From Paenibacillus bovis (lineage in GTDB: Bacteria > Bacillota > Bacilli > Paenibacillales > Paenibacillaceae): a stretch of 64,000 nucleotides of DNA. A program made the translations under genes and the position numbers. The notes beneath the pieces are model-generated. The model did not search any database. It was not told the DNA's origin and worked only from the letters and a program-made list of their open reading frames with translations. This document shows, in pieces, positions 1 to 64,000 of this stretch. The first letter of the stretch is position 1. The number at the start of each line of letters is the position of its first letter. The stretch is from contig NZ_CP013023.1 of NCBI RefSeq assembly GCF_001421015.2, positions 608,501 to 672,500 of the forward strand, in the 5' to 3' direction.

Positions 1-819
1 TCCCTCCGCACCAAACATCGCTACATCGATCTGCTCTCCATTCCTGGTGTAGACCAGAGCATAGATGTCGTAATCCGTTCCCGTCTTCCAGGATACCGTA
101 GCTGTAATCTCGGGTGTCTTCTCAATAATGACTGACTTTTGTCCTTTATCGAGATTGACCTTGCCGGTTACTTTTACGAGATTGATCGATGAAGGCAGCT
201 GCTGGTTATTAGGTGCAGGAACAGATAAAGGCGTAGCCGACTGTTGGGAGGTAGGATTGGGCATAGTCTCGGTTACAGAAGACAGATCGGGTTCGTTCGC
301 TTCAACCTCAACCCCGTAGTTTTGGCATAATCCATCCAATCCGGAATTAAATCCACGCCAGATTGATTTTGCTTTGGTCTGTCCATTTCGTAAGTATAAC
401 TCCAGCACGATGATTCCATTTTCGCTCGTGAACGTGGATGGAGTTAACTGAATATTCGTATTGTCGGTATGGATCTCGGCTTGCAGATTCTTCACATTCG
501 CAAATCCCGTACTGTTATCCTCTGTCAGCGTTACAGCTATTTTGGTGATACCGGCAGGGACTTTGTCCATGTCAAAGTTAAGCTTATGAACTTTGGTATC
601 GCCTGTTGTCTCGGACGGAAGAAGCGTAGCTACACCGGTGGCACTGGTTGGTTGATTATAAAAGATGATCCCGCTATCTCCCTGCACTTTGTCGGCATCG
701 GTTAACAGAAAGGCTGTTAATGAAATATCGATGGATGCAGAAACTTCATGGCTAATTGTGATATGACCTTTGGAGGCATCTAAGGTTGCATTGGCTCCCA
801 TTTGCAGAAATTGATTCAC
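1..819 (-). CDS. TerD-family protein with two TerD-like modules, 3' end outside window
   Basis: The reading frame is open from a GTG at 817-819 to the window edge (273 codons, no stop). AGGAGT lies 8 nt before the GTG. The first module (about residues 1-160) resembles the TerA/TerD beta-sandwich. A Pro/Gln/Ser-rich linker follows, and a second module begins with VNLDKGQK, the typical TerD opening. TerD proteins bind calcium and occur in tellurite and general stress resistance clusters. The role here is inferred from the family only, because the rest of the cluster lies outside the window. The protein is partial, so its full architecture is unknown. Confidence 0.75.
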   Translation of the reverse strand, partial: MNQFLQMGANATLDASKGHITISHEVSASIDISLTAFLLTDADKVQGDSGIIFYNQPTSATGVATLLPSETTGDTKVHKLNFDMDKVPAGITKIAVTLTEDNSTGFANVKNLQAEIHTDNTNIQLTPSTFTSENGIIVLELYLRNGQTKAKSIWRGFNSGLDGLCQNYGVEVEANEPDLSSVTETMPNPTSQQSATPLSVPAPNNQQLPSSINLVKVTGKVNLDKGQKSVIIEKTPEITATVSWKTGTDYDIYALVYTRNGEQIDVAMFGAEG

Positions 820-1474
820 CTGTAACCACTCCTGTCTATTAATAGCTCGCATTCAAGCAGGCTTTTTAAATGCTAACATTCAAAATATGTACTGACTCCC
901 TTATATTAACACAGCAAGGAAATGCTCAGAATATATATAAATATACAAGCAGAAAGCTATTCTCGCAGCAATAGTTTTCTGAGTAATTTTCTTTGATTTT
1001 GCTTTGATAAACTGCTATTGTTCATGAAGTGGATAGGTAATCAGGCGTTCTTTTCTAAAGGCAGTGTCAAAATTTTATTGAAATCATCCTATTGTCTGCT
1101 ATACCATCTTCTTTATACCATTCAAGTCCTGTTAGACACGCCTCTAATTTCTTGGTGTTCGATGATTTCAATAAGAGTCGGGTGACTTAGATCCTGATAA
1201 ACAAAAATAGTTACCATTATGTACGACCTCCATATCTCTTTTAGTCTTGTATACTGACGATTACCTTGCCTTTCTACCATTACTGTAGATCGTTATCATG
1301 TCATTACACAAGACCAAAAATGTTGAGATACAGAAGTGATATCTGACGAAAATCACAAAAATATTTATTCCAAACAGCATTGCCTCAAGTAACGTTCCAA
1401 TCGAACCGTAATTCGAAGTATATGCTCATCTATCATGTTCATTCTATAGAGAACTTTATAAAAATTCGCTTTAC
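820..1474. other. Intergenic stretch with one possible broken small gene
   Basis: This is 655 bases of AT-rich sequence between the TerD-type and VanZ-type genes. The only coding-like signal is the short minus-strand frame at 1067-1217, listed separately. No RNA gene, terminator or repeat was recognised. Confidence 0.4.
1067..1217 (-). pseudogene. Possible frameshifted small protein (about 49 residues)
   Basis: An ATG at 1215-1217 is preceded by GGAGG with 9 nt spacing. The frame reads MVTIFVYQDLSHPTLIEIIEH and on to a TGA at 1122-1124 (31 codons). The frame one base further on is open past that stop and reads KLEACLTGLEWYKEDGIADN before ending at 1067-1069. Removing one base near 1157 would join them into a 49-residue protein. 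Neither half is recognised. The strong ribosome site and clean coding look argue for a real small gene that is broken or mis-sequenced, but chance cannot be excluded. Confidence 0.25.
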
Positions 1475-2749
1475 TCAAGAATTAGATATAGCCGGTATGA
1501 GCGTTTCCCACTGTTCTCCATTCACCGTTCCGCTGAAGCGATATGCCGGCTGGTAGTATCCTTTTGAATCATACGTATACGCCAGCTCATATTGCTTAAC
1601 TCGCAGCAGATCGCCTTTCTTCATATCGTTATACACCGAGAAATTCCCTTCAAGGACTTGCGCATAAGCTTGTGCCGGACTCATTACCTCCACTTTACGC
1701 ACATATTTATTCTGATTCATCATATAAAACAAATCACGAGGTACCTTCTGGCCAATAGCAGAAGGCATAATCATGACCATCCCGCTAGTAAAACCCTTTT
1801 CGCCCTTTGCAATACCATCCACCGGTTTTCGGATATCCCATCTCAGCGTATCTTCGTTCTGTAGGCTAAATATAGTATCCGCGGGTAGAATATCGTTGTC
1901 ACGCATCCAGTTTTCATAGACCTCTCTATGCTTCACTACTTCTTCTTTGGTGAGCTTAACCGTTTCTCCGCTCTCGCCATATAACTGCCATCCACCGTCC
2001 TGCAGATTATAATTGAACGTGTAGGAGATTCCGCTACGATCTGTAAATAACCAGATTCGGTTCATTCCATCTACTCGTTTTCCCTGCTTTTGCTGAAGAT
2101 CAAAAGACTGCTGAACCAGCTCAGCCATATGCTTACCATATTCCAGATTGTAAATGTGATCATTGACATACAGTGAAACCATCTCTGCTTTCTCCGGAAG
2201 CTTGGCATCAAGTTCAACCTTCACCCCCTCCATATCCTGTTTGATCGCCGGCCGGATCGATAGATTACCCAGCTCTTTTGCCTGATAGATAGCGAGTGCA
2301 CTGGTGAACAATAGAACAAAAGCCATTGGAATACATAGCGCCAGCCCTGCCGATTTGAAGTGCAGCTTGCGCTGCTGCACACTGTCCAGAATCGCCTGCA
2401 TGATCAAGTAGCCTGCTATACTGCCAAGCGTGTTGTGGAAAATATCGTCTAACTCAAAGATGCCTCTTCCGCTAATCATCTGGATCAGCTCGATCCCAAT
2501 CGTTACGATTAGAGAAATGATAAGTACAGGCGTAAAGCGCCGTATTCGCATGCCCAGCAGCGGCAGCAAAAAACCAAGCGGCATAAACATCATCATATTA
2601 AAAAGGATGAGTTGAAATTCGCTGAGCGACCATTGATTCCATGCACTCAGATAGCCGCTAAACAGTCGGAAGTTCACCCATCCCTCAAAGTTGGCTCCTC
2701 TACTGAATGTGGTTAACATCATGACCAACCCAAACCACATGATAAGCAA
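1475..2749 (-). CDS. VanZ-like family membrane protein
   Basis: The first conventional start codon is the TTG at 2749. The N-terminal half has four to five hydrophobic segments and VanZ-type motifs (FNMMMFMPLGFLLP, then IELIQM, then ELDDIFHNTLG). The C-terminal half, from about residue 170, is a soluble domain of unknown role. VanZ is linked to low-level teicoplanin resistance, but most family members are uncharacterised. In-frame coding-like sequence continues upstream to 2908 and adds a further membrane segment (LPFLPKVLVIALLFLGV). Its only Shine-Dalgarno-placed start would be an ATA at 2906-2908, giving 477 residues. The true start is therefore doubtful, but family membership is clear. Confidence 0.8.
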   Translation of the reverse strand: MLIMWFGLVMMLTTFSRGANFEGWVNFRLFSGYLSAWNQWSLSEFQLILFNMMMFMPLGFLLPLLGMRIRRFTPVLIISLIVTIGIELIQMISGRGIFELDDIFHNTLGSIAGYLIMQAILDSVQQRKLHFKSAGLALCIPMAFVLLFTSALAIYQAKELGNLSIRPAIKQDMEGVKVELDAKLPEKAEMVSLYVNDHIYNLEYGKHMAELVQQSFDLQQKQGKRVDGMNRIWLFTDRSGISYTFNYNLQDGGWQLYGESGETVKLTKEEVVKHREVYENWMRDNDILPADTIFSLQNEDTLRWDIRKPVDGIAKGEKGFTSGMVMIMPSAIGQKVPRDLFYMMNQNKYVRKVEVMSPAQAYAQVLEGNFSVYNDMKKGDLLRVKQYELAYTYDSKGYYQPAYRFSGTVNGEQWETLIPAISNS

Positions 2750-3154
2750 GCAACTTGCTGCAAACTGTGTGGCCGAGAACTTTCTTTTTCCGCCTCTTTT
2801 GCGGTATAAAACGTATAAAAAGGAGATAACGCCTAAAAATAATAATGCGATAACTAATACCTTGGGTAGAAACGGTAATAGCGTGCTGAGTATTCCTTGA
2901 ATATCTATGTTTGGACTCCCTTCATTTGCGTGGCATGAAATGATAATGAGTTTTGCTATACGTTAGACGCTGCATACTCGTATTAGGTAACAGCCTATTT
3001 GAAAATGACTGGAGGCTTCCCTATTACCGTGATAGATCTATCGGCAAATAACTATGTTAAACTACTACAAAAGAACCGGCTATCCATGAGAACGAATACT
3101 TTACCAACAGGGATAGGCACATCTAACACAAAGCACCATTAGAAAGGAGCCGTT

Positions 3155-4168
3155 ATGCATCGTTTCCAGCAGTCAATGATGAAATCCTTATTCGTACCTA
3201 TAATTCCAGGTGCAATCATCGTCATTCTTCTATTTTTTCTTGAATATTTTCAATTTGAATTGGTCGAAAAGTTTCTGTTGTTTGCGGCTTTTGTTATTGT
3301 ACCTCTGGTCATTTTACTGTTGAAGTACGATGAGAAGAGTACCCATCTACAGACGATCTATACTGCTATAAAGTGGTTTCAATTTCCCGCAGCGCTGCTT
3401 GCTCTATCCTCTGTGATGAGCAGTAATGATTGGGGATTGGAAGGTACAGCTATACCGGGTATCCTATCTCTTGGTTGGCTATTGCTCACCTTGCTGCTTT
3501 GCCTGTATGGGATAGCCAATATATCGATACATAAGGGGAAAATAGCGGAAATTGCGATTGGTGCAGGACTGGTTTACTTTTTTATCGGGGGTATTTGGTT
3601 CACGTTGTATCAGTATCAATGGACGCTCTTCCAGGCGAATCCGGCTACGCATGCATTAAGTTCGGTTCACTTTCATTTTTCCTCTGCAATCGTTCCGATT
3701 TTTATTGGTATGCTGGGACGGATCATGACGAAGAAAAGCTGGTATCCATGGGTCGTTGCTATCGATATTATCGGGCCTGTTCTGATCGCGATCGGTATGA
3801 TCTTCTCCAAGCCCATTGAGTACATTGGTGTTACGTTGTTTGCTTGTAATATTGCGATCTACACTACGTATCTCCTTACGTACTTGAAGCGAAATCCATT
3901 ATATAGAAAGGCAGCCGTCTTTTTAGTTGTTTCATGCCTGGCTTTCTACACCATTGTGGTCGTCTCCATGTTCTATCCATTGCTAAAAAGGAAGTTTGAC
4001 TTAACGATCCTTGATTTCATCCCTATTTACGGAGCGCTGCATGCATTTGGGTTTGTTTTATGTGGATTGATCGGGTGGATCTACCTGTTAGATTCTCTTA
4101 AGCGAAAAAATCATTACCATATTCTTGATGAGCGGAATGATAATCTGACGATAGGACGGTTCATATGA
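3155..4168 (+). CDS. YndJ-like multi-pass membrane protein
   Basis: This 337-residue protein has about nine to ten hydrophobic segments and a short charged tail. A VHFHFSSAIVPIFIGMLGR stretch at about residues 170-188 matches the conserved His-containing segment of YndJ-family membrane proteins; I recognise this by memory of the family, not by alignment. AAAGGAG precedes the ATG. The last four bases (ATGA) overlap the start of the next gene, so the two are very likely co-translated. No substrate can be assigned. It could instead be a divergent member of another polytopic family. Confidence 0.65.
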   Translation: MHRFQQSMMKSLFVPIIPGAIIVILLFFLEYFQFELVEKFLLFAAFVIVPLVILLLKYDEKSTHLQTIYTAIKWFQFPAALLALSSVMSSNDWGLEGTAIPGILSLGWLLLTLLLCLYGIANISIHKGKIAEIAIGAGLVYFFIGGIWFTLYQYQWTLFQANPATHALSSVHFHFSSAIVPIFIGMLGRIMTKKSWYPWVVAIDIIGPVLIAIGMIFSKPIEYIGVTLFACNIAIYTTYLLTYLKRNPLYRKAAVFLVVSCLAFYTIVVVSMFYPLLKRKFDLTILDFIPIYGALHAFGFVLCGLIGWIYLLDSLKRKNHYHILDERNDNLTIGRFI

Positions 4169-4827
4169 GAGGATTCATCACTGCATTAACAGATCCAAAG
4201 CGATTAATCATTATGCTGGTCGGCAACATTTTTTTGGGTATGGGAATTAGTATTTTCAAATTGTCTGGTTTGGGGAACGACCCTTTCAGCGGTATGGTGA
4301 TGGCACTTGCGGATACGAGCGGGATCGCGTATGCTCTCTTTCTGATCTTGTTGAACCTGTCCTTGTTTATGGTACAGCTTATCGCGGGACGCCGATTTAT
4401 CGGAATCGGGACTATCGTAAATGCCGTATTTCTAGGTTACTTCGTTACCTTCTTTTATGATATTGGGTTAAATGTACTGGGCGAACCCCAACTGCTGTGG
4501 CAGCGCGTGATTACGGTCGCGATCGGCGTCGTCGTATGTAGCTTCGGCGTGTCTCTGTATCAGACTTCCAATGTCGGTATCGCCCCTTACGACTGTCTCT
4601 CCTTGCTGATGAGGGATCGCTTTCCGCAAGTCAGCTATTTCTGGCACCGAATGTTTACGGACGCGTTCTGTGCGTTGATTTGCTTTATTTTCGGAGGCAT
4701 TATTGGACTGGGGACGCTGGTGTCCATGTTCGGACTAGGACCGATCATTCATTTCTTTAATGTGCATGTTGCGGAAAAGCTCTTGGGGGAAAGACGGTTG
4801 GAGGAAAAGGCGGAGTTGGAGATTTAA
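4165..4827 (+). CDS. YczE/YitT-type membrane protein
   Basis: This 220-residue protein has five to six membrane segments and begins MRGFITALTDPKR. The GMGISIFKLSGLGNDPFSG motif near the N-terminus and the later VGIAPYDCLS are typical of the YczE/YyaS family of integral membrane proteins. In Bacillus subtilis YczE is implicated in post-transcriptional control of Sfp-dependent bacillomycin production; that role is not shown here. The start codon overlaps the stop of the YndJ-like gene by four bases, which indicates a two-gene operon. An 8-bp inverted repeat follows at 4837-4855 without a T tract. Confidence 0.75.
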   Translation: MRGFITALTDPKRLIIMLVGNIFLGMGISIFKLSGLGNDPFSGMVMALADTSGIAYALFLILLNLSLFMVQLIAGRRFIGIGTIVNAVFLGYFVTFFYDIGLNVLGEPQLLWQRVITVAIGVVVCSFGVSLYQTSNVGIAPYDCLSLLMRDRFPQVSYFWHRMFTDAFCALICFIFGGIIGLGTLVSMFGLGPIIHFFNVHVAEKLLGERRLEEKAELEI

Positions 4828-4982
4828 CGATTCGCCTTTTCGCATACTGCGAAAAAGCAAAAAGGAAATCCCGGGCATCGCGGATCTTAGCACCGGGATT
4901 ATATTCAGCAGCAGCTGCATCAGCGTTTGCTGCAGAGTGTTGGACCATTCTATTGAATGGATTATAATTGCAGACGATTCGT

Positions 4983-5384
4983 CTACCGATCTCTGAACCG
5001 TTCGATCGCGGCCTCGCTCATCGGTTCGAACAGATTAACCAAATTGCCGTCGGGGTCACGGAACAGCATCGAACGATTCCCCCACGGCATCAGGGTCGGC
5101 TCTTGTACCCATTGATCGACCCACAGCTTCAGACGCTCATGCTCCGCTTCGAGGTTCTTTACGCGAAGCTCGATGATCATTGTGCGATTCGATGCGGCTA
5201 CCACGGAATCGACCCCGAATAGCTGCGCAGTCTGAGAGTGGCCGATAGCAAGCGTGCCCGACCCCATGACGATTTCAGCAAATACAGGCGCCGGCCGCTC
5301 TGCCACGATCCCCGTAACCTTTTCGTAAAACTCGACCAGACGATCTACATCGTCCGTGATGATGCGTACTGACGCGAAATTCAT
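4983..5384 (-). CDS. VOC (glyoxalase/bleomycin-resistance fold) protein
   Basis: This 133-residue protein has a single vicinal-oxygen-chelate domain: an N-terminal beta strand (FASVRIITDDVDRLVEFYEKV), a central Glu in FAEIVMGSG, and the characteristic C-terminal FRDPDGNLVNLFEP. VOC proteins bind a metal and act as lyases, dioxygenases or antibiotic-binding proteins, and the sequence does not separate these. A purine-rich AAAGGATG motif precedes the ATG. It stands alone on the minus strand, convergent with the YczE-like gene. Confidence 0.8.
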   Translation of the reverse strand: MNFASVRIITDDVDRLVEFYEKVTGIVAERPAPVFAEIVMGSGTLAIGHSQTAQLFGVDSVVAASNRTMIIELRVKNLEAEHERLKLWVDQWVQEPTLMPWGNRSMLFRDPDGNLVNLFEPMSEAAIERFRDR

Positions 5385-5663
5385 AAATAATCATCCTTTC
5401 TGCGATTCGACGATAAATTCGGCTGTTTAGCGTCACCGCTTTATAACCTGTTTGTATCGATGGGTTATCCGTTCGCAGGTTTAATCATAACGAATCGCTA
5501 CTGACAGCGTGATGTCAGTAGTCTTTTGAAGTTTTTATGATTTTTGCGCAAAAGATTCCCTCGTTCCGGCAATCCTTCATTCGGACATCCGGCCTGTCTT
5601 GAAGTTCGAGCCCGGTGTCTAGTACGTCAACCGCTTAAACCTGAATTCGGCTTTATTATAGCA
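5385..5663. other. Intergenic region upstream of VOC gene
   Basis: This region must contain the promoter of the minus-strand VOC gene and trailing DNA of the aldehyde dehydrogenase operon. No convincing promoter, RNA or coding frame was found in it. The terminator hairpin begins at 5664. Confidence 0.35.
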
Positions 5664-5709
5664 AAAAGCCCTATCCGCCGATCCTTGAGATTCGGTAGAT
5701 AGGGCTTTT
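5664..5709 (-). terminator. Terminator after the aldehyde dehydrogenase gene
   Basis: Perfect 12-bp arms AAAAGCCCTATC (5664-5675) and GATAGGGCTTTT (5698-5709) flank a partly self-complementary interior. On the minus strand the stem ends in a short T run, as expected for an intrinsic terminator 55 nt beyond the stop codon. The symmetric A/T ends mean it could work in both directions. Confidence 0.85.
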
Positions 5710-5763
5710 AATTAGAGTCTAAACCCGCAGCAAACTGCAGGATTCTGGAACAACATCTACTCT

Positions 5764-7263
5764 TTATTCGGGAATATAAGGAAGATCCAGCATCTTCGGC
5801 ACATTGATCACATGCTGCTCCGTATATGTGCGGATGCCTTCTGTACCATATTCGCGGCCAATTCCGGATTGCTTCACACCGCCGAACGGGAACTGAACGT
5901 CCAGCCCCTGTACGGCAGCGGTATTAATCATAGTCGTTCCGGCTTCGAGCTGACGCGCCAGGAGAATCGCATCTTCTTCCTTCCCCCATACCGAACTCGT
6001 CAATCCGTAGATACTTTCATTGTGGAGCTGAATGACCTGCTCTTCATCATCAAAAGGCAGAATCGGAACGGTAGGACCGAACTGTTCTTCCACCACGATC
6101 GGATCATGCACGTCACAATCCAGAACGAGCGTAGGCTGCAGGTAGTATCCTTGGTCGAACAGCTTCTGATCCAAAATTGTGCCGAGTGGAATGACCTTCG
6201 CGCCGCGCTGCTTCGCATCTTCAACCAGACTCAGCACGTAATCCCGCTGCTTCACGTTGTTGACCGGGCCTACTGTCGTATCCGGATCAAACGGATCGCC
6301 GATACGAATCCAGCGATTGGCTGCCTCGATATATTTCTCCACAAACTGATCATAGATCGAACGGTGTACATACACGCGCTTGGCGATCATACAGATCTGA
6401 CCCGTCGTAAGGAAGTTGGAAACGACGATCCGGCGCATGGCGCGCTCGTCATTTACGTCAAAGCTCTCCAGAAAAATAGCTGCATCGTTACCGCCAAGCT
6501 CAAGCGTCATATCTTTAATCGTGTCGGAAGCCGCTTTGATAATATGCTTGGCCGTCTCGGTTCCGCCGGTAAAAGCGATTTTTGCCACATGCGGATTCGT
6601 AGTCAGTTCAACGCCTACATCCGCAGCTCCATGAACGACATTAATGACGCCCGCTGGGAATTCGCTTGCGATAATCTCTGCCACTTTCGCTGCCGCCAGC
6701 GGCGCATACGGACTTGGCTTCAGCACAATCGTGTTGCCCGCCAGCAAGGCAGGAGCAATCTTGATCGTAGACAACGCAATCGGATAGTTCCATGGACTAA
6801 TCGCAGCCACCACACCAATCGGGTCATACGACAGAATCGTCTTGCCGTGATCATGCTCCTGAATTTCTTCCTTGAGAGCCGCTGCTGCTTCATTACAAGC
6901 AAACTCCATCCACATCAACGCAACATAAATTTCGCCGTGCGCATCATACAATGGCTTGCCATGCTCTCTGGACAGCAAATGTACGATTTCGTTCTCGGCT
7001 GCTCTAATCTTCTCGATCGCTCTGCGCATGCTCGCAACGCGCTGCTCGATATCGGTTTTCTTCCATGTTTTAAAAGCAGCGGCTGCAGCTTCGATCGCTT
7101 CGACAGCTTGTTCTTTCGTCGTGACAGGGAAATAGCCAACGATCTCGGTCGGGTTCGCCGGATTCTCTTTGGTCGATTGGGAAAGGGACTTTACATTCTG
7201 GCCATTGATCAACGCTTCAACAGTAACGATGTTCACAGCTTCTTGGTCTGCTTGAATTGTCAT
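5764..7263 (-). CDS. NAD(P)-dependent aldehyde dehydrogenase
   Basis: This 499-residue protein is of standard length for the ALDH superfamily and oxidises an aldehyde to its acid with NAD(P). Visible motifs are PWNYP (Asn159), LKPS (Lys182, cofactor), FTGGTETAK (Rossmann loop), LELGG (Glu255, general base), TGQICM (Cys291, catalytic) and FGGVKQSGIGREYG near the end. The closest feel is to succinate-semialdehyde/betaine-aldehyde type enzymes, but the substrate cannot be fixed. It begins 33 nt after the MetE-like gene on the same strand and is followed by a strong terminator, so the two form an operon. Confidence 0.92.
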   Translation of the reverse strand: MTIQADQEAVNIVTVEALINGQNVKSLSQSTKENPANPTEIVGYFPVTTKEQAVEAIEAAAAAFKTWKKTDIEQRVASMRRAIEKIRAAENEIVHLLSREHGKPLYDAHGEIYVALMWMEFACNEAAAALKEEIQEHDHGKTILSYDPIGVVAAISPWNYPIALSTIKIAPALLAGNTIVLKPSPYAPLAAAKVAEIIASEFPAGVINVVHGAADVGVELTTNPHVAKIAFTGGTETAKHIIKAASDTIKDMTLELGGNDAAIFLESFDVNDERAMRRIVVSNFLTTGQICMIAKRVYVHRSIYDQFVEKYIEAANRWIRIGDPFDPDTTVGPVNNVKQRDYVLSLVEDAKQRGAKVIPLGTILDQKLFDQGYYLQPTLVLDCDVHDPIVVEEQFGPTVPILPFDDEEQVIQLHNESIYGLTSSVWGKEEDAILLARQLEAGTTMINTAAVQGLDVQFPFGGVKQSGIGREYGTEGIRTYTEQHVINVPKMLDLPYIPE

Positions 7264-7296
7264 TGTATAACCCCTTTTTTTATCTGAATAAATGGA

Positions 7297-8382
7297 TTAC
7301 GCCCATACCTCGTCTGCAATTTCCTTCACGTAACGAAGCTTACGCCACTGCTCGTCTTCGGTTAAAATATTGCCCTCTTCTGTAGACGAAAATCCGCATT
7401 GCGGGCTCAAACAAAGCTGCTCCAGAGGCACATACGTAGCCGCTTCAGCAATCCGGGCTTTGATGTATTCTTTATCTTCTAACTCGCCAGTTTTGGAGGT
7501 GAGCAGACCGAGCACGATTTTCAGATCTTTGCGATTCACATGTTTTAAGGAATCAAAACTGCCTGAGCGCTCATCGTCAAACTCCAAAAACAATCCATCT
7601 ACGTCCAAGCCGCCGAAGATCACCTCAGAAGCGTAATCATAGCCACCCGTCGAGAAATAATTCGATTTGTAGTTACCGCGGCAGATGTGCATCGTCACTA
7701 CCAAATCCGCCGGTTTATGAGCCAACGATTCGTTAATCATACGCTGCATCGTTTTCAACTCTTCCGCAGGATCCAACCCTTTGGCACGTAGCTTATCGTG
7801 ACCCGCTTCCGAGAAGAGGTCTGCCCAGGCGGTATCATCCAGCTGCAGATAGCGACACCCTGCGTCATAGAAAGCCTGAATCGCTTTTTGATACGCCGCG
7901 ATCGTGTCCTGCAGGAATGCCTCGCGATCCGTATAGACATTTGCACCATTCTCCAAGCGATACAGCAGCATATTCGGACTCGGAATTGTCTGCTTTGCCA
8001 CAGCGTCACCTGCATGCTGCTTAACGAACTTGAAGTCCTCCAGGAAAGGGTGAGTCGAGAAATCCACTTTGCCTATAACGCGAATTCCGCCTTTACGCGT
8101 TTGCATATTGTGGAATTGTGGTCCGTCGATTTGCTCATACAGTTCTACGCCGTCCAGACCGCCGAGGAAATCAAAATGCCACCAGCTTCTGCGCAGCTCG
8201 CCATCCGTAACAGCTAGCACGCCATTTTCTTTTTGCTTTTCAATAATGCGGATAATCTCTTGGTCTTCTACAGCTCGTAATTGTTCATGGGTGATGCTGC
8301 CTGCTTTATATTGTTCGCGTGCCTGACTCAAGTTGCCAGGACGTAAAAAACTACCTACATGGTCATGTCGAAAGGGTATCAT
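7297..8382 (-). CDS. MetE C-terminal-domain-like methyltransferase (YxjG/YxjH type)
   Basis: This 361-residue protein starts at MIPFRHDHVGSFLRP. I chose that ATG because AGAAGGAG lies 7 nt before it; an in-frame upstream start at 8448 has no such site. It matches the stand-alone catalytic domain of cobalamin-independent methionine synthase. Zinc ligands are visible as His and Cys in TMHICRGNY, Glu in LFLEFDDERSG, and Cys in LSPQCGFSS. The family transfers a methyl group from methyl-folate or another donor to a thiol; B. subtilis YxjG and YxjH are related. No S-box or T-box leader is visible in the 98-nt gap upstream, although methionine genes are often controlled that way. It shares an operon with the aldehyde dehydrogenase. 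Confidence 0.88.
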   Translation of the reverse strand: MIPFRHDHVGSFLRPGNLSQAREQYKAGSITHEQLRAVEDQEIIRIIEKQKENGVLAVTDGELRRSWWHFDFLGGLDGVELYEQIDGPQFHNMQTRKGGIRVIGKVDFSTHPFLEDFKFVKQHAGDAVAKQTIPSPNMLLYRLENGANVYTDREAFLQDTIAAYQKAIQAFYDAGCRYLQLDDTAWADLFSEAGHDKLRAKGLDPAEELKTMQRMINESLAHKPADLVVTMHICRGNYKSNYFSTGGYDYASEVIFGGLDVDGLFLEFDDERSGSFDSLKHVNRKDLKIVLGLLTSKTGELEDKEYIKARIAEAATYVPLEQLCLSPQCGFSSTEEGNILTEDEQWRKLRYVKEIADEVWA

Positions 8383-8480
8383 ATCACTTGCTCCTTCTGC
8401 CTTTTTTGTTCTCATGAGTATAACATGAGGGAAGAGGAGTTCTGTCATATGAAAAAAGCATGTCTGGTCATATGTTGAGG

Positions 8481-9104
8481 CTATAGCTGACGTAACCTCA
8501 TTCTGAAAATTACGGCTTCTATAACGAGCAGATTAGGAATCCAACACAGCCAAGCGACAACCCGAAACGCCGCCTCGAAATCGCCAAGCAGAATAGCCAA
8601 CGGCGCTAAAAAGATTCGAAGCGTGACCGCTGAAAAAGTAAGCGCGTAACTGCGAAGCATCCATTCTTTATGAGCCTGGATGTCTTTGGACATAATTTTT
8701 CTTGTTGCCGTAAGCGTAGTCCCTACCCACAATACATCGAGCGACATGAATCCAAGACTGGAAACCCAACCGCCTGTCGCAAAAAGGGATAAATACACAT
8801 TCACGACCCCACTCAGTACAATCGAAAAAACATATCCATACCCGAATAGACGATGCCAGCGTCTTCTGGCAGGTGTTGGCTTTATAAATAGTTGAAAGGG
8901 TCCTATAACCAAAGCAAATATCGCGGTGAAAATATGGACGTACAGCACATAGACCCAGGGTTTGAGTTCAAAATCTGGCTTTGGCAATTTGAAAGAAACC
9001 AGTCCAGCATCACTAGCTTTCAGAATGCCATACTGAACCATTGCGTATCCGGCAATCGCAAATGCGAGAATGAACACGATTACTCGAACCATTTTACTTG
9101 TCAT
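8481..9104 (-). CDS. DUF2306 family membrane protein
   Basis: This 207-residue protein has about six membrane segments. DUF2306 hallmarks include YVHIFTAIFALVIGPFQL followed by an RRRWHRLFGYGY loop, and AHKEWMLRSYALTFSAVTLR. The several conserved His residues beside membrane segments hint at heme or redox function in this family, but none is proven. AAAAGGGG precedes the ATG at some distance. It is a single gene with its own upstream region. Confidence 0.85.
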   Translation of the reverse strand: MTSKMVRVIVFILAFAIAGYAMVQYGILKASDAGLVSFKLPKPDFELKPWVYVLYVHIFTAIFALVIGPFQLFIKPTPARRRWHRLFGYGYVFSIVLSGVVNVYLSLFATGGWVSSLGFMSLDVLWVGTTLTATRKIMSKDIQAHKEWMLRSYALTFSAVTLRIFLAPLAILLGDFEAAFRVVAWLCWIPNLLVIEAVIFRMRLRQL

Positions 9105-9233
9105 ATTCTCAAAAACCCCTTTTCCTATCGGTAGGATATTTACTCTAAGTATAGGGGATTGAATACTGTAATCTTTGCCTTTTCTATTAGATTTTTTGCC
9201 TGATTCAACAAATTCTGTCGTTTAATAAAAAAA

Positions 9234-9257
9234 TCCGCCAAGCTTCATGCCCGCGGA
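9234..9257 (-). terminator. Possible terminator downstream of rlmH
   Basis: On the minus strand TCCGC and GCGGA arms enclose 14 nt and are followed by seven T residues (9227-9233). The stem is only 5 bp, so this is a weaker call than other terminators in the window. It lies about 160 nt past the rlmH stop. Confidence 0.5.
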
Positions 9258-9414
9258 AATTGAAAATTCGTTTACGTGTGTGTTTCACTTCAACTACTGT
9301 TGGTCTTGATGCCACTTTGTGGTATCTCTAGTTGGAGGAGGTGCTTGTTGTCAGAATCATAGTTCTAGCATGTTTTGTAGTCTCTATCTGTACGATAATT
9401 CTCACCAGTTCACC

Positions 9415-9894
9415 CTATTTATGATACGGCTCACCCCTGTTAATCTTCACCGCCCGGTAAATCTGCTCTACCAGTACCAATCGCATCAGCTGATGCGGCA
9501 GCGTCATCCGTCCAAAGCACAGCTTCTGCTGCGCCCGCTTCAGCACTTCATCCCCAATCCCATGACTGCCGCCAATCACAAATACCACATGGCTGCTACC
9601 ATATGTACCGAGCTTATCGATCTCGGCTGCCAGATCCTCGGAGCTCCACAGCTTGCCGTCCAGCGTCAGTGTAATCACATGCGCATCCGGCTTGATCTGT
9701 GCCAGGATTCGCTCGCCTTCCTTGTCCTTCACAATCCGTACCTCGGCATCACTGAGTGTATCCGGTGCCTTCTCGTCACTAACTTCGATCACCTGGAATT
9801 TGATATATGGGGTCAGCCGCTTGGCGTACTCGGCGATTCCCTGTACGAGATATTTTTCCTTAAGCTTGCCTACTCCAATAATCTGTATGAACAT
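9415..9894 (-). CDS. rlmH: 23S rRNA (pseudouridine1915-N3)-methyltransferase RlmH
   Basis: This 159-residue SPOUT methyltransferase has full family length. It methylates pseudouridine 1915 in helix 69 of 23S rRNA on assembled ribosomes, using S-adenosylmethionine. The N-terminus [15 protein letters not shown], the SAM-site knot motif [10 protein letters not shown] and the C-terminal [19 protein letters not shown] are all diagnostic. AGGAGG precedes the ATG. As in B. subtilis, it lies downstream of the wal-htrC block, though here an acyltransferase gene intervenes. Confidence 0.97.
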
Positions 9895-10043
9895 CGATAT
9901 CCTCCTGAATTCTACTGTCTCTGTATAGTCGTCCGTCGCTGGAACTCACATGTTATTATCATACCAGATATCCGGGTAGAGTCTGCTACTATGATCTTTC
10001 ATCATTTCAAAAAAACACGTATACTTTACTTTTAAATTTTATT

Positions 10044-10072
10044 TTGAATGAATACATTCTTTTATGTAGACT
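10044..10072 (+). promoter_or_regulatory. Sigma-A-type promoter for the 42-residue membrane protein
   Basis: TTGAAT (10044-10049) and TAGACT (10067-10072) are separated by exactly 17 nt. A GAATG/CATTC inverted repeat (10046-10050, 10055-10059) overlaps the -35 element and spacer and might be an operator. Initiation would fall about 28 nt before the gene's start. Confidence 0.6.
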
Positions 10073-10106
10073 ATTTATACGACTCACCTACATAAGGAGG
10101 CTTAAT

Positions 10107-10235
10107 ATGATCATAGGAGTTATCATTTTTTTCATCATAGTTACTTCTCCGATCTTGTATCGGCAAAATCGAATAATACGTGTATTGGAAGAACAAGTAC
10201 GTGCAATGGATGAAAAAAACAGACCGTATTACTGA
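10107..10235 (+). CDS. Small single-pass membrane protein (42 residues)
   Basis: The ATG at 10107 is preceded by AAGGAGG with 7 nt spacing, one of the best ribosome sites in this part of the window. A longer in-frame reading from 10044 lacks such a site. Residues 1-17 form one membrane segment (MIIGVIIFFIIVTSPIL), and the remainder is a charged amphipathic tail (RQNRIIRVLEEQVRAMDEKN). Function is unknown; such short anchored helices often bind a partner membrane protein. A good promoter lies just upstream. Confidence 0.65.
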   Translation: MIIGVIIFFIIVTSPILYRQNRIIRVLEEQVRAMDEKNRPYY

Positions 10236-10262
10236 ATTAAAATGATCCGTATCAATTAAAAA

Positions 10263-10303
10263 CTCCCTCCACGCTGACTGAATGGCAGTCGGCCCAGAGG
10301 GAG
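10263..10303. other. Nested hairpin after the small membrane-protein gene
   Basis: CTCCCTC (10263-10269) can pair with GAGGGAG (10297-10303), with an inner GACTG/CAGTC stem (10276-10290). There is no T tract on either strand, so it may be an mRNA-stabilising structure rather than a terminator. Confidence 0.35.
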
Positions 10304-10399
10304 CACTTGTAATTCTTCCTTTAATATTATCGGAAGTCTGTTAAGGCAGTTGTATAGGACTTCGGTATGAATTGTAAAATATATCCTCTAAATCCAGTT

Positions 10400-10443
10400 A
10401 AATATACTCATGATCATCCCTACGAATGATCATGAGTATATTT
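10400..10443 (-). terminator. Long AT-rich hairpin after the acyltransferase gene
   Basis: Two perfect 18-nt arms, AAATATACTCATGATCAT (10400-10417) and its complement (10426-10443), enclose an 8-nt loop. It sits 15 nt past the acyltransferase stop and is the likely end of that transcript, though the stem is AT-rich and has no clean T run. Confidence 0.55.
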
Positions 10444-10458
10444 ATTTCTACGGACGAT

Positions 10459-12537
10459 CTACTTACCAGCAATCGCATTGGCTACCAGTGTAGCAAATAC
10501 CTTGGCACCTGATGGATTCACATGCACACCGTCAGTCGCGAAGAAGCTGTCCTGTCCCTTGCTCGCCGAATACCAGTCCACCACGGTAATACGCGGATCT
10601 TCCGCAGCTACCGCATTGATCGTATCATTTACGAGCGTCTCCCATGGACGCGGCACGCGGGTATTTACCAGGATAATCTTCTTCACATCGCCCAGTTCAT
10701 CCAGTAGACCTTCCAGCTGTTCCCGGGTAAAGGAACCATTGGTACCGAGCTCGATAATCACCTTGGAGCCCAGGTGACCACTGCGGCGCAGCTGCTGGAT
10801 TTCTGCCGGGGCTTCGGTCATCTGGCGGCCTACACGGCCGTCGATCGTAATGCCCGGCATCACTTCGCTGAGGTGACGAGCGACATCCAGCATAACCGAA
10901 TCCCCAATCGCGGTTACGCCGTCGCCGGAGACGATTTTGTCCAGCACTTTCTTGTTTGTAGCAGCTGCAGGATCGGATGCATTCTGATCGGCAGCCGATG
11001 TCAGCTTACTCTGCTGATTGGACGCCGATTCCTTGGTACTGCCCGAGTTCAGGCTGCTTGATCCTGTCGTTCTGCCGGAGGATGGCTTGCTCGTCGGTTC
11101 ATCTGTACTGTCGGCCGTTGTGCTATCCGGCGTGTCTGTCTTTTCTTTGTCTCCGGCAGGCTGTTCGGCTGTACTGTCTTTAGCATCTGTCTCGTCCTTG
11201 GGCTTCACAGTACTTGCCACTTCCTTGGGCATTTTATCTGTTTTGGAGTCGGACTTGTCTTCTGTCGAAGCTGGCTTGCCGACAATAAATACAGACTGCG
11301 GCTGCTGCGGATCGACTTTGGGTGCAGAACTGGAGACGACATGTCCCAGCACCAGCGCCGATACGACGAACAGCATGGCAGCACCCCCGCCGTATATCCA
11401 GGAGCGGGAATTACGCCATTGGCTGCGCTGTGCATAGGTGCGGTTCAGCGTCTGACGGAATCCATTTCTGCGAACCGGTTCTTCGACATATCTCCAGCTC
11501 AGCTCGGCGAGTGCCAGACTAACAGCAACCTGGATAACGGCTCGCAGAATCGAAGGCTCTTCCGTGCTGACCTGCGGCGTACTGAGCGTAATAACCGGGA
11601 AATGCCAGAGGTACAGCCCGTACGAGCGCCTGCCTAACCAGCGCAGCGGCTTGCTGCCGACGATTACCGCCAGACGGCTCGCCGGATGGGCCAGTACGGC
11701 GATCAGGATCGCGGTTATTATAGCGATGAGCAGCATACCTCCACGATACAGAAATGGCTGATACTCATTCGTATGCCACACCAGCCAGATCAGTACCAGC
11801 AGTGAGATGGTACCCGCTGCATCTAATACATGCTGGGCCGGTGCGGAGACATTGGTCTTGAGCTTCATGCTCGGCCAGACAATCGCCAGCGCTGCACCGA
11901 TCAGCAGGGCGAAGATTCGCGTGTCTGTTCCGTAATACACACGGCTCGGGTCCTCGCCCGGCACATAGATGACGGCCATGAGCAGCGCCGAGATAATGGA
12001 CAGGCTGAGAATCCAGCCAGCCAGATTACCCCTCTTGGGCAGGAACTTCAGTCCGAGCAGCAGCAGGAACGGCCATAGCAGATAGAACTGCTCCTCTACA
12101 GCCAGTGACCATAGATGTCCAAGCGGTGAAGCCGGTCCGAAGCTCTCAAAGTACGATACTTTATGAAAAATAAACCACCAGTTGCTAATATACAGCAGTG
12201 CTGCCGGAATATCTCCAGCCAGCGCGCTAAGTCTGGAATGGTCGCCGATCAGACACCAGATAGCTACCACGGCGATCATGGCGAACATCGCTGGCAACAG
12301 TCTACGTGCACGCCGAATCCAGAAATCCTTCATGGCAAAGCGGTGGTGGCGTTCCCACTGTCCGGCCAGAATATCCGTAATCAGATAACCGGATAATACG
12401 AAGAAAATACCGACACCCAGCAGTCCGCCCGGCGCCCAATCGGTATTCAGGTGATAGATAATAACAGCCAGTACGGCGAATGCCCGGAGGCCATCCAGCC
12501 CTGGCATATAACGGTGTTGCTGGAGCGGCTTAGGCAT
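10459..12537 (-). CDS. OatA-like membrane O-acyltransferase with SGNH domain
   Basis: The protein has 692 residues. The N-terminal acyltransferase-3 domain (about 1-370) has ten or so membrane segments and opens with YMPGLDGLRAFAVLAVIIYHL; VEEQFYLLWPFLLL is the second signature. An extracellular Ser/Thr/Asp/Lys-rich linker (about 410-540) follows. The C-terminal SGNH-like esterase/transferase domain shows GDSVMLDV (nucleophile Ser), ELGTNG and DGVHVN (Asp/His). OatA proteins O-acetylate peptidoglycan and confer lysozyme resistance; related enzymes modify other surface polymers, so the acceptor is inferred. The ribosome site before the ATG at 12537 is mediocre. Confidence 0.88.
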   Translation of the reverse strand: MPKPLQQHRYMPGLDGLRAFAVLAVIIYHLNTDWAPGGLLGVGIFFVLSGYLITDILAGQWERHHRFAMKDFWIRRARRLLPAMFAMIAVVAIWCLIGDHSRLSALAGDIPAALLYISNWWFIFHKVSYFESFGPASPLGHLWSLAVEEQFYLLWPFLLLLGLKFLPKRGNLAGWILSLSIISALLMAVIYVPGEDPSRVYYGTDTRIFALLIGAALAIVWPSMKLKTNVSAPAQHVLDAAGTISLLVLIWLVWHTNEYQPFLYRGGMLLIAIITAILIAVLAHPASRLAVIVGSKPLRWLGRRSYGLYLWHFPVITLSTPQVSTEEPSILRAVIQVAVSLALAELSWRYVEEPVRRNGFRQTLNRTYAQRSQWRNSRSWIYGGGAAMLFVVSALVLGHVVSSSAPKVDPQQPQSVFIVGKPASTEDKSDSKTDKMPKEVASTVKPKDETDAKDSTAEQPAGDKEKTDTPDSTTADSTDEPTSKPSSGRTTGSSSLNSGSTKESASNQQSKLTSAADQNASDPAAATNKKVLDKIVSGDGVTAIGDSVMLDVARHLSEVMPGITIDGRVGRQMTEAPAEIQQLRRSGHLGSKVIIELGTNGSFTREQLEGLLDELGDVKKIILVNTRVPRPWETLVNDTINAVAAEDPRITVVDWYSASKGQDSFFATDGVHVNPSGAKVFATLVANAIAGK

Positions 12538-12652
12538 ATACCCACCGCCCTCTATGTATATTCAAACCGGCCGATTCGCCGGTATACTTTTCTCTCTGTC
12601 GCTGCGGTTCCTTTTGTTTCGTTGTGAGCATTCCATACCTGATGTCTATCAT
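12530..12652 (-). CDS. Possible 40-residue leader ORF overlapping the acyltransferase start
   Basis: An ATG at 12652 follows a GGAAAGG motif. The 40-codon frame (MIDIRYGMLTTKQKEPQRQR, then a basic tail) ends 8 nt inside the acyltransferase gene. Such an overlap would couple translation of the weakly initiated downstream gene. The composition is basic and low in hydrophobic residues. No family is recognised, and chance is a real possibility. Confidence 0.2.
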   Translation of the reverse strand: MIDIRYGMLTTKQKEPQRQREKYTGESAGLNIHRGRWVYA

Positions 12653-12823
12653 TATTCCTTTCCTTTCCCTGGGCATTCTGATTCTGCATACTGACAGCGC
12701 ATAAACCGACATGTCCCATTATATCCAAGTATTCTGCAGCAATCGTCTCAAAGCAGTTAAAATTGGTTTACAGCAAAGTCGTAAATGAAAAAAAAGCCTA
12801 CGGCTCTGAGGGCAACAAGAAAC

Positions 12824-12846
12824 AAGGACCGTGATATCCGGTCCTT
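12824..12846 (-). terminator. Hairpin downstream of the CxxH/CxxC gene
   Basis: AAGGACCG (12824-12831) and CGGTCCTT (12839-12846) form a perfect 8-bp stem with a 7-nt loop. On the minus strand it is followed by a T-rich but interrupted tract. It probably ends the wal-htrC-CxxH transcript. Apart from the weak leader ORF, the rest of the 12538-13013 gap holds nothing recognisable. Confidence 0.55.
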
Positions 12847-13013
12847 TCCCCTTTGTTCCGTCATGATCAGTACGCGCTAATGGAATGTCTGGCTGTTATA
12901 TAGTAGTGTAAGGCATTCGTTGTCTCTCTCTATCAGCTTGACCCGTCCCTCCTGTCTCCGGTGCGGAGCAGGCAAAAGGACGGGCTGTGTATCATCCGGA
13001 ACGATCCGGTCTA

Positions 13014-13181
13014 TCAGACGACCAGAAACTCGCCATGCTGATCGCAATAAATACATTTGGCGGGCGGGTCCCAGTCCGAGAATTCGGTTTCTTTCAGATC
13101 TACGACATCCGGAGCATCTTCGAATTCATCCACAAACGCTTCCAGCGCCTCTTCCACATGATCTTTGCATACGACATACAT
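13014..13181 (-). CDS. CxxH/CxxC family small protein
   Basis: This 55-residue protein starts MYVVCKDHVEEALEAFVDEF and ends with AKCIYCDQHGEFLVV. The CKDH and CIYC pairs give the family its name and suggest one zinc site. Its function is unknown. I chose the ATG at 13181 because AAGGAAG lies upstream and the family starts with this M-Y-V-V-C sequence; an upstream in-frame TTG is possible. It follows htrC by 40 nt and probably belongs to the same operon. Confidence 0.85.
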   Translation of the reverse strand: MYVVCKDHVEEALEAFVDEFEDAPDVVDLKETEFSDWDPPAKCIYCDQHGEFLVV

Positions 13182-13221
13182 CAATAGTTTCAAGCTTCCT
13201 TTCCGGTGTGTACTGAGTTGG

Positions 13222-14493
13222 TTATTTATGATTATCCGGCTGGGATTCCAGAGTGACATTTACCGTCTTCTTGGCTCCGCTGCGGTAATACGTAACTTTG
13301 AGTGTATCTCCGGCTTTTTTGTGATTATACAGATATTTGCGCAGCTCGAGGGTGGAGCCGACTTTTTCCCGGTCCAGCTGGACGATGACATCATCGGCTG
13401 CGAGTCCTGCTGCTTTGGCAGGTCCGCTGGCTTCGACGACTACTGCGCCTTCTTTGACACTATCCGGAAGCTCCGGCTTTTTGGATTCCGGTTCTTCTTC
13501 GTCATAGGAACGGTAGGCATACTCATTATCCAGATCGACGCTGTATACACCGAGATACGGACGATTAATTTTGCCGTTTTTCATCAATTGCTCGGCATTG
13601 TCCATCACTTCGTTGATCGGAATCGCAAAGCCCAGTCCTTCGACGCCGGTATCGGCGATTTTCATCGTGTTGATCCCGATCACCTGGCCGCTGAGATTGA
13701 CGAGTGCACCGCCGCTATTGCCTTCGTTAATAGCCGCATCGGTCTGAATCACATTCTGCTCCCAGTCGTAATTGCCATCCTGGTTGAGCGATACAGGGAT
13801 CAATCGGTTGTCATAACTGACAATCCCTGATGTCATCGTACCATTAAACCCGAGCGGATTGCCAATAGCCAGCACGGTCTCGCCCAGCTGCAGCTGATCC
13901 GAGTCCCCGATCGGGGCGACAGTATCCACATCTTTGGCACTGACCGACAGCACAGCGATATCGCTGATAAAGTCGGCACCCACGACCGTAGCCTTGAGCA
14001 TTGTGCCATCGGTTAAGACAGCATCGACTTCATCGGCATCGGAGATGACATGATTATTGGTGACAATATAGGCTTTGCCACCTTCTTTGCGGAAAATAAC
14101 GCCCGAACCTAGCGCTGATTCATCCAGTGCAGGCGGCGTATCCAGTTCCTTTTCTCCATTCTGGTAATTCACAATACTGACCACTGCCGGACGTACCTGC
14201 TCGGCTACCCGGGTCAGCTGCTCATACGGATTGCCTCCGGTCTGCTCCAGCGGCAGCATACTGGCTGATGCAGCAGCAGGGTAGCTGTTGTGATACCAGA
14301 TCAAGGCTCCCAGTACGGCGAATACGGTAACTGCACTCGTCAATGCACTAACCAGCACGATCTTCAGCATAGACGATCTGCGCGGCTGTACGCGAAACGA
14401 GCGGGGAACCGGATAGGAAGGGGAAAGCGGAGCCTGGCGCCGGGATTTTCGCGGCACTTTGGTGGAATAGAAATCATCATCAAACAATGCCAT
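13222..14493 (-). CDS. htrC: Membrane-anchored HtrA-type serine protease (HtrC/YyxA)
   Basis: This 423-residue protein has a cytosolic N-terminus, one membrane segment (about 46-66), a trypsin-like domain and one C-terminal PDZ domain. Catalytic residues are visible as His in IVTNNHVISDAD, Asp in FISDIAVLSV and Ser in NEGNSGGALVN. PDZ features include AAGLAADDVI. HtrA proteases degrade misfolded envelope proteins outside the membrane. The position directly after walJ matches htrC (yyxA) of B. subtilis, which supports the symbol. The gap to walJ is 73 nt with no strong terminator. Confidence 0.92.
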   Translation of the reverse strand: MALFDDDFYSTKVPRKSRRQAPLSPSYPVPRSFRVQPRRSSMLKIVLVSALTSAVTVFAVLGALIWYHNSYPAAASASMLPLEQTGGNPYEQLTRVAEQVRPAVVSIVNYQNGEKELDTPPALDESALGSGVIFRKEGGKAYIVTNNHVISDADEVDAVLTDGTMLKATVVGADFISDIAVLSVSAKDVDTVAPIGDSDQLQLGETVLAIGNPLGFNGTMTSGIVSYDNRLIPVSLNQDGNYDWEQNVIQTDAAINEGNSGGALVNLSGQVIGINTMKIADTGVEGLGFAIPINEVMDNAEQLMKNGKINRPYLGVYSVDLDNEYAYRSYDEEEPESKKPELPDSVKEGAVVVEASGPAKAAGLAADDVIVQLDREKVGSTLELRKYLYNHKKAGDTLKVTYYRSGAKKTVNVTLESQPDNHK

Positions 14494-14566
14494 GCTTATC
14501 GCCCCTCTGCGTTCTTCTGCTGTGCCTTATCTATTACCTGCGGTTCCCTGCTGTTCAAACGCCGGA

Positions 14567-15406
14567 TTATAATATTTCCTCGGGTACATAGGTTTCACTG
14601 AGCATATCCCATGGTGTAGGACGATCATAATAGGTGGCACACAGCTGAAATTCGCTGTCTTTGAAAAAGCAGCCTCTACTCTCCATCGCATCTCTGACGG
14701 TCATTTTGGCGATTTCCATCATATTATGATCACGGCTGAGATGGGCCAGATACGTACGTTTCATTTTTTTGCAAAGCAGTTCACTGAGCGCTTCGCCAGC
14801 CGCGTCATTGGACAGGTGGCCCACATCGCTCAAAATACGCCGCTTGGTGTTCCACGGGTAACGACCCATGCGCAGCATTTCGATATCGTGATTGGCTTCC
14901 AGCACAAGCACATCCGAATCGGAGATACTCTGCATCACCTTGTCGCTGACATAACCAAGATCGGTTGCTACGCTGAGCTTCTGGGCGCCATCCCGGAAAA
15001 AGTAGCCCACCGGTTCAGCCGCATCATGCGAGATGCCGAATGACTCGATTCGCAGCGAACCAAAAGTCAGAAAGTCTCCCGTCTGCATAATCTGCTTTTG
15101 CTCGGGAGTAATTTTGCCGACTGCCCGCTCGATAGCCATCCAGGTCTTCTCGTTGGCGTAGATCGGCAGCTGATACTTGCGCGCGACTGCGCCCAGTCCT
15201 TTGACATGATCGGAGTGTTCGTGGGTGACCAGAATACCGTTCAGTTCTTCCCCGGTCATCTCCCGCTCACGCATCAGCTCATCGATCCGTTTGGCACTGA
15301 GTCCGGCATCGATCAGGATGGCCGCGTCTTTGTTGCGAACGATAGTGGCATTGCCTGTGGAGCCACTCGATAATACTGTAAATTGTATACCATGTATGCC
15401 TATCAT
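14567..15406 (-). CDS. walJ: Metallo-beta-lactamase fold protein WalJ (YycJ)
   Basis: This 279-residue protein carries the MBL metal motif THEHSDH near residue 60 and begins with the family segment TVLSSGSTGNATIV. WalJ is an MBL-fold hydrolase of the WalRK operon implicated in coordinating cell division and DNA replication; it resembles 5'-exonucleases. Its GAGGAG ribosome site lies at the end of walI, six bases before that stop, so the genes are translationally linked. Confidence 0.95.
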   Translation of the reverse strand: MIGIHGIQFTVLSSGSTGNATIVRNKDAAILIDAGLSAKRIDELMREREMTGEELNGILVTHEHSDHVKGLGAVARKYQLPIYANEKTWMAIERAVGKITPEQKQIMQTGDFLTFGSLRIESFGISHDAAEPVGYFFRDGAQKLSVATDLGYVSDKVMQSISDSDVLVLEANHDIEMLRMGRYPWNTKRRILSDVGHLSNDAAGEALSELLCKKMKRTYLAHLSRDHNMMEIAKMTVRDAMESRGCFFKDSEFQLCATYYDRPTPWDMLSETYVPEEIL

Positions 15407-15412
15407 TTATGT

Positions 15413-16159
15413 CTACTCCTCATTTTCTGCCGCCGGGGCTCTCATAACCTCCCCGTTTATTCCCTGTACATAATAGATTTCGCCGCTTTCCAGTACAATT
15501 CTCCAGACCGGTTCGGCTTTGAACCGGCTGCTGTCCAGCGGTTGACCATAGAAACCCAGCGATATATCTTTCACTACCGCGTTATCCGGCAGTTCTTTTT
15601 CAATCAAAGTACCCAGCGCTACGGATGCCGACAAAATCTCCTGTCTTGGCTGTCCTTCATTCTCGCCATCCACCATCAACTGCGGGGCAGTGTAGGAAAT
15701 AATCTTCTGATTACTATAATACAGCTCCAGATTCGCATTAAACAGGGGTAAATCGTTATTTATAAGCGGATGCATCACAAAAATTCCTTCTTCGGTAATA
15801 AACGGATCATACTGATACTTGTTTATGTTCTGAATCTCGCCATTCAGCTGACTTTTCAGCTCGTCTTCATTAAAAATAAGCTGGCTGTCCACCGGACGCG
15901 ACAGCTTCACCGGCTGCTGTACAGCCGGCGCACTGCTGCGGTAGATCATTTCGGGCAAAATGGGTGTTTCTCTTGGAATCTGGGCAGTCACCTGAACATG
16001 CTTGTTCTCCAGGGCCCGCTGTGCATTTTCACTGAGGGAGGCAATATCCAGATTGGATTGGGCCTGATCACGTATATCCATCCAGAGCTGGTAACCCAAT
16101 ATGATATTCAGCAGTAAAAAGGCGCTGATCAATACGCTTTTGGCTCTTCCCCAATCCAT
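15413..16159 (-). CDS. walI: Two-component system regulatory protein WalI (YycI)
   Basis: This 248-residue protein has one N-terminal membrane anchor (about residues 7-27, SVLISAFLLLNIILGYQLW) and an extracytoplasmic YycI domain. With WalH it contacts the membrane part of WalK and dampens its kinase activity in B. subtilis. The start has a clear GGAGG site. Gene order walR-walK-walH-walI-walJ is intact, and the gap to walH is 18 nt. Confidence 0.95.
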   Translation of the reverse strand: MDWGRAKSVLISAFLLLNIILGYQLWMDIRDQAQSNLDIASLSENAQRALENKHVQVTAQIPRETPILPEMIYRSSAPAVQQPVKLSRPVDSQLIFNEDELKSQLNGEIQNINKYQYDPFITEEGIFVMHPLINNDLPLFNANLELYYSNQKIISYTAPQLMVDGENEGQPRQEILSASVALGTLIEKELPDNAVVKDISLGFYGQPLDSSRFKAEPVWRIVLESGEIYYVQGINGEVMRAPAAENEE

Positions 16160-16177
16160 CTTGGACCTCCCGCTTGA

Positions 16178-17491
16178 TTACAATTTGTGATTTAACTCTA
16201 TGAGCAGATGTCTGCCGTCCTGCAGCTCCGCCATCCATACCGGCGTCAGAACGACTACGCCATTACCGAGCGTCGGACGATAAGCCGGAGACAGATTGCT
16301 CACGGTCTGACCGGCAGGAACCTGCTTTTGCAGCAGGTTGATCAGCTGTGGACCACCCGGCAGCACCTGAATCTGCGAATTGGACGACAGCGGCTGATCG
16401 GCCAGCTGTTGATCGGCTGTCAGATACAGCAGGGAACGCTCATAGGAAGAAACGGTATTGTATTCCACCATCAGCCGCATATAGCCGAACCGGAGCTTGT
16501 CCGTATCCATAATCGGATACGAATGATAATACTGGCGGAACGTAAAGCCTTTCTTGTTATCCGTACTGCTCATATTCAGCATATACGTACCCGGCCAGCC
16601 ACCATGCTGGTTTACAAATTCCACTGCCGATAGTACATTATCGACTACGCTGTTGGTGCCGGTTGTCGGTGCGGTAGGATCGGTGTAGGTCATCCATCTC
16701 TGTCGGGTATCTACCTGCAGACTGCGCTTGCTGTCCGTATAGATTTCCGTACCGTTCTCTTCGTTAATATTCCGCGTCGCTCCCGGATCAAAAAACAGAT
16801 TGCGCTGCATCTGCTCGGTCGTCAGACTATCCAGCTTGAGCGTGATGGTCGGAATGCTCAGACCGGTCTGCGGTACATAATATCCACCTGCAGCATACTG
16901 ATAATTGATACCATTTTCACCAAGCAGTACATGCTTCAGCACATCCTGGCTGGTCCATTTTATATCGGTCGCTTCATAGACCACATCGCCACCGGCACTG
17001 AAAAAGAACGCCCGCGGCACATTGTTCTCGGCAGCGTTATAGATCAGGATACGATTCACCGCATCTCCTTCAAACAGCGAATCCGGATTCAGATTCATGC
17101 TGCGCTCCAGAAGACTGACCGGAATACCGCTGTTAAAAGTCAGTTCGATGCCAGCTTCACTACGGATCGCATTCCAGTTCATGCTCTGCAGTGGCAGACG
17201 GCGGAATTGTCCGAAGCTGCTATTTTTGAGATCGGTGTAGATCGAATTGTAATTGGATGAAGAAGGATAGAAAATCGTATGCCGATTTCCCGACTTGTGA
17301 ATAATCATCTGATCCGGAAACACCAGGTTCTCGATATCGGAACGTGGTCCAATATCTTCTGCCTGCACATAGCCTGCTTCCGAATTGGCAACCGAATCGG
17401 CACCGGGCATCCGGTAGATCAGGAAATAACTCTGGATCAGACTGAGTACAATCAGAAGCATGAGTGCACATGATTTGATATTTTCTCTCAA
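16178..17491 (-). CDS. walH: Two-component system activity regulator WalH (YycH)
   Basis: This 437-residue protein has an N-terminal membrane anchor (about 8-26) followed by a large extracytoplasmic YycH domain. It acts with WalI to adjust WalK activity. The start codon is TTG and overlaps the walK stop in TTGA; GGAGAGG provides the ribosome site inside walK, so translation is coupled. Confidence 0.95.
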   Translation of the reverse strand: MRENIKSCALMLLIVLSLIQSYFLIYRMPGADSVANSEAGYVQAEDIGPRSDIENLVFPDQMIIHKSGNRHTIFYPSSSNYNSIYTDLKNSSFGQFRRLPLQSMNWNAIRSEAGIELTFNSGIPVSLLERSMNLNPDSLFEGDAVNRILIYNAAENNVPRAFFFSAGGDVVYEATDIKWTSQDVLKHVLLGENGINYQYAAGGYYVPQTGLSIPTITLKLDSLTTEQMQRNLFFDPGATRNINEENGTEIYTDSKRSLQVDTRQRWMTYTDPTAPTTGTNSVVDNVLSAVEFVNQHGGWPGTYMLNMSSTDNKKGFTFRQYYHSYPIMDTDKLRFGYMRLMVEYNTVSSYERSLLYLTADQQLADQPLSSNSQIQVLPGGPQLINLLQKQVPAGQTVSNLSPAYRPTLGNGVVVLTPVWMAELQDGRHLLIELNHKL

Positions 17492-19338
17492 CTCATACCC
17501 TCTCCTTCCTCATGCAGAGGCAGCATAACGGTCACGGTTGTACCCTGCCCCAGCTCGGAATCCAGCTCAATCGTACCGTCATGGGCACGCACCATTTCCC
17601 GGGCAATAGACAGTCCAAGTCCGGTACCGCCCATATTGCGGGAACGGGCTTTATCCACCCGGTAAAAGCGTTCAAAGATTCGTCCCAGATCCTGCTTGGG
17701 AATACCGATACCGGTATCCTCCACAGACAATGCCAGCATTCCGTCATTCGTACAGCGTGCAGCCAGCTTGATACTGCCGCCGTCGGGCGTGTATTTGAGT
17801 GCATTGGAGACCAGATTGTCGAGCACCTGATCCATCTGATCCCGGTCGATCCATACACTGCCCACTTCCGGCTGCATATCGATCGATGAACGAATATCTT
17901 TTTGTTTCATCTGGACAAAGAAACGATCGATTGTATCCTCCAGCAGCTCCAGTACATTCGTACGCTGCTTACGCATCATGGCTTCGCTGGAATCGAGACG
18001 GGACAAATGCAGCAGATCGCTGACAAGCCGGATCATGCGCTGGGTTTCATTGCGAATCACGCCTATAAAGCGTTCGGCAAGTGCCCGTTCATCGAGTGCG
18101 CCGTCTTCCAGCGCTTCGGTATAGCTCTTGATCGTCGTGAGCGGCGTACGGAGCTCATGCGAGACATTGGCGACAAACTCGCGCCGTGCACCTTCCAGCT
18201 TCTCCTGGTCGGTGACATCCTGCAATACGGCAATCACACCTGCGATATTGTCTTTGCGCCGGTGAATCGGACTGAAGGTGACGCGGATGATCGAAGTATT
18301 GCCTTCTTCTTCCTGTCCCATTTTCAAAATGACATGACGCAGCGTACCTGCCTGCAGCTTGCTGCGATCCTGTTCGGATAAAGGCAGCAGCTCCAGCAGC
18401 GTTTTGCCGGTGATATCCTGCTCGCTCGTATCCAGCATGGCTCCTGCTACCCGGTTGACCAGAATCACGCAGCCATGCTCATCGGTCGCGATCACGCCAT
18501 CACTCATATTTTTCAGTATGGAGGCCAGCTTGTCTTTTTCCTCTTCGTTCTGGGCCAGCGCATCCCGCAGGCGGCTCGTCATATAGTTAAAAGCTTCGCT
18601 CAGCTGTCCGATCTCGTCATTACTGTACACGGTCATATGATGGTCAAAGTCCCCTTCGGCCACCTGTTTGGCCCGCCGGGTCATTTCCTTGATCGGCTGG
18701 GTAATGGTATGAGCCAGAATAACGCCGAGTACGGCTGTCAGTGCCAGTGCGATCAGCAGTCCCGACAGGAAGATCCCGTTAATCCGCTTCATCGTGTCAT
18801 ATAGCTCGGCCATCGACGCGACAATATAGACGGCACCTACTGTACGATTGCCGCTCATGATCGGCTCGGCTACCACCCGTTTGCGTTCGCCGGTCTCATC
18901 GATAATATATTCTTCATTATCACTGATTCCCTGTAGAGCACGACTGACTACCGTCTGCGTATTGCGGCGTGCTTCCGTATTGGAGTCGGAATCCAGCGAC
19001 GAGATAACGATACGTCCGCTCACATCGAGCAGTTGGATTTCCTGGATCTCGGTACCGCTCATATTATAGAGATTATCCACCATCAGCTTCAGATCGCTAA
19101 CCGAGTTGGCACCGGTCTCTCCGCTGCCCGACCATTTATCGGCAGCAAGTACCGACAATAGCTCAGCCCGCTCCTGCAGATCCTGGGTAAAGTTGCTGGT
19201 GAGGGAGTTTTTCATTGAACTTACAAAATAAACACCGATCAGCTGCATCGCAATCAAAATGAGCAGCACATAAATAATGATCAGCCGCGCCTGAATCGTG
19301 CGGCTGAATCCTGGCAGCAGCCGAAGCCTGCGCTTCAC
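17488..19338 (-). CDS. walK: Cell-wall metabolism sensor histidine kinase WalK (YycG)
   Basis: The protein has 616 residues. Domains in order are membrane segment 1 (about 19-41), an extracytoplasmic Cache-like domain (about 42-183), membrane segment 2 (about 189-211), HAMP (212-264), PAS (about 270-375), HisKA with FVANVSHELRTPLTTIK (phosphorylated His394) and HATPase with NLVSNALKYTPDGG, DTGIGIP and GGTGLGLSI. WalK phosphorylates WalR and sets expression of peptidoglycan hydrolases. Translation starts at GTG, one base after the walR stop, with a GGAGG site inside walR. Confidence 0.97.
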   Translation of the reverse strand: MKRRLRLLPGFSRTIQARLIIIYVLLILIAMQLIGVYFVSSMKNSLTSNFTQDLQERAELLSVLAADKWSGSGETGANSVSDLKLMVDNLYNMSGTEIQEIQLLDVSGRIVISSLDSDSNTEARRNTQTVVSRALQGISDNEEYIIDETGERKRVVAEPIMSGNRTVGAVYIVASMAELYDTMKRINGIFLSGLLIALALTAVLGVILAHTITQPIKEMTRRAKQVAEGDFDHHMTVYSNDEIGQLSEAFNYMTSRLRDALAQNEEEKDKLASILKNMSDGVIATDEHGCVILVNRVAGAMLDTSEQDITGKTLLELLPLSEQDRSKLQAGTLRHVILKMGQEEEGNTSIIRVTFSPIHRRKDNIAGVIAVLQDVTDQEKLEGARREFVANVSHELRTPLTTIKSYTEALEDGALDERALAERFIGVIRNETQRMIRLVSDLLHLSRLDSSEAMMRKQRTNVLELLEDTIDRFFVQMKQKDIRSSIDMQPEVGSVWIDRDQMDQVLDNLVSNALKYTPDGGSIKLAARCTNDGMLALSVEDTGIGIPKQDLGRIFERFYRVDKARSRNMGGTGLGLSIAREMVRAHDGTIELDSELGQGTTVTVMLPLHEEGEGMS

Positions 19339-19339
19339 C

Positions 19340-20071
19340 TTACCATCCTCCTGCTTTTGGACTGCGCATCATATAGCCGAGTCCACGACGGGTCAGGATA
19401 TATTCCGGCTTGCTCGGATCATCCTCGATCTTCTCCCGCAGACGGCGAATCGTTACATCGACTGTACGCACATCTCCAAAGTATTCAAATCCCCATACCG
19501 CTTGCAGCAGATGCTCGCGTGTCATTACCCTGCCAGCATTTTTGGCCATATAATAGACCAGTTCATATTCGCGGTGAGTCAGATCAAGCGGCTCTCCGCT
19601 TTTATACACCAGATACATATCCGTATCGATAAATAATTCAAATAAAGCCAGTCCGTTTTTCTCCTCCGGTACTTCCGGTACAGCGGCGGCGGCTACAGGC
19701 GCTTTTTTCTGCTGGCGGCGCACATGGGCTTTGACCCGGGCCAGCAGCTCACGGGTGCTGAACGGCTTGGTCACATAATCATCGGCGCCCAGCTCCAGTC
19801 CAAGCACTTTGTCGATCTCGGCGTCCTTGGCAGTCAGCATAATGATAGGCATATCCAGACGGGTACGCACTTCGCGGCACACGTCCATCCCATCCTTGCC
19901 GGGCAGCATCAGATCCAGCAGGATAAGATCCGGTTCCTCGGCAAAAGCCTGCTCTACCGCACTGATCCCATCAAAAGCACATATGACTTCATAGCCTTCT
20001 TTTTCCAGGTTGAATTTCAAGATATCTGCTATCGGTTGTTCGTCGTCTACGACCAGAATTTTTCCCTGCAT
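19340..20071 (-). CDS. walR: Response regulator WalR (YycF)
   Basis: This 243-residue OmpR/PhoB-family regulator has a receiver domain (1-120, phospho-acceptor Asp53 in [10 protein letters not shown], acidic pocket VVDDEQ) and a winged-helix DNA-binding domain (about 150-238, ending [10 protein letters not shown]). The linker is Ala/Pro/Lys-rich. WalR is normally essential and controls autolysins and division genes. It is the first gene of the wal operon. A possible extended -10 (TGGTAAAAT) lies upstream, but no good -35 goes with it. Confidence 0.97.
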
Positions 20072-20133
20072 TGGGTAGTCACCTCATACCTGCTTTGATT
20101 TTTTTATTTTACCATATCATGGCTATAAAAAAT

Positions 20134-20163
20134 GCAGCTTCTGAGGATCGATCCAGAAGCTGC
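20134..20163 (-). terminator. Intrinsic terminator after the M23 peptidase gene
   Basis: A perfect 10-bp stem, GCAGCTTCTG (20134-20143) with CAGAAGCTGC (20154-20163), and a T6 tract on the minus strand make this a strong terminator. It isolates the peptidase transcript from walR, so the wal operon needs its own promoter in the remaining 60-odd bases. Confidence 0.9.
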
Positions 20164-20213
20164 ACTGATATAAGACAGGTCTTATTCAGATGACCTGTCC
20201 ATTTCGATAGGAA

Positions 20214-21779
20214 TTAACGCAAATAGGAGAGCGGATTCTGTAGTGCGCCACCGCTATGAATCTCAAAGTGCAGATGTGTACCGGTCGAGTGGCCTGTATT
20301 GCCCATCACGCCGATATGCTGCCCTTGCTCGACGACTGCGCCGTTGCTGACATCAATCTGGCTCAGATGACCATACAGGGTCTCATAGCCATTGCGATGA
20401 TCGATAATAATCACATTGCCATAACCAGTCATTGTACCGGCATAAGTAACAACGCCATCATCGGCAGCCATCACCGAGGCACTGCCCACAATATCGATTC
20501 CTTTGTGCATACGACCCCAGCGCTGTCCGAATGGGCTTGTTACTATTGCGCCGCTGGATGGCCAGATAAAGTTACCACTGCCTTCGCCAACGACCACTTT
20601 GGTTCCTTTGATAATGATTTTGGGTGAAGCTTCCTTGACTACTTCCTGGCCTACCCATTCTTCGCGAACCATCTGACCGTTTTCCTTGGTCACACGATAA
20701 TTGATCCGCTTGAGTCCTTTGCTGCCGGCAGAGACCACTTTGGATTCACCGGCACGCATTGTTTCGCTTTTGCGGATCTCTACGGCTGGCTCTGTTACGA
20801 CCTGCTCTGAATAATCCTCGACGGTAGTTACCGTGATTGGAGGCTGCGGTACAGTCAGTGTCAGCTCATCCCCGATCTGCAGGGACGTTTCCTGAATACC
20901 CGGATTATTATCGAAAATGTCCTGCTGGGATACATCATAGGCAGCTGCAATCGAACTGATCGTATCCCCTTCACGTACGGTATATTTAAGTGGCGATTCT
21001 ACGCCGGTTAGCATTACTTTGGCCAGCTCCTTGCTACTCAATAGCTTTTGCGGATTGGCTTTGATTTCTTTGGTGGTCACCTTTTCGTTGAGCTTGACCG
21101 ACTCCAGCTTGTTGACCTTTTTGCTGTAGGCATAGCTCTGGGTGAGCTTTTTCACAGATGCTTTGTTCATATTTTGGGCAGCTGTCTCGGCTTTGCGGGT
21201 ATAGTTGGCCTGGACCCGCTTGAGCGCTTGATCAATCGTTTTCTGATCATCGACGACACCGATATTTTTGCCATTGATCACAACCTGTACACCCTTGGCA
21301 TAAGCAGTCAGCATACTATCGAGCTGCTTCAGCGTAGAAGCGGAATCCACCTGGGCTTTGAATGCTTTTTCCTCGGTGGTGGTGATGCCATTCGTATTCA
21401 ATACCATCGCGGCATCCGGATATTTTTTCTGATATTCGGCGCGCTTTTCATTAAATAGCTTATCCAGCTGCGATTTTTGCAGCACGCTGCCGATTGCTTT
21501 GTCTTTGACATATACGACATAGTACGAAGTGGTGTTTGCTGTAACGTAATGATTCCCCGCCAAAACAAGGCCGCCTGCTACCGCTACACTGGCAGCTGCA
21601 ATAATCAGACGACGACGTACCTTATTTTTCCCCTGGCGAATCGAATCTACGGTAAGCGTGTACCATTTGGACGATGTCTCCTGTTGTTCACTGGACTGCT
21701 GATTGTTTTGCTGTTCATCCCGGACTGTCTGCTGTTCAGACGCTTGGCCGGTTCCCCGTTTACCTTTCAAACCTTTCAT
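20214..21779 (-). CDS. M23 family metallopeptidase with LysM and G5 domains
   Basis: The protein has 521 residues. It has a cytosolic N-terminus rich in Gln/Glu, one membrane segment (about 57-77), a long alpha/beta stretch, a LysM domain (YTVREGDTISSIAAAYDVS onwards), a G5-like domain (about 320-390), and a C-terminal LytM/M23 zinc peptidase with the signatures HKGIDI, YGHL and HLHFEIH. It should cleave stem-peptide bonds in peptidoglycan. The location next to walRK suggests WalR control, but no exact WalR box (TGTWAH-N5-TGTWAH) was found upstream. The name MepM-like would describe the last domain only. Confidence 0.9.
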   Translation of the reverse strand: MKGLKGKRGTGQASEQQTVRDEQQNNQQSSEQQETSSKWYTLTVDSIRQGKNKVRRRLIIAAASVAVAGGLVLAGNHYVTANTTSYYVVYVKDKAIGSVLQKSQLDKLFNEKRAEYQKKYPDAAMVLNTNGITTTEEKAFKAQVDSASTLKQLDSMLTAYAKGVQVVINGKNIGVVDDQKTIDQALKRVQANYTRKAETAAQNMNKASVKKLTQSYAYSKKVNKLESVKLNEKVTTKEIKANPQKLLSSKELAKVMLTGVESPLKYTVREGDTISSIAAAYDVSQQDIFDNNPGIQETSLQIGDELTLTVPQPPITVTTVEDYSEQVVTEPAVEIRKSETMRAGESKVVSAGSKGLKRINYRVTKENGQMVREEWVGQEVVKEASPKIIIKGTKVVVGEGSGNFIWPSSGAIVTSPFGQRWGRMHKGIDIVGSASVMAADDGVVTYAGTMTGYGNVIIIDHRNGYETLYGHLSQIDVSNGAVVEQGQHIGVMGNTGHSTGTHLHFEIHSGGALQNPLSYLR

Positions 21780-22078
21780 GACCGTCTCCTTTTGTGCTAT
21801 AGCATGGCTCCATTTTATCGTTCAATAGCCTTTTCCCAATATTCGGTGCAATCAATTAACCCTGCATCCGATTCATCGAAAAAGACTTATAAGGTCAAAT
21901 ATCACGTAAATTATGAATAATTGTAATCAAAAAATGTCAAAAAATTAACCTTTATAACTCCCCGTTTACTTTACCATAATCCCGCCAAAACTTTCAACTT
22001 TCACACAATCATCTGAACTGGTTATCTATTCGTTCTCTGCACTTCAATCTTCACTTTTCATAGCATATATACAAAAAA
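21780..22078. other. AT-rich promoter region of the M23 peptidase
   Basis: No gene is visible. On the minus strand a TTGACA (near 21945) is followed by AT-rich DNA, but the best -10 (CATAAT) is 19 nt away, so a promoter is probable and not exact. TGTAAT and TGTCAA are separated by 7 nt, not the 5 nt of a WalR box. Confidence 0.35.
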
Positions 22079-22096
22079 GACACCCATCAGGGTGCC
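22079..22096 (-). terminator. Terminator after purA
   Basis: On the minus strand GGCACCC and GGGTGTC (one G-U pair) enclose a TGAT loop and are followed by a T6 run; the plus strand also shows a T5 run. This is a compact intrinsic terminator 70 nt past the purA stop, possibly bidirectional. Confidence 0.85.
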
Positions 22097-22164
22097 TTTT
22101 TATTATAGCGCTGTGTCTTTATTGTCTATCTACAGCTATTTCACAGTATCCTATATGAATACAA

Positions 22165-23595
<1,431 letters not shown>

Positions 23596-23679
23596 TCATC
23601 CCTTATTGGTGAGCCGGGTATCACATCTGACAGCATACTCCCATAAACAGAGTCTGTCACGCTTTACCGCAGCATTTAC

Positions 23680-23708
23680 AGTGTAACAGGAGCTTTTTAC
23701 AAAGTCAA
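23680..23708 (-). promoter_or_regulatory. Sigma-A-type promoter of purA
   Basis: On the minus strand TTGACT (23703-23708) and TACACT (23680-23685) are spaced by exactly 17 nt. It gives a leader of about 220 nt before purA, in which no riboswitch was recognised. The PurR-box pair begins 4 nt upstream of the -35. Confidence 0.7.
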
Positions 23709-23711
23709 ACA

Positions 23712-23756
23712 AAAAGCGAACAATACTCTGTTACAAAAATAACATTGTTCGGAATT
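23712..23756. promoter_or_regulatory. PurR operator (pair of PurBoxes) before purA
   Basis: The Bacillus PurBox consensus is AWWWCCGAACWWT, used as an inverted pair. Reading the minus strand, AATTCCGAACAAT (23744-23756) is a perfect match. The inverted partner at 23712-23724 (AAAAGCGAACAAT on the plus strand) has one mismatch. The gap is 19 nt, slightly longer than the usual 16-17 nt. The position immediately upstream of the -35 fits repression of purA by PurR, relieved by PRPP. Confidence 0.75.
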
Positions 23757-23759
23757 AAT

Positions 23760-24128
23760 TCATTCCTTACGCCATACGCCTCCATTACCTGTCACAAAGC
23801 CGCATTTTCGATAAAAGGAGGCATGTTCCTCGGCAAAAGTAGCAGTTACGATTTCTACGCCTTTTTGTACGGAATAGGCCAGCAGACGCTGGACTAGCTG
23901 CTGCCCTATTCCTTTGCCCTGCATAGATGGATGCACCATAACATCTTCCAGATATCCATGCTGCAAGCCCATACCGCATATATAAGCAAAAGCAATCAGC
24001 AGTCCCTGATCATCCCGGCTGCCTGCATAGAATAGACAGCGTTCCAGCAGTACTGGATAATCCGAATCTCTGCGATCCCAGCCTATATGCTGTCTTAGAT
24101 CAGGAACTTCATGAGGCTCCAGTGGCAA
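23760..24128 (-). CDS. GNAT family N-acetyltransferase
   Basis: The 122 residues counted here run from a TTG at 24128. The acetyl-CoA-binding motif A is clear (VMVHPSMQGKGIGQQLVQRLL), followed by HASFYRKCGF, so it is a GNAT acyltransferase of unknown substrate. The start is uncertain: the frame stays open upstream with a plausible first beta strand (NTPKIIINLPLEP) but has no ATG, GTG or TTG, while AAGGAAG lies 9 nt before an ATA. Its stop codon is only four bases from the PurR operator of purA. Confidence 0.8.
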   Translation of the reverse strand: MPLEPHEVPDLRQHIGWDRRDSDYPVLLERCLFYAGSRDDQGLLIAFAYICGMGLQHGYLEDVMVHPSMQGKGIGQQLVQRLLAYSVQKGVEIVTATFAEEHASFYRKCGFVTGNGGVWRKE

Positions 24129-24379
24129 ATTTATAATTATTTTTGGAGTATTTATTAGCTCCCACTTCCTTTGCGAATAATGATCTACCGGCTTGCTCCG
24201 GTCGTTGTTTACCGAATTATGGGCTGTCTGGGTTCTGCATATATGCAGGCTTCTCTCTTACTTTATCACAAAAAATGAATACGAATAAAAGTGGTAAATC
24301 AAGAAGTATATGTTTAACCTCACGATACAGGTTTATTTATACTTAACTACAATTCACAAGACACAAGGAGGCACATAAC

Positions 24380-24748
24380 ATGGACAAAATTCTTACCAAG
24401 CTTGTTGTAAACGGTGTGGTCGTGATCGCTTCCCTGATGCTGCTGAGTAATGCAGGCTTCTGGGGTTCCCTGGTAACTGTAGTGTTATTGGGAGCACTGG
24501 CGTATGTCATTGGAGATATGATGGTTCTTCCTGCTACCAATAATATTGTAGCTACTGTATGCGATGCCGTACTGGCCTATCTGGTACTGTGGGCAGCTTC
24601 GGCGATGGCCGGTTGGACGATGTCTTTCGTAGATTTGCTTGTTCCTGTCGTCATTGTTGGAGTATTCGAATACGTATTCCACATGTGGCTGCTGCGTGAC
24701 GGTATTCCGGGACGCACTCGAAGCATCAACTCGAACTCCAGCTTGTAA
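24380..24748 (+). CDS. DUF2512 (YndM-type) membrane protein
   Basis: This 122-residue protein has four membrane segments in its first 105 residues and a short Arg/Ser/Asn-rich tail. The segment GALAYVIGDMMVLPATNN is typical of the DUF2512 family, which is found in Bacillales and has unknown role. AAGGAGG precedes the ATG. It is a single plus-strand gene in a minus-strand region, ending before the dnaB terminator. Confidence 0.85.
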   Translation: MDKILTKLVVNGVVVIASLMLLSNAGFWGSLVTVVLLGALAYVIGDMMVLPATNNIVATVCDAVLAYLVLWAASAMAGWTMSFVDLLVPVVIVGVFEYVFHMWLLRDGIPGRTRSINSNSSL

Positions 24749-24872
24749 TTTATATGAGCCAGGATGAGAGTAAGATCGAAGATCACTTGTTGAAACAGCG
24801 GATACAACAGGCTGTAACGAAATATAGCCATGCGGCTATTGATCTGTGGCCTGTTGTTATCCTTATCCAAAA

Positions 24873-24926
24873 AAAGACCCCGAACTTTGCAAACAGTGTA
24901 GCTGTCTGCTGGAGTTCAGGGTCTTT
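24873..24926 (-). terminator. Terminator shared by dnaB and the DUF2512 gene
   Basis: Arms AAAGACCC-GAACT (24873-24886) and AGTTC-GGGTCTTT (24913-24926) pair with one bulge and are flanked by A/T runs on both sides. On the minus strand seven T residues follow, so it ends the gdpP-rplI-dnaB transcript; it may also stop the convergent plus-strand gene. Confidence 0.85.
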
Positions 24927-24942
24927 GTTTTTGCTGCTGATT

Positions 24943-26301
24943 CTATCCGGCGAACATATCCGATTGGACACGTTCGTAATTGACGAATTTATTGAAGTTC
25001 TTGAGGAAGACGAGTTCGACGGTACCTACGGGACCATTACGCTGTTTGGCGATAATGATCTCGATGATATTCTTCTTCTCGGTCTCCTGGTTGTAGTAAT
25101 CGTCACGATACAGGAACGAGACGATATCCGCATCCTGCTCAATCGATCCGGATTCCCGAAGGTCAGACATCATCGGACGTTTGTCCTGACGCTGCTCGAC
25201 ACCACGACTGAGCTGGGACAGTGCGATAACCGGTACATGCAGCTCACGGGCAATCTGCTTCAATGTACGGGAAATCTCGGAGACTTCCTGCTGACGGTTC
25301 TCGCCCGCTTTGCCGCGTCCGGAAATCAGCTGCAGGTAATCGATTACGATCATGCCGAGTCCTTTTTCCTTTTGAAGGCGGCGGCACTTGGCACGAATCT
25401 CGGAAACGGTAATCCCCGGTGTATCATCGATATAGATTTCCGCTTCCGACAAGGAGGCAATCCCCATCGTCAGCTTCATCCAGTCTTCTTCCTTGAAATC
25501 ACCGGTACGCATCGCACTCGCGTCCAGATTGGCTTCCGCACAGATCATACGCTGTACAAGCTGTGCCGCTGACATCTCCAGACTGAAAATGGCAACAGTC
25601 TCTTTGGCACGAACCGCGACATTTTGCGCAATATTCAGTGCAAATGCCGTTTTACCTACCGATGGACGGGCTGCCACGATGATCAGATCACTCCGCTGGA
25701 AACCAGCCGTCATTTTATCCAGATCGATAAAGCCGGTTGGGATACCGGTCGTATTACCGCTGCTCTCGCTGAGCGTCTCCATCTTCTCGAAGACTTCCAT
25801 CAGTACATCACGGATCGCGATAAATCCGCTGCCTGTACGTCGGTTGGAGATTTCCAGAATCTTGCGCTCTGCATCGCCGAGCATATTGCCTACATCTTCG
25901 CCGCCGGTATACCCTTCGCTGACGATCTGTGTTGCGGTACGGATCAGACGGCGAAGCATGGATTTTTCTTCAATAATCTGTGCGTAATAGTCTACGTTGG
26001 CTGCCGTCGGTACCGCATTGGCCAGTTTGGCCAGATAGCTGACACCGCCGATATCTTCCAGCTGCGAACGATCCTGCAGCAGGGAAGTCAGTGTGATCAG
26101 GTCAATCGGCTGATTCTCTTCCCCCAGATGAACCATGGCTTCATAGATCAACTGGTGGGTTTTGTCGTAAAAGTCTTCGGTGTCTACTCGCTCCATGACG
26201 CTGATCAGTGCTTCGGCCTGCAGTAAAATAGCCCCCAGAACCGCCTGTTCAGCCTCCAGATTCTGTGGAGGAACCCGGTCGTAAAACATCTCGCCGCCCA
26301 T
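24943..26301 (-). CDS. dnaB: Replicative DNA helicase DnaB (DnaC in B. subtilis)
   Basis: This 452-residue hexameric 5'-3' helicase has an N-terminal primase-interacting domain (MFYDRVPPQNLEAEQAVLGAIL) and a RecA-like C-terminal domain. The Walker A ARPSVGKTAFALN, the VIDYLQLI Walker B and the ALSQLSRGVEQR motif are all present. It unwinds DNA at the fork. The start lies 2 bases after rplI, with GGAG from the end of rplI as ribosome site. No intein or insertion is visible. Confidence 0.97.
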   Translation of the reverse strand: MGGEMFYDRVPPQNLEAEQAVLGAILLQAEALISVMERVDTEDFYDKTHQLIYEAMVHLGEENQPIDLITLTSLLQDRSQLEDIGGVSYLAKLANAVPTAANVDYYAQIIEEKSMLRRLIRTATQIVSEGYTGGEDVGNMLGDAERKILEISNRRTGSGFIAIRDVLMEVFEKMETLSESSGNTTGIPTGFIDLDKMTAGFQRSDLIIVAARPSVGKTAFALNIAQNVAVRAKETVAIFSLEMSAAQLVQRMICAEANLDASAMRTGDFKEEDWMKLTMGIASLSEAEIYIDDTPGITVSEIRAKCRRLQKEKGLGMIVIDYLQLISGRGKAGENRQQEVSEISRTLKQIARELHVPVIALSQLSRGVEQRQDKRPMMSDLRESGSIEQDADIVSFLYRDDYYNQETEKKNIIEIIIAKQRNGPVGTVELVFLKNFNKFVNYERVQSDMFAG

Positions 26302-26303
26302 AA

Positions 26304-26747
26304 TTACTCCTCAGTCACTTGGACTTTAAGCGTTGCTTTTACTTCAGGATGCAGTTTCACCGTGATCTGGGTAACTCCCAGTGTACGGATCGGCTCATCC
26401 AGTTCAATTTTGCGCTTATCGATCTTGTGTCCCTGTTTGCCCAGTGCTTCGGCAATCTGCTTGCTGGTGATTGCACCGAACAGACGGCCACCTTCACCGG
26501 ATTTGGCTTTGAGCTGAACAGTGACTTCTTCCAGCGTTTTGCCAAGGGCCTCAGCCGCTTCTTTTTCTTCCTGCTTTTGTCTTTCGACAGCTGCTGTCTG
26601 GTTCTCCAGAATTTTCACGTTACCGCCTGTAGCCGGTTTGGCGTGGCCGTTTTTAATCAGGAAATTCTGAGCGTAACCATCGGATACTTCTTTGATATCC
26701 CCTTTTTTACCTGTACCTTTAACATCTTTTAGCAAAATGACTTTCAT
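26304..26747 (-). CDS. rplI: 50S ribosomal protein L9
   Basis: This 147-residue protein has the N-terminal L9 domain ([21 protein letters not shown] and NFLIKNGHA), a connecting helix and the C-terminal domain ([16 protein letters not shown]). It binds 23S rRNA at the base of the L1 stalk. It overlaps gdpP by four bases (ATGA) and is followed by dnaB after two bases, the gdpP-rplI-dnaB unit seen across Bacillales. Confidence 0.97.
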
Positions 26748-28738
26748 TCGAATAACCCCTCTTCCTCATTCATTTGATGTAATACTTCGAGCAGCCGGGC
26801 TTCGGCCTCGTCGATTCCGCCTTCCAGCTGAACCGCTGCATTGGTCAGATGACCGCCACCGCCCAGACGCTCCATAACGACCTGTACATTCATCTTGCCA
26901 AATGAACGGGCACTGATCCCGATCAGCCCGTCCATACGCTCGCTGATTACAAAAGACGCATAAATATCATTCATATTCAGCAGCGAATCCGCCACCTGGG
27001 CAATCAGCAGCTGTGGCACCTGCTTGCCCGGACTGGTGACAGCAAGCGCTACATGATCATGAATAACACGGGCTTTTTTGATAATCTCGGCTTTGGCAAT
27101 ATACTCGGCCAGATCTTCTTTCAACATCTGCTGTACCATGACGGTATCTGCACCATTGCGCCTCAGGAAACCGGCAGCTTCAAATGTCCGCGAACCGGTA
27201 TGAAGCGCAAAATGCTTGGTATCCACTGTGATCCCGGCCAGCAGTGAAGTAGCTTCGAGCGTAGTGAACTGTACTTTGTCATGGATATACTGCAGCAGTT
27301 CGGTTACCAGTTCACAGGTCGATGACGCATAGGGCTCCAGATAGACCAGTACAGCGTCATTGATAAATTCCTCACCCCGGCGATGATGATCGACCACGAC
27401 GACCCGGCGTGAACGCTCGACCAGCTTCGGCTCGATCGTCATCGAAGCTTTGTGGGTATCGACGACGACCATAAGCGTACGCTCGGTCATCATGCTAAGC
27501 GCATCTTCCGGTGTAACGAAACGAATAGACAACCGCTCATCTCGGGAAATACGATCCATCATTTTCTCGATAGACGGATTTACTTCATCAAGCACAATAT
27601 AGGCTTCCACTTCATACATATCGGCAGCCTTGAGCATACCGATCGAAGCTCCAATCACGTCTGTATCGGGAATTTTGTGCCCCATAATCAGCACCTGATC
27701 ACTATCGAGCATCAGATCACGCAGCGCATGGGCGATAACCCGTGCCCGCACACGCGTACGCTTCTCGATCGCATTGGACTTGCCTCCATAAAAGGAAAGC
27801 CGCTGCTCTGCCTTGACGGCAGCCTGATCCCCGCCGCGACCAAGCGCCATATCCAGACTGGACTGTGCCAGCTCACCCAGTTCACTGATTGTTTTCGTAC
27901 CGAAGCCGATACCGATACTGAGCGTGAGCGGTACCTTGAGATCGGCTGTCATTTCGCGAATCTCATCCAGAATAACAAACCGGCTCTGCTCCAGCTCGCG
28001 CAGCGATTTCTGGTTAAGCAGCAGCAAATAGCGTTCGGAGGACAGTCGGCGTACGTAGATCCGGTAACCTTTAGCCCAATCCGTAATCCGCGTCGCTACA
28101 CGAGCGATCAGACTGGCACGCTGCTGATCGTCCATTCCCTGGGAGGCTTCATCAAAGTTATCCAGGAATACGATACCGACGGCTAGGCGCTCTTCATCAT
28201 AACGAGAGCGCATATCCGCATATTCGGTAATATCCTGGATATAAATAAGCCGTTCATCCGGCAGTACAATACATTCCAGCGTTTTGTCCTGATGATTCAG
28301 CTCAAAGCGTACTTCCTTGGCGCCATCCTTGCGCGCTTCCCGTGCTGCTTTGTACTGGTCCTGAAATTGTGTAAAGCATTCTTCGAGCGGCGTACCGACT
28401 AATGTCTTGCGACCGAATAAGCCGGCAATATAGCGGTTATGCCATTCAATCGAATACTTGTTATCGTATAAAATAAGACCAAAAGGAAGCGTACTGACCG
28501 CTTCCTCCTCAACGCGCCTGATCCGAAAGGATAATCCGGCAATATACTCCTCCAGCTCCCTACGAAAGGCAAGCTCTGAACGAAGCAGGACCGCAGCGAA
28601 AAGGATGACGCAGCACAGCGCAGCCAGTCCGATAATCCAGTTGAACCAGGACAGCACAATCACCAGTCCCAGCATGAGCAACGATGCCCATACGGACCGG
28701 TAACCATGCCAGCGGTTTAACAAAAAATTAGGCATCAT
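26744..28738 (-). CDS. gdpP: Cyclic-di-AMP phosphodiesterase GdpP (YybT)
   Basis: The protein has 664 residues. Domains in order are two membrane segments (about 14-56), a PAS domain (about 80-170; heme-binding in B. subtilis), a degenerate GGDEF domain (about 175-300), and the DHH/DHHA1 phosphodiesterase (about 340-655) with DTDVIGA, VVDTHK and [12 protein letters not shown] metal motifs. It hydrolyses c-di-AMP to pApA and thereby affects osmotic balance, cell-wall stress and beta-lactam tolerance. It lies between yybS and rplI. Confidence 0.95.
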
Positions 28739-28746
28739 TCATCACC

Positions 28747-29682
28747 TTACCGTTTCGGTCTTGTAATATACTCGCGGAGCGGAAATGCCAGATCCAGAAT
28801 ACCAATAATACGCAGTGGTGGAATCAGCACCACGACGATAGATAGCAGGAACGGCAGGAACGAATTCCACTTTCGGTAATTGGCCCAGAAAAAGACAAAG
28901 CCAATCGTCTGGATCGTAAACGCGATATGGATCAGCGGCATAAAATTCAATACAACCGCAGCCAGCACACCGGTCATGTTCGCACTTGCGATAAACTCCA
29001 GGAATACTGCAATCAGATAGTACCAGATCATCGAGCTCGGCAGACGCCAGTCGCGTGCCGGCTTGAGACGCGGTACGGAATAGCCCATACTCTCCAGCAG
29101 CGGACGCGATACCGCATGCGTAATCACCGCCATCGTAAAGGAAGCGATAATGAGTGCACACGGAATGAGCATTAACGTATAATTGCTCAGCCCGATAATA
29201 TATTCCGGTGTCAGAATATCATTCAATTCCGGATTCACATCCGCCATGGCTTGCATCGGTGCGACCGAGATCTCAATCACATCCCGGATATAAGCACCCA
29301 GACTAAAATCCAAAATAGCACGGGCTGCCACCAGCAGTACGAGCAATTCGATCAGCGTGGTGACGCCGCCCGCAATAATAATACGCAGTGCAGGCGTGAA
29401 CTTTTTGTACATTCTTCCCATGACGATGCCGGGAATCATAAAGAACACGCCCAGTATGGGCAGAAATAAGCCAGCCTGTCCGGCAATAATAAGCGCAACC
29501 AGCCAGACGGGAACCATATGCATAATAAACTGGCGCAGGGTCAATGTCGAATACAGCACAACGACAGGCACGATCAGAAATAGCATACCGATGATTCTTA
29601 CAGAAGTTATTAGAGATAGCAGCAGAAGCAGGTAAGCCATGCTCCATGCTATGGATGTCCAGCGCAGTTTCAAACGATTCAC
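28747..29682 (-). CDS. yybS: YybS family (DUF2232) membrane protein
   Basis: This 311-residue protein has about eight membrane segments and is of DUF2232 type. Its role is unknown, but it is conserved next to gdpP in Bacillales. The GTG at 29682 is taken as start. An in-frame TTG three codons later has a better-placed AGAGGTG, so the protein may be 308 residues. The gap to gdpP is 8 nt, so they are co-transcribed. Confidence 0.88.
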   Translation of the reverse strand: MNRLKLRWTSIAWSMAYLLLLLSLITSVRIIGMLFLIVPVVVLYSTLTLRQFIMHMVPVWLVALIIAGQAGLFLPILGVFFMIPGIVMGRMYKKFTPALRIIIAGGVTTLIELLVLLVAARAILDFSLGAYIRDVIEISVAPMQAMADVNPELNDILTPEYIIGLSNYTLMLIPCALIIASFTMAVITHAVSRPLLESMGYSVPRLKPARDWRLPSSMIWYYLIAVFLEFIASANMTGVLAAVVLNFMPLIHIAFTIQTIGFVFFWANYRKWNSFLPFLLSIVVVLIPPLRIIGILDLAFPLREYITRPKR

Positions 29683-29776
29683 CTCTTACGCACAAGTTGT
29701 TCGGCGCCTCTAAAAAAGATTTACTAACCATTATAGCATAGACGCCGATAATCACGCACGGGTTTATACAGAACAA

Positions 29777-30235
29777 CTACGACATATTCATGTCTTTGGA
29801 CATTCTGCTTTTCTCGGGCGTGTACTCTCCACCGCGGACAAATTGTTCGCAGTATTCGATAATCTGACTGCGTCGCACGATACCGATAAACCGGTTCATA
29901 TCATCTACAACCGGTACAAAGTTCTGTACTTTGGCCAGATTGATCAGGTCTTCCATATTCGCATCGATCGATACCGGCTTGTCGTCCCGCTGCAACGGAA
30001 CTTCGGACAACAGGAATTTCGAAGCGTTCTCAAAAGTCACTTTGCCGTCCGAGTTTTTCATAAACCACAGCAGGTCGCCTTCCGTGATGGTTCCTACGTA
30101 TTTACCGTCCTTGTCCAGCATAGGGACAGACGTATAACGATGGTATTCCATTTTCTCCAGCGTCTGACGCAGCGTCGAATTAAGGGTGACGCAAACGACC
30201 TCCTGCTTGGGAAGCAGAAAAAACGCGATATTCAT
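29777..30235 (-). CDS. CBS-domain protein
   Basis: This 152-residue protein contains two CBS motifs (about 10-60 and 75-128; YTSVPMLDKDGKYVGTITEGDLL and VPVVDDMNRFIGIVRRSQII), which together form one Bateman module that usually binds an adenine nucleotide. The ATG at 30235 has GGAGGAAGG upstream, so earlier in-frame codons are not used. A Bateman protein near gdpP could bind c-di-AMP, as CbpB/DarB proteins do, but similarity to those is not obvious. A C-terminal charged Met/Asp tail ends the protein. Confidence 0.85.
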   Translation of the reverse strand: MNIAFFLLPKQEVVCVTLNSTLRQTLEKMEYHRYTSVPMLDKDGKYVGTITEGDLLWFMKNSDGKVTFENASKFLLSEVPLQRDDKPVSIDANMEDLINLAKVQNFVPVVDDMNRFIGIVRRSQIIEYCEQFVRGGEYTPEKSRMSKDMNMS

Positions 30236-30382
30236 GCAAAAACCTTCCTCCTCGCAATCTTGAACATTGCAATTGTATATTCCGCTCTTGATGCTCCACA
30301 TCTATGTTACTATCAGGTTCCCTATCCAGGGTACTCTTCTATTTTAAGCGATAAATAAGACACAATAAAGCCAGTTATACGT

Positions 30383-31405
30383 TTACTGCACCTTGGACTG
30401 AGCCTCGGTGTTTACCGGATTGGCTGTTTCCTTGGCATCGGTAGATGGCTCGGGTCCCTGCGGACTCATCCACTGATCGATCAGATGCTTCGCTTTTTCC
30501 AGATCCTCTTCATTTGGTACATCATAATATACCCCGTCGATATACTCGCCCTCTCCTGCAATGGTAAAGGAAGTAATCTTGGGATCGCCGCCGCGCATAA
30601 TCTGGCTGGCCAGTCCGGTCAGCATCTGCGGACGCATATCTGTTTTGAAATTGCTGCCCATAATATTCAACAGCTCCGGAATTTGATCGATCTGGTTCAG
30701 CTGTATCGCCTGATCGGTAATCGACTGCAGGAAAATCTGCTGACGCTTGGTCCGGTTAAAGTCGCTGTCTTCACGATAGCGTACATAATACAATGCTTCC
30801 TGTCCGGAGTAGATCGGTTTACCCGCCTTAATCGTAAACTTCTCATGATTCGGATCGCGGTTCACAATATCTTTCTCAATCGGCAGTTTAACGCCGCCCA
30901 ATGCATCGACTGCATTCACCAGTCCCTGAAAATTGACACTGGCATAGTAATCGAGATCTTCATCCAGAAAATGCTCTACCGTATCCATCGTCATTTTAAT
31001 CCCGCCAAAAGCATAGGCATGATTAATCTTGTCCATACGGTCTCTGCCGATAATTTCGGTATACGTATCTCTGGGAATGGAGATCAGCAGGACTTCTGGT
31101 TCCATGGGACGTACGACAGCATAGATAAGCGTATCTGAACGTGCTTTTTCGTTTTTGCGCTGATCACTGCCGACCAGCAAAATAGAAAAGGGTTCGGTCA
31201 TGACTACACTTGGTTCTTGTGATTCCTGTTCGCCACCGGTCTGACGCACAGGCTGATAAGTCTGCTCCAGCTGATTCTCCAGGGTATCCGCTACAAACCA
31301 GTCAAACATCTGAGCAGATATAGGCTTCCACCACAAGAGCAAGCTGCACGCGATAATAACCACAACAGCAGCGATCGCGGACAGAATCTTTTGCTTTTTC
31401 GTCAT
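30383..31405 (-). CDS. LCP family cell-wall polymer ligase (LytR-CpsA-Psr)
   Basis: The protein has about 340 residues. It has a short cytosolic start, one membrane segment (about residues 5-27) and an extracytoplasmic LCP domain with the signatures LLVGSDQRKNEKARSDTL, ISIPRDTYTEI, KINHAYAFGG and RYREDSDFNRTKRQQ. LCP enzymes transfer undecaprenyl-linked polymers such as teichoic acid to peptidoglycan. I chose the ATG at 31405 (GAGG 9 nt upstream) over an ATG five codons earlier that has no ribosome site. The tail is Pro/Thr/Glu-rich. Confidence 0.92.
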   Translation of the reverse strand: MTKKQKILSAIAAVVVIIACSLLLWWKPISAQMFDWFVADTLENQLEQTYQPVRQTGGEQESQEPSVVMTEPFSILLVGSDQRKNEKARSDTLIYAVVRPMEPEVLLISIPRDTYTEIIGRDRMDKINHAYAFGGIKMTMDTVEHFLDEDLDYYASVNFQGLVNAVDALGGVKLPIEKDIVNRDPNHEKFTIKAGKPIYSGQEALYYVRYREDSDFNRTKRQQIFLQSITDQAIQLNQIDQIPELLNIMGSNFKTDMRPQMLTGLASQIMRGGDPKITSFTIAGEGEYIDGVYYDVPNEEDLEKAKHLIDQWMSPQGPEPSTDAKETANPVNTEAQSKVQ

Positions 31406-31420
31406 TCTTCCATTCCTCAT

Positions 31421-31777
31421 TTCGAGCAGACGTATATTCTTACTTCATTAAACGCCTCGTACCAGCCGTGACACAGATAAGAATATTTTGTTCCATTTCT
31501 TCAGTTTCGCTTAAAGCTGGATGAATTGCAAGCCTATTACAGGCGCAGGGGCTGGAAATAAACGTACAGTTCATGCCCTTATCATGGGAATCTTCTATTT
31601 GGAATTCATTTGTTGAATTCGCATGATTTGTACTTTATATGCTTTTCGCTTCCCTGCTCCATATTAATAGTAGAAACAGGTTCGCTTTCTTTGCTGTACC
31701 GAACGATATTTATCTTGTCTTTCATTGTAGCCACTGTATAATCATTCCGCATAGTCCCTATATAATACTTGTACAAA
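31421..31777. other. Intergenic region before the LCP gene
   Basis: Nothing beyond likely promoter DNA for the minus-strand LCP gene is visible. A short plus-strand frame at 31639-31851 has no ribosome site and runs into a terminator, so it is not called. Confidence 0.3.
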
Positions 31778-31813
31778 AAAAGCCTGCTGACCGTATTGCA
31801 TCAGCAGGCTTTT
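31778..31813 (-). terminator. Terminator after the His-repeat secreted protein
   Basis: Perfect 13-bp arms AAAAGCCTGCTGA (31778-31790) and TCAGCAGGCTTTT (31801-31813) have a 10-nt loop, followed on the minus strand by a T run. It is a strong terminator about 60 nt past the stop codon. Confidence 0.92.
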
Positions 31814-31870
31814 CCTTTATCTTAATGGATCATGGGATAGCATTCCAATAAGATCAGTATAGTTTATAGA

Positions 31871-33505
31871 TTACATGGATTTAGTCAGAGTGATCGCACC
31901 TGTAGACTTGTTCCATTTTACATCCCAACCTAGCAGTTCAGTGATAGAGCGCAGAGGAACCAGCGTTCTGCCATCATTGTTCACCATAGCAGTTGCTTCC
32001 AGCTGCTGTGTTTTACCATTAACATCGACTGCCGTTTTGTTGATCCAGAATTTCATTGTATCTTTACCTGCCATAACAGTCACTTCACCAGCAGATTTAT
32101 TCCATTTTACTTTAGCGCCAATACCTTCCGCCAGGTAACGCAGCGGGATATAAGTCGTTCCGTTTTTCACGACAGGCATTGTATCCATCATCGTAGTTTT
32201 GTCGCCTACTTTGAGTTGTTTGCTGTTCAGCTTCATCCATACAGTCATCATCGAAGCATTGGATGGTTTGGCTGGAGCCGGAGCTGGTGCTGGTGCTGCT
32301 GCTTTTTTGAATTTATCAGGGTACTGCTTCACGATTGCGCCACCCAGTGCTTCACCGATACCAAACATCGTTTTGAATCCTTCACGGTCTGCTTTGTAAG
32401 CAGCTGCATATTGTTTGGACGCATATTGGTCAATAACAGATTGTACTTGCTTCTCATGAGTCATCAGTGCTTTTTCTGCCGCACTTGCTGGCAGATTGTT
32501 AGCTGTAGCGGTTCCAAGGAATGTAGAGAATTCTTTGGTGAAATCGGTAATACGGTCTTTCACTGCCTGCAGAGAAGTTTTATCTCCTTTTTTCAGAGCA
32601 GTTACATAATCGCTTTGTGCTTTGATATGGTTGGTGACCCAGATTTTCTCGAACTGGTTACCACCCTCTGCACCATAGATCGAAGTGATTGCTTTTTTAA
32701 ATGCTGCTGTATTCGCTGCTTCTGCTTTGATCAGCGCATCGGAATCTTTCGTTTTGCCGTTGTATTGTTTTTGCATTTGCAGGACGGACAGGGCAAAGTG
32801 TTCTGCTGCCAGATGATTCAGAGCCGAACGCAGATCTGCTGCCGGTGTATCTACCGATCCATTGTTGAACTTCGCCGGGTTCTGGGCTACGATCGCACCG
32901 GACAATGCTTTACTTACTGTAAACATCGTCTCAAAACCTTCACGATACTCCATATATGCGCCGTTGTAGTCACCTGCTACATATTTCTCAAATACATCCT
33001 GTACTTGATCTTCGTGCATGCGTAGTGCCTGAGCAGCTGCTTTTTGTGGCAGTTTGCCTTCTGTAGCTGTAGCGAGGAATTTGGAGAATTCATCTACGAA
33101 TCCCTGTACTTGTGCTTCAGCTTTTTTGATAGCTGCTTTGTTGTTCATTTTGGTAGCTTTAACGAGGTTATCTGTGTATTTGTTGTGGGCACGGAAGATT
33201 CTTTCGAATTCAGCTGCGCCTGCTTTTCCGTAGATCGCTTCGATGGCCGGCTGCATGTCCAGTGCATTCTGATCCAGTGCTTGGTAAGCTTCTTTAGCAT
33301 CAGGTGCGCCTTCATAGGCTTTGGTCATGGCTACAACAGCCAGTGCGAAATGTTCGGATAGTAAGTAATCCAGGCCTGCACGAAGATCGGCTGCCTTGGT
33401 GCTAACCGTTGGTGTGGCAGTTACCGGAGTGGCTGCAAATGCTCCAGCTGCCGGAAGAAGTAGAGAAAGACTCAATGCAGGTACAATCAGTTTTTGAATT
33501 TTCAT
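31871..33505 (-). CDS. Secreted protein with two His-containing helical repeats and a copper-amine-oxidase-N-like C-terminus
   Basis: The protein has 544 residues. The signal peptide (1-24) ends GAFA. Two helical repeats (about 38-207 and 222-396) are clearly homologous to each other: EHFAL, IYG, FE-I, EFS-FL-TAT, LP, H-E-QV and REGF-TMF recur in order. Three His residues are conserved at equal spacing in both (52, 107, 164 and 236, 293, 350) together with a Glu (189, 375). A PAPAPAP linker leads to a C-terminal copper-amine-oxidase N-domain/stalk module (about 418-544). Such stalk modules are common in Paenibacillus surface proteins and are not enzymes themselves. The repeat role is unknown; metal or heme binding is an inference. 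Confidence 0.8.
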   Translation of the reverse strand: MKIQKLIVPALSLSLLLPAAGAFAATPVTATPTVSTKAADLRAGLDYLLSEHFALAVVAMTKAYEGAPDAKEAYQALDQNALDMQPAIEAIYGKAGAAEFERIFRAHNKYTDNLVKATKMNNKAAIKKAEAQVQGFVDEFSKFLATATEGKLPQKAAAQALRMHEDQVQDVFEKYVAGDYNGAYMEYREGFETMFTVSKALSGAIVAQNPAKFNNGSVDTPAADLRSALNHLAAEHFALSVLQMQKQYNGKTKDSDALIKAEAANTAAFKKAITSIYGAEGGNQFEKIWVTNHIKAQSDYVTALKKGDKTSLQAVKDRITDFTKEFSTFLGTATANNLPASAAEKALMTHEKQVQSVIDQYASKQYAAAYKADREGFKTMFGIGEALGGAIVKQYPDKFKKAAAPAPAPAPAKPSNASMMTVWMKLNSKQLKVGDKTTMMDTMPVVKNGTTYIPLRYLAEGIGAKVKWNKSAGEVTVMAGKDTMKFWINKTAVDVNGKTQQLEATAMVNNDGRTLVPLRSITELLGWDVKWNKSTGAITLTKSM

Positions 33506-33929
33506 AGTGTACGCTCCCTATTGTAAGTGAATTTGTTTTTCTATTTCTGTTTTGCCGTCCATGATTGGATAAACGGGCGCAATTTCGTTTTGGATCACTT
33601 TGTTTGTTTTTTTATAATCATGATCCCGGAAATCCACCCTGCATGATAAGCGCATTTCACTAAAATACCTGATATTATTCGCCTTCTCTACCCACACTCG
33701 TTCCTATACAAATGAAGTATAAAACTCCGGATTTTTCATACGTCCTTTATGTATAATGAATTAGAGGTATTAAGTAAGTAAGTGATTTTTCGGTACGATA
33801 AAATATAACCACTAACTTGCTCTTTAAACCTGATTTGAAGCTGATTCTACAAAAAATTATTTTTTAGTAAGGTGAATAATAGGTAAAGTAAGCTAAATTG
33901 GACGCTTGTTAACGCCATAATAAAAGAAA
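33506..33929. other. Upstream region of the secreted His-repeat protein
   Basis: This is 424 bases of AT-rich DNA containing no recognisable gene. An AGGGAGCG ribosome site lies just before the ATG at 33505. No clear sigma-A promoter was placed. Confidence 0.3.
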
Positions 33930-33980
33930 AAGCGCACCGAATGAACATCTTCAACGAAGAAGATTTCATTCGGTGCGCTT
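33930..33980 (-). terminator. Terminator of the rpsF-ssb-rpsR operon
   Basis: Perfect 15-bp arms AAGCGCACCGAATGA (33930-33944) and TCATTCGGTGCGCTT (33966-33980) enclose an additional inner ATCTTC/GAAGAT stem. A T-rich tract follows on the minus strand. It is the strongest terminator in the window. Confidence 0.95.
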
Positions 33981-34026
33981 CTATTCAGAGCACGGTCAAG
34001 CCGCGACTTCGAATAGATCTCTGCTA

Positions 34027-34302
34027 CTATTCAGTAGTGTATGGCAGCAGTGCGATTTGACGGGAACGTTTAATCGCGATAGTCAGCATACGCTGATATT
34101 TTGCACTTGTACCAGTCACACGACGTGGCAAGATTTTACCACGCTCACTAATAAATTTACGAAGCAGGTCCGTATCTTTATAGTCGATGTGAGTGATTTT
34201 GTTTACAGTGAAGTAACATACTTTACGGCGCTTGTTACGGCCACGACGTCCGCCTGGACGTCTGCCTTCTCCATCTCCGCTTTCACGTCTATTAAAGCTC
34301 AT
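34027..34302 (-). CDS. rpsR: 30S ribosomal protein S18
   Basis: This 91-residue protein starts [15 protein letters not shown]. The ATG at 34302 is chosen because AAAGGA lies 9 nt upstream; an ATG three codons earlier sits too close to that site. The S18 core [21 protein letters not shown] and [15 protein letters not shown] is intact. It binds S6 on the 30S platform. The Gly/Arg-rich N-terminal extension is common in Bacillales. It is the third gene of the rpsF-ssb-rpsR operon. Confidence 0.96.
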
Positions 34303-34323
34303 CTGATTCATTCCTTTCCGTTT

Positions 34324-34818
34324 TTAAAATGGCAAATCATCATCGGATATATCTATCGGTTTACCGTCATCGGAAAATGGATCCTGATTGTCACGCGAGT
34401 AGCTGTTTCCATTGCTGCTGCGGTTCGTATTGCTACTGTTACCGCCGCCGTAAGGTGCTTCCTCACGATTGCCTCCACTGCTGTTGCCTCCACCATCACG
34501 GTTGGACTCCAGGAAGCGTACATTATCAGCAATAACTTCAGTCACGTAGACACGTTTACCTTCGTTATTCTCATAGTTACGTACCTGAATACGTCCTTCA
34601 ACCGCTGTTAAGCGGCCTTTCCGCAAATAGTTGGCGCAAGTCTCTGCTAGCTGTCTCCAAGTTACGACCGGAATAAAGTCCGCTTCGCGCTCTCCACCCT
34701 GGCTCGTAAAAGGACGATCCACCGCCAGCGTAAACTGCGTAACAGCCACACCTGCAGGTGTGTAGCGAAGTTCCGGGTCTTTGGTCAACCGTCCGATCAA
34801 AATGACACGGTTCAACAA
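34324..34818 (-). CDS. ssb: Single-stranded DNA-binding protein SSB
   Basis: This 164-residue protein has the OB fold at residues 1-105 ([20 protein letters not shown]), a Gly/Asn/Ser-rich linker, and the acidic C-terminal tip DDDLPF that recruits replication and repair partners. The start appears to be TTG with GGAGGGG upstream. It is located between rpsF and rpsR as usual. Confidence 0.97.
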
Positions 34819-34856
34819 TCCAATCCCCTCCTCAAACGAGTTTACAATTCAATTTC

Positions 34857-35144
34857 TTATTTTGTTACATCAACAGTAATGAGATAACGAATAACATCGT
34901 CAGAAATTTTCATGATACGCTCAAGTTCTGCAACAACAGCTGGTGTAGCTGTGAAGTTAACAAGAACATAGATACCATCACGAATTTTCTTGATCTCATA
35001 CGCAAGGCGACGCTTACCCATTACATCGTGCTTTGTAATTTCGCCGTCAGTTGTAATGATGCCTTTGAAACGCTCGTTGAGTGCTTCAACTGCTTCTTGC
35101 TCCATTTCTGGACGCAGGATGTACATTACTTCATAATTGCGCAT
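34857..35144 (-). CDS. rpsF: 30S ribosomal protein S6
   Basis: This 95-residue protein begins MRNYEVMYILRPE and has the S6 ferredoxin-like fold. AGGAGGTG immediately upstream selects the ATG at 35144 over an in-frame GTG that overlaps this site. S6 with S18 forms part of the 30S platform; the pair often represses its own operon by binding an mRNA leader, and a candidate leader lies just upstream. Confidence 0.96.
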   Translation of the reverse strand: MRNYEVMYILRPEMEQEAVEALNERFKGIITTDGEITKHDVMGKRRLAYEIKKIRDGIYVLVNFTATPAVVAELERIMKISDDVIRYLITVDVTK

Positions 35145-35172
35145 ATTTTTCACCTCCTCTTGGACTAAGGCC

Positions 35173-35211
35173 CCTGATCAATGCCAGGAGCAAGGAACGA
35201 GCACAAACTCG
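35173..35211 (-). promoter_or_regulatory. Candidate S6:S18 autoregulatory leader
   Basis: Between the promoter and rpsF the leader can form CGAG/CTCG (35198-35201, 35208-35211) and CCTG/CAGG (35173-35176, 35185-35188) hairpins. A S6:S18-binding leader is known at this place in many Firmicutes. I could not verify the consensus bulge, so the call rests on position and structure only. Confidence 0.35.
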
Positions 35212-35220
35212 AACCCTATT

Positions 35221-35249
35221 AGTCTATCAGAAATAAAGTAGAAGTACAA
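35221..35249 (-). promoter_or_regulatory. Sigma-A-type promoter of rpsF-ssb-rpsR
   Basis: On the minus strand TTGTAC (35244-35249) and TAGACT (35221-35226) are separated by exactly 17 nt, about 75 nt upstream of rpsF. Confidence 0.65.
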
Positions 35250-35354
35250 GACATTTTTAATAAGAAATCCGGCTTTTTCACTCTGGGCCGGTTTGTCCGA
35301 GAAGATGGAAAATCACTGTTCGTGTCACCCTACTAATCCGTATATAAAATAAAG

Positions 35355-35386
35355 AAGCTCCACCGCAGAAAACTGCAGCAGAGCTT
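35355..35386 (-). terminator. Terminator after tRNA-Ser
   Basis: AAGCTC (35355-35360) and GAGCTT (35381-35386) enclose a GCAG/CTGC inner stem. The minus strand continues into a T-rich tract. It lies between the tRNA and the ribosomal operon promoter. Confidence 0.65.
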
Positions 35387-35450
35387 AGTCACGATGTTTG
35401 CCGCGCTCCAGTGCCGAGCGCTATATATATGTAGCAAAATCAATATGGGA

Positions 35451-35542
35451 TGGCGGAGAGAGAGGGATTCGAACCCTCGCACGCCCTAAGACGCCTAACT
35501 GATTTCGAGTCAGTCCCCTTATAACCGCTTGGGTACCTCTCC
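35451..35542 (-). tRNA. tRNA-Ser (anticodon CGA)
   Basis: A class II tRNA of 92 nt including an encoded CCA. The acceptor stem GGAGAGG pairs with TCTCTCC (one G-U pair). The anticodon arm is ACTGA-CTCGAAA-TCAGT, giving anticodon CGA (codon UCG). A long variable arm and the GGTTCGAATCC T-arm are present. It stands alone between rpsF and the TVP38-type gene. Confidence 0.95.
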
Positions 35543-35971
35543 GTAATATAGACCGTTTTACGATGTCCAATTTACGACAAAATTGATTATACTTGATTAT
35601 TTCTGCATTGGCAATAGACGTGTTCAACATTTTCGAATGAAGATTATGCTGCTGCGATCGGTCCCTTCTATGCCACCCTTTGTTTTCATAATCCATCTGG
35701 TTTTATGCTGTTTTTTTGTATTTTTATTCCTTTTGCAGATAACTGTTTTTGGTATGTATTCGTAATTAAGTCGTTGCCAATTGGTTTTATTACCTTTTGG
35801 CAACGACTTGCATTGAGCGGATTTCGTTATATGATAGAAAAGATTATCTACAGCCAGATTCTTCTCAGAAGCTTTGCAAATAGATCAGAATAGAATAGCT
35901 CTTTTCTCTGTCTTTTATCAGTATATATTCTTCTTTGTTTGGACTTCCCGTTTACTATTGGAATCAAGCAA
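35543..35971. other. Intergenic DNA upstream of the DnaA-box palindrome
   Basis: This stretch is T-rich and contains the tRNA-Ser promoter region. Short plus-strand frames here lack ribosome sites and are not called. Confidence 0.3.
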
Positions 35972-35996
35972 AAAGTTATCCACAGTGGATAACTTT
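35972..35996. repeat. Palindrome containing a perfect DnaA box (upstream copy)
   Basis: AAAGTTATCCAC, a central A, then GTGGATAACTTT: a perfect 25-bp inverted repeat. The plus strand holds TTATCCACA (35976-35984), an exact DnaA box, and the other arm holds a near match. There is no T tract, so it is not an obvious terminator. A related copy lies at 36843-36875. Confidence 0.8.
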
Positions 35997-36127
35997 CTAA
36001 TAATACTTTCATTTCATTCATTAGGTAACGTCTCGTTCTTTTACAGACGTTCCCTTTTCTTCTGTAAAGCGCATACATCATTTCGCCCACTTCCTGAATT
36101 CACCTTATTCTCTCGAAAGGAAATCCA

Positions 36128-36796
36128 ATGAGAAAATCACCTTTGCGATTCCTTAACCGTCCTTTTCGTGCCCCTTGGATCAGCAAAATTATACTAGCTG
36201 CTATATATGTGATTCTGTTGGTTATCATACTGGTCTATCGGATTCCTCTTCAGGATATACTACAGTCTATGCAGCAACATCCTTCTCTTCTCCTGCTATT
36301 TGCTATCGGTCTGCTTGTCGGATTTTTTCCGATTGTCCCTTATGGTATCGTAAGTGGTTTGTTCGGATTTTTGTATGGATGGTTTGCCGGAGGATTGCTT
36401 TCCCTGTTATGCTCTACTCTCGCTTCTTTGCTGATGTACGGACTGGTCAAATTAACGATATCACCCCATACTCCAGAATCGCAGCAGTCCGTACATCCTT
36501 TTATGCAGCAGCTTCAGCGGCATGCTTTTATGGCTATTGTTTTCGCGCGGATGCTGCCGATCGTGCCGTCCCAGCTGATCAATATCACCTGCTCGATCGC
36601 CCGCATTCCTTGGAGAATATTCCTGCTGGCTACGCTGATCGGCAAGCTGCCTGTTATGTTTTTGTTTTCTTCTGTAGGCAGCCAGTTCATAAGTCATCCC
36701 GGCAGAACATTGCTTATTACCGGTTTATATCTTTTGCTGATGATTATCCTGTATCGCGTCTATGTAAAATACCAATCCAGACGGAACCTGGATTAA
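36128..36796 (+). CDS. TVP38/TMEM64 family (VTT domain) membrane protein
   Basis: This 222-residue protein has about six membrane segments. Signatures of the VTT domain are VPYGIVSGLFGFLYGWFAG and, later, FARMLPIVPSQLINITCSI. Relatives in the DedA superfamily are thought to move lipids or support membrane homeostasis, but the substrate is not known. GAAAGGA precedes the ATG. It is a single gene bounded on both sides by DnaA-box palindromes, the downstream one probably being its terminator. Confidence 0.9.
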   Translation: MRKSPLRFLNRPFRAPWISKIILAAIYVILLVIILVYRIPLQDILQSMQQHPSLLLLFAIGLLVGFFPIVPYGIVSGLFGFLYGWFAGGLLSLLCSTLASLLMYGLVKLTISPHTPESQQSVHPFMQQLQRHAFMAIVFARMLPIVPSQLINITCSIARIPWRIFLLATLIGKLPVMFLFSSVGSQFISHPGRTLLITGLYLLLMIILYRVYVKYQSRRNLD

Positions 36797-36842
36797 GTAT
36801 TTCAATAATCAGCAGGTTTCTATTCGAGTTCCATTCCAAAGA

Positions 36843-36875
36843 AAAACCGGTTATCCACAGTGGATAACCGGTTTT
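36843..36875 (+). terminator. Terminator-like palindrome with an embedded DnaA box
   Basis: AAAACCGGTTATCCAC, a central A, and its exact complement make a 33-bp perfect inverted repeat ending in TTTT, about 45 nt past the TVP38-type stop. It includes TTATCCACA at 36851-36859. The core GTTATCCACAGTGGATAAC is identical to that of the palindrome at 35972-35996. It could work both as terminator and as a DnaA-binding site. Confidence 0.75.
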
Positions 36876-36952
36876 GGTGCGCTATTATGTGTTTTGCGGT
36901 TGTTGATAACTTTTTGTTATCTTTTTATTATATCATAGCTTTTTTCCTGCTT

Positions 36953-37177
36953 TTACTCTCCAGTCGGCATCGTTTGTTCTGAATCTGCAGCCGATCGCAG
37001 CACTTTTTTCATATTTTTCTCAAACTTGGCTCTCGGTACAAGCACACTATGCTTGCAGCCTACACATTTAATCCGGATATCCATCCCCATTCGGATCACT
37101 TCCATTTCATTGCTGCCGCACGGATGCGGTTTTTTCATCTGCACGATATCTCCCAGTTGAAACTGCTTGCGCTCCAT
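36953..37177 (-). CDS. DUF951 family protein (YyzM-like)
   Basis: This 74-residue protein starts MERKQFQLGDIVQMKKPHPCG. The conserved HPCGSNEMEV and CVGCKHSVLVPR segments suggest a small zinc-bound beta domain through Cys residues, with an OB-like fold proposed for the family. Its function is unknown. The ATG at 37177 is chosen since AAAGGG lies at proper distance; an in-frame GTG nine bases earlier overlaps that site. It is found next to mscS as in other Bacillales. Confidence 0.88.
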   Translation of the reverse strand: MERKQFQLGDIVQMKKPHPCGSNEMEVIRMGMDIRIKCVGCKHSVLVPRAKFEKNMKKVLRSAADSEQTMPTGE

Positions 37178-37221
37178 TCGGTCCACCCTTTCTTTTTCCT
37201 AAGCCGCCTTCTGTTTGCGGC

Positions 37222-37230
37222 TGTGCATAA
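37222..37230 (-). promoter_or_regulatory. Isolated perfect DnaA box
   Basis: TGTGCATAA on the plus strand is an exact DnaA box (TTATGCACA) on the minus strand, 45 nt upstream of the DUF951 start. A one-mismatch box (TTACCCACA) lies about 35 nt further on. It is the third perfect box within 1.3 kb. Confidence 0.6.
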
Positions 37231-37332
37231 CTTTCTACCCTGCTTCGTTATGCTGCCGATTGTTTACCCACAGTTATTTTACCAGATTTTCTGGCATTTG
37301 CGTGATATAGCTCTTATTATCCGTACAAAAGA

Positions 37333-37366
37333 TCAACCGGGACGTCTACAGACAGTTCCCGGTTGA
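37333..37366 (-). terminator. Terminator after mscS
   Basis: TCAACCGGGA (37333-37342) and TCCCGGTTGA (37357-37366) form a perfect 10-bp stem with flanking A4/T4 runs. It lies 130 nt past the mscS stop, and on the minus strand a short T run follows. Confidence 0.8.
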
Positions 37367-37495
37367 CCTTTTGCATCACTATTGATGTTTTTCATCATTA
37401 TAATTTTGCTTTTTTAATAACTGTTGTTCTGATTTATACACTTTTTTAGCCTTGTGAACGTGTTCTCGTTTGAATTTTGATCGACTTTTATTTAG

Positions 37496-38518
37496 TTAAT
37501 CATTGGATTCTTTGGGATCACGTTTTTCGTTTACTTCTGTTTTTAATACTCCTGTCACAGGCGCATCTGCAGCTTCTTTTTGCAATTCCGGAGCGGCTGT
37601 TTGCGCTTCGGCAGCTGCTTTGCGCTCTTCTTCCAGACGTGCTTGTTCCTTATCCTGATCCAGCTGTGTTTTGATAGCTGTATGAATAGCTCTTTCTACA
37701 TCGGCGCGTGAATTCGGCTGACATTTGGCGATGATACGCAGAGAGTATTCGCCTGTTGTCAGTGTCTGGATCCCCAGAATCTCCGGTGCGTCCAGCACTT
37801 CGTCCTTGTCGTTTTTCATATGTTCGGTAGCCCGGGTAACGAGCATACGCGCATCTTCCAGCGAACGGTCCATGCTCATCGGAATATCGACGACTGCCAG
37901 CGAATTGGACAGCGAGAAATTAGTTACGCTGATAATCGATCCATTGGGAATAATATTTACTTCTCCGTTCCAGCTGATCAGGCGCGTCGTACGCAGACCA
38001 ACCATCTGTACTGTTCCTTTGTACGTACCGGTCTGAATGACGTCTCCTACCGCAAACTGATCCTCGAAAATAATAAAGAATCCGGTAATAATATCCTTAA
38101 TAATACTCTGGGCACCAAAACTGATTGCCAGACCGGCTACACCAGCTCCTGCCAGCAGCGGCGCCAGATTGAAGCCAAACTCGTTCAGAATCAGCATAAT
38201 CATAATAAAGTTGAACACACTGGATACTACATTTTTGGACAGCTCGCGAATCGTAATCAATCTTCTCGGATTGGCAGCGATTCTTGTTTTGTCCTTGCCT
38301 GCCAGTGAGCGGTCTATCACCTTGTTGATCAGCTTGATCGCTATCCGGGTCAGGATAAAAATAATAACAATGCGCAGCGCCGAGAAAGCGATATGTGACC
38401 ACATGCTGATATCCGTAAACCAATTCCAGAACCCGCTGGTAAAACTGTTAAATTCCTTGGCAGCATTCTCGGTAATTCCATCTGCATCCGAAGTCTTTCC
38501 TGTCAAAAATAAATTCAT
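37496..38518 (-). CDS. Small-conductance mechanosensitive channel (MscS family)
   Basis: This 340-residue protein has three membrane segments (about 40-60, 90-112, 115-140). The pore helix region GAGVAGLAISFGAQSIIKDIITGFFII and the beta-domain segment FAVGDVIQTGTYKGTVQMVGLRTTRLISWNGEVNIIPNG are diagnostic. It gates under membrane tension to release solutes during osmotic downshock. The C-terminal tail (about 280-340) is charged and Ala/Glu-rich. It precedes DUF951 and follows DUF3343 by 24 nt. Confidence 0.94.
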   Translation of the reverse strand: MNLFLTGKTSDADGITENAAKEFNSFTSGFWNWFTDISMWSHIAFSALRIVIIFILTRIAIKLINKVIDRSLAGKDKTRIAANPRRLITIRELSKNVVSSVFNFIMIMLILNEFGFNLAPLLAGAGVAGLAISFGAQSIIKDIITGFFIIFEDQFAVGDVIQTGTYKGTVQMVGLRTTRLISWNGEVNIIPNGSIISVTNFSLSNSLAVVDIPMSMDRSLEDARMLVTRATEHMKNDKDEVLDAPEILGIQTLTTGEYSLRIIAKCQPNSRADVERAIHTAIKTQLDQDKEQARLEEERKAAAEAQTAAPELQKEAADAPVTGVLKTEVNEKRDPKESND

Positions 38519-38542
38519 TATTCGTCCTCCTTGCTTTTCCGC

Positions 38543-38803
38543 TTATGTCGGTTGTACCAGCAGTTCATACCGGCCCTGGTTGTTCTGGAAAATTCCCCGA
38601 ATCTCTACCTGCTCCTCGCGGACAATCTGTCTGACCTGCTCCAGTTCGGCTGCCGGGAATTGCAGGGACAAAGCACATCCTGCCGTAATCTCTTTTGGCG
38701 TAGGGAACATGTCGTTTTCGATATCCGCATATTCCAGCAGCATCTCTGCCCGCAGCGCTTGCTGGGTCGAATCAAAGGCCATTACCAGACTATCTTCCAT
38801 CAT
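38543..38803 (-). CDS. DUF3343 protein (putative Se/S carrier-like)
   Basis: This 86-residue domain matches DUF3343, which has a conserved mid-protein GCALSLQF motif with one Cys. Family members have been proposed as sulfur or selenium carriers because they occur with cysteine desulfurases, but this is not proven. Here a desulfurase-like gene lies two genes upstream. The gene is followed after 24 nt by mscS on the same strand, so they may be co-transcribed. Confidence 0.82.
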   Translation of the reverse strand: MMEDSLVMAFDSTQQALRAEMLLEYADIENDMFPTPKEITAGCALSLQFPAAELEQVRQIVREEQVEIRGIFQNNQGRYELLVQPT

Positions 38804-39017
38804 TACCTTTACCCCCTTCTATGCAGACTGTCTCGCCCTGCCACAGATTTGTCTTATGTACCAGTTTAATAAGAACTAGTACTCTTCTTCAATCCCTGCC
38901 CATTTTTCCGTGCCACAAGCCGATACAGCCGTGCTGTGTATTCAGAGTTCACCTATGGATATGGACTGGTGACAAATTGATCGATGAGATAATCCGTATA
39001 GGACTGCCAAATTCAAA

Positions 39018-39046
39018 AAAGGACAGGGTGAGCGCCCCTGTCCTTT
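39018..39046 (-). terminator. Terminator after the DUF4446 gene
   Basis: AAAGGACAGGG (39018-39028) and CCCTGTCCTTT (39036-39046) form a perfect 11-bp stem with a 7-nt loop, followed on the minus strand by a T-rich run. Confidence 0.85.
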
Positions 39047-39104
39047 CCACTTGCATCGTGCATTTTCAAAAATAGCCTATTGCTATCGGTGCAGATCCTG
39101 TCGA

Positions 39105-39605
39105 TCAAGAGGATGATCTGGCAATACTAATCGCTTCGCGTTCTTCTGGAGACAGATTGTAGGTAGATTCTCCTTTAACAATCGGCTTGGCGTACACATA
39201 GGAGCTGTCCCGGTTATGCAGCCCGGTCAATACAATTCCGTCCATTTCATCATTCAACAGGGCTACAGAGAAGCTAAGGTCACTGCCATGCTCCGAGAAC
39301 GCATTATAGCGCTTGATACCAGTGTAGGCCTGAACCCGGCGCAGACGATCCTCGATAGCCTGAAAACGAGCCTTTTTCTGGTTCTCCCCATCTTCCAGGG
39401 AATCCAGCTGCAGCTTCAGATCCAGTAGCAGACTCTCCAGATCCTCTACTCCATTACCAGACATCATTAGCTCATACCGCTTGCGCATTTTCCGCAATTT
39501 GGATCCCTGTACCATAACAATGATCAACAGGATCACTACCAGCAGGGCAATTGCACCTACACATACAAATAATTGTTCTGCAATCAGACTATTCAATTCC
39601 GCCAT
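39105..39605 (-). CDS. DUF4446 family membrane-anchored protein
   Basis: This 166-residue protein has one N-terminal membrane segment (about 13-32), a coiled-coil stretch (about 38-95) and a C-terminal globular part with AYTGIKRYNAFSEHGSDLSFSVALLN-type sequence, characteristic of DUF4446. The role is unknown. It is positioned between the desulfurase-like gene and DUF3343, as in other Firmicutes near parAB. Confidence 0.88.
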   Translation of the reverse strand: MAELNSLIAEQLFVCVGAIALLVVILLIIVMVQGSKLRKMRKRYELMMSGNGVEDLESLLLDLKLQLDSLEDGENQKKARFQAIEDRLRRVQAYTGIKRYNAFSEHGSDLSFSVALLNDEMDGIVLTGLHNRDSSYVYAKPIVKGESTYNLSPEEREAISIARSSS

Positions 39606-39819
39606 CGTTGTCCGCTCTCCTCTTATTTCTTTCCGTACTGTGATGTTGTTTGCTTGGGCTACTTTCCGGCAGTTGTGGGGTCTTATCGCCTATTATCGAT
39701 TCAGGCTGCATTTCCTGCTCCCGAATTTTACCACTTTCTACCTTATATTCACCAGATTACTCACGAATATGACTATATCACGATTAATTCGATATATAAG
39801 TTACAGATTAATTACCTGT

Positions 39820-41013
39820 TCATTTGTTCTGCCGTGCTATCCAGCGCACCGCTTCAATAAGCGCTTGCACTTCATCTGCTGTCGATCCATAACCGATACT
39901 TGCTCTTACTGCGCCTGTACCGATCGTACCCGCCGAACGATGAGCCAGCGGTGTACAATGCATCCCCGCTCTGACAGCAATTCCGAATTCCCGATCCAAT
40001 TGAAAAGCAATCTGTGCCGGGTCTTGATGCTCCATTATAAAAGATACAATACCTGTACGTTCTCTGCCAAGTTCCGGTCCCAGTACCTGCACTCCCGGTA
40101 TAGACAGCAGCCCTTCCATCATTTGATGGGACAGCTGCTGTTCCTGACTGGCAATATGACTTACAGACTGTTCCAGTACATGTTGTACTCCTGCTGCCAG
40201 ACCGGCAATTCCCGGTGTATTCGGTGTACCCGGCTCATAGCGATCCGGCCGTACAGCCGGCTGACCGGATGCTTCGGACTGGCTGCCGGTTCCACCATAG
40301 ATCCACGGTTCCAGCTCCATATCCGGCGCAATATAGAGACCGCCGGTACCCTGAGGTCCCAGCAGTCCCTTATGTCCCGGAAAAGCAGCCATATCAATCT
40401 TCCATTCCTGCAGTCGCACCGGGATATGTCCGGCACTCTGGGCAATATCCAGCAATATACGTGCCCCCCGCCGATGCGCCAGCTCGGCCAGTTCGGCTGC
40501 TGGCAGTATGCTGCCCAGCAGATTGGAGCTGTGATTACAGATCAGCAGGCGAGTATTAGCTTGAAATAATTGGTCGACCTGCAGCAGGTCCAGTTGTCCC
40601 TGGCTGTCTACCGGAACATAATCGACCTGCAGCTGCAAAGTCTGTTTTAGAGCCTCTAGCGGCCGCCATACGGAGTTGTGTTCGGTCATGGTAGCAATCA
40701 CATGGTCACCCGGTCTTAGAAAGCCCTGAATAGCCATATTGAGCGCCATCGTCGTATTACCTGTAAAAGCAATATCGACCGGATTGCGAATATCCAGCAA
40801 TCTACCCAGCACCTTGCGGCAGTTAAATAGTACCCGACTCGCTCTGACAGCCATTCGGTGACTTCCCCTGCCCGGATTGGCTGCATCATTCTGAAGAGTA
40901 TGCAGTACCGCCTCATATACAGCAGGCGGCTTGGGCCAGGAGGTGGCCGCATGATCCAGATAGATAGTCGGGCGTTCTGCTTTTATTTCCGTATCCACTC
41001 GTTCCATATCCAA
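39820..41013 (-). CDS. Cysteine desulfurase-like PLP aminotransferase (class V)
   Basis: This 397-residue fold-type I PLP enzyme opens with IYLDHAATSWPKPPAV. The PLP lysine lies in FPGHKGLLGPQGTGGL, the Asp/His pocket in LLDIAQSAGH, and a Cys in RAGMHCTPLAHRS at the place of the SufS/CsdA nucleophile. The family releases sulfur from cysteine (or selenium from selenocysteine) as alanine forms. The exact partner is unknown; DUF3343 downstream is a candidate acceptor. Start is TTG at 41013 or ATG two codons later. The gap to parB is 17 nt. Confidence 0.88.
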   Translation of the reverse strand: MDMERVDTEIKAERPTIYLDHAATSWPKPPAVYEAVLHTLQNDAANPGRGSHRMAVRASRVLFNCRKVLGRLLDIRNPVDIAFTGNTTMALNMAIQGFLRPGDHVIATMTEHNSVWRPLEALKQTLQLQVDYVPVDSQGQLDLLQVDQLFQANTRLLICNHSSNLLGSILPAAELAELAHRRGARILLDIAQSAGHIPVRLQEWKIDMAAFPGHKGLLGPQGTGGLYIAPDMELEPWIYGGTGSQSEASGQPAVRPDRYEPGTPNTPGIAGLAAGVQHVLEQSVSHIASQEQQLSHQMMEGLLSIPGVQVLGPELGRERTGIVSFIMEHQDPAQIAFQLDREFGIAVRAGMHCTPLAHRSAGTIGTGAVRASIGYGSTADEVQALIEAVRWIARQNK

Positions 41014-41029
41014 CCGTATTCCTCCGCTA

Positions 41030-41878
41030 TTACATATTGTTCAGCATTTCCAGCAGCCGTTCCAGCTCCTGCCTGCTGTAATAGTTCAGCTCGATCTTGC
41101 CTTTGTCTTTGCTGCTGTTACGGATTTTGACCGTTGTCTGGAAACGGCTTTGCAGAGTCTGCTCTACATCGACCAGATACGGATCGGTTTTTTTGTCTTT
41201 ATCCTTGTCGTTATCCTTGCGCTTGGTTTCAAGATTCTGCACCGCTTCTTCCAGCTGTCTTACACTCCAGCCTTCTTCTATCGCGCGGTGAGCCAGCATG
41301 AGGATCAAATCTTCTTTTTTGATACCGACTAGAGCACGGGCATGACCCATCGATAATGTTCCACGTGAAACATATTCTTTGACTTCTTCCGGCAGAGATA
41401 ACAGACGCAGGAAGTTGGCAATATGCGAACGCGATTTGCCTACCCGTGCCGACAAATCTTCCTGGGTTAATTTGAATTCTTCCATGAGCGCCTGATAAGC
41501 GGTAGCCACTTCCATGGCATTCAGATTCTCGCGCTGCAGATTTTCGATCAGCGCAATTTCCATTACCTGCTGGTCGCTGAATGTGCGTACCACTGCAGGA
41601 ATGGTCTTTTTACCAGCGACCTGTGAAGCACGGAATCGACGCTCTCCGGCAATGATTTCATACCCTTTGAGTACTTTGCGCACAATAATCGGCTGAATCA
41701 CGCCATGCTGGGCAATCGAATCGGCCAGTTCCTGAATATTTTCATCATCAAATGCCTTACGCGGCTGAAATGGATTGGGACGCAGTTCTTTTAACGGTAT
41801 CTCGATCACTTTATCATCCTCACTCACGGACAGGGAGGGAATCAATGCATCCAGCCCTTTACCGAGACGTTTACTCAT
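41030..41878 (-). CDS. parB: Chromosome-partitioning protein ParB (Spo0J)
   Basis: This 282-residue CTP-dependent DNA clamp has an N-terminal CTP-binding/parS-loading domain (RPNPFQPRKAFDD and GERRFRASQVAG), a helix-turn-helix domain (about 105-190, VGKSRSHIANFLRLLSLPEEV) and a C-terminal dimerisation domain. It loads at parS and recruits SMC to the origin. A perfect parS lies inside the gene at 41357-41372. It overlaps parA by 8 bp. Confidence 0.97.
   Translation of the reverse strand: MSKRLGKGLDALIPSLSVSEDDKVIEIPLKELRPNPFQPRKAFDDENIQELADSIAQHGVIQPIIVRKVLKGYEIIAGERRFRASQVAGKKTIPAVVRTFSDQQVMEIALIENLQRENLNAMEVATAYQALMEEFKLTQEDLSARVGKSRSHIANFLRLLSLPEEVKEYVSRGTLSMGHARALVGIKKEDLILMLAHRAIEEGWSVRQLEEAVQNLETKRKDNDKDKDKKTDPYLVDVEQTLQSRFQTTVKIRNSSKDKGKIELNYYSRQELERLLEMLNNM
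41357..41372. promoter_or_regulatory. parS: parS site inside parB
   Basis: TGTTCCACGTGAAACA matches the 16-bp Bacillus parS consensus exactly. ParB binds and loads here. A parS at the equivalent place within spo0J is known in B. subtilis. Confidence 0.95.
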
Positions 41879-42632
41879 AAGAAACCACTTCCTTTGCCAG
41901 CTCTAAGTAAACTTCTGCACCCTTGGAACGCGGATCGTAGGTGATGATCGCCTTTCCATGGGAAGGGGCTTCGCTCAGCCGGACATTACGCGGAATAATC
42001 GTCCGGTACACTTTGTCCTGAAAATATTTTTTCACTTCTTCAATCACCTGCAAGCCCAGATTCGTGCGGGCATCCAGCATGGTCAGCAGTACGCCTTCAA
42101 TCTGAAGATCCGTATTCAAATGTTTCTGTACCAGACGAACCGTATTAAGCAGCTGGCTGAGTCCTTCCAGCGCATAATACTCACACTGGATCGGAATCAG
42201 TACCGAATCGGCCGCTGTCAAAGAATTAATTGTCAAAATACCAAGCGAAGGCGGACAATCAATCAATATGTAATCATAAGATTGCTTCACCTGTGCAATC
42301 GCATTTTTGAGTCTTAGTTCACGCGAGATAGCGGGGACAAGCTCTACTTCCGCACCGGCCAGCTGAATCGTGGCCGGAAGAATATCCAGCCGCTCAATCG
42401 CTGTGGACTGAATCGCTTCCCGGGGTCCTACATCATTGATAATGACATCGTAAATGCAATTTTCCACATCTGCCTTGTTGATGCCTACTCCACTGGTCGT
42501 ATTGCCCTGAGGATCAATATCGATCAAAAGAACGCGCTTTCCCAACGTAGCCAGACAGGCTCCCAGATTCACGGATGTGGTCGTCTTCCCTACTCCACCT
42601 TTTTGATTCGCTATGGCAATGATCTTTGACAA
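41871..42632 (-). CDS. parA: Chromosome-partitioning ATPase ParA (Soj)
   Basis: This 253-residue protein has a deviant Walker A motif, KGGVGKTTTSVNLG, near the N-terminus and DIDPQGN. It is a nucleoid-binding ATPase that acts with ParB to separate origins and, in B. subtilis, also modulates DnaA. The start is TTG. It is between noc and parB, the order seen across Bacillales. Confidence 0.97.
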   Translation of the reverse strand: MSKIIAIANQKGGVGKTTTSVNLGACLATLGKRVLLIDIDPQGNTTSGVGINKADVENCIYDVIINDVGPREAIQSTAIERLDILPATIQLAGAEVELVPAISRELRLKNAIAQVKQSYDYILIDCPPSLGILTINSLTAADSVLIPIQCEYYALEGLSQLLNTVRLVQKHLNTDLQIEGVLLTMLDARTNLGLQVIEEVKKYFQDKVYRTIIPRNVRLSEAPSHGKAIITYDPRSKGAEVYLELAKEVVSYE

Positions 42633-42714
42633 CTACTTCACCCCAATGTTATGAAAATCGTTCTGTGATCAGCGTCGGACAAGACAGAAAAAGCGGCTTA
42701 ATGCCGCCTTGCTG

Positions 42715-43533
42715 TCAGCGTTTTGGTATTTTGATAACAATCTCGTAGTGATCTTCGTGATCCTGTTCGGAGGTATCAATCGCAAGTCCCGAACCCGAGA
42801 CCATATCGATCGATTGACGAATCGTATTCAGTGCCAGACGTACATCCTTGCTGTAGGATACACGTTTGGACTTTTTCGCCACTTTGCTTTTTTCTTTATA
42901 AAAAGCGACACGCGCTTCGGTTTGTTTGACATTCAGCTCTTTTTCGATAATTTCGTTCATCAGGCGCAGCTGAATCTCCTCGCTGTCGAGTGACAGCAGG
43001 GCCCTTGCATGTCTTTCTGTTAACTGGCGGTTCATCAGTGCCTGCTTGATTCCTTCGGGAAGCTGCAGCAATCTGATTTTGTTGGCAATCGTTGACTGGC
43101 TTTTGCCAAGACGCTGTGCCAGACTTTCCTGGGTTAATGAATGCAGATCAATCAGCTTATGGTAGGCAATAGCTTCTTCAATCGAAGTCAAGCCTTCCCG
43201 CTGCAGATTCTCGATCAAAGCGATTGACGCTGCCTGCGAGTCATTGAACTCACGTATAATGGCCGGAATGGTAGCCAATCCGAGTTTGGTTACGGCTCTC
43301 CAGCGTCGTTCCCCCGCAATAATCTCATATTTTCCATTTCGCATCCGCACGACAATCGGCTGAATTACTCCATGCGTCTTGATCGTCTGGCATAACTCGT
43401 CGATTTTGGCATCATCGAAAATAGTACGGGGCTGATACGGACTGGTTGTAATATTCGCAACCGGTATCTGTTTGACTTCATCCCCGCTGGTACGTTCAGA
43501 CAAGCCAAACAATTTGGAAATGTGTTCTTTCAT
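42715..43533 (-). CDS. noc: Nucleoid occlusion protein Noc
   Basis: This protein of about 272 residues starts [14 protein letters not shown] and is a ParB paralogue: it has a [19 protein letters not shown] segment and the [22 protein letters not shown]. The N-terminal amphipathic helix (residues 1-14) attaches to the membrane. Noc binds NBS sites and blocks septation over the chromosome. I chose the ATG at 43533; an in-frame GTG five codons earlier is inside a weak ribosome site. It lies immediately upstream of parA, on the same strand. Confidence 0.93.
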
Positions 43534-43778
43534 TCGGTATGAGACCACCTAATCTTATGATAGCAGCACCTGGTCTGCAGGTGTGCTTTATACTGACTCT
43601 CTCGCTGCACTCTCCGGACCTGTTATGCTCCGGTATTTTCCATCTGCTCCGTCTACTCATTTTATCACTTTTCGCCCTATAATCCTATGATTACCGTAGA
43701 ATTTTCTACGAAAACTTCCAGCTGCAATTGTTCTGTAAATACTGTCTTATAAGTAGTTTCCACTGCTGCAAATAAGAA

Positions 43779-43800
43779 AAAGGCGCCTTCCGGCGCCTTT
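43779..43800 (-). terminator. Terminator after rsmG
   Basis: AAAGGCGCC (43779-43787) and GGCGCCTTT (43792-43800) enclose a TTCC loop. The minus strand continues TTTTTC, so this is a strong terminator between rsmG and noc. Confidence 0.93.
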
Positions 43801-43815
43801 CGTTTTTTGCTGCAT

Positions 43816-43831
43816 TGTTCCACGTGAAACA
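43816..43831. promoter_or_regulatory. parS: parS site between rsmG and noc
   Basis: TGTTCCACGTGAAACA is again an exact match to the 16-bp consensus, 11 nt downstream of the rsmG stop and next to its terminator. It is 2.4 kb from the parB-internal site. Confidence 0.95.
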
Positions 43832-43841
43832 TTAATTTTGC

Positions 43842-44564
43842 TTATAGCAGCGGCTCTTTGAGTGGTGTACCTGGCTTGCGTGGATATTTCACCGGCGTAG
43901 CCGCTTCTTTTTGAATCAGGATAATATGACGATCGGATTCCTCAACCGGCAGCTGGAAATGGTGCACCTGCTGCACTTTGCCTCTCAGTAGTCCCAGACT
44001 CCGATACGCTTCCTTGATTTCTTCGGCAGGATCACTGCCTTTCATGGCTGCAAAAGTTCCACCGGTTTTGACAAAAGGCAGACAGAATTCATTCAATACC
44101 GCCAGTTTGGCTACCGCACGGGCTGTAACCAGATCGTGTGCATCCCGGTATCCGTCTTTGCGTGCTACTTCCTCGGCACGTCCATGAATCAGTTCCACAT
44201 CTGTCAGACCGAGACGATCAACAACGCTTTGCAGGAACTTGATCCGCTTGTTCAGGGAATCAATAATCCGCAGCTTGATATGCGGGAACAGAATTTTCAG
44301 GGGAATACCGGGAAATCCGGCTCCGGAGCCGATATCCGCCAGCGATTGTACACTATTCAGATCGGTATAGAAAGCCAGTGTCACCGAATCGTAAAAGTGC
44401 TTGTTGTATACCTGATCGCGCTCGGTAATCCCGGTCAGATTCATTTTTTCATTCCATGTGATCAGTTCTTGGTAATAATCTTCGAACTGCTGCAGTTGCT
44501 GCTCATTCACCTGGATATGGTGTGCTGCGAGTGCTTCTGTAAATTGCTGCTGTACCTGATCCAT
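43842..44564 (-). CDS. rsmG: 16S rRNA (guanine527-N7)-methyltransferase RsmG (GidB)
   Basis: This 240-residue SAM-dependent methyltransferase has the glycine loop LADIGSGAGFPGIPLKI and the acidic second-strand segment IIDSLNKRIKFL. It methylates G527 of 16S rRNA; loss gives low-level streptomycin resistance. It begins 2 bases after mnmG, with GGGGG as ribosome site, so it is in the mnmE-mnmG-rsmG operon. Confidence 0.97.
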   Translation of the reverse strand: MDQVQQQFTEALAAHHIQVNEQQLQQFEDYYQELITWNEKMNLTGITERDQVYNKHFYDSVTLAFYTDLNSVQSLADIGSGAGFPGIPLKILFPHIKLRIIDSLNKRIKFLQSVVDRLGLTDVELIHGRAEEVARKDGYRDAHDLVTARAVAKLAVLNEFCLPFVKTGGTFAAMKGSDPAEEIKEAYRSLGLLRGKVQQVHHFQLPVEESDRHIILIQKEAATPVKYPRKPGTPLKEPLL

Positions 44565-44566
44565 TA

Positions 44567-46453
44567 TTACCCCCGTGCTGCCGTTACCCGATTATAGTGT
44601 TCCAGATAGACGAGCAGAATCGAGATATCTGCCGGCGTCACACCGGAAATACGGGAAGCCTGTCCGATCGACAGCGGACGGATTTTAGCCAGCTTTTGCT
44701 GAGCTTCAATCGCCAGTCCTTTTACGTCTTCATAGACAATATCTTCAGGCAGCTTTTTCTTTTCCATTTTTTTGAGACGCTCTACATGAGCCTGTTGTTT
44801 CTCGATATAGCCGGCGTATTTGGTCTGAATTTCGACCTGCTCCTTCATATCTTCAGTCAGCTCTTCCGGTGATGGCGAGATGCTTTCGATATGCGTATAG
44901 CCTACCTCGGTACGACGCAGTACGGTCAGCAGATCGGTACCATTTTGTAGTGGTGCAGATTCCAGACTCGCCAGCAGCTCGTCTACCTCTACCGGCTTCA
45001 CTTTCACTTTGCGCAGACGTTCGATTTCACGCTCTACTTTGGACTTTTTGTCCAGGAATTTCTGGTAGCGTTCTTCGGTAACCAGACCGATCTCATGACC
45101 GATTTCGGTCAGACGCAGATCAGCATTGTCATGACGAAGCAGCAAACGATATTCGGCACGTGAAGTGAGCAGGCGATAAGGTTCGTTCGTTCCTTTGGTC
45201 ACCAGATCATCGATCAGTACACCGATATAACCCTGGGAGCGATCCAGCACCAGACCTTCTTTGCCCTGTGCTTTGCGTGCTGCATTAATACCAGCCATAA
45301 TACCCTGTCCTGCCGCTTCCTCATAACCGGATGTTCCGTTAATCTGTCCGGCAGTGAATAGCCCAGGCAGACGTTTGGTTTCCAGCGTAGGCCACAGCTG
45401 GGTAGGGACCATTGCATCGTACTCAATCGCATAACCGTTACGCATCATTTTTACATTTTCCATACCCGGGATTGAACGCAGTACCCGCAGCTGTACATCT
45501 TCCGGCAGACTGGTGGACAGTCCCTGTACATAGTATTCGGATGTGTTTTTGCCTTCCGGCTCCAGGAAAATCTGATGCTTCGGCTTGTCATTGAAACGTA
45601 CGACTTTATCTTCAATCGACGGACAGTAACGAGGACCCGTTCCTTCGATAATACCCGAGAACATCGGCGCACGATGAAGATTATCACTGATAATCTGATG
45701 CGTCTCACCAGATGTGTAGGTCAGCCAGCATGGCAGCTGCTCATTCGTAGATGATTCCGTATCATAAGAGAAAAATTTGGGCTTGTCATCTCCAGGCTGG
45801 ATTTCCGTTTTGGAGAAATCAATCGTATCGCGGTGTACACGCGGCGGCGTACCCGTTTTGAAGCGAACCAGCTCGAAGCCCAGTTCACGCAGATGATCCG
45901 ACAATTTCAGTGACGGCTGCTGGTTATTCGGGCCGCTTTCGTAAGCCAGTTCGCCCATAATGACTTTACCGCGCAGATACGTACCGGTTGTCAGTACGAT
46001 CGATTTGCCTTTATACGTTGTACCGGTCTGGGTAATAACGCCAGTGCATACGCCGTCTTCAACGATCAGACGATCGACCATTCCCTGACGAAGTGTCAGA
46101 TTCGGTTCATTTTCCATCGTTTCTTTCATGCTGTGCTGGTACAGGAATTTGTCAGCCTGTGCACGCAGTGCGTGAACGGCTGGGCCTTTACCGGTATTCA
46201 ACATACGCATTTGAATAAAAGTTTTATCGATATTGCGGCCCATTTCGCCGCCCAGTGCATCAATTTCACGCACAACATGGCCTTTGGCCGGTCCGCCGAT
46301 TGACGGATTGCACGGCATAAAAGCAATCATATCCAGATTGATCGTTACCATCAGCGTATTGCATCCCATTCGTGCTGCAGCCAGGGCTGCTTCACTACCG
46401 GCATGGCCTGCGCCAATAACGATTACATCGTATTCTCCACCCATATAGCTCAT
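44567..46453 (-). CDS. mnmG: tRNA uridine-5-carboxymethylaminomethyl enzyme MnmG (GidA)
   Basis: This FAD protein of about 628 residues works with MnmE to modify U34 of certain tRNAs. It starts [19 protein letters not shown], with the FAD-binding GAGHAGSEA loop; the [12 protein letters not shown] and TGTYLRG motifs follow. GAGGAGG fixes the ATG at 46453, eight codons inside a longer frame. Length and order are normal. Confidence 0.96.
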
Positions 46454-46702
46454 GGGTATTCCTCCTCTATAGCTCAAGCTGAATATTCTCAGCTGACAGG
46501 TAAATTAAAGGCTGCAAGCATAGGCTCACAGCCATACTCAAGTAGTATATCGTAAAATGAACGGCGATATGAGAGAAAATGAAAATTAAAATAATTTTAA
46601 ATAAGTGGGTAAATATAGTATAGCGGTATCTACAACCGCTGGGAGCATACGATTGATGAAGCTTGCATGAAATCCTTATTCTACTTCAAAGGAGGGCTCC
46701 AG

Positions 46703-46897
46703 ATGACAGACAACAATCACAAACCCGGTGAAAAAGTGTCCGATTCCGGTCAATATCAGGAACGCGGACCTCACGAACAGAAAGTGATTGAAAATGAAAC
46801 TACGGCGATCGAAGGCAAAACGTTCCCGCCGACCGATAAAGCCGGCGATCACTGGACACTCGTCGATAAAACCAAGCACAAGCGCAGCGGCAAATAA
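46703..46897 (+). CDS. YjzC family small protein
   Basis: This 64-residue hydrophilic protein starts MTDNNHKPGEKVSDSGQYQE. The KPGEKVSDSGQY opening and later W near the end match the YjzC family, of unknown function. AAAGGAGGG selects the ATG at 46703. It lies divergently between mnmG and mnmE on the plus strand, an inserted single gene that breaks the usual mnmE-mnmG pair. Confidence 0.75.
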   Translation: MTDNNHKPGEKVSDSGQYQERGPHEQKVIENETTAIEGKTFPPTDKAGDHWTLVDKTKHKRSGK

Positions 46898-46933
46898 AAA
46901 GCCACTTCCAGACCAGCTCTCCCGGTTGTCTGT

Positions 46934-48310
46934 TTATTTGCCCAGACAGAACTGGGAGAAGATCTGGTCAATCAGGGAATCCGGTGCAGAATCGCCGATA
47001 ATTTCGCCCAGTTGTTCCCAGGCCAGACGTACATCAATCTGGATCATATCAATCGGAATCAATTGGTCAGCCGCTTCATACGCATCCACCAAGGATTGTC
47101 TCGCTTGTTTGAGCAAACCAATATGCCGCACATTACTTACATAGGTCATATCTGCGGCTTCCAGCTTACCGCCAAAGAACAGGGACGAAATAGCCTGTTC
47201 CAGACGATCGATTCCTTCCTCATTTACAATGGACATCGGCACTATGCTGTCTTCCTGTACATATTGCAGCAGCTGATCCATATCCAGCTGACGTGGCAAA
47301 TCAATCTTGTTCATAATGACGATCACCTGACGATCCCGGATCTGCTCCAGCAGTTCCAGTTCATCTTCGTTCAGCGGCTCACTGCTATTCAATACCAGCA
47401 GCAGCAGATCCGCTTCATTTACAGCACTGCGTGAACGCTCTACACCTATTTTTTCGACAATATCCATAGTCTCACGAATACCTGCTGTATCCAGCAGTTT
47501 GAGCGGAATATTGTTGATACTGACGAATTCTTCGATCACATCACGCGTGGTACCCGGAATATCGGTTACAATTGCACGATTATCCTGTGCCAGCGCATTT
47601 AGCAACGATGATTTGCCGGCATTCGGTCTGCCAACAATTGCTGTCGTAATACCTTCACGCAGTATTTTCCCTTCATTGGCAGTGCGCAGCAGCTCATCAA
47701 TCGCCTTCATTACTTCGGCGGACTTTTCTTTGATCAATTCAGAGGTAAATGATTCCACATCATGCTCCGGATAATCGATATTTACTTCAATATGAGCCAG
47801 AGTTTCGATTAGCGTTTGCTGCAGAGGCTTGATCTGACGGGACAATTTGCCCTCTACCTGCTTCAAGGCTACGGTAAAGGCACGATCCGATTTGGAGCGA
47901 ATCAGGTCAATTACACCTTCTGCCTGCGACAGATCAATCCGTCCATTCAAAAAGGCACGCTTGGTGAATTCTCCCGGTTCGGCGATCCGAATCTTTTGCT
48001 GCAGCAGTATATCCATCACCCGTCTTACAGCGACTACGCCGCCGTGGGAACTGATTTCCACTACATCTTCCATCGTAAAAGAACGCGGTGCACGCATGAT
48101 CGTCACCAGCACTTCCTCCACCTTTTCCCCGGATGCCGAATCCATAATAAATCCATAGTGTACCGTATGGCTGTCCGCCTGCTGCAGTGGAATTCGCCCT
48201 TTAAAAATAGCGTCCACTTCCTGTACCGCTTCCGGACCACTGACTCGGATTACCGAAATACTGGCTTCTCCTACAGCTGTCGCTATCGCTGCAATTGTAT
48301 CGCTGATCAT
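46934..48310 (-). CDS. mnmE: tRNA modification GTPase MnmE (TrmE)
   Basis: The protein has 458 residues. It has an N-terminal dimerisation/folate domain (1-118), a helical domain and a GTPase domain (about 218-380: GRPNAGKSSLLNAL, DIPGTTRD, DTAGI, NKIDL). It ends with the family's C-terminal FCLGK, whose Cys is used in catalysis. With MnmG it makes cmnm5U34. GGTGGAG precedes the ATG. Confidence 0.97.
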   Translation of the reverse strand: MISDTIAAIATAVGEASISVIRVSGPEAVQEVDAIFKGRIPLQQADSHTVHYGFIMDSASGEKVEEVLVTIMRAPRSFTMEDVVEISSHGGVVAVRRVMDILLQQKIRIAEPGEFTKRAFLNGRIDLSQAEGVIDLIRSKSDRAFTVALKQVEGKLSRQIKPLQQTLIETLAHIEVNIDYPEHDVESFTSELIKEKSAEVMKAIDELLRTANEGKILREGITTAIVGRPNAGKSSLLNALAQDNRAIVTDIPGTTRDVIEEFVSINNIPLKLLDTAGIRETMDIVEKIGVERSRSAVNEADLLLLVLNSSEPLNEDELELLEQIRDRQVIVIMNKIDLPRQLDMDQLLQYVQEDSIVPMSIVNEEGIDRLEQAISSLFFGGKLEAADMTYVSNVRHIGLLKQARQSLVDAYEAADQLIPIDMIQIDVRLAWEQLGEIIGDSAPDSLIDQIFSQFCLGK

Positions 48311-48378
48311 TGCTGCTCCACCTTTCTTTTCCCTATCTATATGACAGAACGAAGTTCTGCTGTTTGGCTAAATAAAAA

Positions 48379-48414
48379 GCAATGATCTCCTGTCCGCAGA
48401 CAGAAAATCATTGC
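48379..48414 (-). terminator. Terminator between khpB and mnmE
   Basis: GCAATGAT (48379-48386) and ATCATTGC (48407-48414), with an inner CTGTC/GACAG stem and a TTTTTATTT tail on the minus strand. It ends the rpmH/rnpA-yidC-khpB transcript, so mnmE needs its own promoter in the remaining 70 nt. Confidence 0.9.
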
Positions 48415-48423
48415 ATGTAAGAC

Positions 48424-49161
48424 TTAACGAAGAGTAATCACAACGCGGCGGTTTGGTTCTTCACCTTTGCTGACCGTTTTGACCCGGTTATGATTTTGCA
48501 GCCGGGCATGTATAACTTTGCGTTCCTGCGAAGACATAGGCTCCAGTACAACTTCTTTGCCGGAGCGAATTACCCGGTTAGCCAGCCTGTCGGCCAGCTC
48601 TTCCAGCGTTTTACGACGCCGGTCGCGGAAATTTTCCGCATCCAGCATAATACGAATGTATTTATCGGAATAACGGTTCGCTACGATATTGACCAGATAC
48701 TGCAGTGCATCCAGTGTCTGACCGCGGCGACCTATCAGCAGACCCAGATCATTACCGGATATGCTCATAATATAGCCGTCGCGGGTTCGCTTTACATCCA
48801 CTTCCAGTTCCATGCCGATACTATCGCCGATCTCTTTGACAAACTGTACTGCTTCTTCATAGGAAGCAGCCTGCGCTCTGGAATCGGGTTCCATCGTTTC
48901 CGGCTGGACCGAAGCTGCAGCATGTGGCTTCAGCTCCGGCGCGGGCCGGGGAACATCTGTCGGAATAGAAACCGGAGCAGCAGACTCTTGTATCAGCGTC
49001 AGTTCGACCTGCGCCTGTTTTACACCGATCAAGCCCAGGAATCCTTTTGACGGCTGCTGCACTATTCTGATTTGAACATGTTCTTTACTCGTATTAAGAC
49101 GGGCAAGTCCTTCGGCGATAGCATCATCAATTGTTTTTCCAGACGCAATGACTGTAGTCAT
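48424..49161 (-). CDS. khpB: RNA-binding protein KhpB (Jag, SpoIIIJ-associated)
   Basis: This 245-residue protein has an N-terminal Jag domain (MTTVIASGKTIDDAI, GFLGLIG), a KH domain (about 100-170, GLLIGRRGQTLDALQYLVN) and a C-terminal R3H domain (about 180-245). The ATG at 49161 is chosen because AAGGAGGG lies upstream; a longer frame starts 18 codons before without a good site. KhpB affects cell elongation and mRNA fate in Firmicutes. It follows yidC by 63 nt. Confidence 0.95.
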   Translation of the reverse strand: MTTVIASGKTIDDAIAEGLARLNTSKEHVQIRIVQQPSKGFLGLIGVKQAQVELTLIQESAAPVSIPTDVPRPAPELKPHAAASVQPETMEPDSRAQAASYEEAVQFVKEIGDSIGMELEVDVKRTRDGYIMSISGNDLGLLIGRRGQTLDALQYLVNIVANRYSDKYIRIMLDAENFRDRRRKTLEELADRLANRVIRSGKEVVLEPMSSQERKVIHARLQNHNRVKTVSKGEEPNRRVVITLR

Positions 49162-49224
49162 TCGATGTTCGGCCCTCCTTGCGGTGGTCGGAATAGTAGA
49201 ACCTGATACGGCCAATGCCGTACA

Positions 49225-50082
49225 TTAGCGGCGTTTCTTTTTGGACTTTTTCTTGTTGCGGTTTTTGTTGGCACCATTGCCAGCACCGCGTGTATCTACC
49301 GCTACACCCAGATCGGTAACGATCGGTTGGTTGTTGCGATACAGGAAATAGTTCTGAACAATCGTGTAAATATTACTGTATACCCAGTACAGCGGCAGCG
49401 CTGATGGGAAACTCCAAGCCATAATAACGATAATGACCGGATAAATGTACATCATCATTTGCATCGGTCCCTGCATGGACGCCGGATTCATTTTCATCAT
49501 CATCCAGGTTTGCAGGAATGTAGTAATTGCAGCGATAATCGGGAGGATATGCCATTTGTCAGGCTCACCGAGCTGCATCCATAAGAAGGTATGCTCACGA
49601 AGAGCACTGTTATAAATAATCGCATTGTACAGGGCAATAAAAATCGGCATTTGAATCAGAAGCGGGAAACATCCGGCAGCCGGATTAATCTGGTTCTCCT
49701 GGAACAATTTCATCGTTTCCGCCTGCTGCTTTTGCGGATCATCCTTGTGTTGTTCACGCAGCTTTTGCAATTGAGGCTGAATCGCCTGCATCGCTTTGGA
49801 GCTTCTTACCTGCTTGAGTGTTAACGGCAAAATCAGTGTACGTACAATCAATACCAGGACCAGGACAGCCAGACCGTATTCACCGTTGAACCATTTGGCA
49901 AATGTGTCCAGTGCATATGCAAACCAGTACACGACATACCGGTTCCACCAGCCATGATTTAATAAATCTGCTGTTGTATGGGTTTGTACATTGGAAGGCG
50001 TACAACCAGCCAACAGGGCTACCATTGCTACAGCAGCCATAAGGAGAAACCATCGTCCTCCACGAGTCTTCAATCGCGACAC
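49225..50082 (-). CDS. yidC: Membrane protein insertase YidC (SpoIIIJ/OxaA1)
   Basis: This 285-residue protein has a lipoprotein signal peptide ending LLAGC (lipidated Cys27) and five membrane segments of the YidC/Oxa1 domain, including LTLKQVRSSKAMQAIQPQL and NPAAGCFPLLIQMPIF. The C-terminal tail is basic (KNRNKKKSKKKRR), which helps ribosome contact. It inserts membrane proteins with or without Sec, and the SpoIIIJ form is needed for sporulation in Bacillus. Located between rnpA and khpB. Confidence 0.97.
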   Translation of the reverse strand: MSRLKTRGGRWFLLMAAVAMVALLAGCTPSNVQTHTTADLLNHGWWNRYVVYWFAYALDTFAKWFNGEYGLAVLVLVLIVRTLILPLTLKQVRSSKAMQAIQPQLQKLREQHKDDPQKQQAETMKLFQENQINPAAGCFPLLIQMPIFIALYNAIIYNSALREHTFLWMQLGEPDKWHILPIIAAITTFLQTWMMMKMNPASMQGPMQMMMYIYPVIIVIMAWSFPSALPLYWVYSNIYTIVQNYFLYRNNQPIVTDLGVAVDTRGAGNGANKNRNKKKSKKKRR

Positions 50083-50158
50083 TTCATAACCCCTCTCTTA
50101 ACCATTGCATTTCCTTGCAAATCATATCATATTTGCCAGCACAAATAAACTGAAACCA

Positions 50159-50509
50159 CTAGCGTTGTGAACGCTTAAGTAACGAAGATTTGCGCAGTAC
50201 ATGCAGGATACTTTTTTCGAGTTCCTTATATTGAAGGGAAAGGGCTCCCTTGCGTACGATCAGCACCATATCAATATGCGGAACGATCTCCTCGGCATGA
50301 TGACGTACGATTTCCTTGACTACACGGCGCATCCGATTTCGGACAACCGCATTGCCTACCTTTTTGCTCACAGACACACCCATGCGGAATTGCTCAATCT
50401 CTTTTTTGTGAAACCAGTACACCACAAACTGATGATTGGCAAAGGAGCGGCCATGACGGTAGACACGGCTGAAGTCGGCTCGATTCCGTAAACGCAGCTT
50501 TTTTTGCAC
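50159..50509 (-). CDS. rnpA: Ribonuclease P protein component
   Basis: This 116-residue basic protein starts MQKKLRLRNRADFSRVYRHG from GTG with AAGGAG upstream. The RNR signature (VRNRMRRVVKEIVR) is present. It is the protein subunit of RNase P, which matures the 5' ends of tRNAs. It lies between rpmH and yidC. Confidence 0.97.
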   Translation of the reverse strand: MQKKLRLRNRADFSRVYRHGRSFANHQFVVYWFHKKEIEQFRMGVSVSKKVGNAVVRNRMRRVVKEIVRHHAEEIVPHIDMVLIVRKGALSLQYKELEKSILHVLRKSSLLKRSQR

Positions 50510-50683
50510 CGTAAATTCTCCTTACTGTTTACTTGGGCATCGCTTGCTGAACTATTTATCTGGTGACCTGTTCCTTATTTGTTTCAAAATTGTCCGGAAC
50601 AGAGATTCATTTCTCATTATAAAAAGCTTCTTTAACCTCGGATCGGGACCGAAAATGATCCCAAAAATCCGGAATTAAGAAAA

Positions 50684-50705
50684 AAAGACCACCGCAGTGG
50701 TCTTT
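50684..50705 (-). terminator. Terminator between rpmH and rnpA
   Basis: AAAGACCAC (50684-50692) and GTGGTCTTT (50697-50705) with a 4-nt loop and a run of seven T on the minus strand. It lies 10 nt past the rpmH stop and probably causes partial termination, allowing more rpmH than rnpA expression. Confidence 0.9.
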
Positions 50706-50714
50706 ACGTACATA

Positions 50715-50849
50715 TTAGGCACTGATGACTTTTCTGCCTTTAAGGCGACGAGCCGCCAGCACTTTACGGCCGTTTTTAGTACTCATTCTTTTACGGAATC
50801 CGTGTACTTTACTACGTTTTCTTACATTCGGTTTGAATGTCGGTCTCAT
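50715..50849 (-). CDS. rpmH: 50S ribosomal protein L34
   Basis: This 44-residue basic protein reads [20 protein letters not shown], then [20 protein letters not shown] and ISA-type end. GGAGG is placed before the ATG at 50849. L34 is the first gene of the rpmH-rnpA operon and, in most Firmicutes, is directly divergent from dnaA; here a SUKH gene separates them. Confidence 0.97.
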
Positions 50850-50924
50850 ATTGTGCACCTCCTTGCAGGTAATCTATATCCCATATTGATTCTATGTCTA
50901 ATTCACATAAAAATACCATTTTAT

Positions 50925-50954
50925 ATTTAATCATGAATAGTACGGTGGCGTCAA
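50925..50954 (-). promoter_or_regulatory. Possible promoter of rpmH
   Basis: On the minus strand TTGACG (50949-50954) and TTAAAT (50925-50930) are spaced by 18 nt. The leader to rpmH is about 70 nt. Confidence 0.45.
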
Positions 50955-51098
50955 TGGATTTTCTGCAATTTGTTAGAATAAATTATGGATCCCTAATGCT
51001 ACAGGAAACCTGATACGTTCGGGATTCTCTTGAATATACCTGATAAAATCATATTAAGCTATACCTATTCCATAAATTTAAGAAAAGGGGATATCTGT

Positions 51099-52043
51099 AT
51101 GAATTCGGAATGGATTGAACAATTGAACAGATGGCATAACGAAGAAGAGTACGAACGAATTGTGAAACAGATCGAACAGGTTCCAGCGGTTGAGCGAAAT
51201 TACGAGCTTACCGGTCAGCTGGCCAGAGCCTACAATAATCTGGAACGCTACCGGGAAGCACTGGAACTTTTGTTGTCCACAGCTTCCGAAGGGCAAGATG
51301 ATTATGCATGGCATTTCCGTTTGGGTTATGCCTATTCTCACCTGGCTCAATATGATAAAGCGCTGACTGCTTTTGAACAGGCGAATCGGCTCCAGCCGGA
51401 AGACGAGTATGTTCAGGAGTTTTTGTCGAGCATCCGGCCCTATGCACATACAATGGAGCAGGATCGACAGCGTTATGAGCAGGAAACCGCATTGTGGAAG
51501 CAGCAGCATGGCGAACAGCTGCCGTTTTCCTCTTTTGATCTGAGTGATTTTTGGGAAGATAGCGAGTACGCTGTAAAGGATCATATAGAACCTCCATTTG
51601 ACGAGGAAATGATTCGGTCGATTGAACAGGAGCTGGGTTACAAGCTGCCGGCCTCCTATATCGCTCTGATGCATACGCAAAATGGAGGGTTTCCTGCACG
51701 TACTGCTTTTCCAACAGCAGGCGCTACCTCGTGGGCCAACGATCATGTAGCCATCACGAGCATTTCCGGGATCGGCGGGCAAAAATCATATTCTCTGACC
51801 GGAGATATGGGCAGCCGATTTATGATCGAACAGTGGGGATATCCGGATCTGGGTATCGTATTCGGTGATTGTCCTTCTGCCGGACATGACGTCATTATGC
51901 TGGATTACCGTTTTTGCGGACCTACAGGCGAACCGGCTGTCGTCCACGTCGATCAGGAAAATGATTATGAGATTACCTATCTGGCTCCTCATTTTGAAGC
52001 CTTTATCTGTGGATTGGTCGATGCAGAGGAGTTGGAAATCTAG
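51099..52043 (+). CDS. TPR and SMI1/KNR4 (SUKH) domain protein
   Basis: The protein has about 314 residues. The N-terminal half (about 1-130) has TPR-like helices (YAWHFRLGYAYSHLAQYDKALTAFEQANRL), and the C-terminal half (about 165-305) is a SUKH domain with IEQELGYKLPASYIALMHTQNGG at its start. SUKH proteins are often immunity proteins for polymorphic toxins and also housekeeping adaptors. No toxin gene is adjacent here, so an immunity role is unproven. I chose the ATG at 51099 with AAAAGGGG upstream. It occupies the rpmH-dnaA gap, pointing toward dnaA, and ends in its own terminator. Confidence 0.82.
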   Translation: MNSEWIEQLNRWHNEEEYERIVKQIEQVPAVERNYELTGQLARAYNNLERYREALELLLSTASEGQDDYAWHFRLGYAYSHLAQYDKALTAFEQANRLQPEDEYVQEFLSSIRPYAHTMEQDRQRYEQETALWKQQHGEQLPFSSFDLSDFWEDSEYAVKDHIEPPFDEEMIRSIEQELGYKLPASYIALMHTQNGGFPARTAFPTAGATSWANDHVAITSISGIGGQKSYSLTGDMGSRFMIEQWGYPDLGIVFGDCPSAGHDVIMLDYRFCGPTGEPAVVHVDQENDYEITYLAPHFEAFICGLVDAEELEI

Positions 52044-52155
52044 TACACGCTAGGGTTTCAAGCACCAATGCTGCCGCTGAATTTGGAGCTGTTTTTTCAG
52101 ACTGTCACTTTTCGGGCTGTTAACTGTTATCCAGGTCAACAAAAGATCGCACACC

Positions 52156-52193
52156 AAAACGACTGCTATCCGGTATACCGGGGCAGTCGTTTT
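52156..52193 (+). terminator. Terminator after the SUKH gene
   Basis: AAAACGACTGC (52156-52166) and GCAGTCGTTTT (52183-52193) enclose the palindrome CCGGTATACCGG, followed by T7. It insulates the origin and dnaA from upstream transcription. Confidence 0.93.
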
Positions 52194-52282
52194 TTTATAG
52201 CTTTCAAATCTCGGTATTCTCGATGTCTGTTATGAACAGATGGTGAGCTCTCCATTCGTACCTCTGCTCGTTCATTTCCTGT

Positions 52283-52563
52283 TTATCCACAACCAACAGA
52301 AATCCCGAAATTATACACAGTTATTCACTTATCGACAGAAAGCCTGTGTATAATCATTTTTGATTCTTGACAACCTTCACTCTTGTTCCGAACAATTTAT
52401 AAACAATATCTAGTGGTGTGCATAACTTTTATACACAACAGATTGAATTTGTGGATAAATTATCAGTTTTCGTTGAAATAAAGGGTTCTTTTTGCTATTA
52501 TGATATTGTTTTCGTTGTGAATAGATAATTAAAACTTAAAAACTATCAACAGCCTGTGGATAA
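52283..52563. other. oriC: oriC, upstream DnaA-box cluster
   Basis: Seven exact DnaA boxes are present within 281 bp: TTATCCACA 52283-52291 (+), TTATACACA 52311-52319 (+) and, on the minus strand, 52345-52353, TTATGCACA on the minus strand 52417-52425, TTATACACA 52429-52437 (+), TTATCCACA on the minus strand 52450-52458 and 52555-52563. Several one-mismatch boxes lie in between. The array surrounds the dnaA promoter, so it can both assemble the initiator and repress dnaA. It matches the incA/incB part of the bipartite B. subtilis origin. Confidence 0.93.
52473..52501 (+). promoter_or_regulatory. dnaA promoter
   Basis: TTGAAA (52473-52478) and TATTAT (52496-52501) are spaced by exactly 17 nt. 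DnaA boxes lie 15 bp before the -35 and 54 bp beyond the -10, which fits autorepression. The leader to dnaA is about 210 nt. Confidence 0.8.
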
Positions 52564-52719
52564 AGTTGTGAACAATTTCTTCTTATCCATTTTTTATTTT
52601 ATTCACCGTTCCGGTATTCTGGGGATAAATTACGCTATTTACCATATCTATTATCTACATTTCCGATATCTGCACATGGCTTCAGCCACACATTGGAAGT
52701 TTAAAAGGAGTGACAGTCT

Positions 52720-54071
52720 GTGGACAGCCATACCTCCGAATTATGGCAGCAAATTCTATCTATTATTCAGACAAAGCTAAGCAAGCCCAGCTTTGACACT
52801 TGGTTCAAGGCAACCAAAGCGCTGACATTTACGGAAAATCTGATCGTGATTTCAGCACCGACCACCTTCGCTGTAGAATGGCTGGAAAGCCGGTATACCA
52901 AACTGGTCAGTTCCACCGTTTTTGAATTTTTGGGAAGACAGGTAGACGTCAAATTCGTCATTGAAGAAGCCGTTCCCGAGGAGACACTTATCCCCCGCAG
53001 GCACCGGTGCAGCCGGCAGTTGTGCAGTCGGAAGAGCCTCTCGCCAACATGCTCAATCCCAAATATACGTTTGATACCTTTGTTATTGGTGCGGGCAACC
53101 GTTTTGCCCACGCTGCTTCACTTGCTGTCGCGGAAGCGCCGGCCAAAGCTTATAATCCGCTGTTTTTGTACGGTGGTGTAGGACTTGGCAAAACGCATCT
53201 CATGCATGCGATCGGACATTACATTTTGCAGCACAATCCGAACAGCAAGGTTGTCTACATTTCTTCGGAGAAGTTTACCAACGAATTTATCAATTCGATC
53301 CGGGATAACCGCGGGGAAAGCTTCCGCAACAAGTACCGGAATATCGATATTTTGCTGATTGATGATATTCAATTTCTGGCGGGAAAAGAGTCGACACAAG
53401 AGGAGTTTTTCCATACATTCAATGCTCTGCATGAGGAAAGCAAGCAGATCATTATTTCGAGTGACCGTCCTCCAAAAGAGATTCCAACCCTGGAAGAACG
53501 GCTTCGTTCAAGGTTTGAGTGGGGATTAATTACAGATATTCAGCCTCCGGATCTGGAGACGCGGATTGCGATTTTGCGGAAAAAGGCCAAAGCGGAGAAT
53601 CTGGATATTCCGAACGAAGCGATGATGTATATTGCCAATCAGATCGATACCAACATCCGTGAACTGGAAGGTGCATTGATCCGGGTAGTTGCTTATTCCT
53701 CGCTGACTAATCAGGATGTAACTTCCCATCTGGCAGCCGAAGCCCTGAAGGATATTATTCCTTCCAGCCGTCCCAAAATTATTACGATTCAGGATATCCA
53801 GCAGCGGGTTGGCGAGTATTACAACCTCAAACTGGAAGATTTCAAAGCAAGAAAACGTACCAAGGCAGTAGCGTTCCCAAGGCAGATTGCGATGTACCTG
53901 TCCCGCGAGCTGACCGACTATTCGCTGCCGAAAATCGGCGAAGCGTTTGGCGGACGCGATCATACGACCGTTATTCACGCCCACGAGAAAATTTCCCAGT
54001 CACTCAAGGTGGACCAGGAATTGTTTAAAGTCGTTAACAGTCTGATGGATAAGATCAAAAATCCATCCTGA
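52720..54071 (+). CDS. dnaA: Chromosomal replication initiator DnaA, interrupted by a one-base frameshift
   Basis: The GTG at 52720 has AAAGGAG upstream. Domain I ([22 protein letters not shown]) is read in frame to about residue 92 ([14 protein letters not shown]). Past a C5 tract at 52992-52996 the frame is wrong; domains II-IV continue in the next frame from about 53007 to 54071, with [15 protein letters not shown] (Walker A), LLIDDIQFL (Walker B), and the domain IV helix [15 protein letters not shown]. One extra C in this tract would restore a normal protein of about 450 residues. DnaA is essential, so the shift is most likely a sequence error or a rare event. Confidence 0.93.
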
Positions 54072-54080
54072 ACAACTAAC

Positions 54081-54117
54081 AAGCCTATACACACTTTATA
54101 CACATGTGGATAGGCTT
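54081..54117 (+). terminator. Hairpin after dnaA built around DnaA boxes
   Basis: AAGCCTAT (54081-54088) and ATAGGCTT (54110-54117), extended inward by CACA/TGTG after one mismatch, form a hairpin 9 nt past the dnaA stop. The loop side contains the DnaA box at 54096-54104. The following ACTTTT gives a weak T run. Confidence 0.7.
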
Positions 54118-54200
54118 ACTTTTATGCGGCTTTGAAGGGGTTATCCACATATTCAGTGCCCCTACTACTATTACTATTAATTAAAAGATATATACTTCTT
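54096..54200. other. oriC: oriC unwinding region with DnaA-trio tract
   Basis: Exact DnaA boxes at 54096-54104 (TTATACACA) and 54141-54149 (TTATCCACA) are followed after 13 nt (containing GTGCCCC) by CTACTACTATTACTATTAAT starting at 54162, a repeated trinucleotide tract of the DnaA-trio type, then AT-rich DNA to 54200. This is the arrangement of the basal unwinding system of B. subtilis, in which DnaA extends from the last box along one strand to open the duplex. Confidence 0.9.
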
Positions 54201-54277
54201 ACATTTTGCGTCCGTCTGGACTCTTAAATGGCATGAAGCATATCCAAGCATGAACGATGCTGATTAGGAGTGAAAAA

Positions 54278-55420
54278 ATGAAGATCCAAATATCCAAAAC
54301 TTATCTCAACGATTCCATACAACAAGTATCCAAAGCGATTTCCAGCCGTACAACGATTCCAATCCTTGGCGGTATCAAATTCGATGTGAATTATGCAGGT
54401 GTAACACTGACAGCAAGTGACACCGATATTTCAATTCAATCTTTCATACCCGCAGAAGATAATGATAAAACAGTCGTTCGTATCGATCGCCCCGGCAGCG
54501 TTGTTCTACCTGCCAAATTTTTTGTAGAAATTATCAAAAAACTGCCTTCCCAGGAAATCGAGATGGAAGTCAAAGATGGTTTCCAGACTTTTATCCGTGC
54601 AGGCGCTACCGATATCCAGCTCGTTGGACTGGATCCGGAAGAATTCCCTGTTCTGCCTAGCATCGAAGAAAATCAGCAAATCTCCGTTCCCGGTGATCTG
54701 CTCAAAAATATGATCAAACAAACCGCCTTTTCGATTTCTACCCAGGAGACAACTCCGATCCTGACCGGCGTACTGTGGAATCTGGCCGAAGGCGAACTGA
54801 AATTCGTTGCTACCGACCGTCACCGTCTGGCCAGCCGCACAGTGAATACCGGCGAAGATACCGGCGTTCGTTTTAGCAACGTAGTTATCGCAGGCAAAAC
54901 GCTCAATGAACTGAGCAAAATTATTCCCGACCAAAATCAGCTGCTGGATATCGTTGTAGCCGATAATCAGGTATTATTTAAAATTGACCGTGTACTGTTC
55001 TACTCACGTATTCTGGATGGGACTTATCCAGATACATCCAAAATTATTCCAACCAGCTTCAAAACCGAGCTCGTTATCGATACCAAAAAGCTGGCGGACT
55101 CGATCGACCGGGCCTATCTGCTGTCCCGCGAAGAGAAAACCAACATCGTCCGCATGCAGACGCTGGAAAACGGTGCTGTAGAAATTTCCTCCAGTTCTTC
55201 CGAGCTTGGTCGCGTAACCGAGCAGCTGGATATCGCCAAATTCGAAGGCGAACCGCTGCGGATTTCGTTCAACTCCAAGTACATGCTGGATGTACTCAAA
55301 GTTATCGAGAGCGAGCAGCTGTCGATCCAGTTTACAGGTATCATGAGTCCAATCATTATCAAGCCGCTGGATGAAAGCCGCAGCCTGTACATCATTCTGC
55401 CTTATCGTACAACCAACTAA
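54278..55420 (+). CDS. dnaN: DNA polymerase III beta sliding clamp
   Basis: This 380-residue protein starts MKIQISKTYLNDSIQQVSKAI; TAGGAG is placed before the ATG at 54278, and seven upstream in-frame codons are not used. Three clamp subdomains are present, ending SLYIILPYRTTN. The ring tethers polymerase III and binds partners at the hydrophobic cleft. Confidence 0.97.
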   Translation: MKIQISKTYLNDSIQQVSKAISSRTTIPILGGIKFDVNYAGVTLTASDTDISIQSFIPAEDNDKTVVRIDRPGSVVLPAKFFVEIIKKLPSQEIEMEVKDGFQTFIRAGATDIQLVGLDPEEFPVLPSIEENQQISVPGDLLKNMIKQTAFSISTQETTPILTGVLWNLAEGELKFVATDRHRLASRTVNTGEDTGVRFSNVVIAGKTLNELSKIIPDQNQLLDIVVADNQVLFKIDRVLFYSRILDGTYPDTSKIIPTSFKTELVIDTKKLADSIDRAYLLSREEKTNIVRMQTLENGAVEISSSSSELGRVTEQLDIAKFEGEPLRISFNSKYMLDVLKVIESEQLSIQFTGIMSPIIIKPLDESRSLYIILPYRTTN

Positions 55421-55666
55421 TCTCCGGATACTGTAACTTGTTTCCGGATCTATCCTATCAGGCTGTCTGTCGGAAGATGACAACAGGTCATACTCCGGCA
55501 GACCGATTATGTCTTCAGCAAAATAGCCGGGTACTTTGCATCCTGTCTGTAATAGTGCGACAATCACTAATACAAGATGCAGAGACCTGGCTATTCTATT
55601 CATTCCCTATCTGGCGTATATCTGCGCCTTATCCCCATCTGTCATTGAAAGGACGGTTATTTATTC

Positions 55667-55885
55667 ATGAAAAACATTTCGATTTCCACCGAATATATCA
55701 AGCTCGATCAATTTTTGAAGCTGGCAGACTGCGTATCCACAGGAGGAAGTGCCAAAGCCCTTTTACAGGAGCAAATGGTCAAAGTAAACGGAGAAACCGA
55801 AGAACGCCGCGGACGCAAATTGTATGCCGGCGATGAAGTAGAGGTACAGGGTGAGGGGTCTTTCAAAGTTCAGAGTGAACAATAA
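55667..55885 (+). CDS. yaaA: S4-domain RNA-binding protein YaaA
   Basis: This 72-residue protein contains one S4 domain (IKLDQFLKLADCVSTGGSAK onwards). YaaA (also named RlbA) is the small protein between dnaN and recF in Bacillales; its role is linked to ribosomal or tRNA binding, but details are not known. AAAGGA precedes the ATG. The 246-nt gap from dnaN is longer than usual and shows no clear gene. Confidence 0.93.
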   Translation: MKNISISTEYIKLDQFLKLADCVSTGGSAKALLQEQMVKVNGETEERRGRKLYAGDEVEVQGEGSFKVQSEQ

Positions 55886-55902
55886 TCCGGAGGATCTCAT
55901 CC

Positions 55903-57015
55903 ATGTTTATTAATCAGATCAGTCTGCAGAATTACCGCAATTACGAGCATATCCAGCTGGATTCCTTTTCCCCCGTCAATCTTTTCATCGGGCAAAATGC
56001 ACAGGGCAAGACCAATCTGATCGAAGCTCTTTTTGTGCTGGCTCTATCCAAATCCCACCGTACCAACAAAGACAAAGAACTGATTTCCTTCGGCGCCGAC
56101 AATGCCAGGATCGCTTGCGAAGCCGAGAAAAAATACGGCAACGTCAAACTGGAGCTCAACTTCTCGTCCAGAGGCAAAAAAGCCAAAATTAATGGCCTGG
56201 AGCAGCGCAAACTGAGCGATTTTATCGGCACGATCAATGCGGTTATGTTCGCACCCGAAGATCTGGAGATCGTCAAAGGCTCACCGGGGGTGCGCCGTCG
56301 TTTTCTCGATATGGAAATTGGGCAGGTGCAGCCGAGCTACCTGTACCACCTGCAGCAGTATCAAAAAGTGCTCGTTCAGCGTAACAATTATCTCAAGCAG
56401 TCATGGAGTGCCGGCAGCAAGGATGCCACTATGCTGGATATCTGGAATGAACAGCTGGTAGAGCATGGTGTCAAAATCGTCCGCAAGCGCAAGCAGTTTA
56501 TCCACAAGCTGCAGGGCTGGGCAGAAAATATCCACATGGGGATAACTGGTGGCAAGGAAAAGCTTGTTTTGTCGTATGTTCCGTCGTTTGGCGGGGTGGA
56601 AGAAGAAGATGAAGCTGTCTTATTTGAGCAATTTATGATAAAATTATCACAAGTGAAAGAACAGGAATATCGGCGTGGCGCGACTTTGGCAGGTCCTCAC
56701 CGCGATGATCTCACCTTTCACATTAACGGGAATGAAGCCGCCGTTTTTGGATCACAGGGCCAGCAGCGTACCACCGCTTTATCGCTGAAACTGGCTGAAA
56801 TCGAATTAATACACGAAGAGATCGGAGAATATCCGATTCTTTTGCTGGATGATGTCTTGTCCGAACTGGATCCGTACCGTCAGACCCAGCTGATCGAGAC
56901 GTTCCAGAATAAAGTGCAGACTTTCATAACAGCGACCGGAATAGAAAGTATTAACGCCGGCCGGCTGAAAGAAGCGCAGATTTTTCATGTCCATCAGGGG
57001 CATGTGGAGAAATAA
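55903..57015 (+). CDS. recF: DNA repair and gap-filling protein RecF
   Basis: This 370-residue SMC-like ATPase has Walker A FIGQNAQGKTNLIEA, the signature motif FGSQGQQRTTALSLKLAE and Walker B YPILLLDDVLSELD. It helps RecO/RecR load RecA at single-strand gaps. GGAGG lies before the ATG. A perfect DnaA box (TTATCCACA, 56498-56506) occurs in the coding sequence, possibly by chance. Confidence 0.97.
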   Translation: MFINQISLQNYRNYEHIQLDSFSPVNLFIGQNAQGKTNLIEALFVLALSKSHRTNKDKELISFGADNARIACEAEKKYGNVKLELNFSSRGKKAKINGLEQRKLSDFIGTINAVMFAPEDLEIVKGSPGVRRRFLDMEIGQVQPSYLYHLQQYQKVLVQRNNYLKQSWSAGSKDATMLDIWNEQLVEHGVKIVRKRKQFIHKLQGWAENIHMGITGGKEKLVLSYVPSFGGVEEEDEAVLFEQFMIKLSQVKEQEYRRGATLAGPHRDDLTFHINGNEAAVFGSQGQQRTTALSLKLAEIELIHEEIGEYPILLLDDVLSELDPYRQTQLIETFQNKVQTFITATGIESINAGRLKEAQIFHVHQGHVEK

Positions 57016-57030
57016 AGGGAGGATTATTCC

Positions 57031-57282
57031 ATGTATATTCACCTGGGCGGCGAGAAGATTATTCGCTTTTCCGAGCTGATTGCCATTTTTGATATATCGA
57101 TCGAAAAGTCTTCCAAAATCTCCAAACAGTTCGTCAGCTTTGCCCATGAAGACAAAAAAGTCGAATCAATTGGCGAAGAAGAGCCCAAATCCATTGTCGT
57201 AACCAAGAACAAAGTATATTACTCCCCCATTTCCTCGGCTACACTCAAGAAACGTACCAATACCTTTTTTGCGAACGCATAG
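57031..57282 (+). CDS. remB: Extracellular matrix regulator RemB (YaaB)
   Basis: This 83-residue DUF370 protein starts MYIHLGGEKIIRFSELIAIF. RemB with RemA supports biofilm-matrix gene expression in B. subtilis; it is the standard small gene between recF and gyrB. GGGAGG precedes the ATG, 15 nt after recF. Confidence 0.94.
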   Translation: MYIHLGGEKIIRFSELIAIFDISIEKSSKISKQFVSFAHEDKKVESIGEEEPKSIVVTKNKVYYSPISSATLKKRTNTFFANA

Positions 57283-57310
57283 ATACAGCTGGCGACTCCG
57301 GCTGTCTTAA

Positions 57311-59254
<1,944 letters not shown>

Positions 59255-59311
59255 TAGGTCCTTTATCAAACGAATAATCAGTATACAGTAGTGTAATTAT
59301 GCAAATTACAG

Positions 59312-59339
59312 AGAGCATCCGCGAAGCTGCGGATGCTCT
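59312..59339 (+). terminator. Terminator between gyrB and gyrA
   Basis: AGAGCATCCGC (59312-59322) and GCGGATGCTCT (59329-59339) enclose GAAGCT, followed by a TTTTC tail. The presence of a strong terminator here means gyrA is expressed from its own promoter. Confidence 0.9.
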
Positions 59340-59445
59340 TTTCATTAGCTTTTGTTGTTTCAGGAAAGGAAGCATCCGATTTATCATTTTTTACAGCAAA
59401 TACATGCGAAATAACGTCAAAATACAGGACAGAATTGCAGAAAAA

Positions 59446-59454
59446 TGGTATAAT
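59446..59454 (+). promoter_or_regulatory. Extended -10 promoter of gyrA
   Basis: TGGTATAAT is a perfect -10 with a TGn extension. The -35 at 17 nt is weak (AGGACA). It gives a leader of about 180 nt before gyrA, and no structured RNA was recognised in it. Confidence 0.6.
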
Positions 59455-59642
59455 AAAGTGATGTAGCCGTAGGCATCCATAGTGTATGTAACACCGCACC
59501 ATGTAACGATTTTTAACCCCAATCTGGTGACAAGAAACTTATTTTTATACAAAGATTGAATACGGAAATAAACATTCTGTATTCAGTCCATGAGCATCCA
59601 TTTGTGCAAACGAAGGCTGCAATAAGGGAGGCTAGGCTTAGC

Positions 59643-62192
59643 ATGGCGGAAGAGAATATTTCGCAAATTAAAGACCGGGATATTGGTACAGAGATGCGTG
59701 AGTCCTTTATGGACTATGCGATGAGCATCATCGTCAGCCGGGCTTTGCCTGACGTGCGTGACGGATTGAAGCCTGTACACCGGCGTATTTTATATGCAAT
59801 GTCGGAACTGGGCATGGCACCGGACAAACCGTACAAAAAATCGGCGAGAATCGTCGGTGAAGTTATCGGTAAGTATCACCCGCACGGTGATTCTGCCGTA
59901 TATGAGACCATGGTACGTATGGCGCAGGATTTCTCGATGCGTTATATGCTGGTAGACGGCCACGGTAACTTTGGTTCGATCGATGGCGATATGGCCGCAG
60001 CTATGCGTTATACCGAAGCCCGTATGTCCAAAATGGCTTTGGAAATGCTGCGTGATATCAACAAAGAAACAGTCGACTTTGCGCCCAACTATGATGGCGA
60101 AGAAAAAGAACCGATTGTTCTGCCTGCTCGTTATCCGAATCTGCTGGTCAACGGCGTATCGGGTATCGCGGTAGGTATGGCTACCAATATTCCTCCTCAT
60201 AATCTGGGTGAGGTCATTGATGGTGTTCAGGCGATGATTCAGAATCCGGATATTACTTCCATGGAACTGATGGATTATATCCATGGCCCTGATTTCCCGA
60301 CGGCCGGTTATATTCTGGGACGTTCCGGTATTCGCCAGGCGTATGAGACAGGACGCGGCGCCGTTACTATGCGCGCCAAAGCTACTATCGAAGAAAACAA
60401 CAACAAGGCTCGTATTGTAGTGAACGAGCTTCCTTATCAGGTGAATAAAGCTCGTTTGGTAGAGAAAATCGCTGAACTCGTGCGTGAGAAACGCATCGAA
60501 GGCATCACCGATCTGCGTGATGAGTCCGATCGTAACGGTATGCGTGTCGTTATCGAGCTGCGCCGTGACGTGAATCCGAGTGTTGTACTGAACAACCTGT
60601 ACAAGCATACAGCCATGCAATCCACATTTGGTGTGAATATGCTGGCGATTGTAAATAACGAACCGAAATTGCTCGGTCTGCGCGAAGTTATTTATCATTA
60701 CATCCAGCACCAGATCGAAGTTATTCGTCGTCGTACCCAGTTTGAGCTCAAAAAAGCGGAAGCCCGCGCTCATATTCTGGAAGGATTGCGCATAGCTCTG
60801 GATAATCTGGATGATGTGATTGCGCTGATCCGTGCATCCCAGACTACTGAAGCTGCTCGTGAAGGGTTGATCGCACGCTTTGCACTGAGTCCGGAACAGG
60901 CCCAGGCGATTCTGGATATGCGTTTGCAACGTCTGACCGGCCTGGAACGCGACAAGATCGAGAACGAATATAACGAGCTGTTGCGTATGATCGGAGAATA
61001 TCGCGATATTCTGGCTAACGAATCCCGTGTTCTGGAAATCATCAGTGAAGAACTGAATGAACTAAAAGAACGTTTTGGAGACGAACGCCGTACCGAGATT
61101 ACAATTGGCGAAGAAAGTATTCTGGACGAAGATCTGATTCCACAGGAAGAGGTTGTCGTAACAGTAACGCATACCGGTTATATCAAACGTTCTCCAGTTA
61201 CTACGTATCGTAGTCAGCGACGCGGCGGACGCGGTGTAATGGGCGTAGATATGAAAGATCAGGACTTTGTCCAGCATCTGTTCGTAACGAACTCTCACCA
61301 CCATCTGCTGTTCTTCACAGACAAAGGTAAAGTGTACCGGATCAAAGCCTACGAGATTCCGGAGCTGGGTCGTACCGCACGTGGTACACCGGTTATTAAC
61401 CTGATCCAGATCGAACAGGGCGAATCCGTTAACGCAGTTATTCCGGTAGAGAACTTCGAAGGGGATCAATACTTGTTCTTTGCTACCCAGCAGGGTATTG
61501 TGAAGAAGACGCGTCTGGATGACTACACGAATATTCGTAAAGGCGGTCTGATCGCGATCAATATGCGTGAAGATGACGAACTGATCGAAGTGAAGCTGAC
61601 AGATGGACAGCAGGATATCGTTATGGGTACAGCCTATGGTATGTCGATTCGCTTTAACGAGAACAATGTACGTTCCATGGGACGTAGCGCGACCGGTGTC
61701 AAAGGGATTACCCTGGACGAAGGTGATTCTGTAGTCGGCATGGACCTGATCAACGACGATCTCAAAGTACTCATCGTTACAGCCAAGGGATACGGTAAAC
61801 GTACACCAGGTTCGGAATATCGTCTGCAGACACGTGGCGGTAAAGGAATCAAGACCATGAATGTAACAGACAAAAATGGTCAGCTTACAGGACTTAAGGT
61901 TGTTGAGGATAATCAGGATCTGATGATCATTACAACCAGCGGTACACTGATTCGTATGGATATGGAAAGTATCTCTACTATGGGACGTAATACACAGGGT
62001 GTACGTCTGATCCATATTCGTGAAGAGGATTCGGTCGCAACCATTTGCCGAACCAACAAAAACGAAGAGCCGGAAGAGGAAGAATTGGAAGAAGCGGAAC
62101 AGGCAATGGAAAATGCTATTGTCGAGACGATTGAAGAAACCAATGATTTCCCTGAACCGGATACTTCAGCAGCCGAAGATATCGAAGAGTAA
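59643..62192 (+). CDS. gyrA: DNA gyrase subunit A
   Basis: This 849-residue protein starts [20 protein letters not shown] from the ATG at 59643 with GGGAGG upstream. The winged-helix core with catalytic Tyr lies in [11 protein letters not shown]. The C-terminal beta-pinwheel carries the GyrA box QRRGGRG. The quinolone region [12 protein letters not shown] keeps Ser and Glu at the usual resistance positions, i.e. the susceptible form. The acidic C-terminus ([13 protein letters not shown]) is typical. Confidence 0.96.
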
Positions 62193-62293
62193 ATAACATT
62201 TCTATAACAGACAGATAGCTAAATAGGAAAAGGCCGACAGACTATTATAAAATGTATTTTGTGAATCTGTTGTTCAGCCCAATCCCCATATTG

Positions 62294-62327
62294 ATCCCTT
62301 ATCTTTTAGACAGATAAGGGATTTTTT
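62294..62327 (+). terminator. Terminator after gyrA
   Basis: ATCCCTTATCT (62294-62304) and AGATAAGGGAT (62312-62322) form a perfect 11-bp stem followed by T5-6. It is a strong intrinsic terminator about 100 nt past the stop. Confidence 0.93.
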
Positions 62328-62518
62328 CTGTATTAAATAATCTTTTTAAGTCTAAAATCCTAAATAATTTACTAAATTAGATTGTAAATAAGTAATATTA
62401 TGAATATAATAAGCCTAAATAACCAAGTCTTTAGAACTACATATAAATATAATAGGCAAAAATATCAGTTTTGATATATAACCATTTTTGATTTTATGAT
62501 GAAAAGCGAGGGTAGCCA
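62328..62518. other. Very AT-rich upstream region of the HD-GYP gene
   Basis: The stretch is mainly A and T and must hold the promoter of the next gene. No unique promoter could be placed, because many TATAAT-like words occur. Confidence 0.3.
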
Positions 62519-63598
62519 ATGTCTACTTTAACTATTAATGAACTGAAGCCTGGTATGAAACTCAATAACGATGTATTTACAGCCAGAGGTAATCTGCTGC
62601 TTCCCAAAGGCAAAGTACTAATGCCGCGTGACCTGAAAATACTGCATGCTTTTATGATAGACGAGATTCAAAATGGAATAGCGTCAACAACCGCTGCCCC
62701 TACTACAGAAATGCCATTAGCCGAATCAGGGATCCCCGCTGCTTCCCGCTCTGCCCTTAGAATAAAGTTTGAGAAATGCTATACCGAAATGGTTCAGGCG
62801 ACCAAGCAGGCATTTCAATCGATCCTGGCAGAAGAACTACCAATCTACAAACTGCGTAATCAGATGGAAGAATTATTATCTTATTCCCGGGAATACAATG
62901 TTCTTACATTTACTCCTGCCTATATGAAAAAAGAAGAATATGTATATCATAATGCTGTATTAACAAGTCTTACTTCTTACCGAATTGCCCAGTGGATGAA
63001 TCTTCCGGCCAAAGAATGGATGCAGGTTGCATTTGCAGGTCTATTCCATGACATCGGCAACAGCAAAGTAGATCCGGATATCCTGCACAAACCATCTCAG
63101 CTTACTGCACAGGAGCACGAAGAGATCCAGCGTCATACTTTATATGGATATGAACTGCTCAAAAATGTAAAAGGAATCACAGACGGAGTACGGATTGCTG
63201 CATTACAGCATCACGAGAAGGTAGATGGCACTGGCTATCCATTGCGCCTTCATAACAGCAAAATTCATGTATATGCCCGTATCGTAGCAGTAGCAGACAT
63301 TTTCCATGCCATGACACTGTCCAAATACTACAGGCAGGCACAGTCTCCCTATCTCGTACTAGAGCAGCTGGATTCCGAGGCATTTGGCAAACTGGATCCA
63401 ATGATAGTCACTACATTTGTTCATAAAGTTACTCAGTTCCATAATGGTACGCGCGTGCGTCTGAGTAATGGAATGGTCGGACGTATCATTTTCTCTGATC
63501 GTGATCATCCAACCCGACCTCTAATAGCAGTAGGAGAAACCATTTATAATCTAATGGAGAATCGCAAATTGCATATACAGGCTGTAATTCCGGGATGA
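62519..63598 (+). CDS. HD-GYP domain cyclic-di-GMP phosphodiesterase-type protein
   Basis: This 359-residue protein has an N-terminal DUF3391-like segment (STLTINELKPGMKLNNDVF), a helical stretch, and an HD-GYP domain (about 130-300). The metal motif HDIGNSKV and the HD-GYP signature HHEKVDGTGYPLR are complete, so c-di-GMP hydrolysis is likely. A C-terminal small beta domain (GTRVRLSNGMVGRI) follows. GAGGG precedes the ATG. There is no receiver domain or membrane segment, so the input signal is not evident. Confidence 0.9.
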   Translation: MSTLTINELKPGMKLNNDVFTARGNLLLPKGKVLMPRDLKILHAFMIDEIQNGIASTTAAPTTEMPLAESGIPAASRSALRIKFEKCYTEMVQATKQAFQSILAEELPIYKLRNQMEELLSYSREYNVLTFTPAYMKKEEYVYHNAVLTSLTSYRIAQWMNLPAKEWMQVAFAGLFHDIGNSKVDPDILHKPSQLTAQEHEEIQRHTLYGYELLKNVKGITDGVRIAALQHHEKVDGTGYPLRLHNSKIHVYARIVAVADIFHAMTLSKYYRQAQSPYLVLEQLDSEAFGKLDPMIVTTFVHKVTQFHNGTRVRLSNGMVGRIIFSDRDHPTRPLIAVGETIYNLMENRKLHIQAVIPG

Positions 63599-63753
63599 AT
63601 GTAATCTGCGCTTAAGCAATGCATGTAGTGTGAGAATATCAATATAAGGTGAAGCATAAAAACTGTGTTATTTAATACGTATAAGCATCAATGAGAGCAT
63701 GGCACCAAAGCGCGATACTGCGGTTATGAAAAACAAAGGCAGACGCATCGCAA

Positions 63754-64000
63754 CTAATGTGTACCTTTGTCCAGATCTTTGAGCGCTTCAATCGCTTTAG
63801 GATGATACTTGTGCTGACGAAGCAGTTCCAAAGCTGCTGCTTTAAATAGAATGTAGCTGTTACTCCGAATAATATTCACTGCAAAGTCGATTTCTTTGTC
63901 GCTGACAGTTAATAACGATAATGTATTAATGCAGTACACGACTAGGCTATCGTCTTCATAATCATGAGCAGCTATAATTTTAATAAGCTGCTCTTTGATA
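63754..64000 (-). CDS. Unrecognised helical-repeat protein, N-terminal part outside window
   Basis: The frame is open from the window end to a TAG at 63754-63756 (about 82 codons). The sequence alternates helix-like hydrophobic segments (QLIKIIAAHD, LVVYCINTLSLL, IDFAVNIIRS, ILFKAAALELL), resembling HEAT/Armadillo repeats. No function can be given. An internal GTG at 63939 is not its likely start because the same coding character continues further upstream. Confidence 0.55.
   Translation of the reverse strand, partial: IKEQLIKIIAAHDYEDDSLVVYCINTLSLLTVSDKEIDFAVNIIRSNSYILFKAAALELLRQHKYHPKAIEALKDLDKGTH

Follow-up and report, generated by a model that had tools for sequence, protein, structure and literature searches.

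The dnaA gene described here lies in a window of 64,000 nucleotides (the whole stretch of DNA that was analysed; G000:C1:608501-672500) from a 5.5 Mb genome assembled in two contigs with a completeness of 99.99; the second contig measures 163 kb. Database comparison gives Paenibacillus species as the named records closest to this dnaA. The features of the locus, in window coordinates, are:

52283..52563, no strand assigned: seven clustered DnaA-box-like 9-mers (oriC region) 5' of dnaA, from a scan for TTWTNCACA
52705..52710, plus strand: AAGGAG, the likely ribosome-binding site of dnaA, read in the sequence 9 nt 5' of the GTG at 52720
52720..53181, plus strand: ORF of 153 aa with DnaA domain I (Pfam DnaA_N at residues 6-64)
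52978..52983, plus strand: GAGGAG, a Shine-Dalgarno-like string 8 nt 5' of the C5 tract, also found in the relative loci L004 and L006
52992..52996, plus strand: C5 tract, read in the sequence and of equal length in the two nearest relatives
52996..52997, plus strand: site of one extra base (A) in the nearest relatives, from alignments with G004, G011 and others
53007..54071, plus strand: ORF of 354 aa with DnaA domains III and IV (Bac_DnaA at residues 16-177, Bac_DnaA_C at 261-329; TIGR00362)
54096-54149, strand not given: two further DnaA-box-like 9-mers from the same scan, on the other side of dnaA
54257..55420, plus strand: the next entry in the ORF list, which from its sequence and the gene order we take to be dnaN (sliding clamp)

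The order dnaA then dnaN is the usual one. TTWTNCACA occurs 17 times in the window, against 5.2 expected and a maximum of 11 in 100 shuffles.

The deposited sequence holds no single continuous dnaA frame; the gene occupies two. In the first, which starts at the GTG at 52720, Pfam DnaA_N scores 55.7 bits, and the final ~60 codons of this ORF, 3' of the break, are out of frame. The second frame is open from 52965 to its stop at 54071, and its 354 aa product matches Bac_DnaA (272 bits) and Bac_DnaA_C (108.6 bits) and passes the NCBIfam TIGR00362 DnaA cut-off (552.6 vs 343.9 bits). Domain I, the AAA+ domain III and the DNA-binding domain IV are thereby all found across the two pieces, and the frame switch is located at 52992-52997. 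The initial annotation had read domain I from the GTG at 52720, a change of frame at the C5 tract at 52992-52996 and a continuation of domains III-IV in another frame, and all of this is borne out.

Which base is missing was judged by comparison with the nearest relatives, G004 and G011, which are 94.8% (over 1.5 kb) and 93.7% identical to the dnaA region of the window. Both have exactly five C residues, followed by an A that has no counterpart in the assembly studied here; at the same position the codons of G001 are CCG CAG. Loss of the A after the C5 tract would be the simplest single event. A C6 tract could instead have lost one C, but only after an earlier A-to-C change. Five C in both nearest relatives, next to an A that has no match here, do not fit a plain C6-to-C5 contraction. 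The initial annotation, which had restored the frame by adding one C, is therefore well supported in its option of a sequence error, not in the kind of error it proposed.

The break is private to this assembly in a comparison that covered other species. A search for the AAA+ part in 59 genomes, including the present one, found it in open frames no shorter than 429 codons in 57 of the 58 others (the match in the 58th, G052, is a mere fragment at a contig edge), against 368 codons here. The comparison with the dnaA of related strains that the initial annotation had called for gave one ORF of 448-467 aa, without the break, in 39/39 relative loci read; 29 of these came from the genome search and 10 from another 80, and at least one record apparently occurs twice (L023 and L038). 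Of 8000 database proteins scored, the best 120 are all at least 444 aa long. The long frame in relatives (57/58 genomes, 39/39 loci) argues that the break is not chance. Among the literature titles searched, no report of a split dnaA in Paenibacillaceae was found.

The two pieces have diverged from their relatives almost purely by synonymous change. The ratio of synonymous to non-synonymous codon differences is 3:0 before the break and 67:1 after it relative to G004, 12:1 and 74:0 relative to G011, and 25:2 and 140:5 relative to G001. As the post-break differences are nearly all synonymous (67:1 and 74:0), there is no decay of dnaA and no sign of the relaxed selection expected of a pseudogene, although a very recent loss would stay invisible to such counts. 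A search of the genome for a second dnaA returned one strong Bac_DnaA match (271.9 bits) and two marginal ones in other ORFs (23.8 and 23.0 bits, cut-off 23), and thus no second gene; a search of the plasmid collection for a dnaA copy gave no match.

Two side observations concern dnaA-like sequences elsewhere. In the relative G022, a second dnaA-like stretch (G022:C24:38972-39780) contains internal stops, with pieces 75% and 60% identical; it looks like an additional copy in decay, or what remains of one. A comparison of the domain I piece with the database gave 17 matches among 40 candidates, of which two were read: P0122 (123 aa, on a contig of 967,727 bases) and P0124 (109 aa, on a contig of 1,569 bases). 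Each is a Paenibacillus-like, domain-I-only DnaA with an unrelated tail from the linker onwards, and by their sequences they may represent the same kind of error as the dnaA of the window, or may be real.

Frame breaks were then sought over 800 kb and a further 400 kb of the assembly (~1.2 Mb) by comparison with G004, leaving out ORFs below 120 aa and counterparts below 80% identity or 80% coverage. ORFs of the relative with a good counterpart were flagged in 11/409 cases in the 800 kb and 3/264 in the 400 kb; of these 14, inspection of the alignments by eye removed eight in which the ORF reaches further upstream than the probable start of the gene, and kept six. In the reverse direction, 5/412 and 4/266 of the assembly's own ORFs were flagged. 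These nine comprise two repeats of cases already kept, three ORFs extended upstream, two ORFs of doubtful status, a break in G004 and an MFS transporter in the fold-back arm described below. The outcome is six internal breaks in ordinary sequence among 673 relative ORFs compared. The single clear break on the G004 side is a difference of two bases in an esterase-like gene; at least one more difference of this size, in a 75%-identical ORF (own C1:3619873), fell below the identity threshold.

All six breaks of the assembly share a sequence signature: each is a one-base loss in, or at most two bases from, a C/G run of at least four. Such positions make up 1.44-1.50% of ORF bases, so that the chance of six out of six is ~1e-11, with the thresholds for run and distance having been fixed after the first cases were seen. 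The count omits the MFS transporter at C1:3635, of which a whole copy lies at C1:8798-9991; with it included, 6/7 breaks are at C/G runs (chance 7e-11). Besides dnaA, five further genes are broken, near C1:257407, 321859, 395675, 3721249 and 3767478. From their sequences we take the five to be an M20-type peptidase, a sugar ABC permease, a DUF4038-like protein, a DUF72-like protein and a membrane protein; some of them could be real pseudogenes. Frameshifted genes in this assembly deserve caution.

The signature fades when all isolated one-base indels are considered. Where the present assembly is the shorter of the two, 9/86 fall at C/G runs, vs 4/87 where G004 is the shorter, a weak excess; some of these indels lie in the fold-back. 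In the first 800 kb, C/G runs of at least five in G004 are of equal length here for 66 of the 69 aligned, and errors in the assembly are therefore rare. A generally error-ridden assembly was rejected, save for the fold-back end of the contig. A mismatch-repair mutator was likewise rejected, as a family search finds the MutS domain in an open frame of 968 codons and the MutL domain in one of 810, the proteins being judged by frame length and not end to end.

The fold-back lies at one end of the chromosome contig, ~650 kb from dnaA. The segment C1:1-12632 consists of two inverted arms of ~6.3 kb with 99.2% identity, by the look of it a fold-back assembly artefact. Over 6.3 kb the two arms are separated by 39 indels, at which the outer arm has lost 26 bases and gained 13, and by 4 mismatches. 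Relative to G004 the outer arm has 51 gap openings and the inner arm 15, and genes that are intact in the inner copy are broken in the outer. Differences so dominated by indels point to long reads with incomplete polishing. C/G runs of at least four hold only 3/39 of the indels; the arms therefore reveal indel-prone data but no run signature.

Taken together, the dnaA break is very probably a consensus error in the deposited sequence, a technical cause that we infer. The living strain would most likely carry an ordinary continuous dnaA of ~450 codons, and one base beside the C5 tract would have been dropped from the deposited consensus, so that the gene merely appears split. This reading is favoured because the break is private, there is one dnaA and it has not decayed, six breaks have a common signature and the fold-back is unpolished. 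It is tempered by an otherwise good assembly, by the rarity of the breaks (6/673) and by the weakness of the excess among all one-base indels. A consensus error would also fit the known difficulty that base callers and consensus tools have with short runs in long reads.

According to PMC12007338, deletion errors of long-read assemblies peak after homopolymers of four to five bases. The same paper gives deletion of a non-repeated base as a small part of long-read deletion errors and reports miscounted A residues after C runs as insertions, both of which count against a consensus error at this site. Homopolymer indels in nanopore consensus often produce frameshifts in gene calls, according to PMC9262707; the paper also has R10.4 consensus resolving most runs shorter than 11, a point that we counted against a consensus error. 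PMC3711429 regards a singleton frame transition as probably an indel mutation or an error of sequencing.

The alternatives to a consensus error all require the deletion to be real. Were it also very recent, having arisen in the sequenced culture, ribosomes might slip back by one base on the C5 tract with the help of the GAGGAG string, as in dnaX. Re-reading one base on CCCCC does lead into the downstream frame, GAGGAG stands 8 nt 5' of the tract, and some indels are corrected by frameshifting (PMC5009743). Yet the split is seen in one genome only, dnaA in both L004 and L006 is a single ORF despite the same GAGGAG string, five unrelated genes carry the same break signature, and the RNA 3' of the tract folds less well than the average shuffled sequence (z 0.78 and 0.83). 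Nor is there a frame transition conserved among orthologues, as would be expected of a dnaX-type gene: it is absent in 39/39 relative loci read. We regard slippage, which the initial annotation had offered as an option, as very unlikely; seen in one genome and with such a fold, it has little support. The more elaborate idea, that -1 slippage on C5 in the flexible linker would yield a domain-I-only protein and full-length DnaA from one gene, in a ratio that could tune initiation, is a shade less probable again.

Equally improbable, to our mind, is that dnaA is dead and replication starts independently of DnaA. Engineered B. subtilis can dispense with DnaA when a plasmid origin is placed in its chromosome (PMC10201431), and the present genome does have a second contig of 163 kb; the almost purely synonymous divergence of both dnaA pieces speaks against a dead gene, as do the DnaA-box clusters on both sides of it and an open frame that encodes an RNase HII domain (the sole bypass-related family examined). 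The least probable reading is a DnaA that works as two pieces, with domain I made from 52720 and the AAA+/DNA-binding part from 53007 or 53049. Three in-frame start codons do exist: GTG at 53007, GTG at 53022 and, where domain III begins to border the linker, ATG at 53049. By eye, however, none of the three has a good ribosome-binding site at normal spacing: 53007 has only AGG at 5 nt, 53022 has nothing and the GGAAGAG before 53049 is 12 nt off, which leaves the internal start suggested by the initial annotation weak. A split dnaA was also seen in none of the relative loci read. In the B. subtilis model (PMC10201431), domain I is tethered through domain II and delivers DnaD to the origin. Three single alanine substitutions in domain I abolish DnaD recruitment, and cells survive them only when replication is driven from a plasmid origin. 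Because such changes are lethal in B. subtilis, albeit another genus, a free domain I would not be expected to suffice.

A consensus error at dnaA would carry a practical message. By simple proportion from six losses in ~1.2 Mb to 5.5 Mb, a nearly complete genome in two contigs can carry some tens of one-base losses, and such a loss in an essential gene can pass for exotic biology; we consider the present case a warning. If the break were real, it would mean a split or recoded replication initiator, found in none of the relative genomes examined.

Set against known systems, the dnaA of the window resembles an ordinary Paenibacillaceae DnaA (TIGR00362) in its domains, start codon, gene order and origin boxes, and departs from it only in the single-base break within the linker (domain II). 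With dnaX-type programmed -1 frameshifting (PMC3711429), it has in common the direction of the shift needed and an upstream Shine-Dalgarno-like string; it differs in that the shift is absent in relatives, no downstream structure exceeds shuffles and an A_AAA_AAG-type slippery string is lacking. The closest likeness would be to the gene-fragmenting indel errors of long-read assemblies (PMC12007338, PMC9262707): a one-base loss at a short run splits a conserved gene, and several cases with one signature occur in one assembly. The dnaA case departs from these in being known from the consensus, not at the level of reads or platform, and in lacking an A beside the run, which is the rarer kind of deletion according to PMC12007338.
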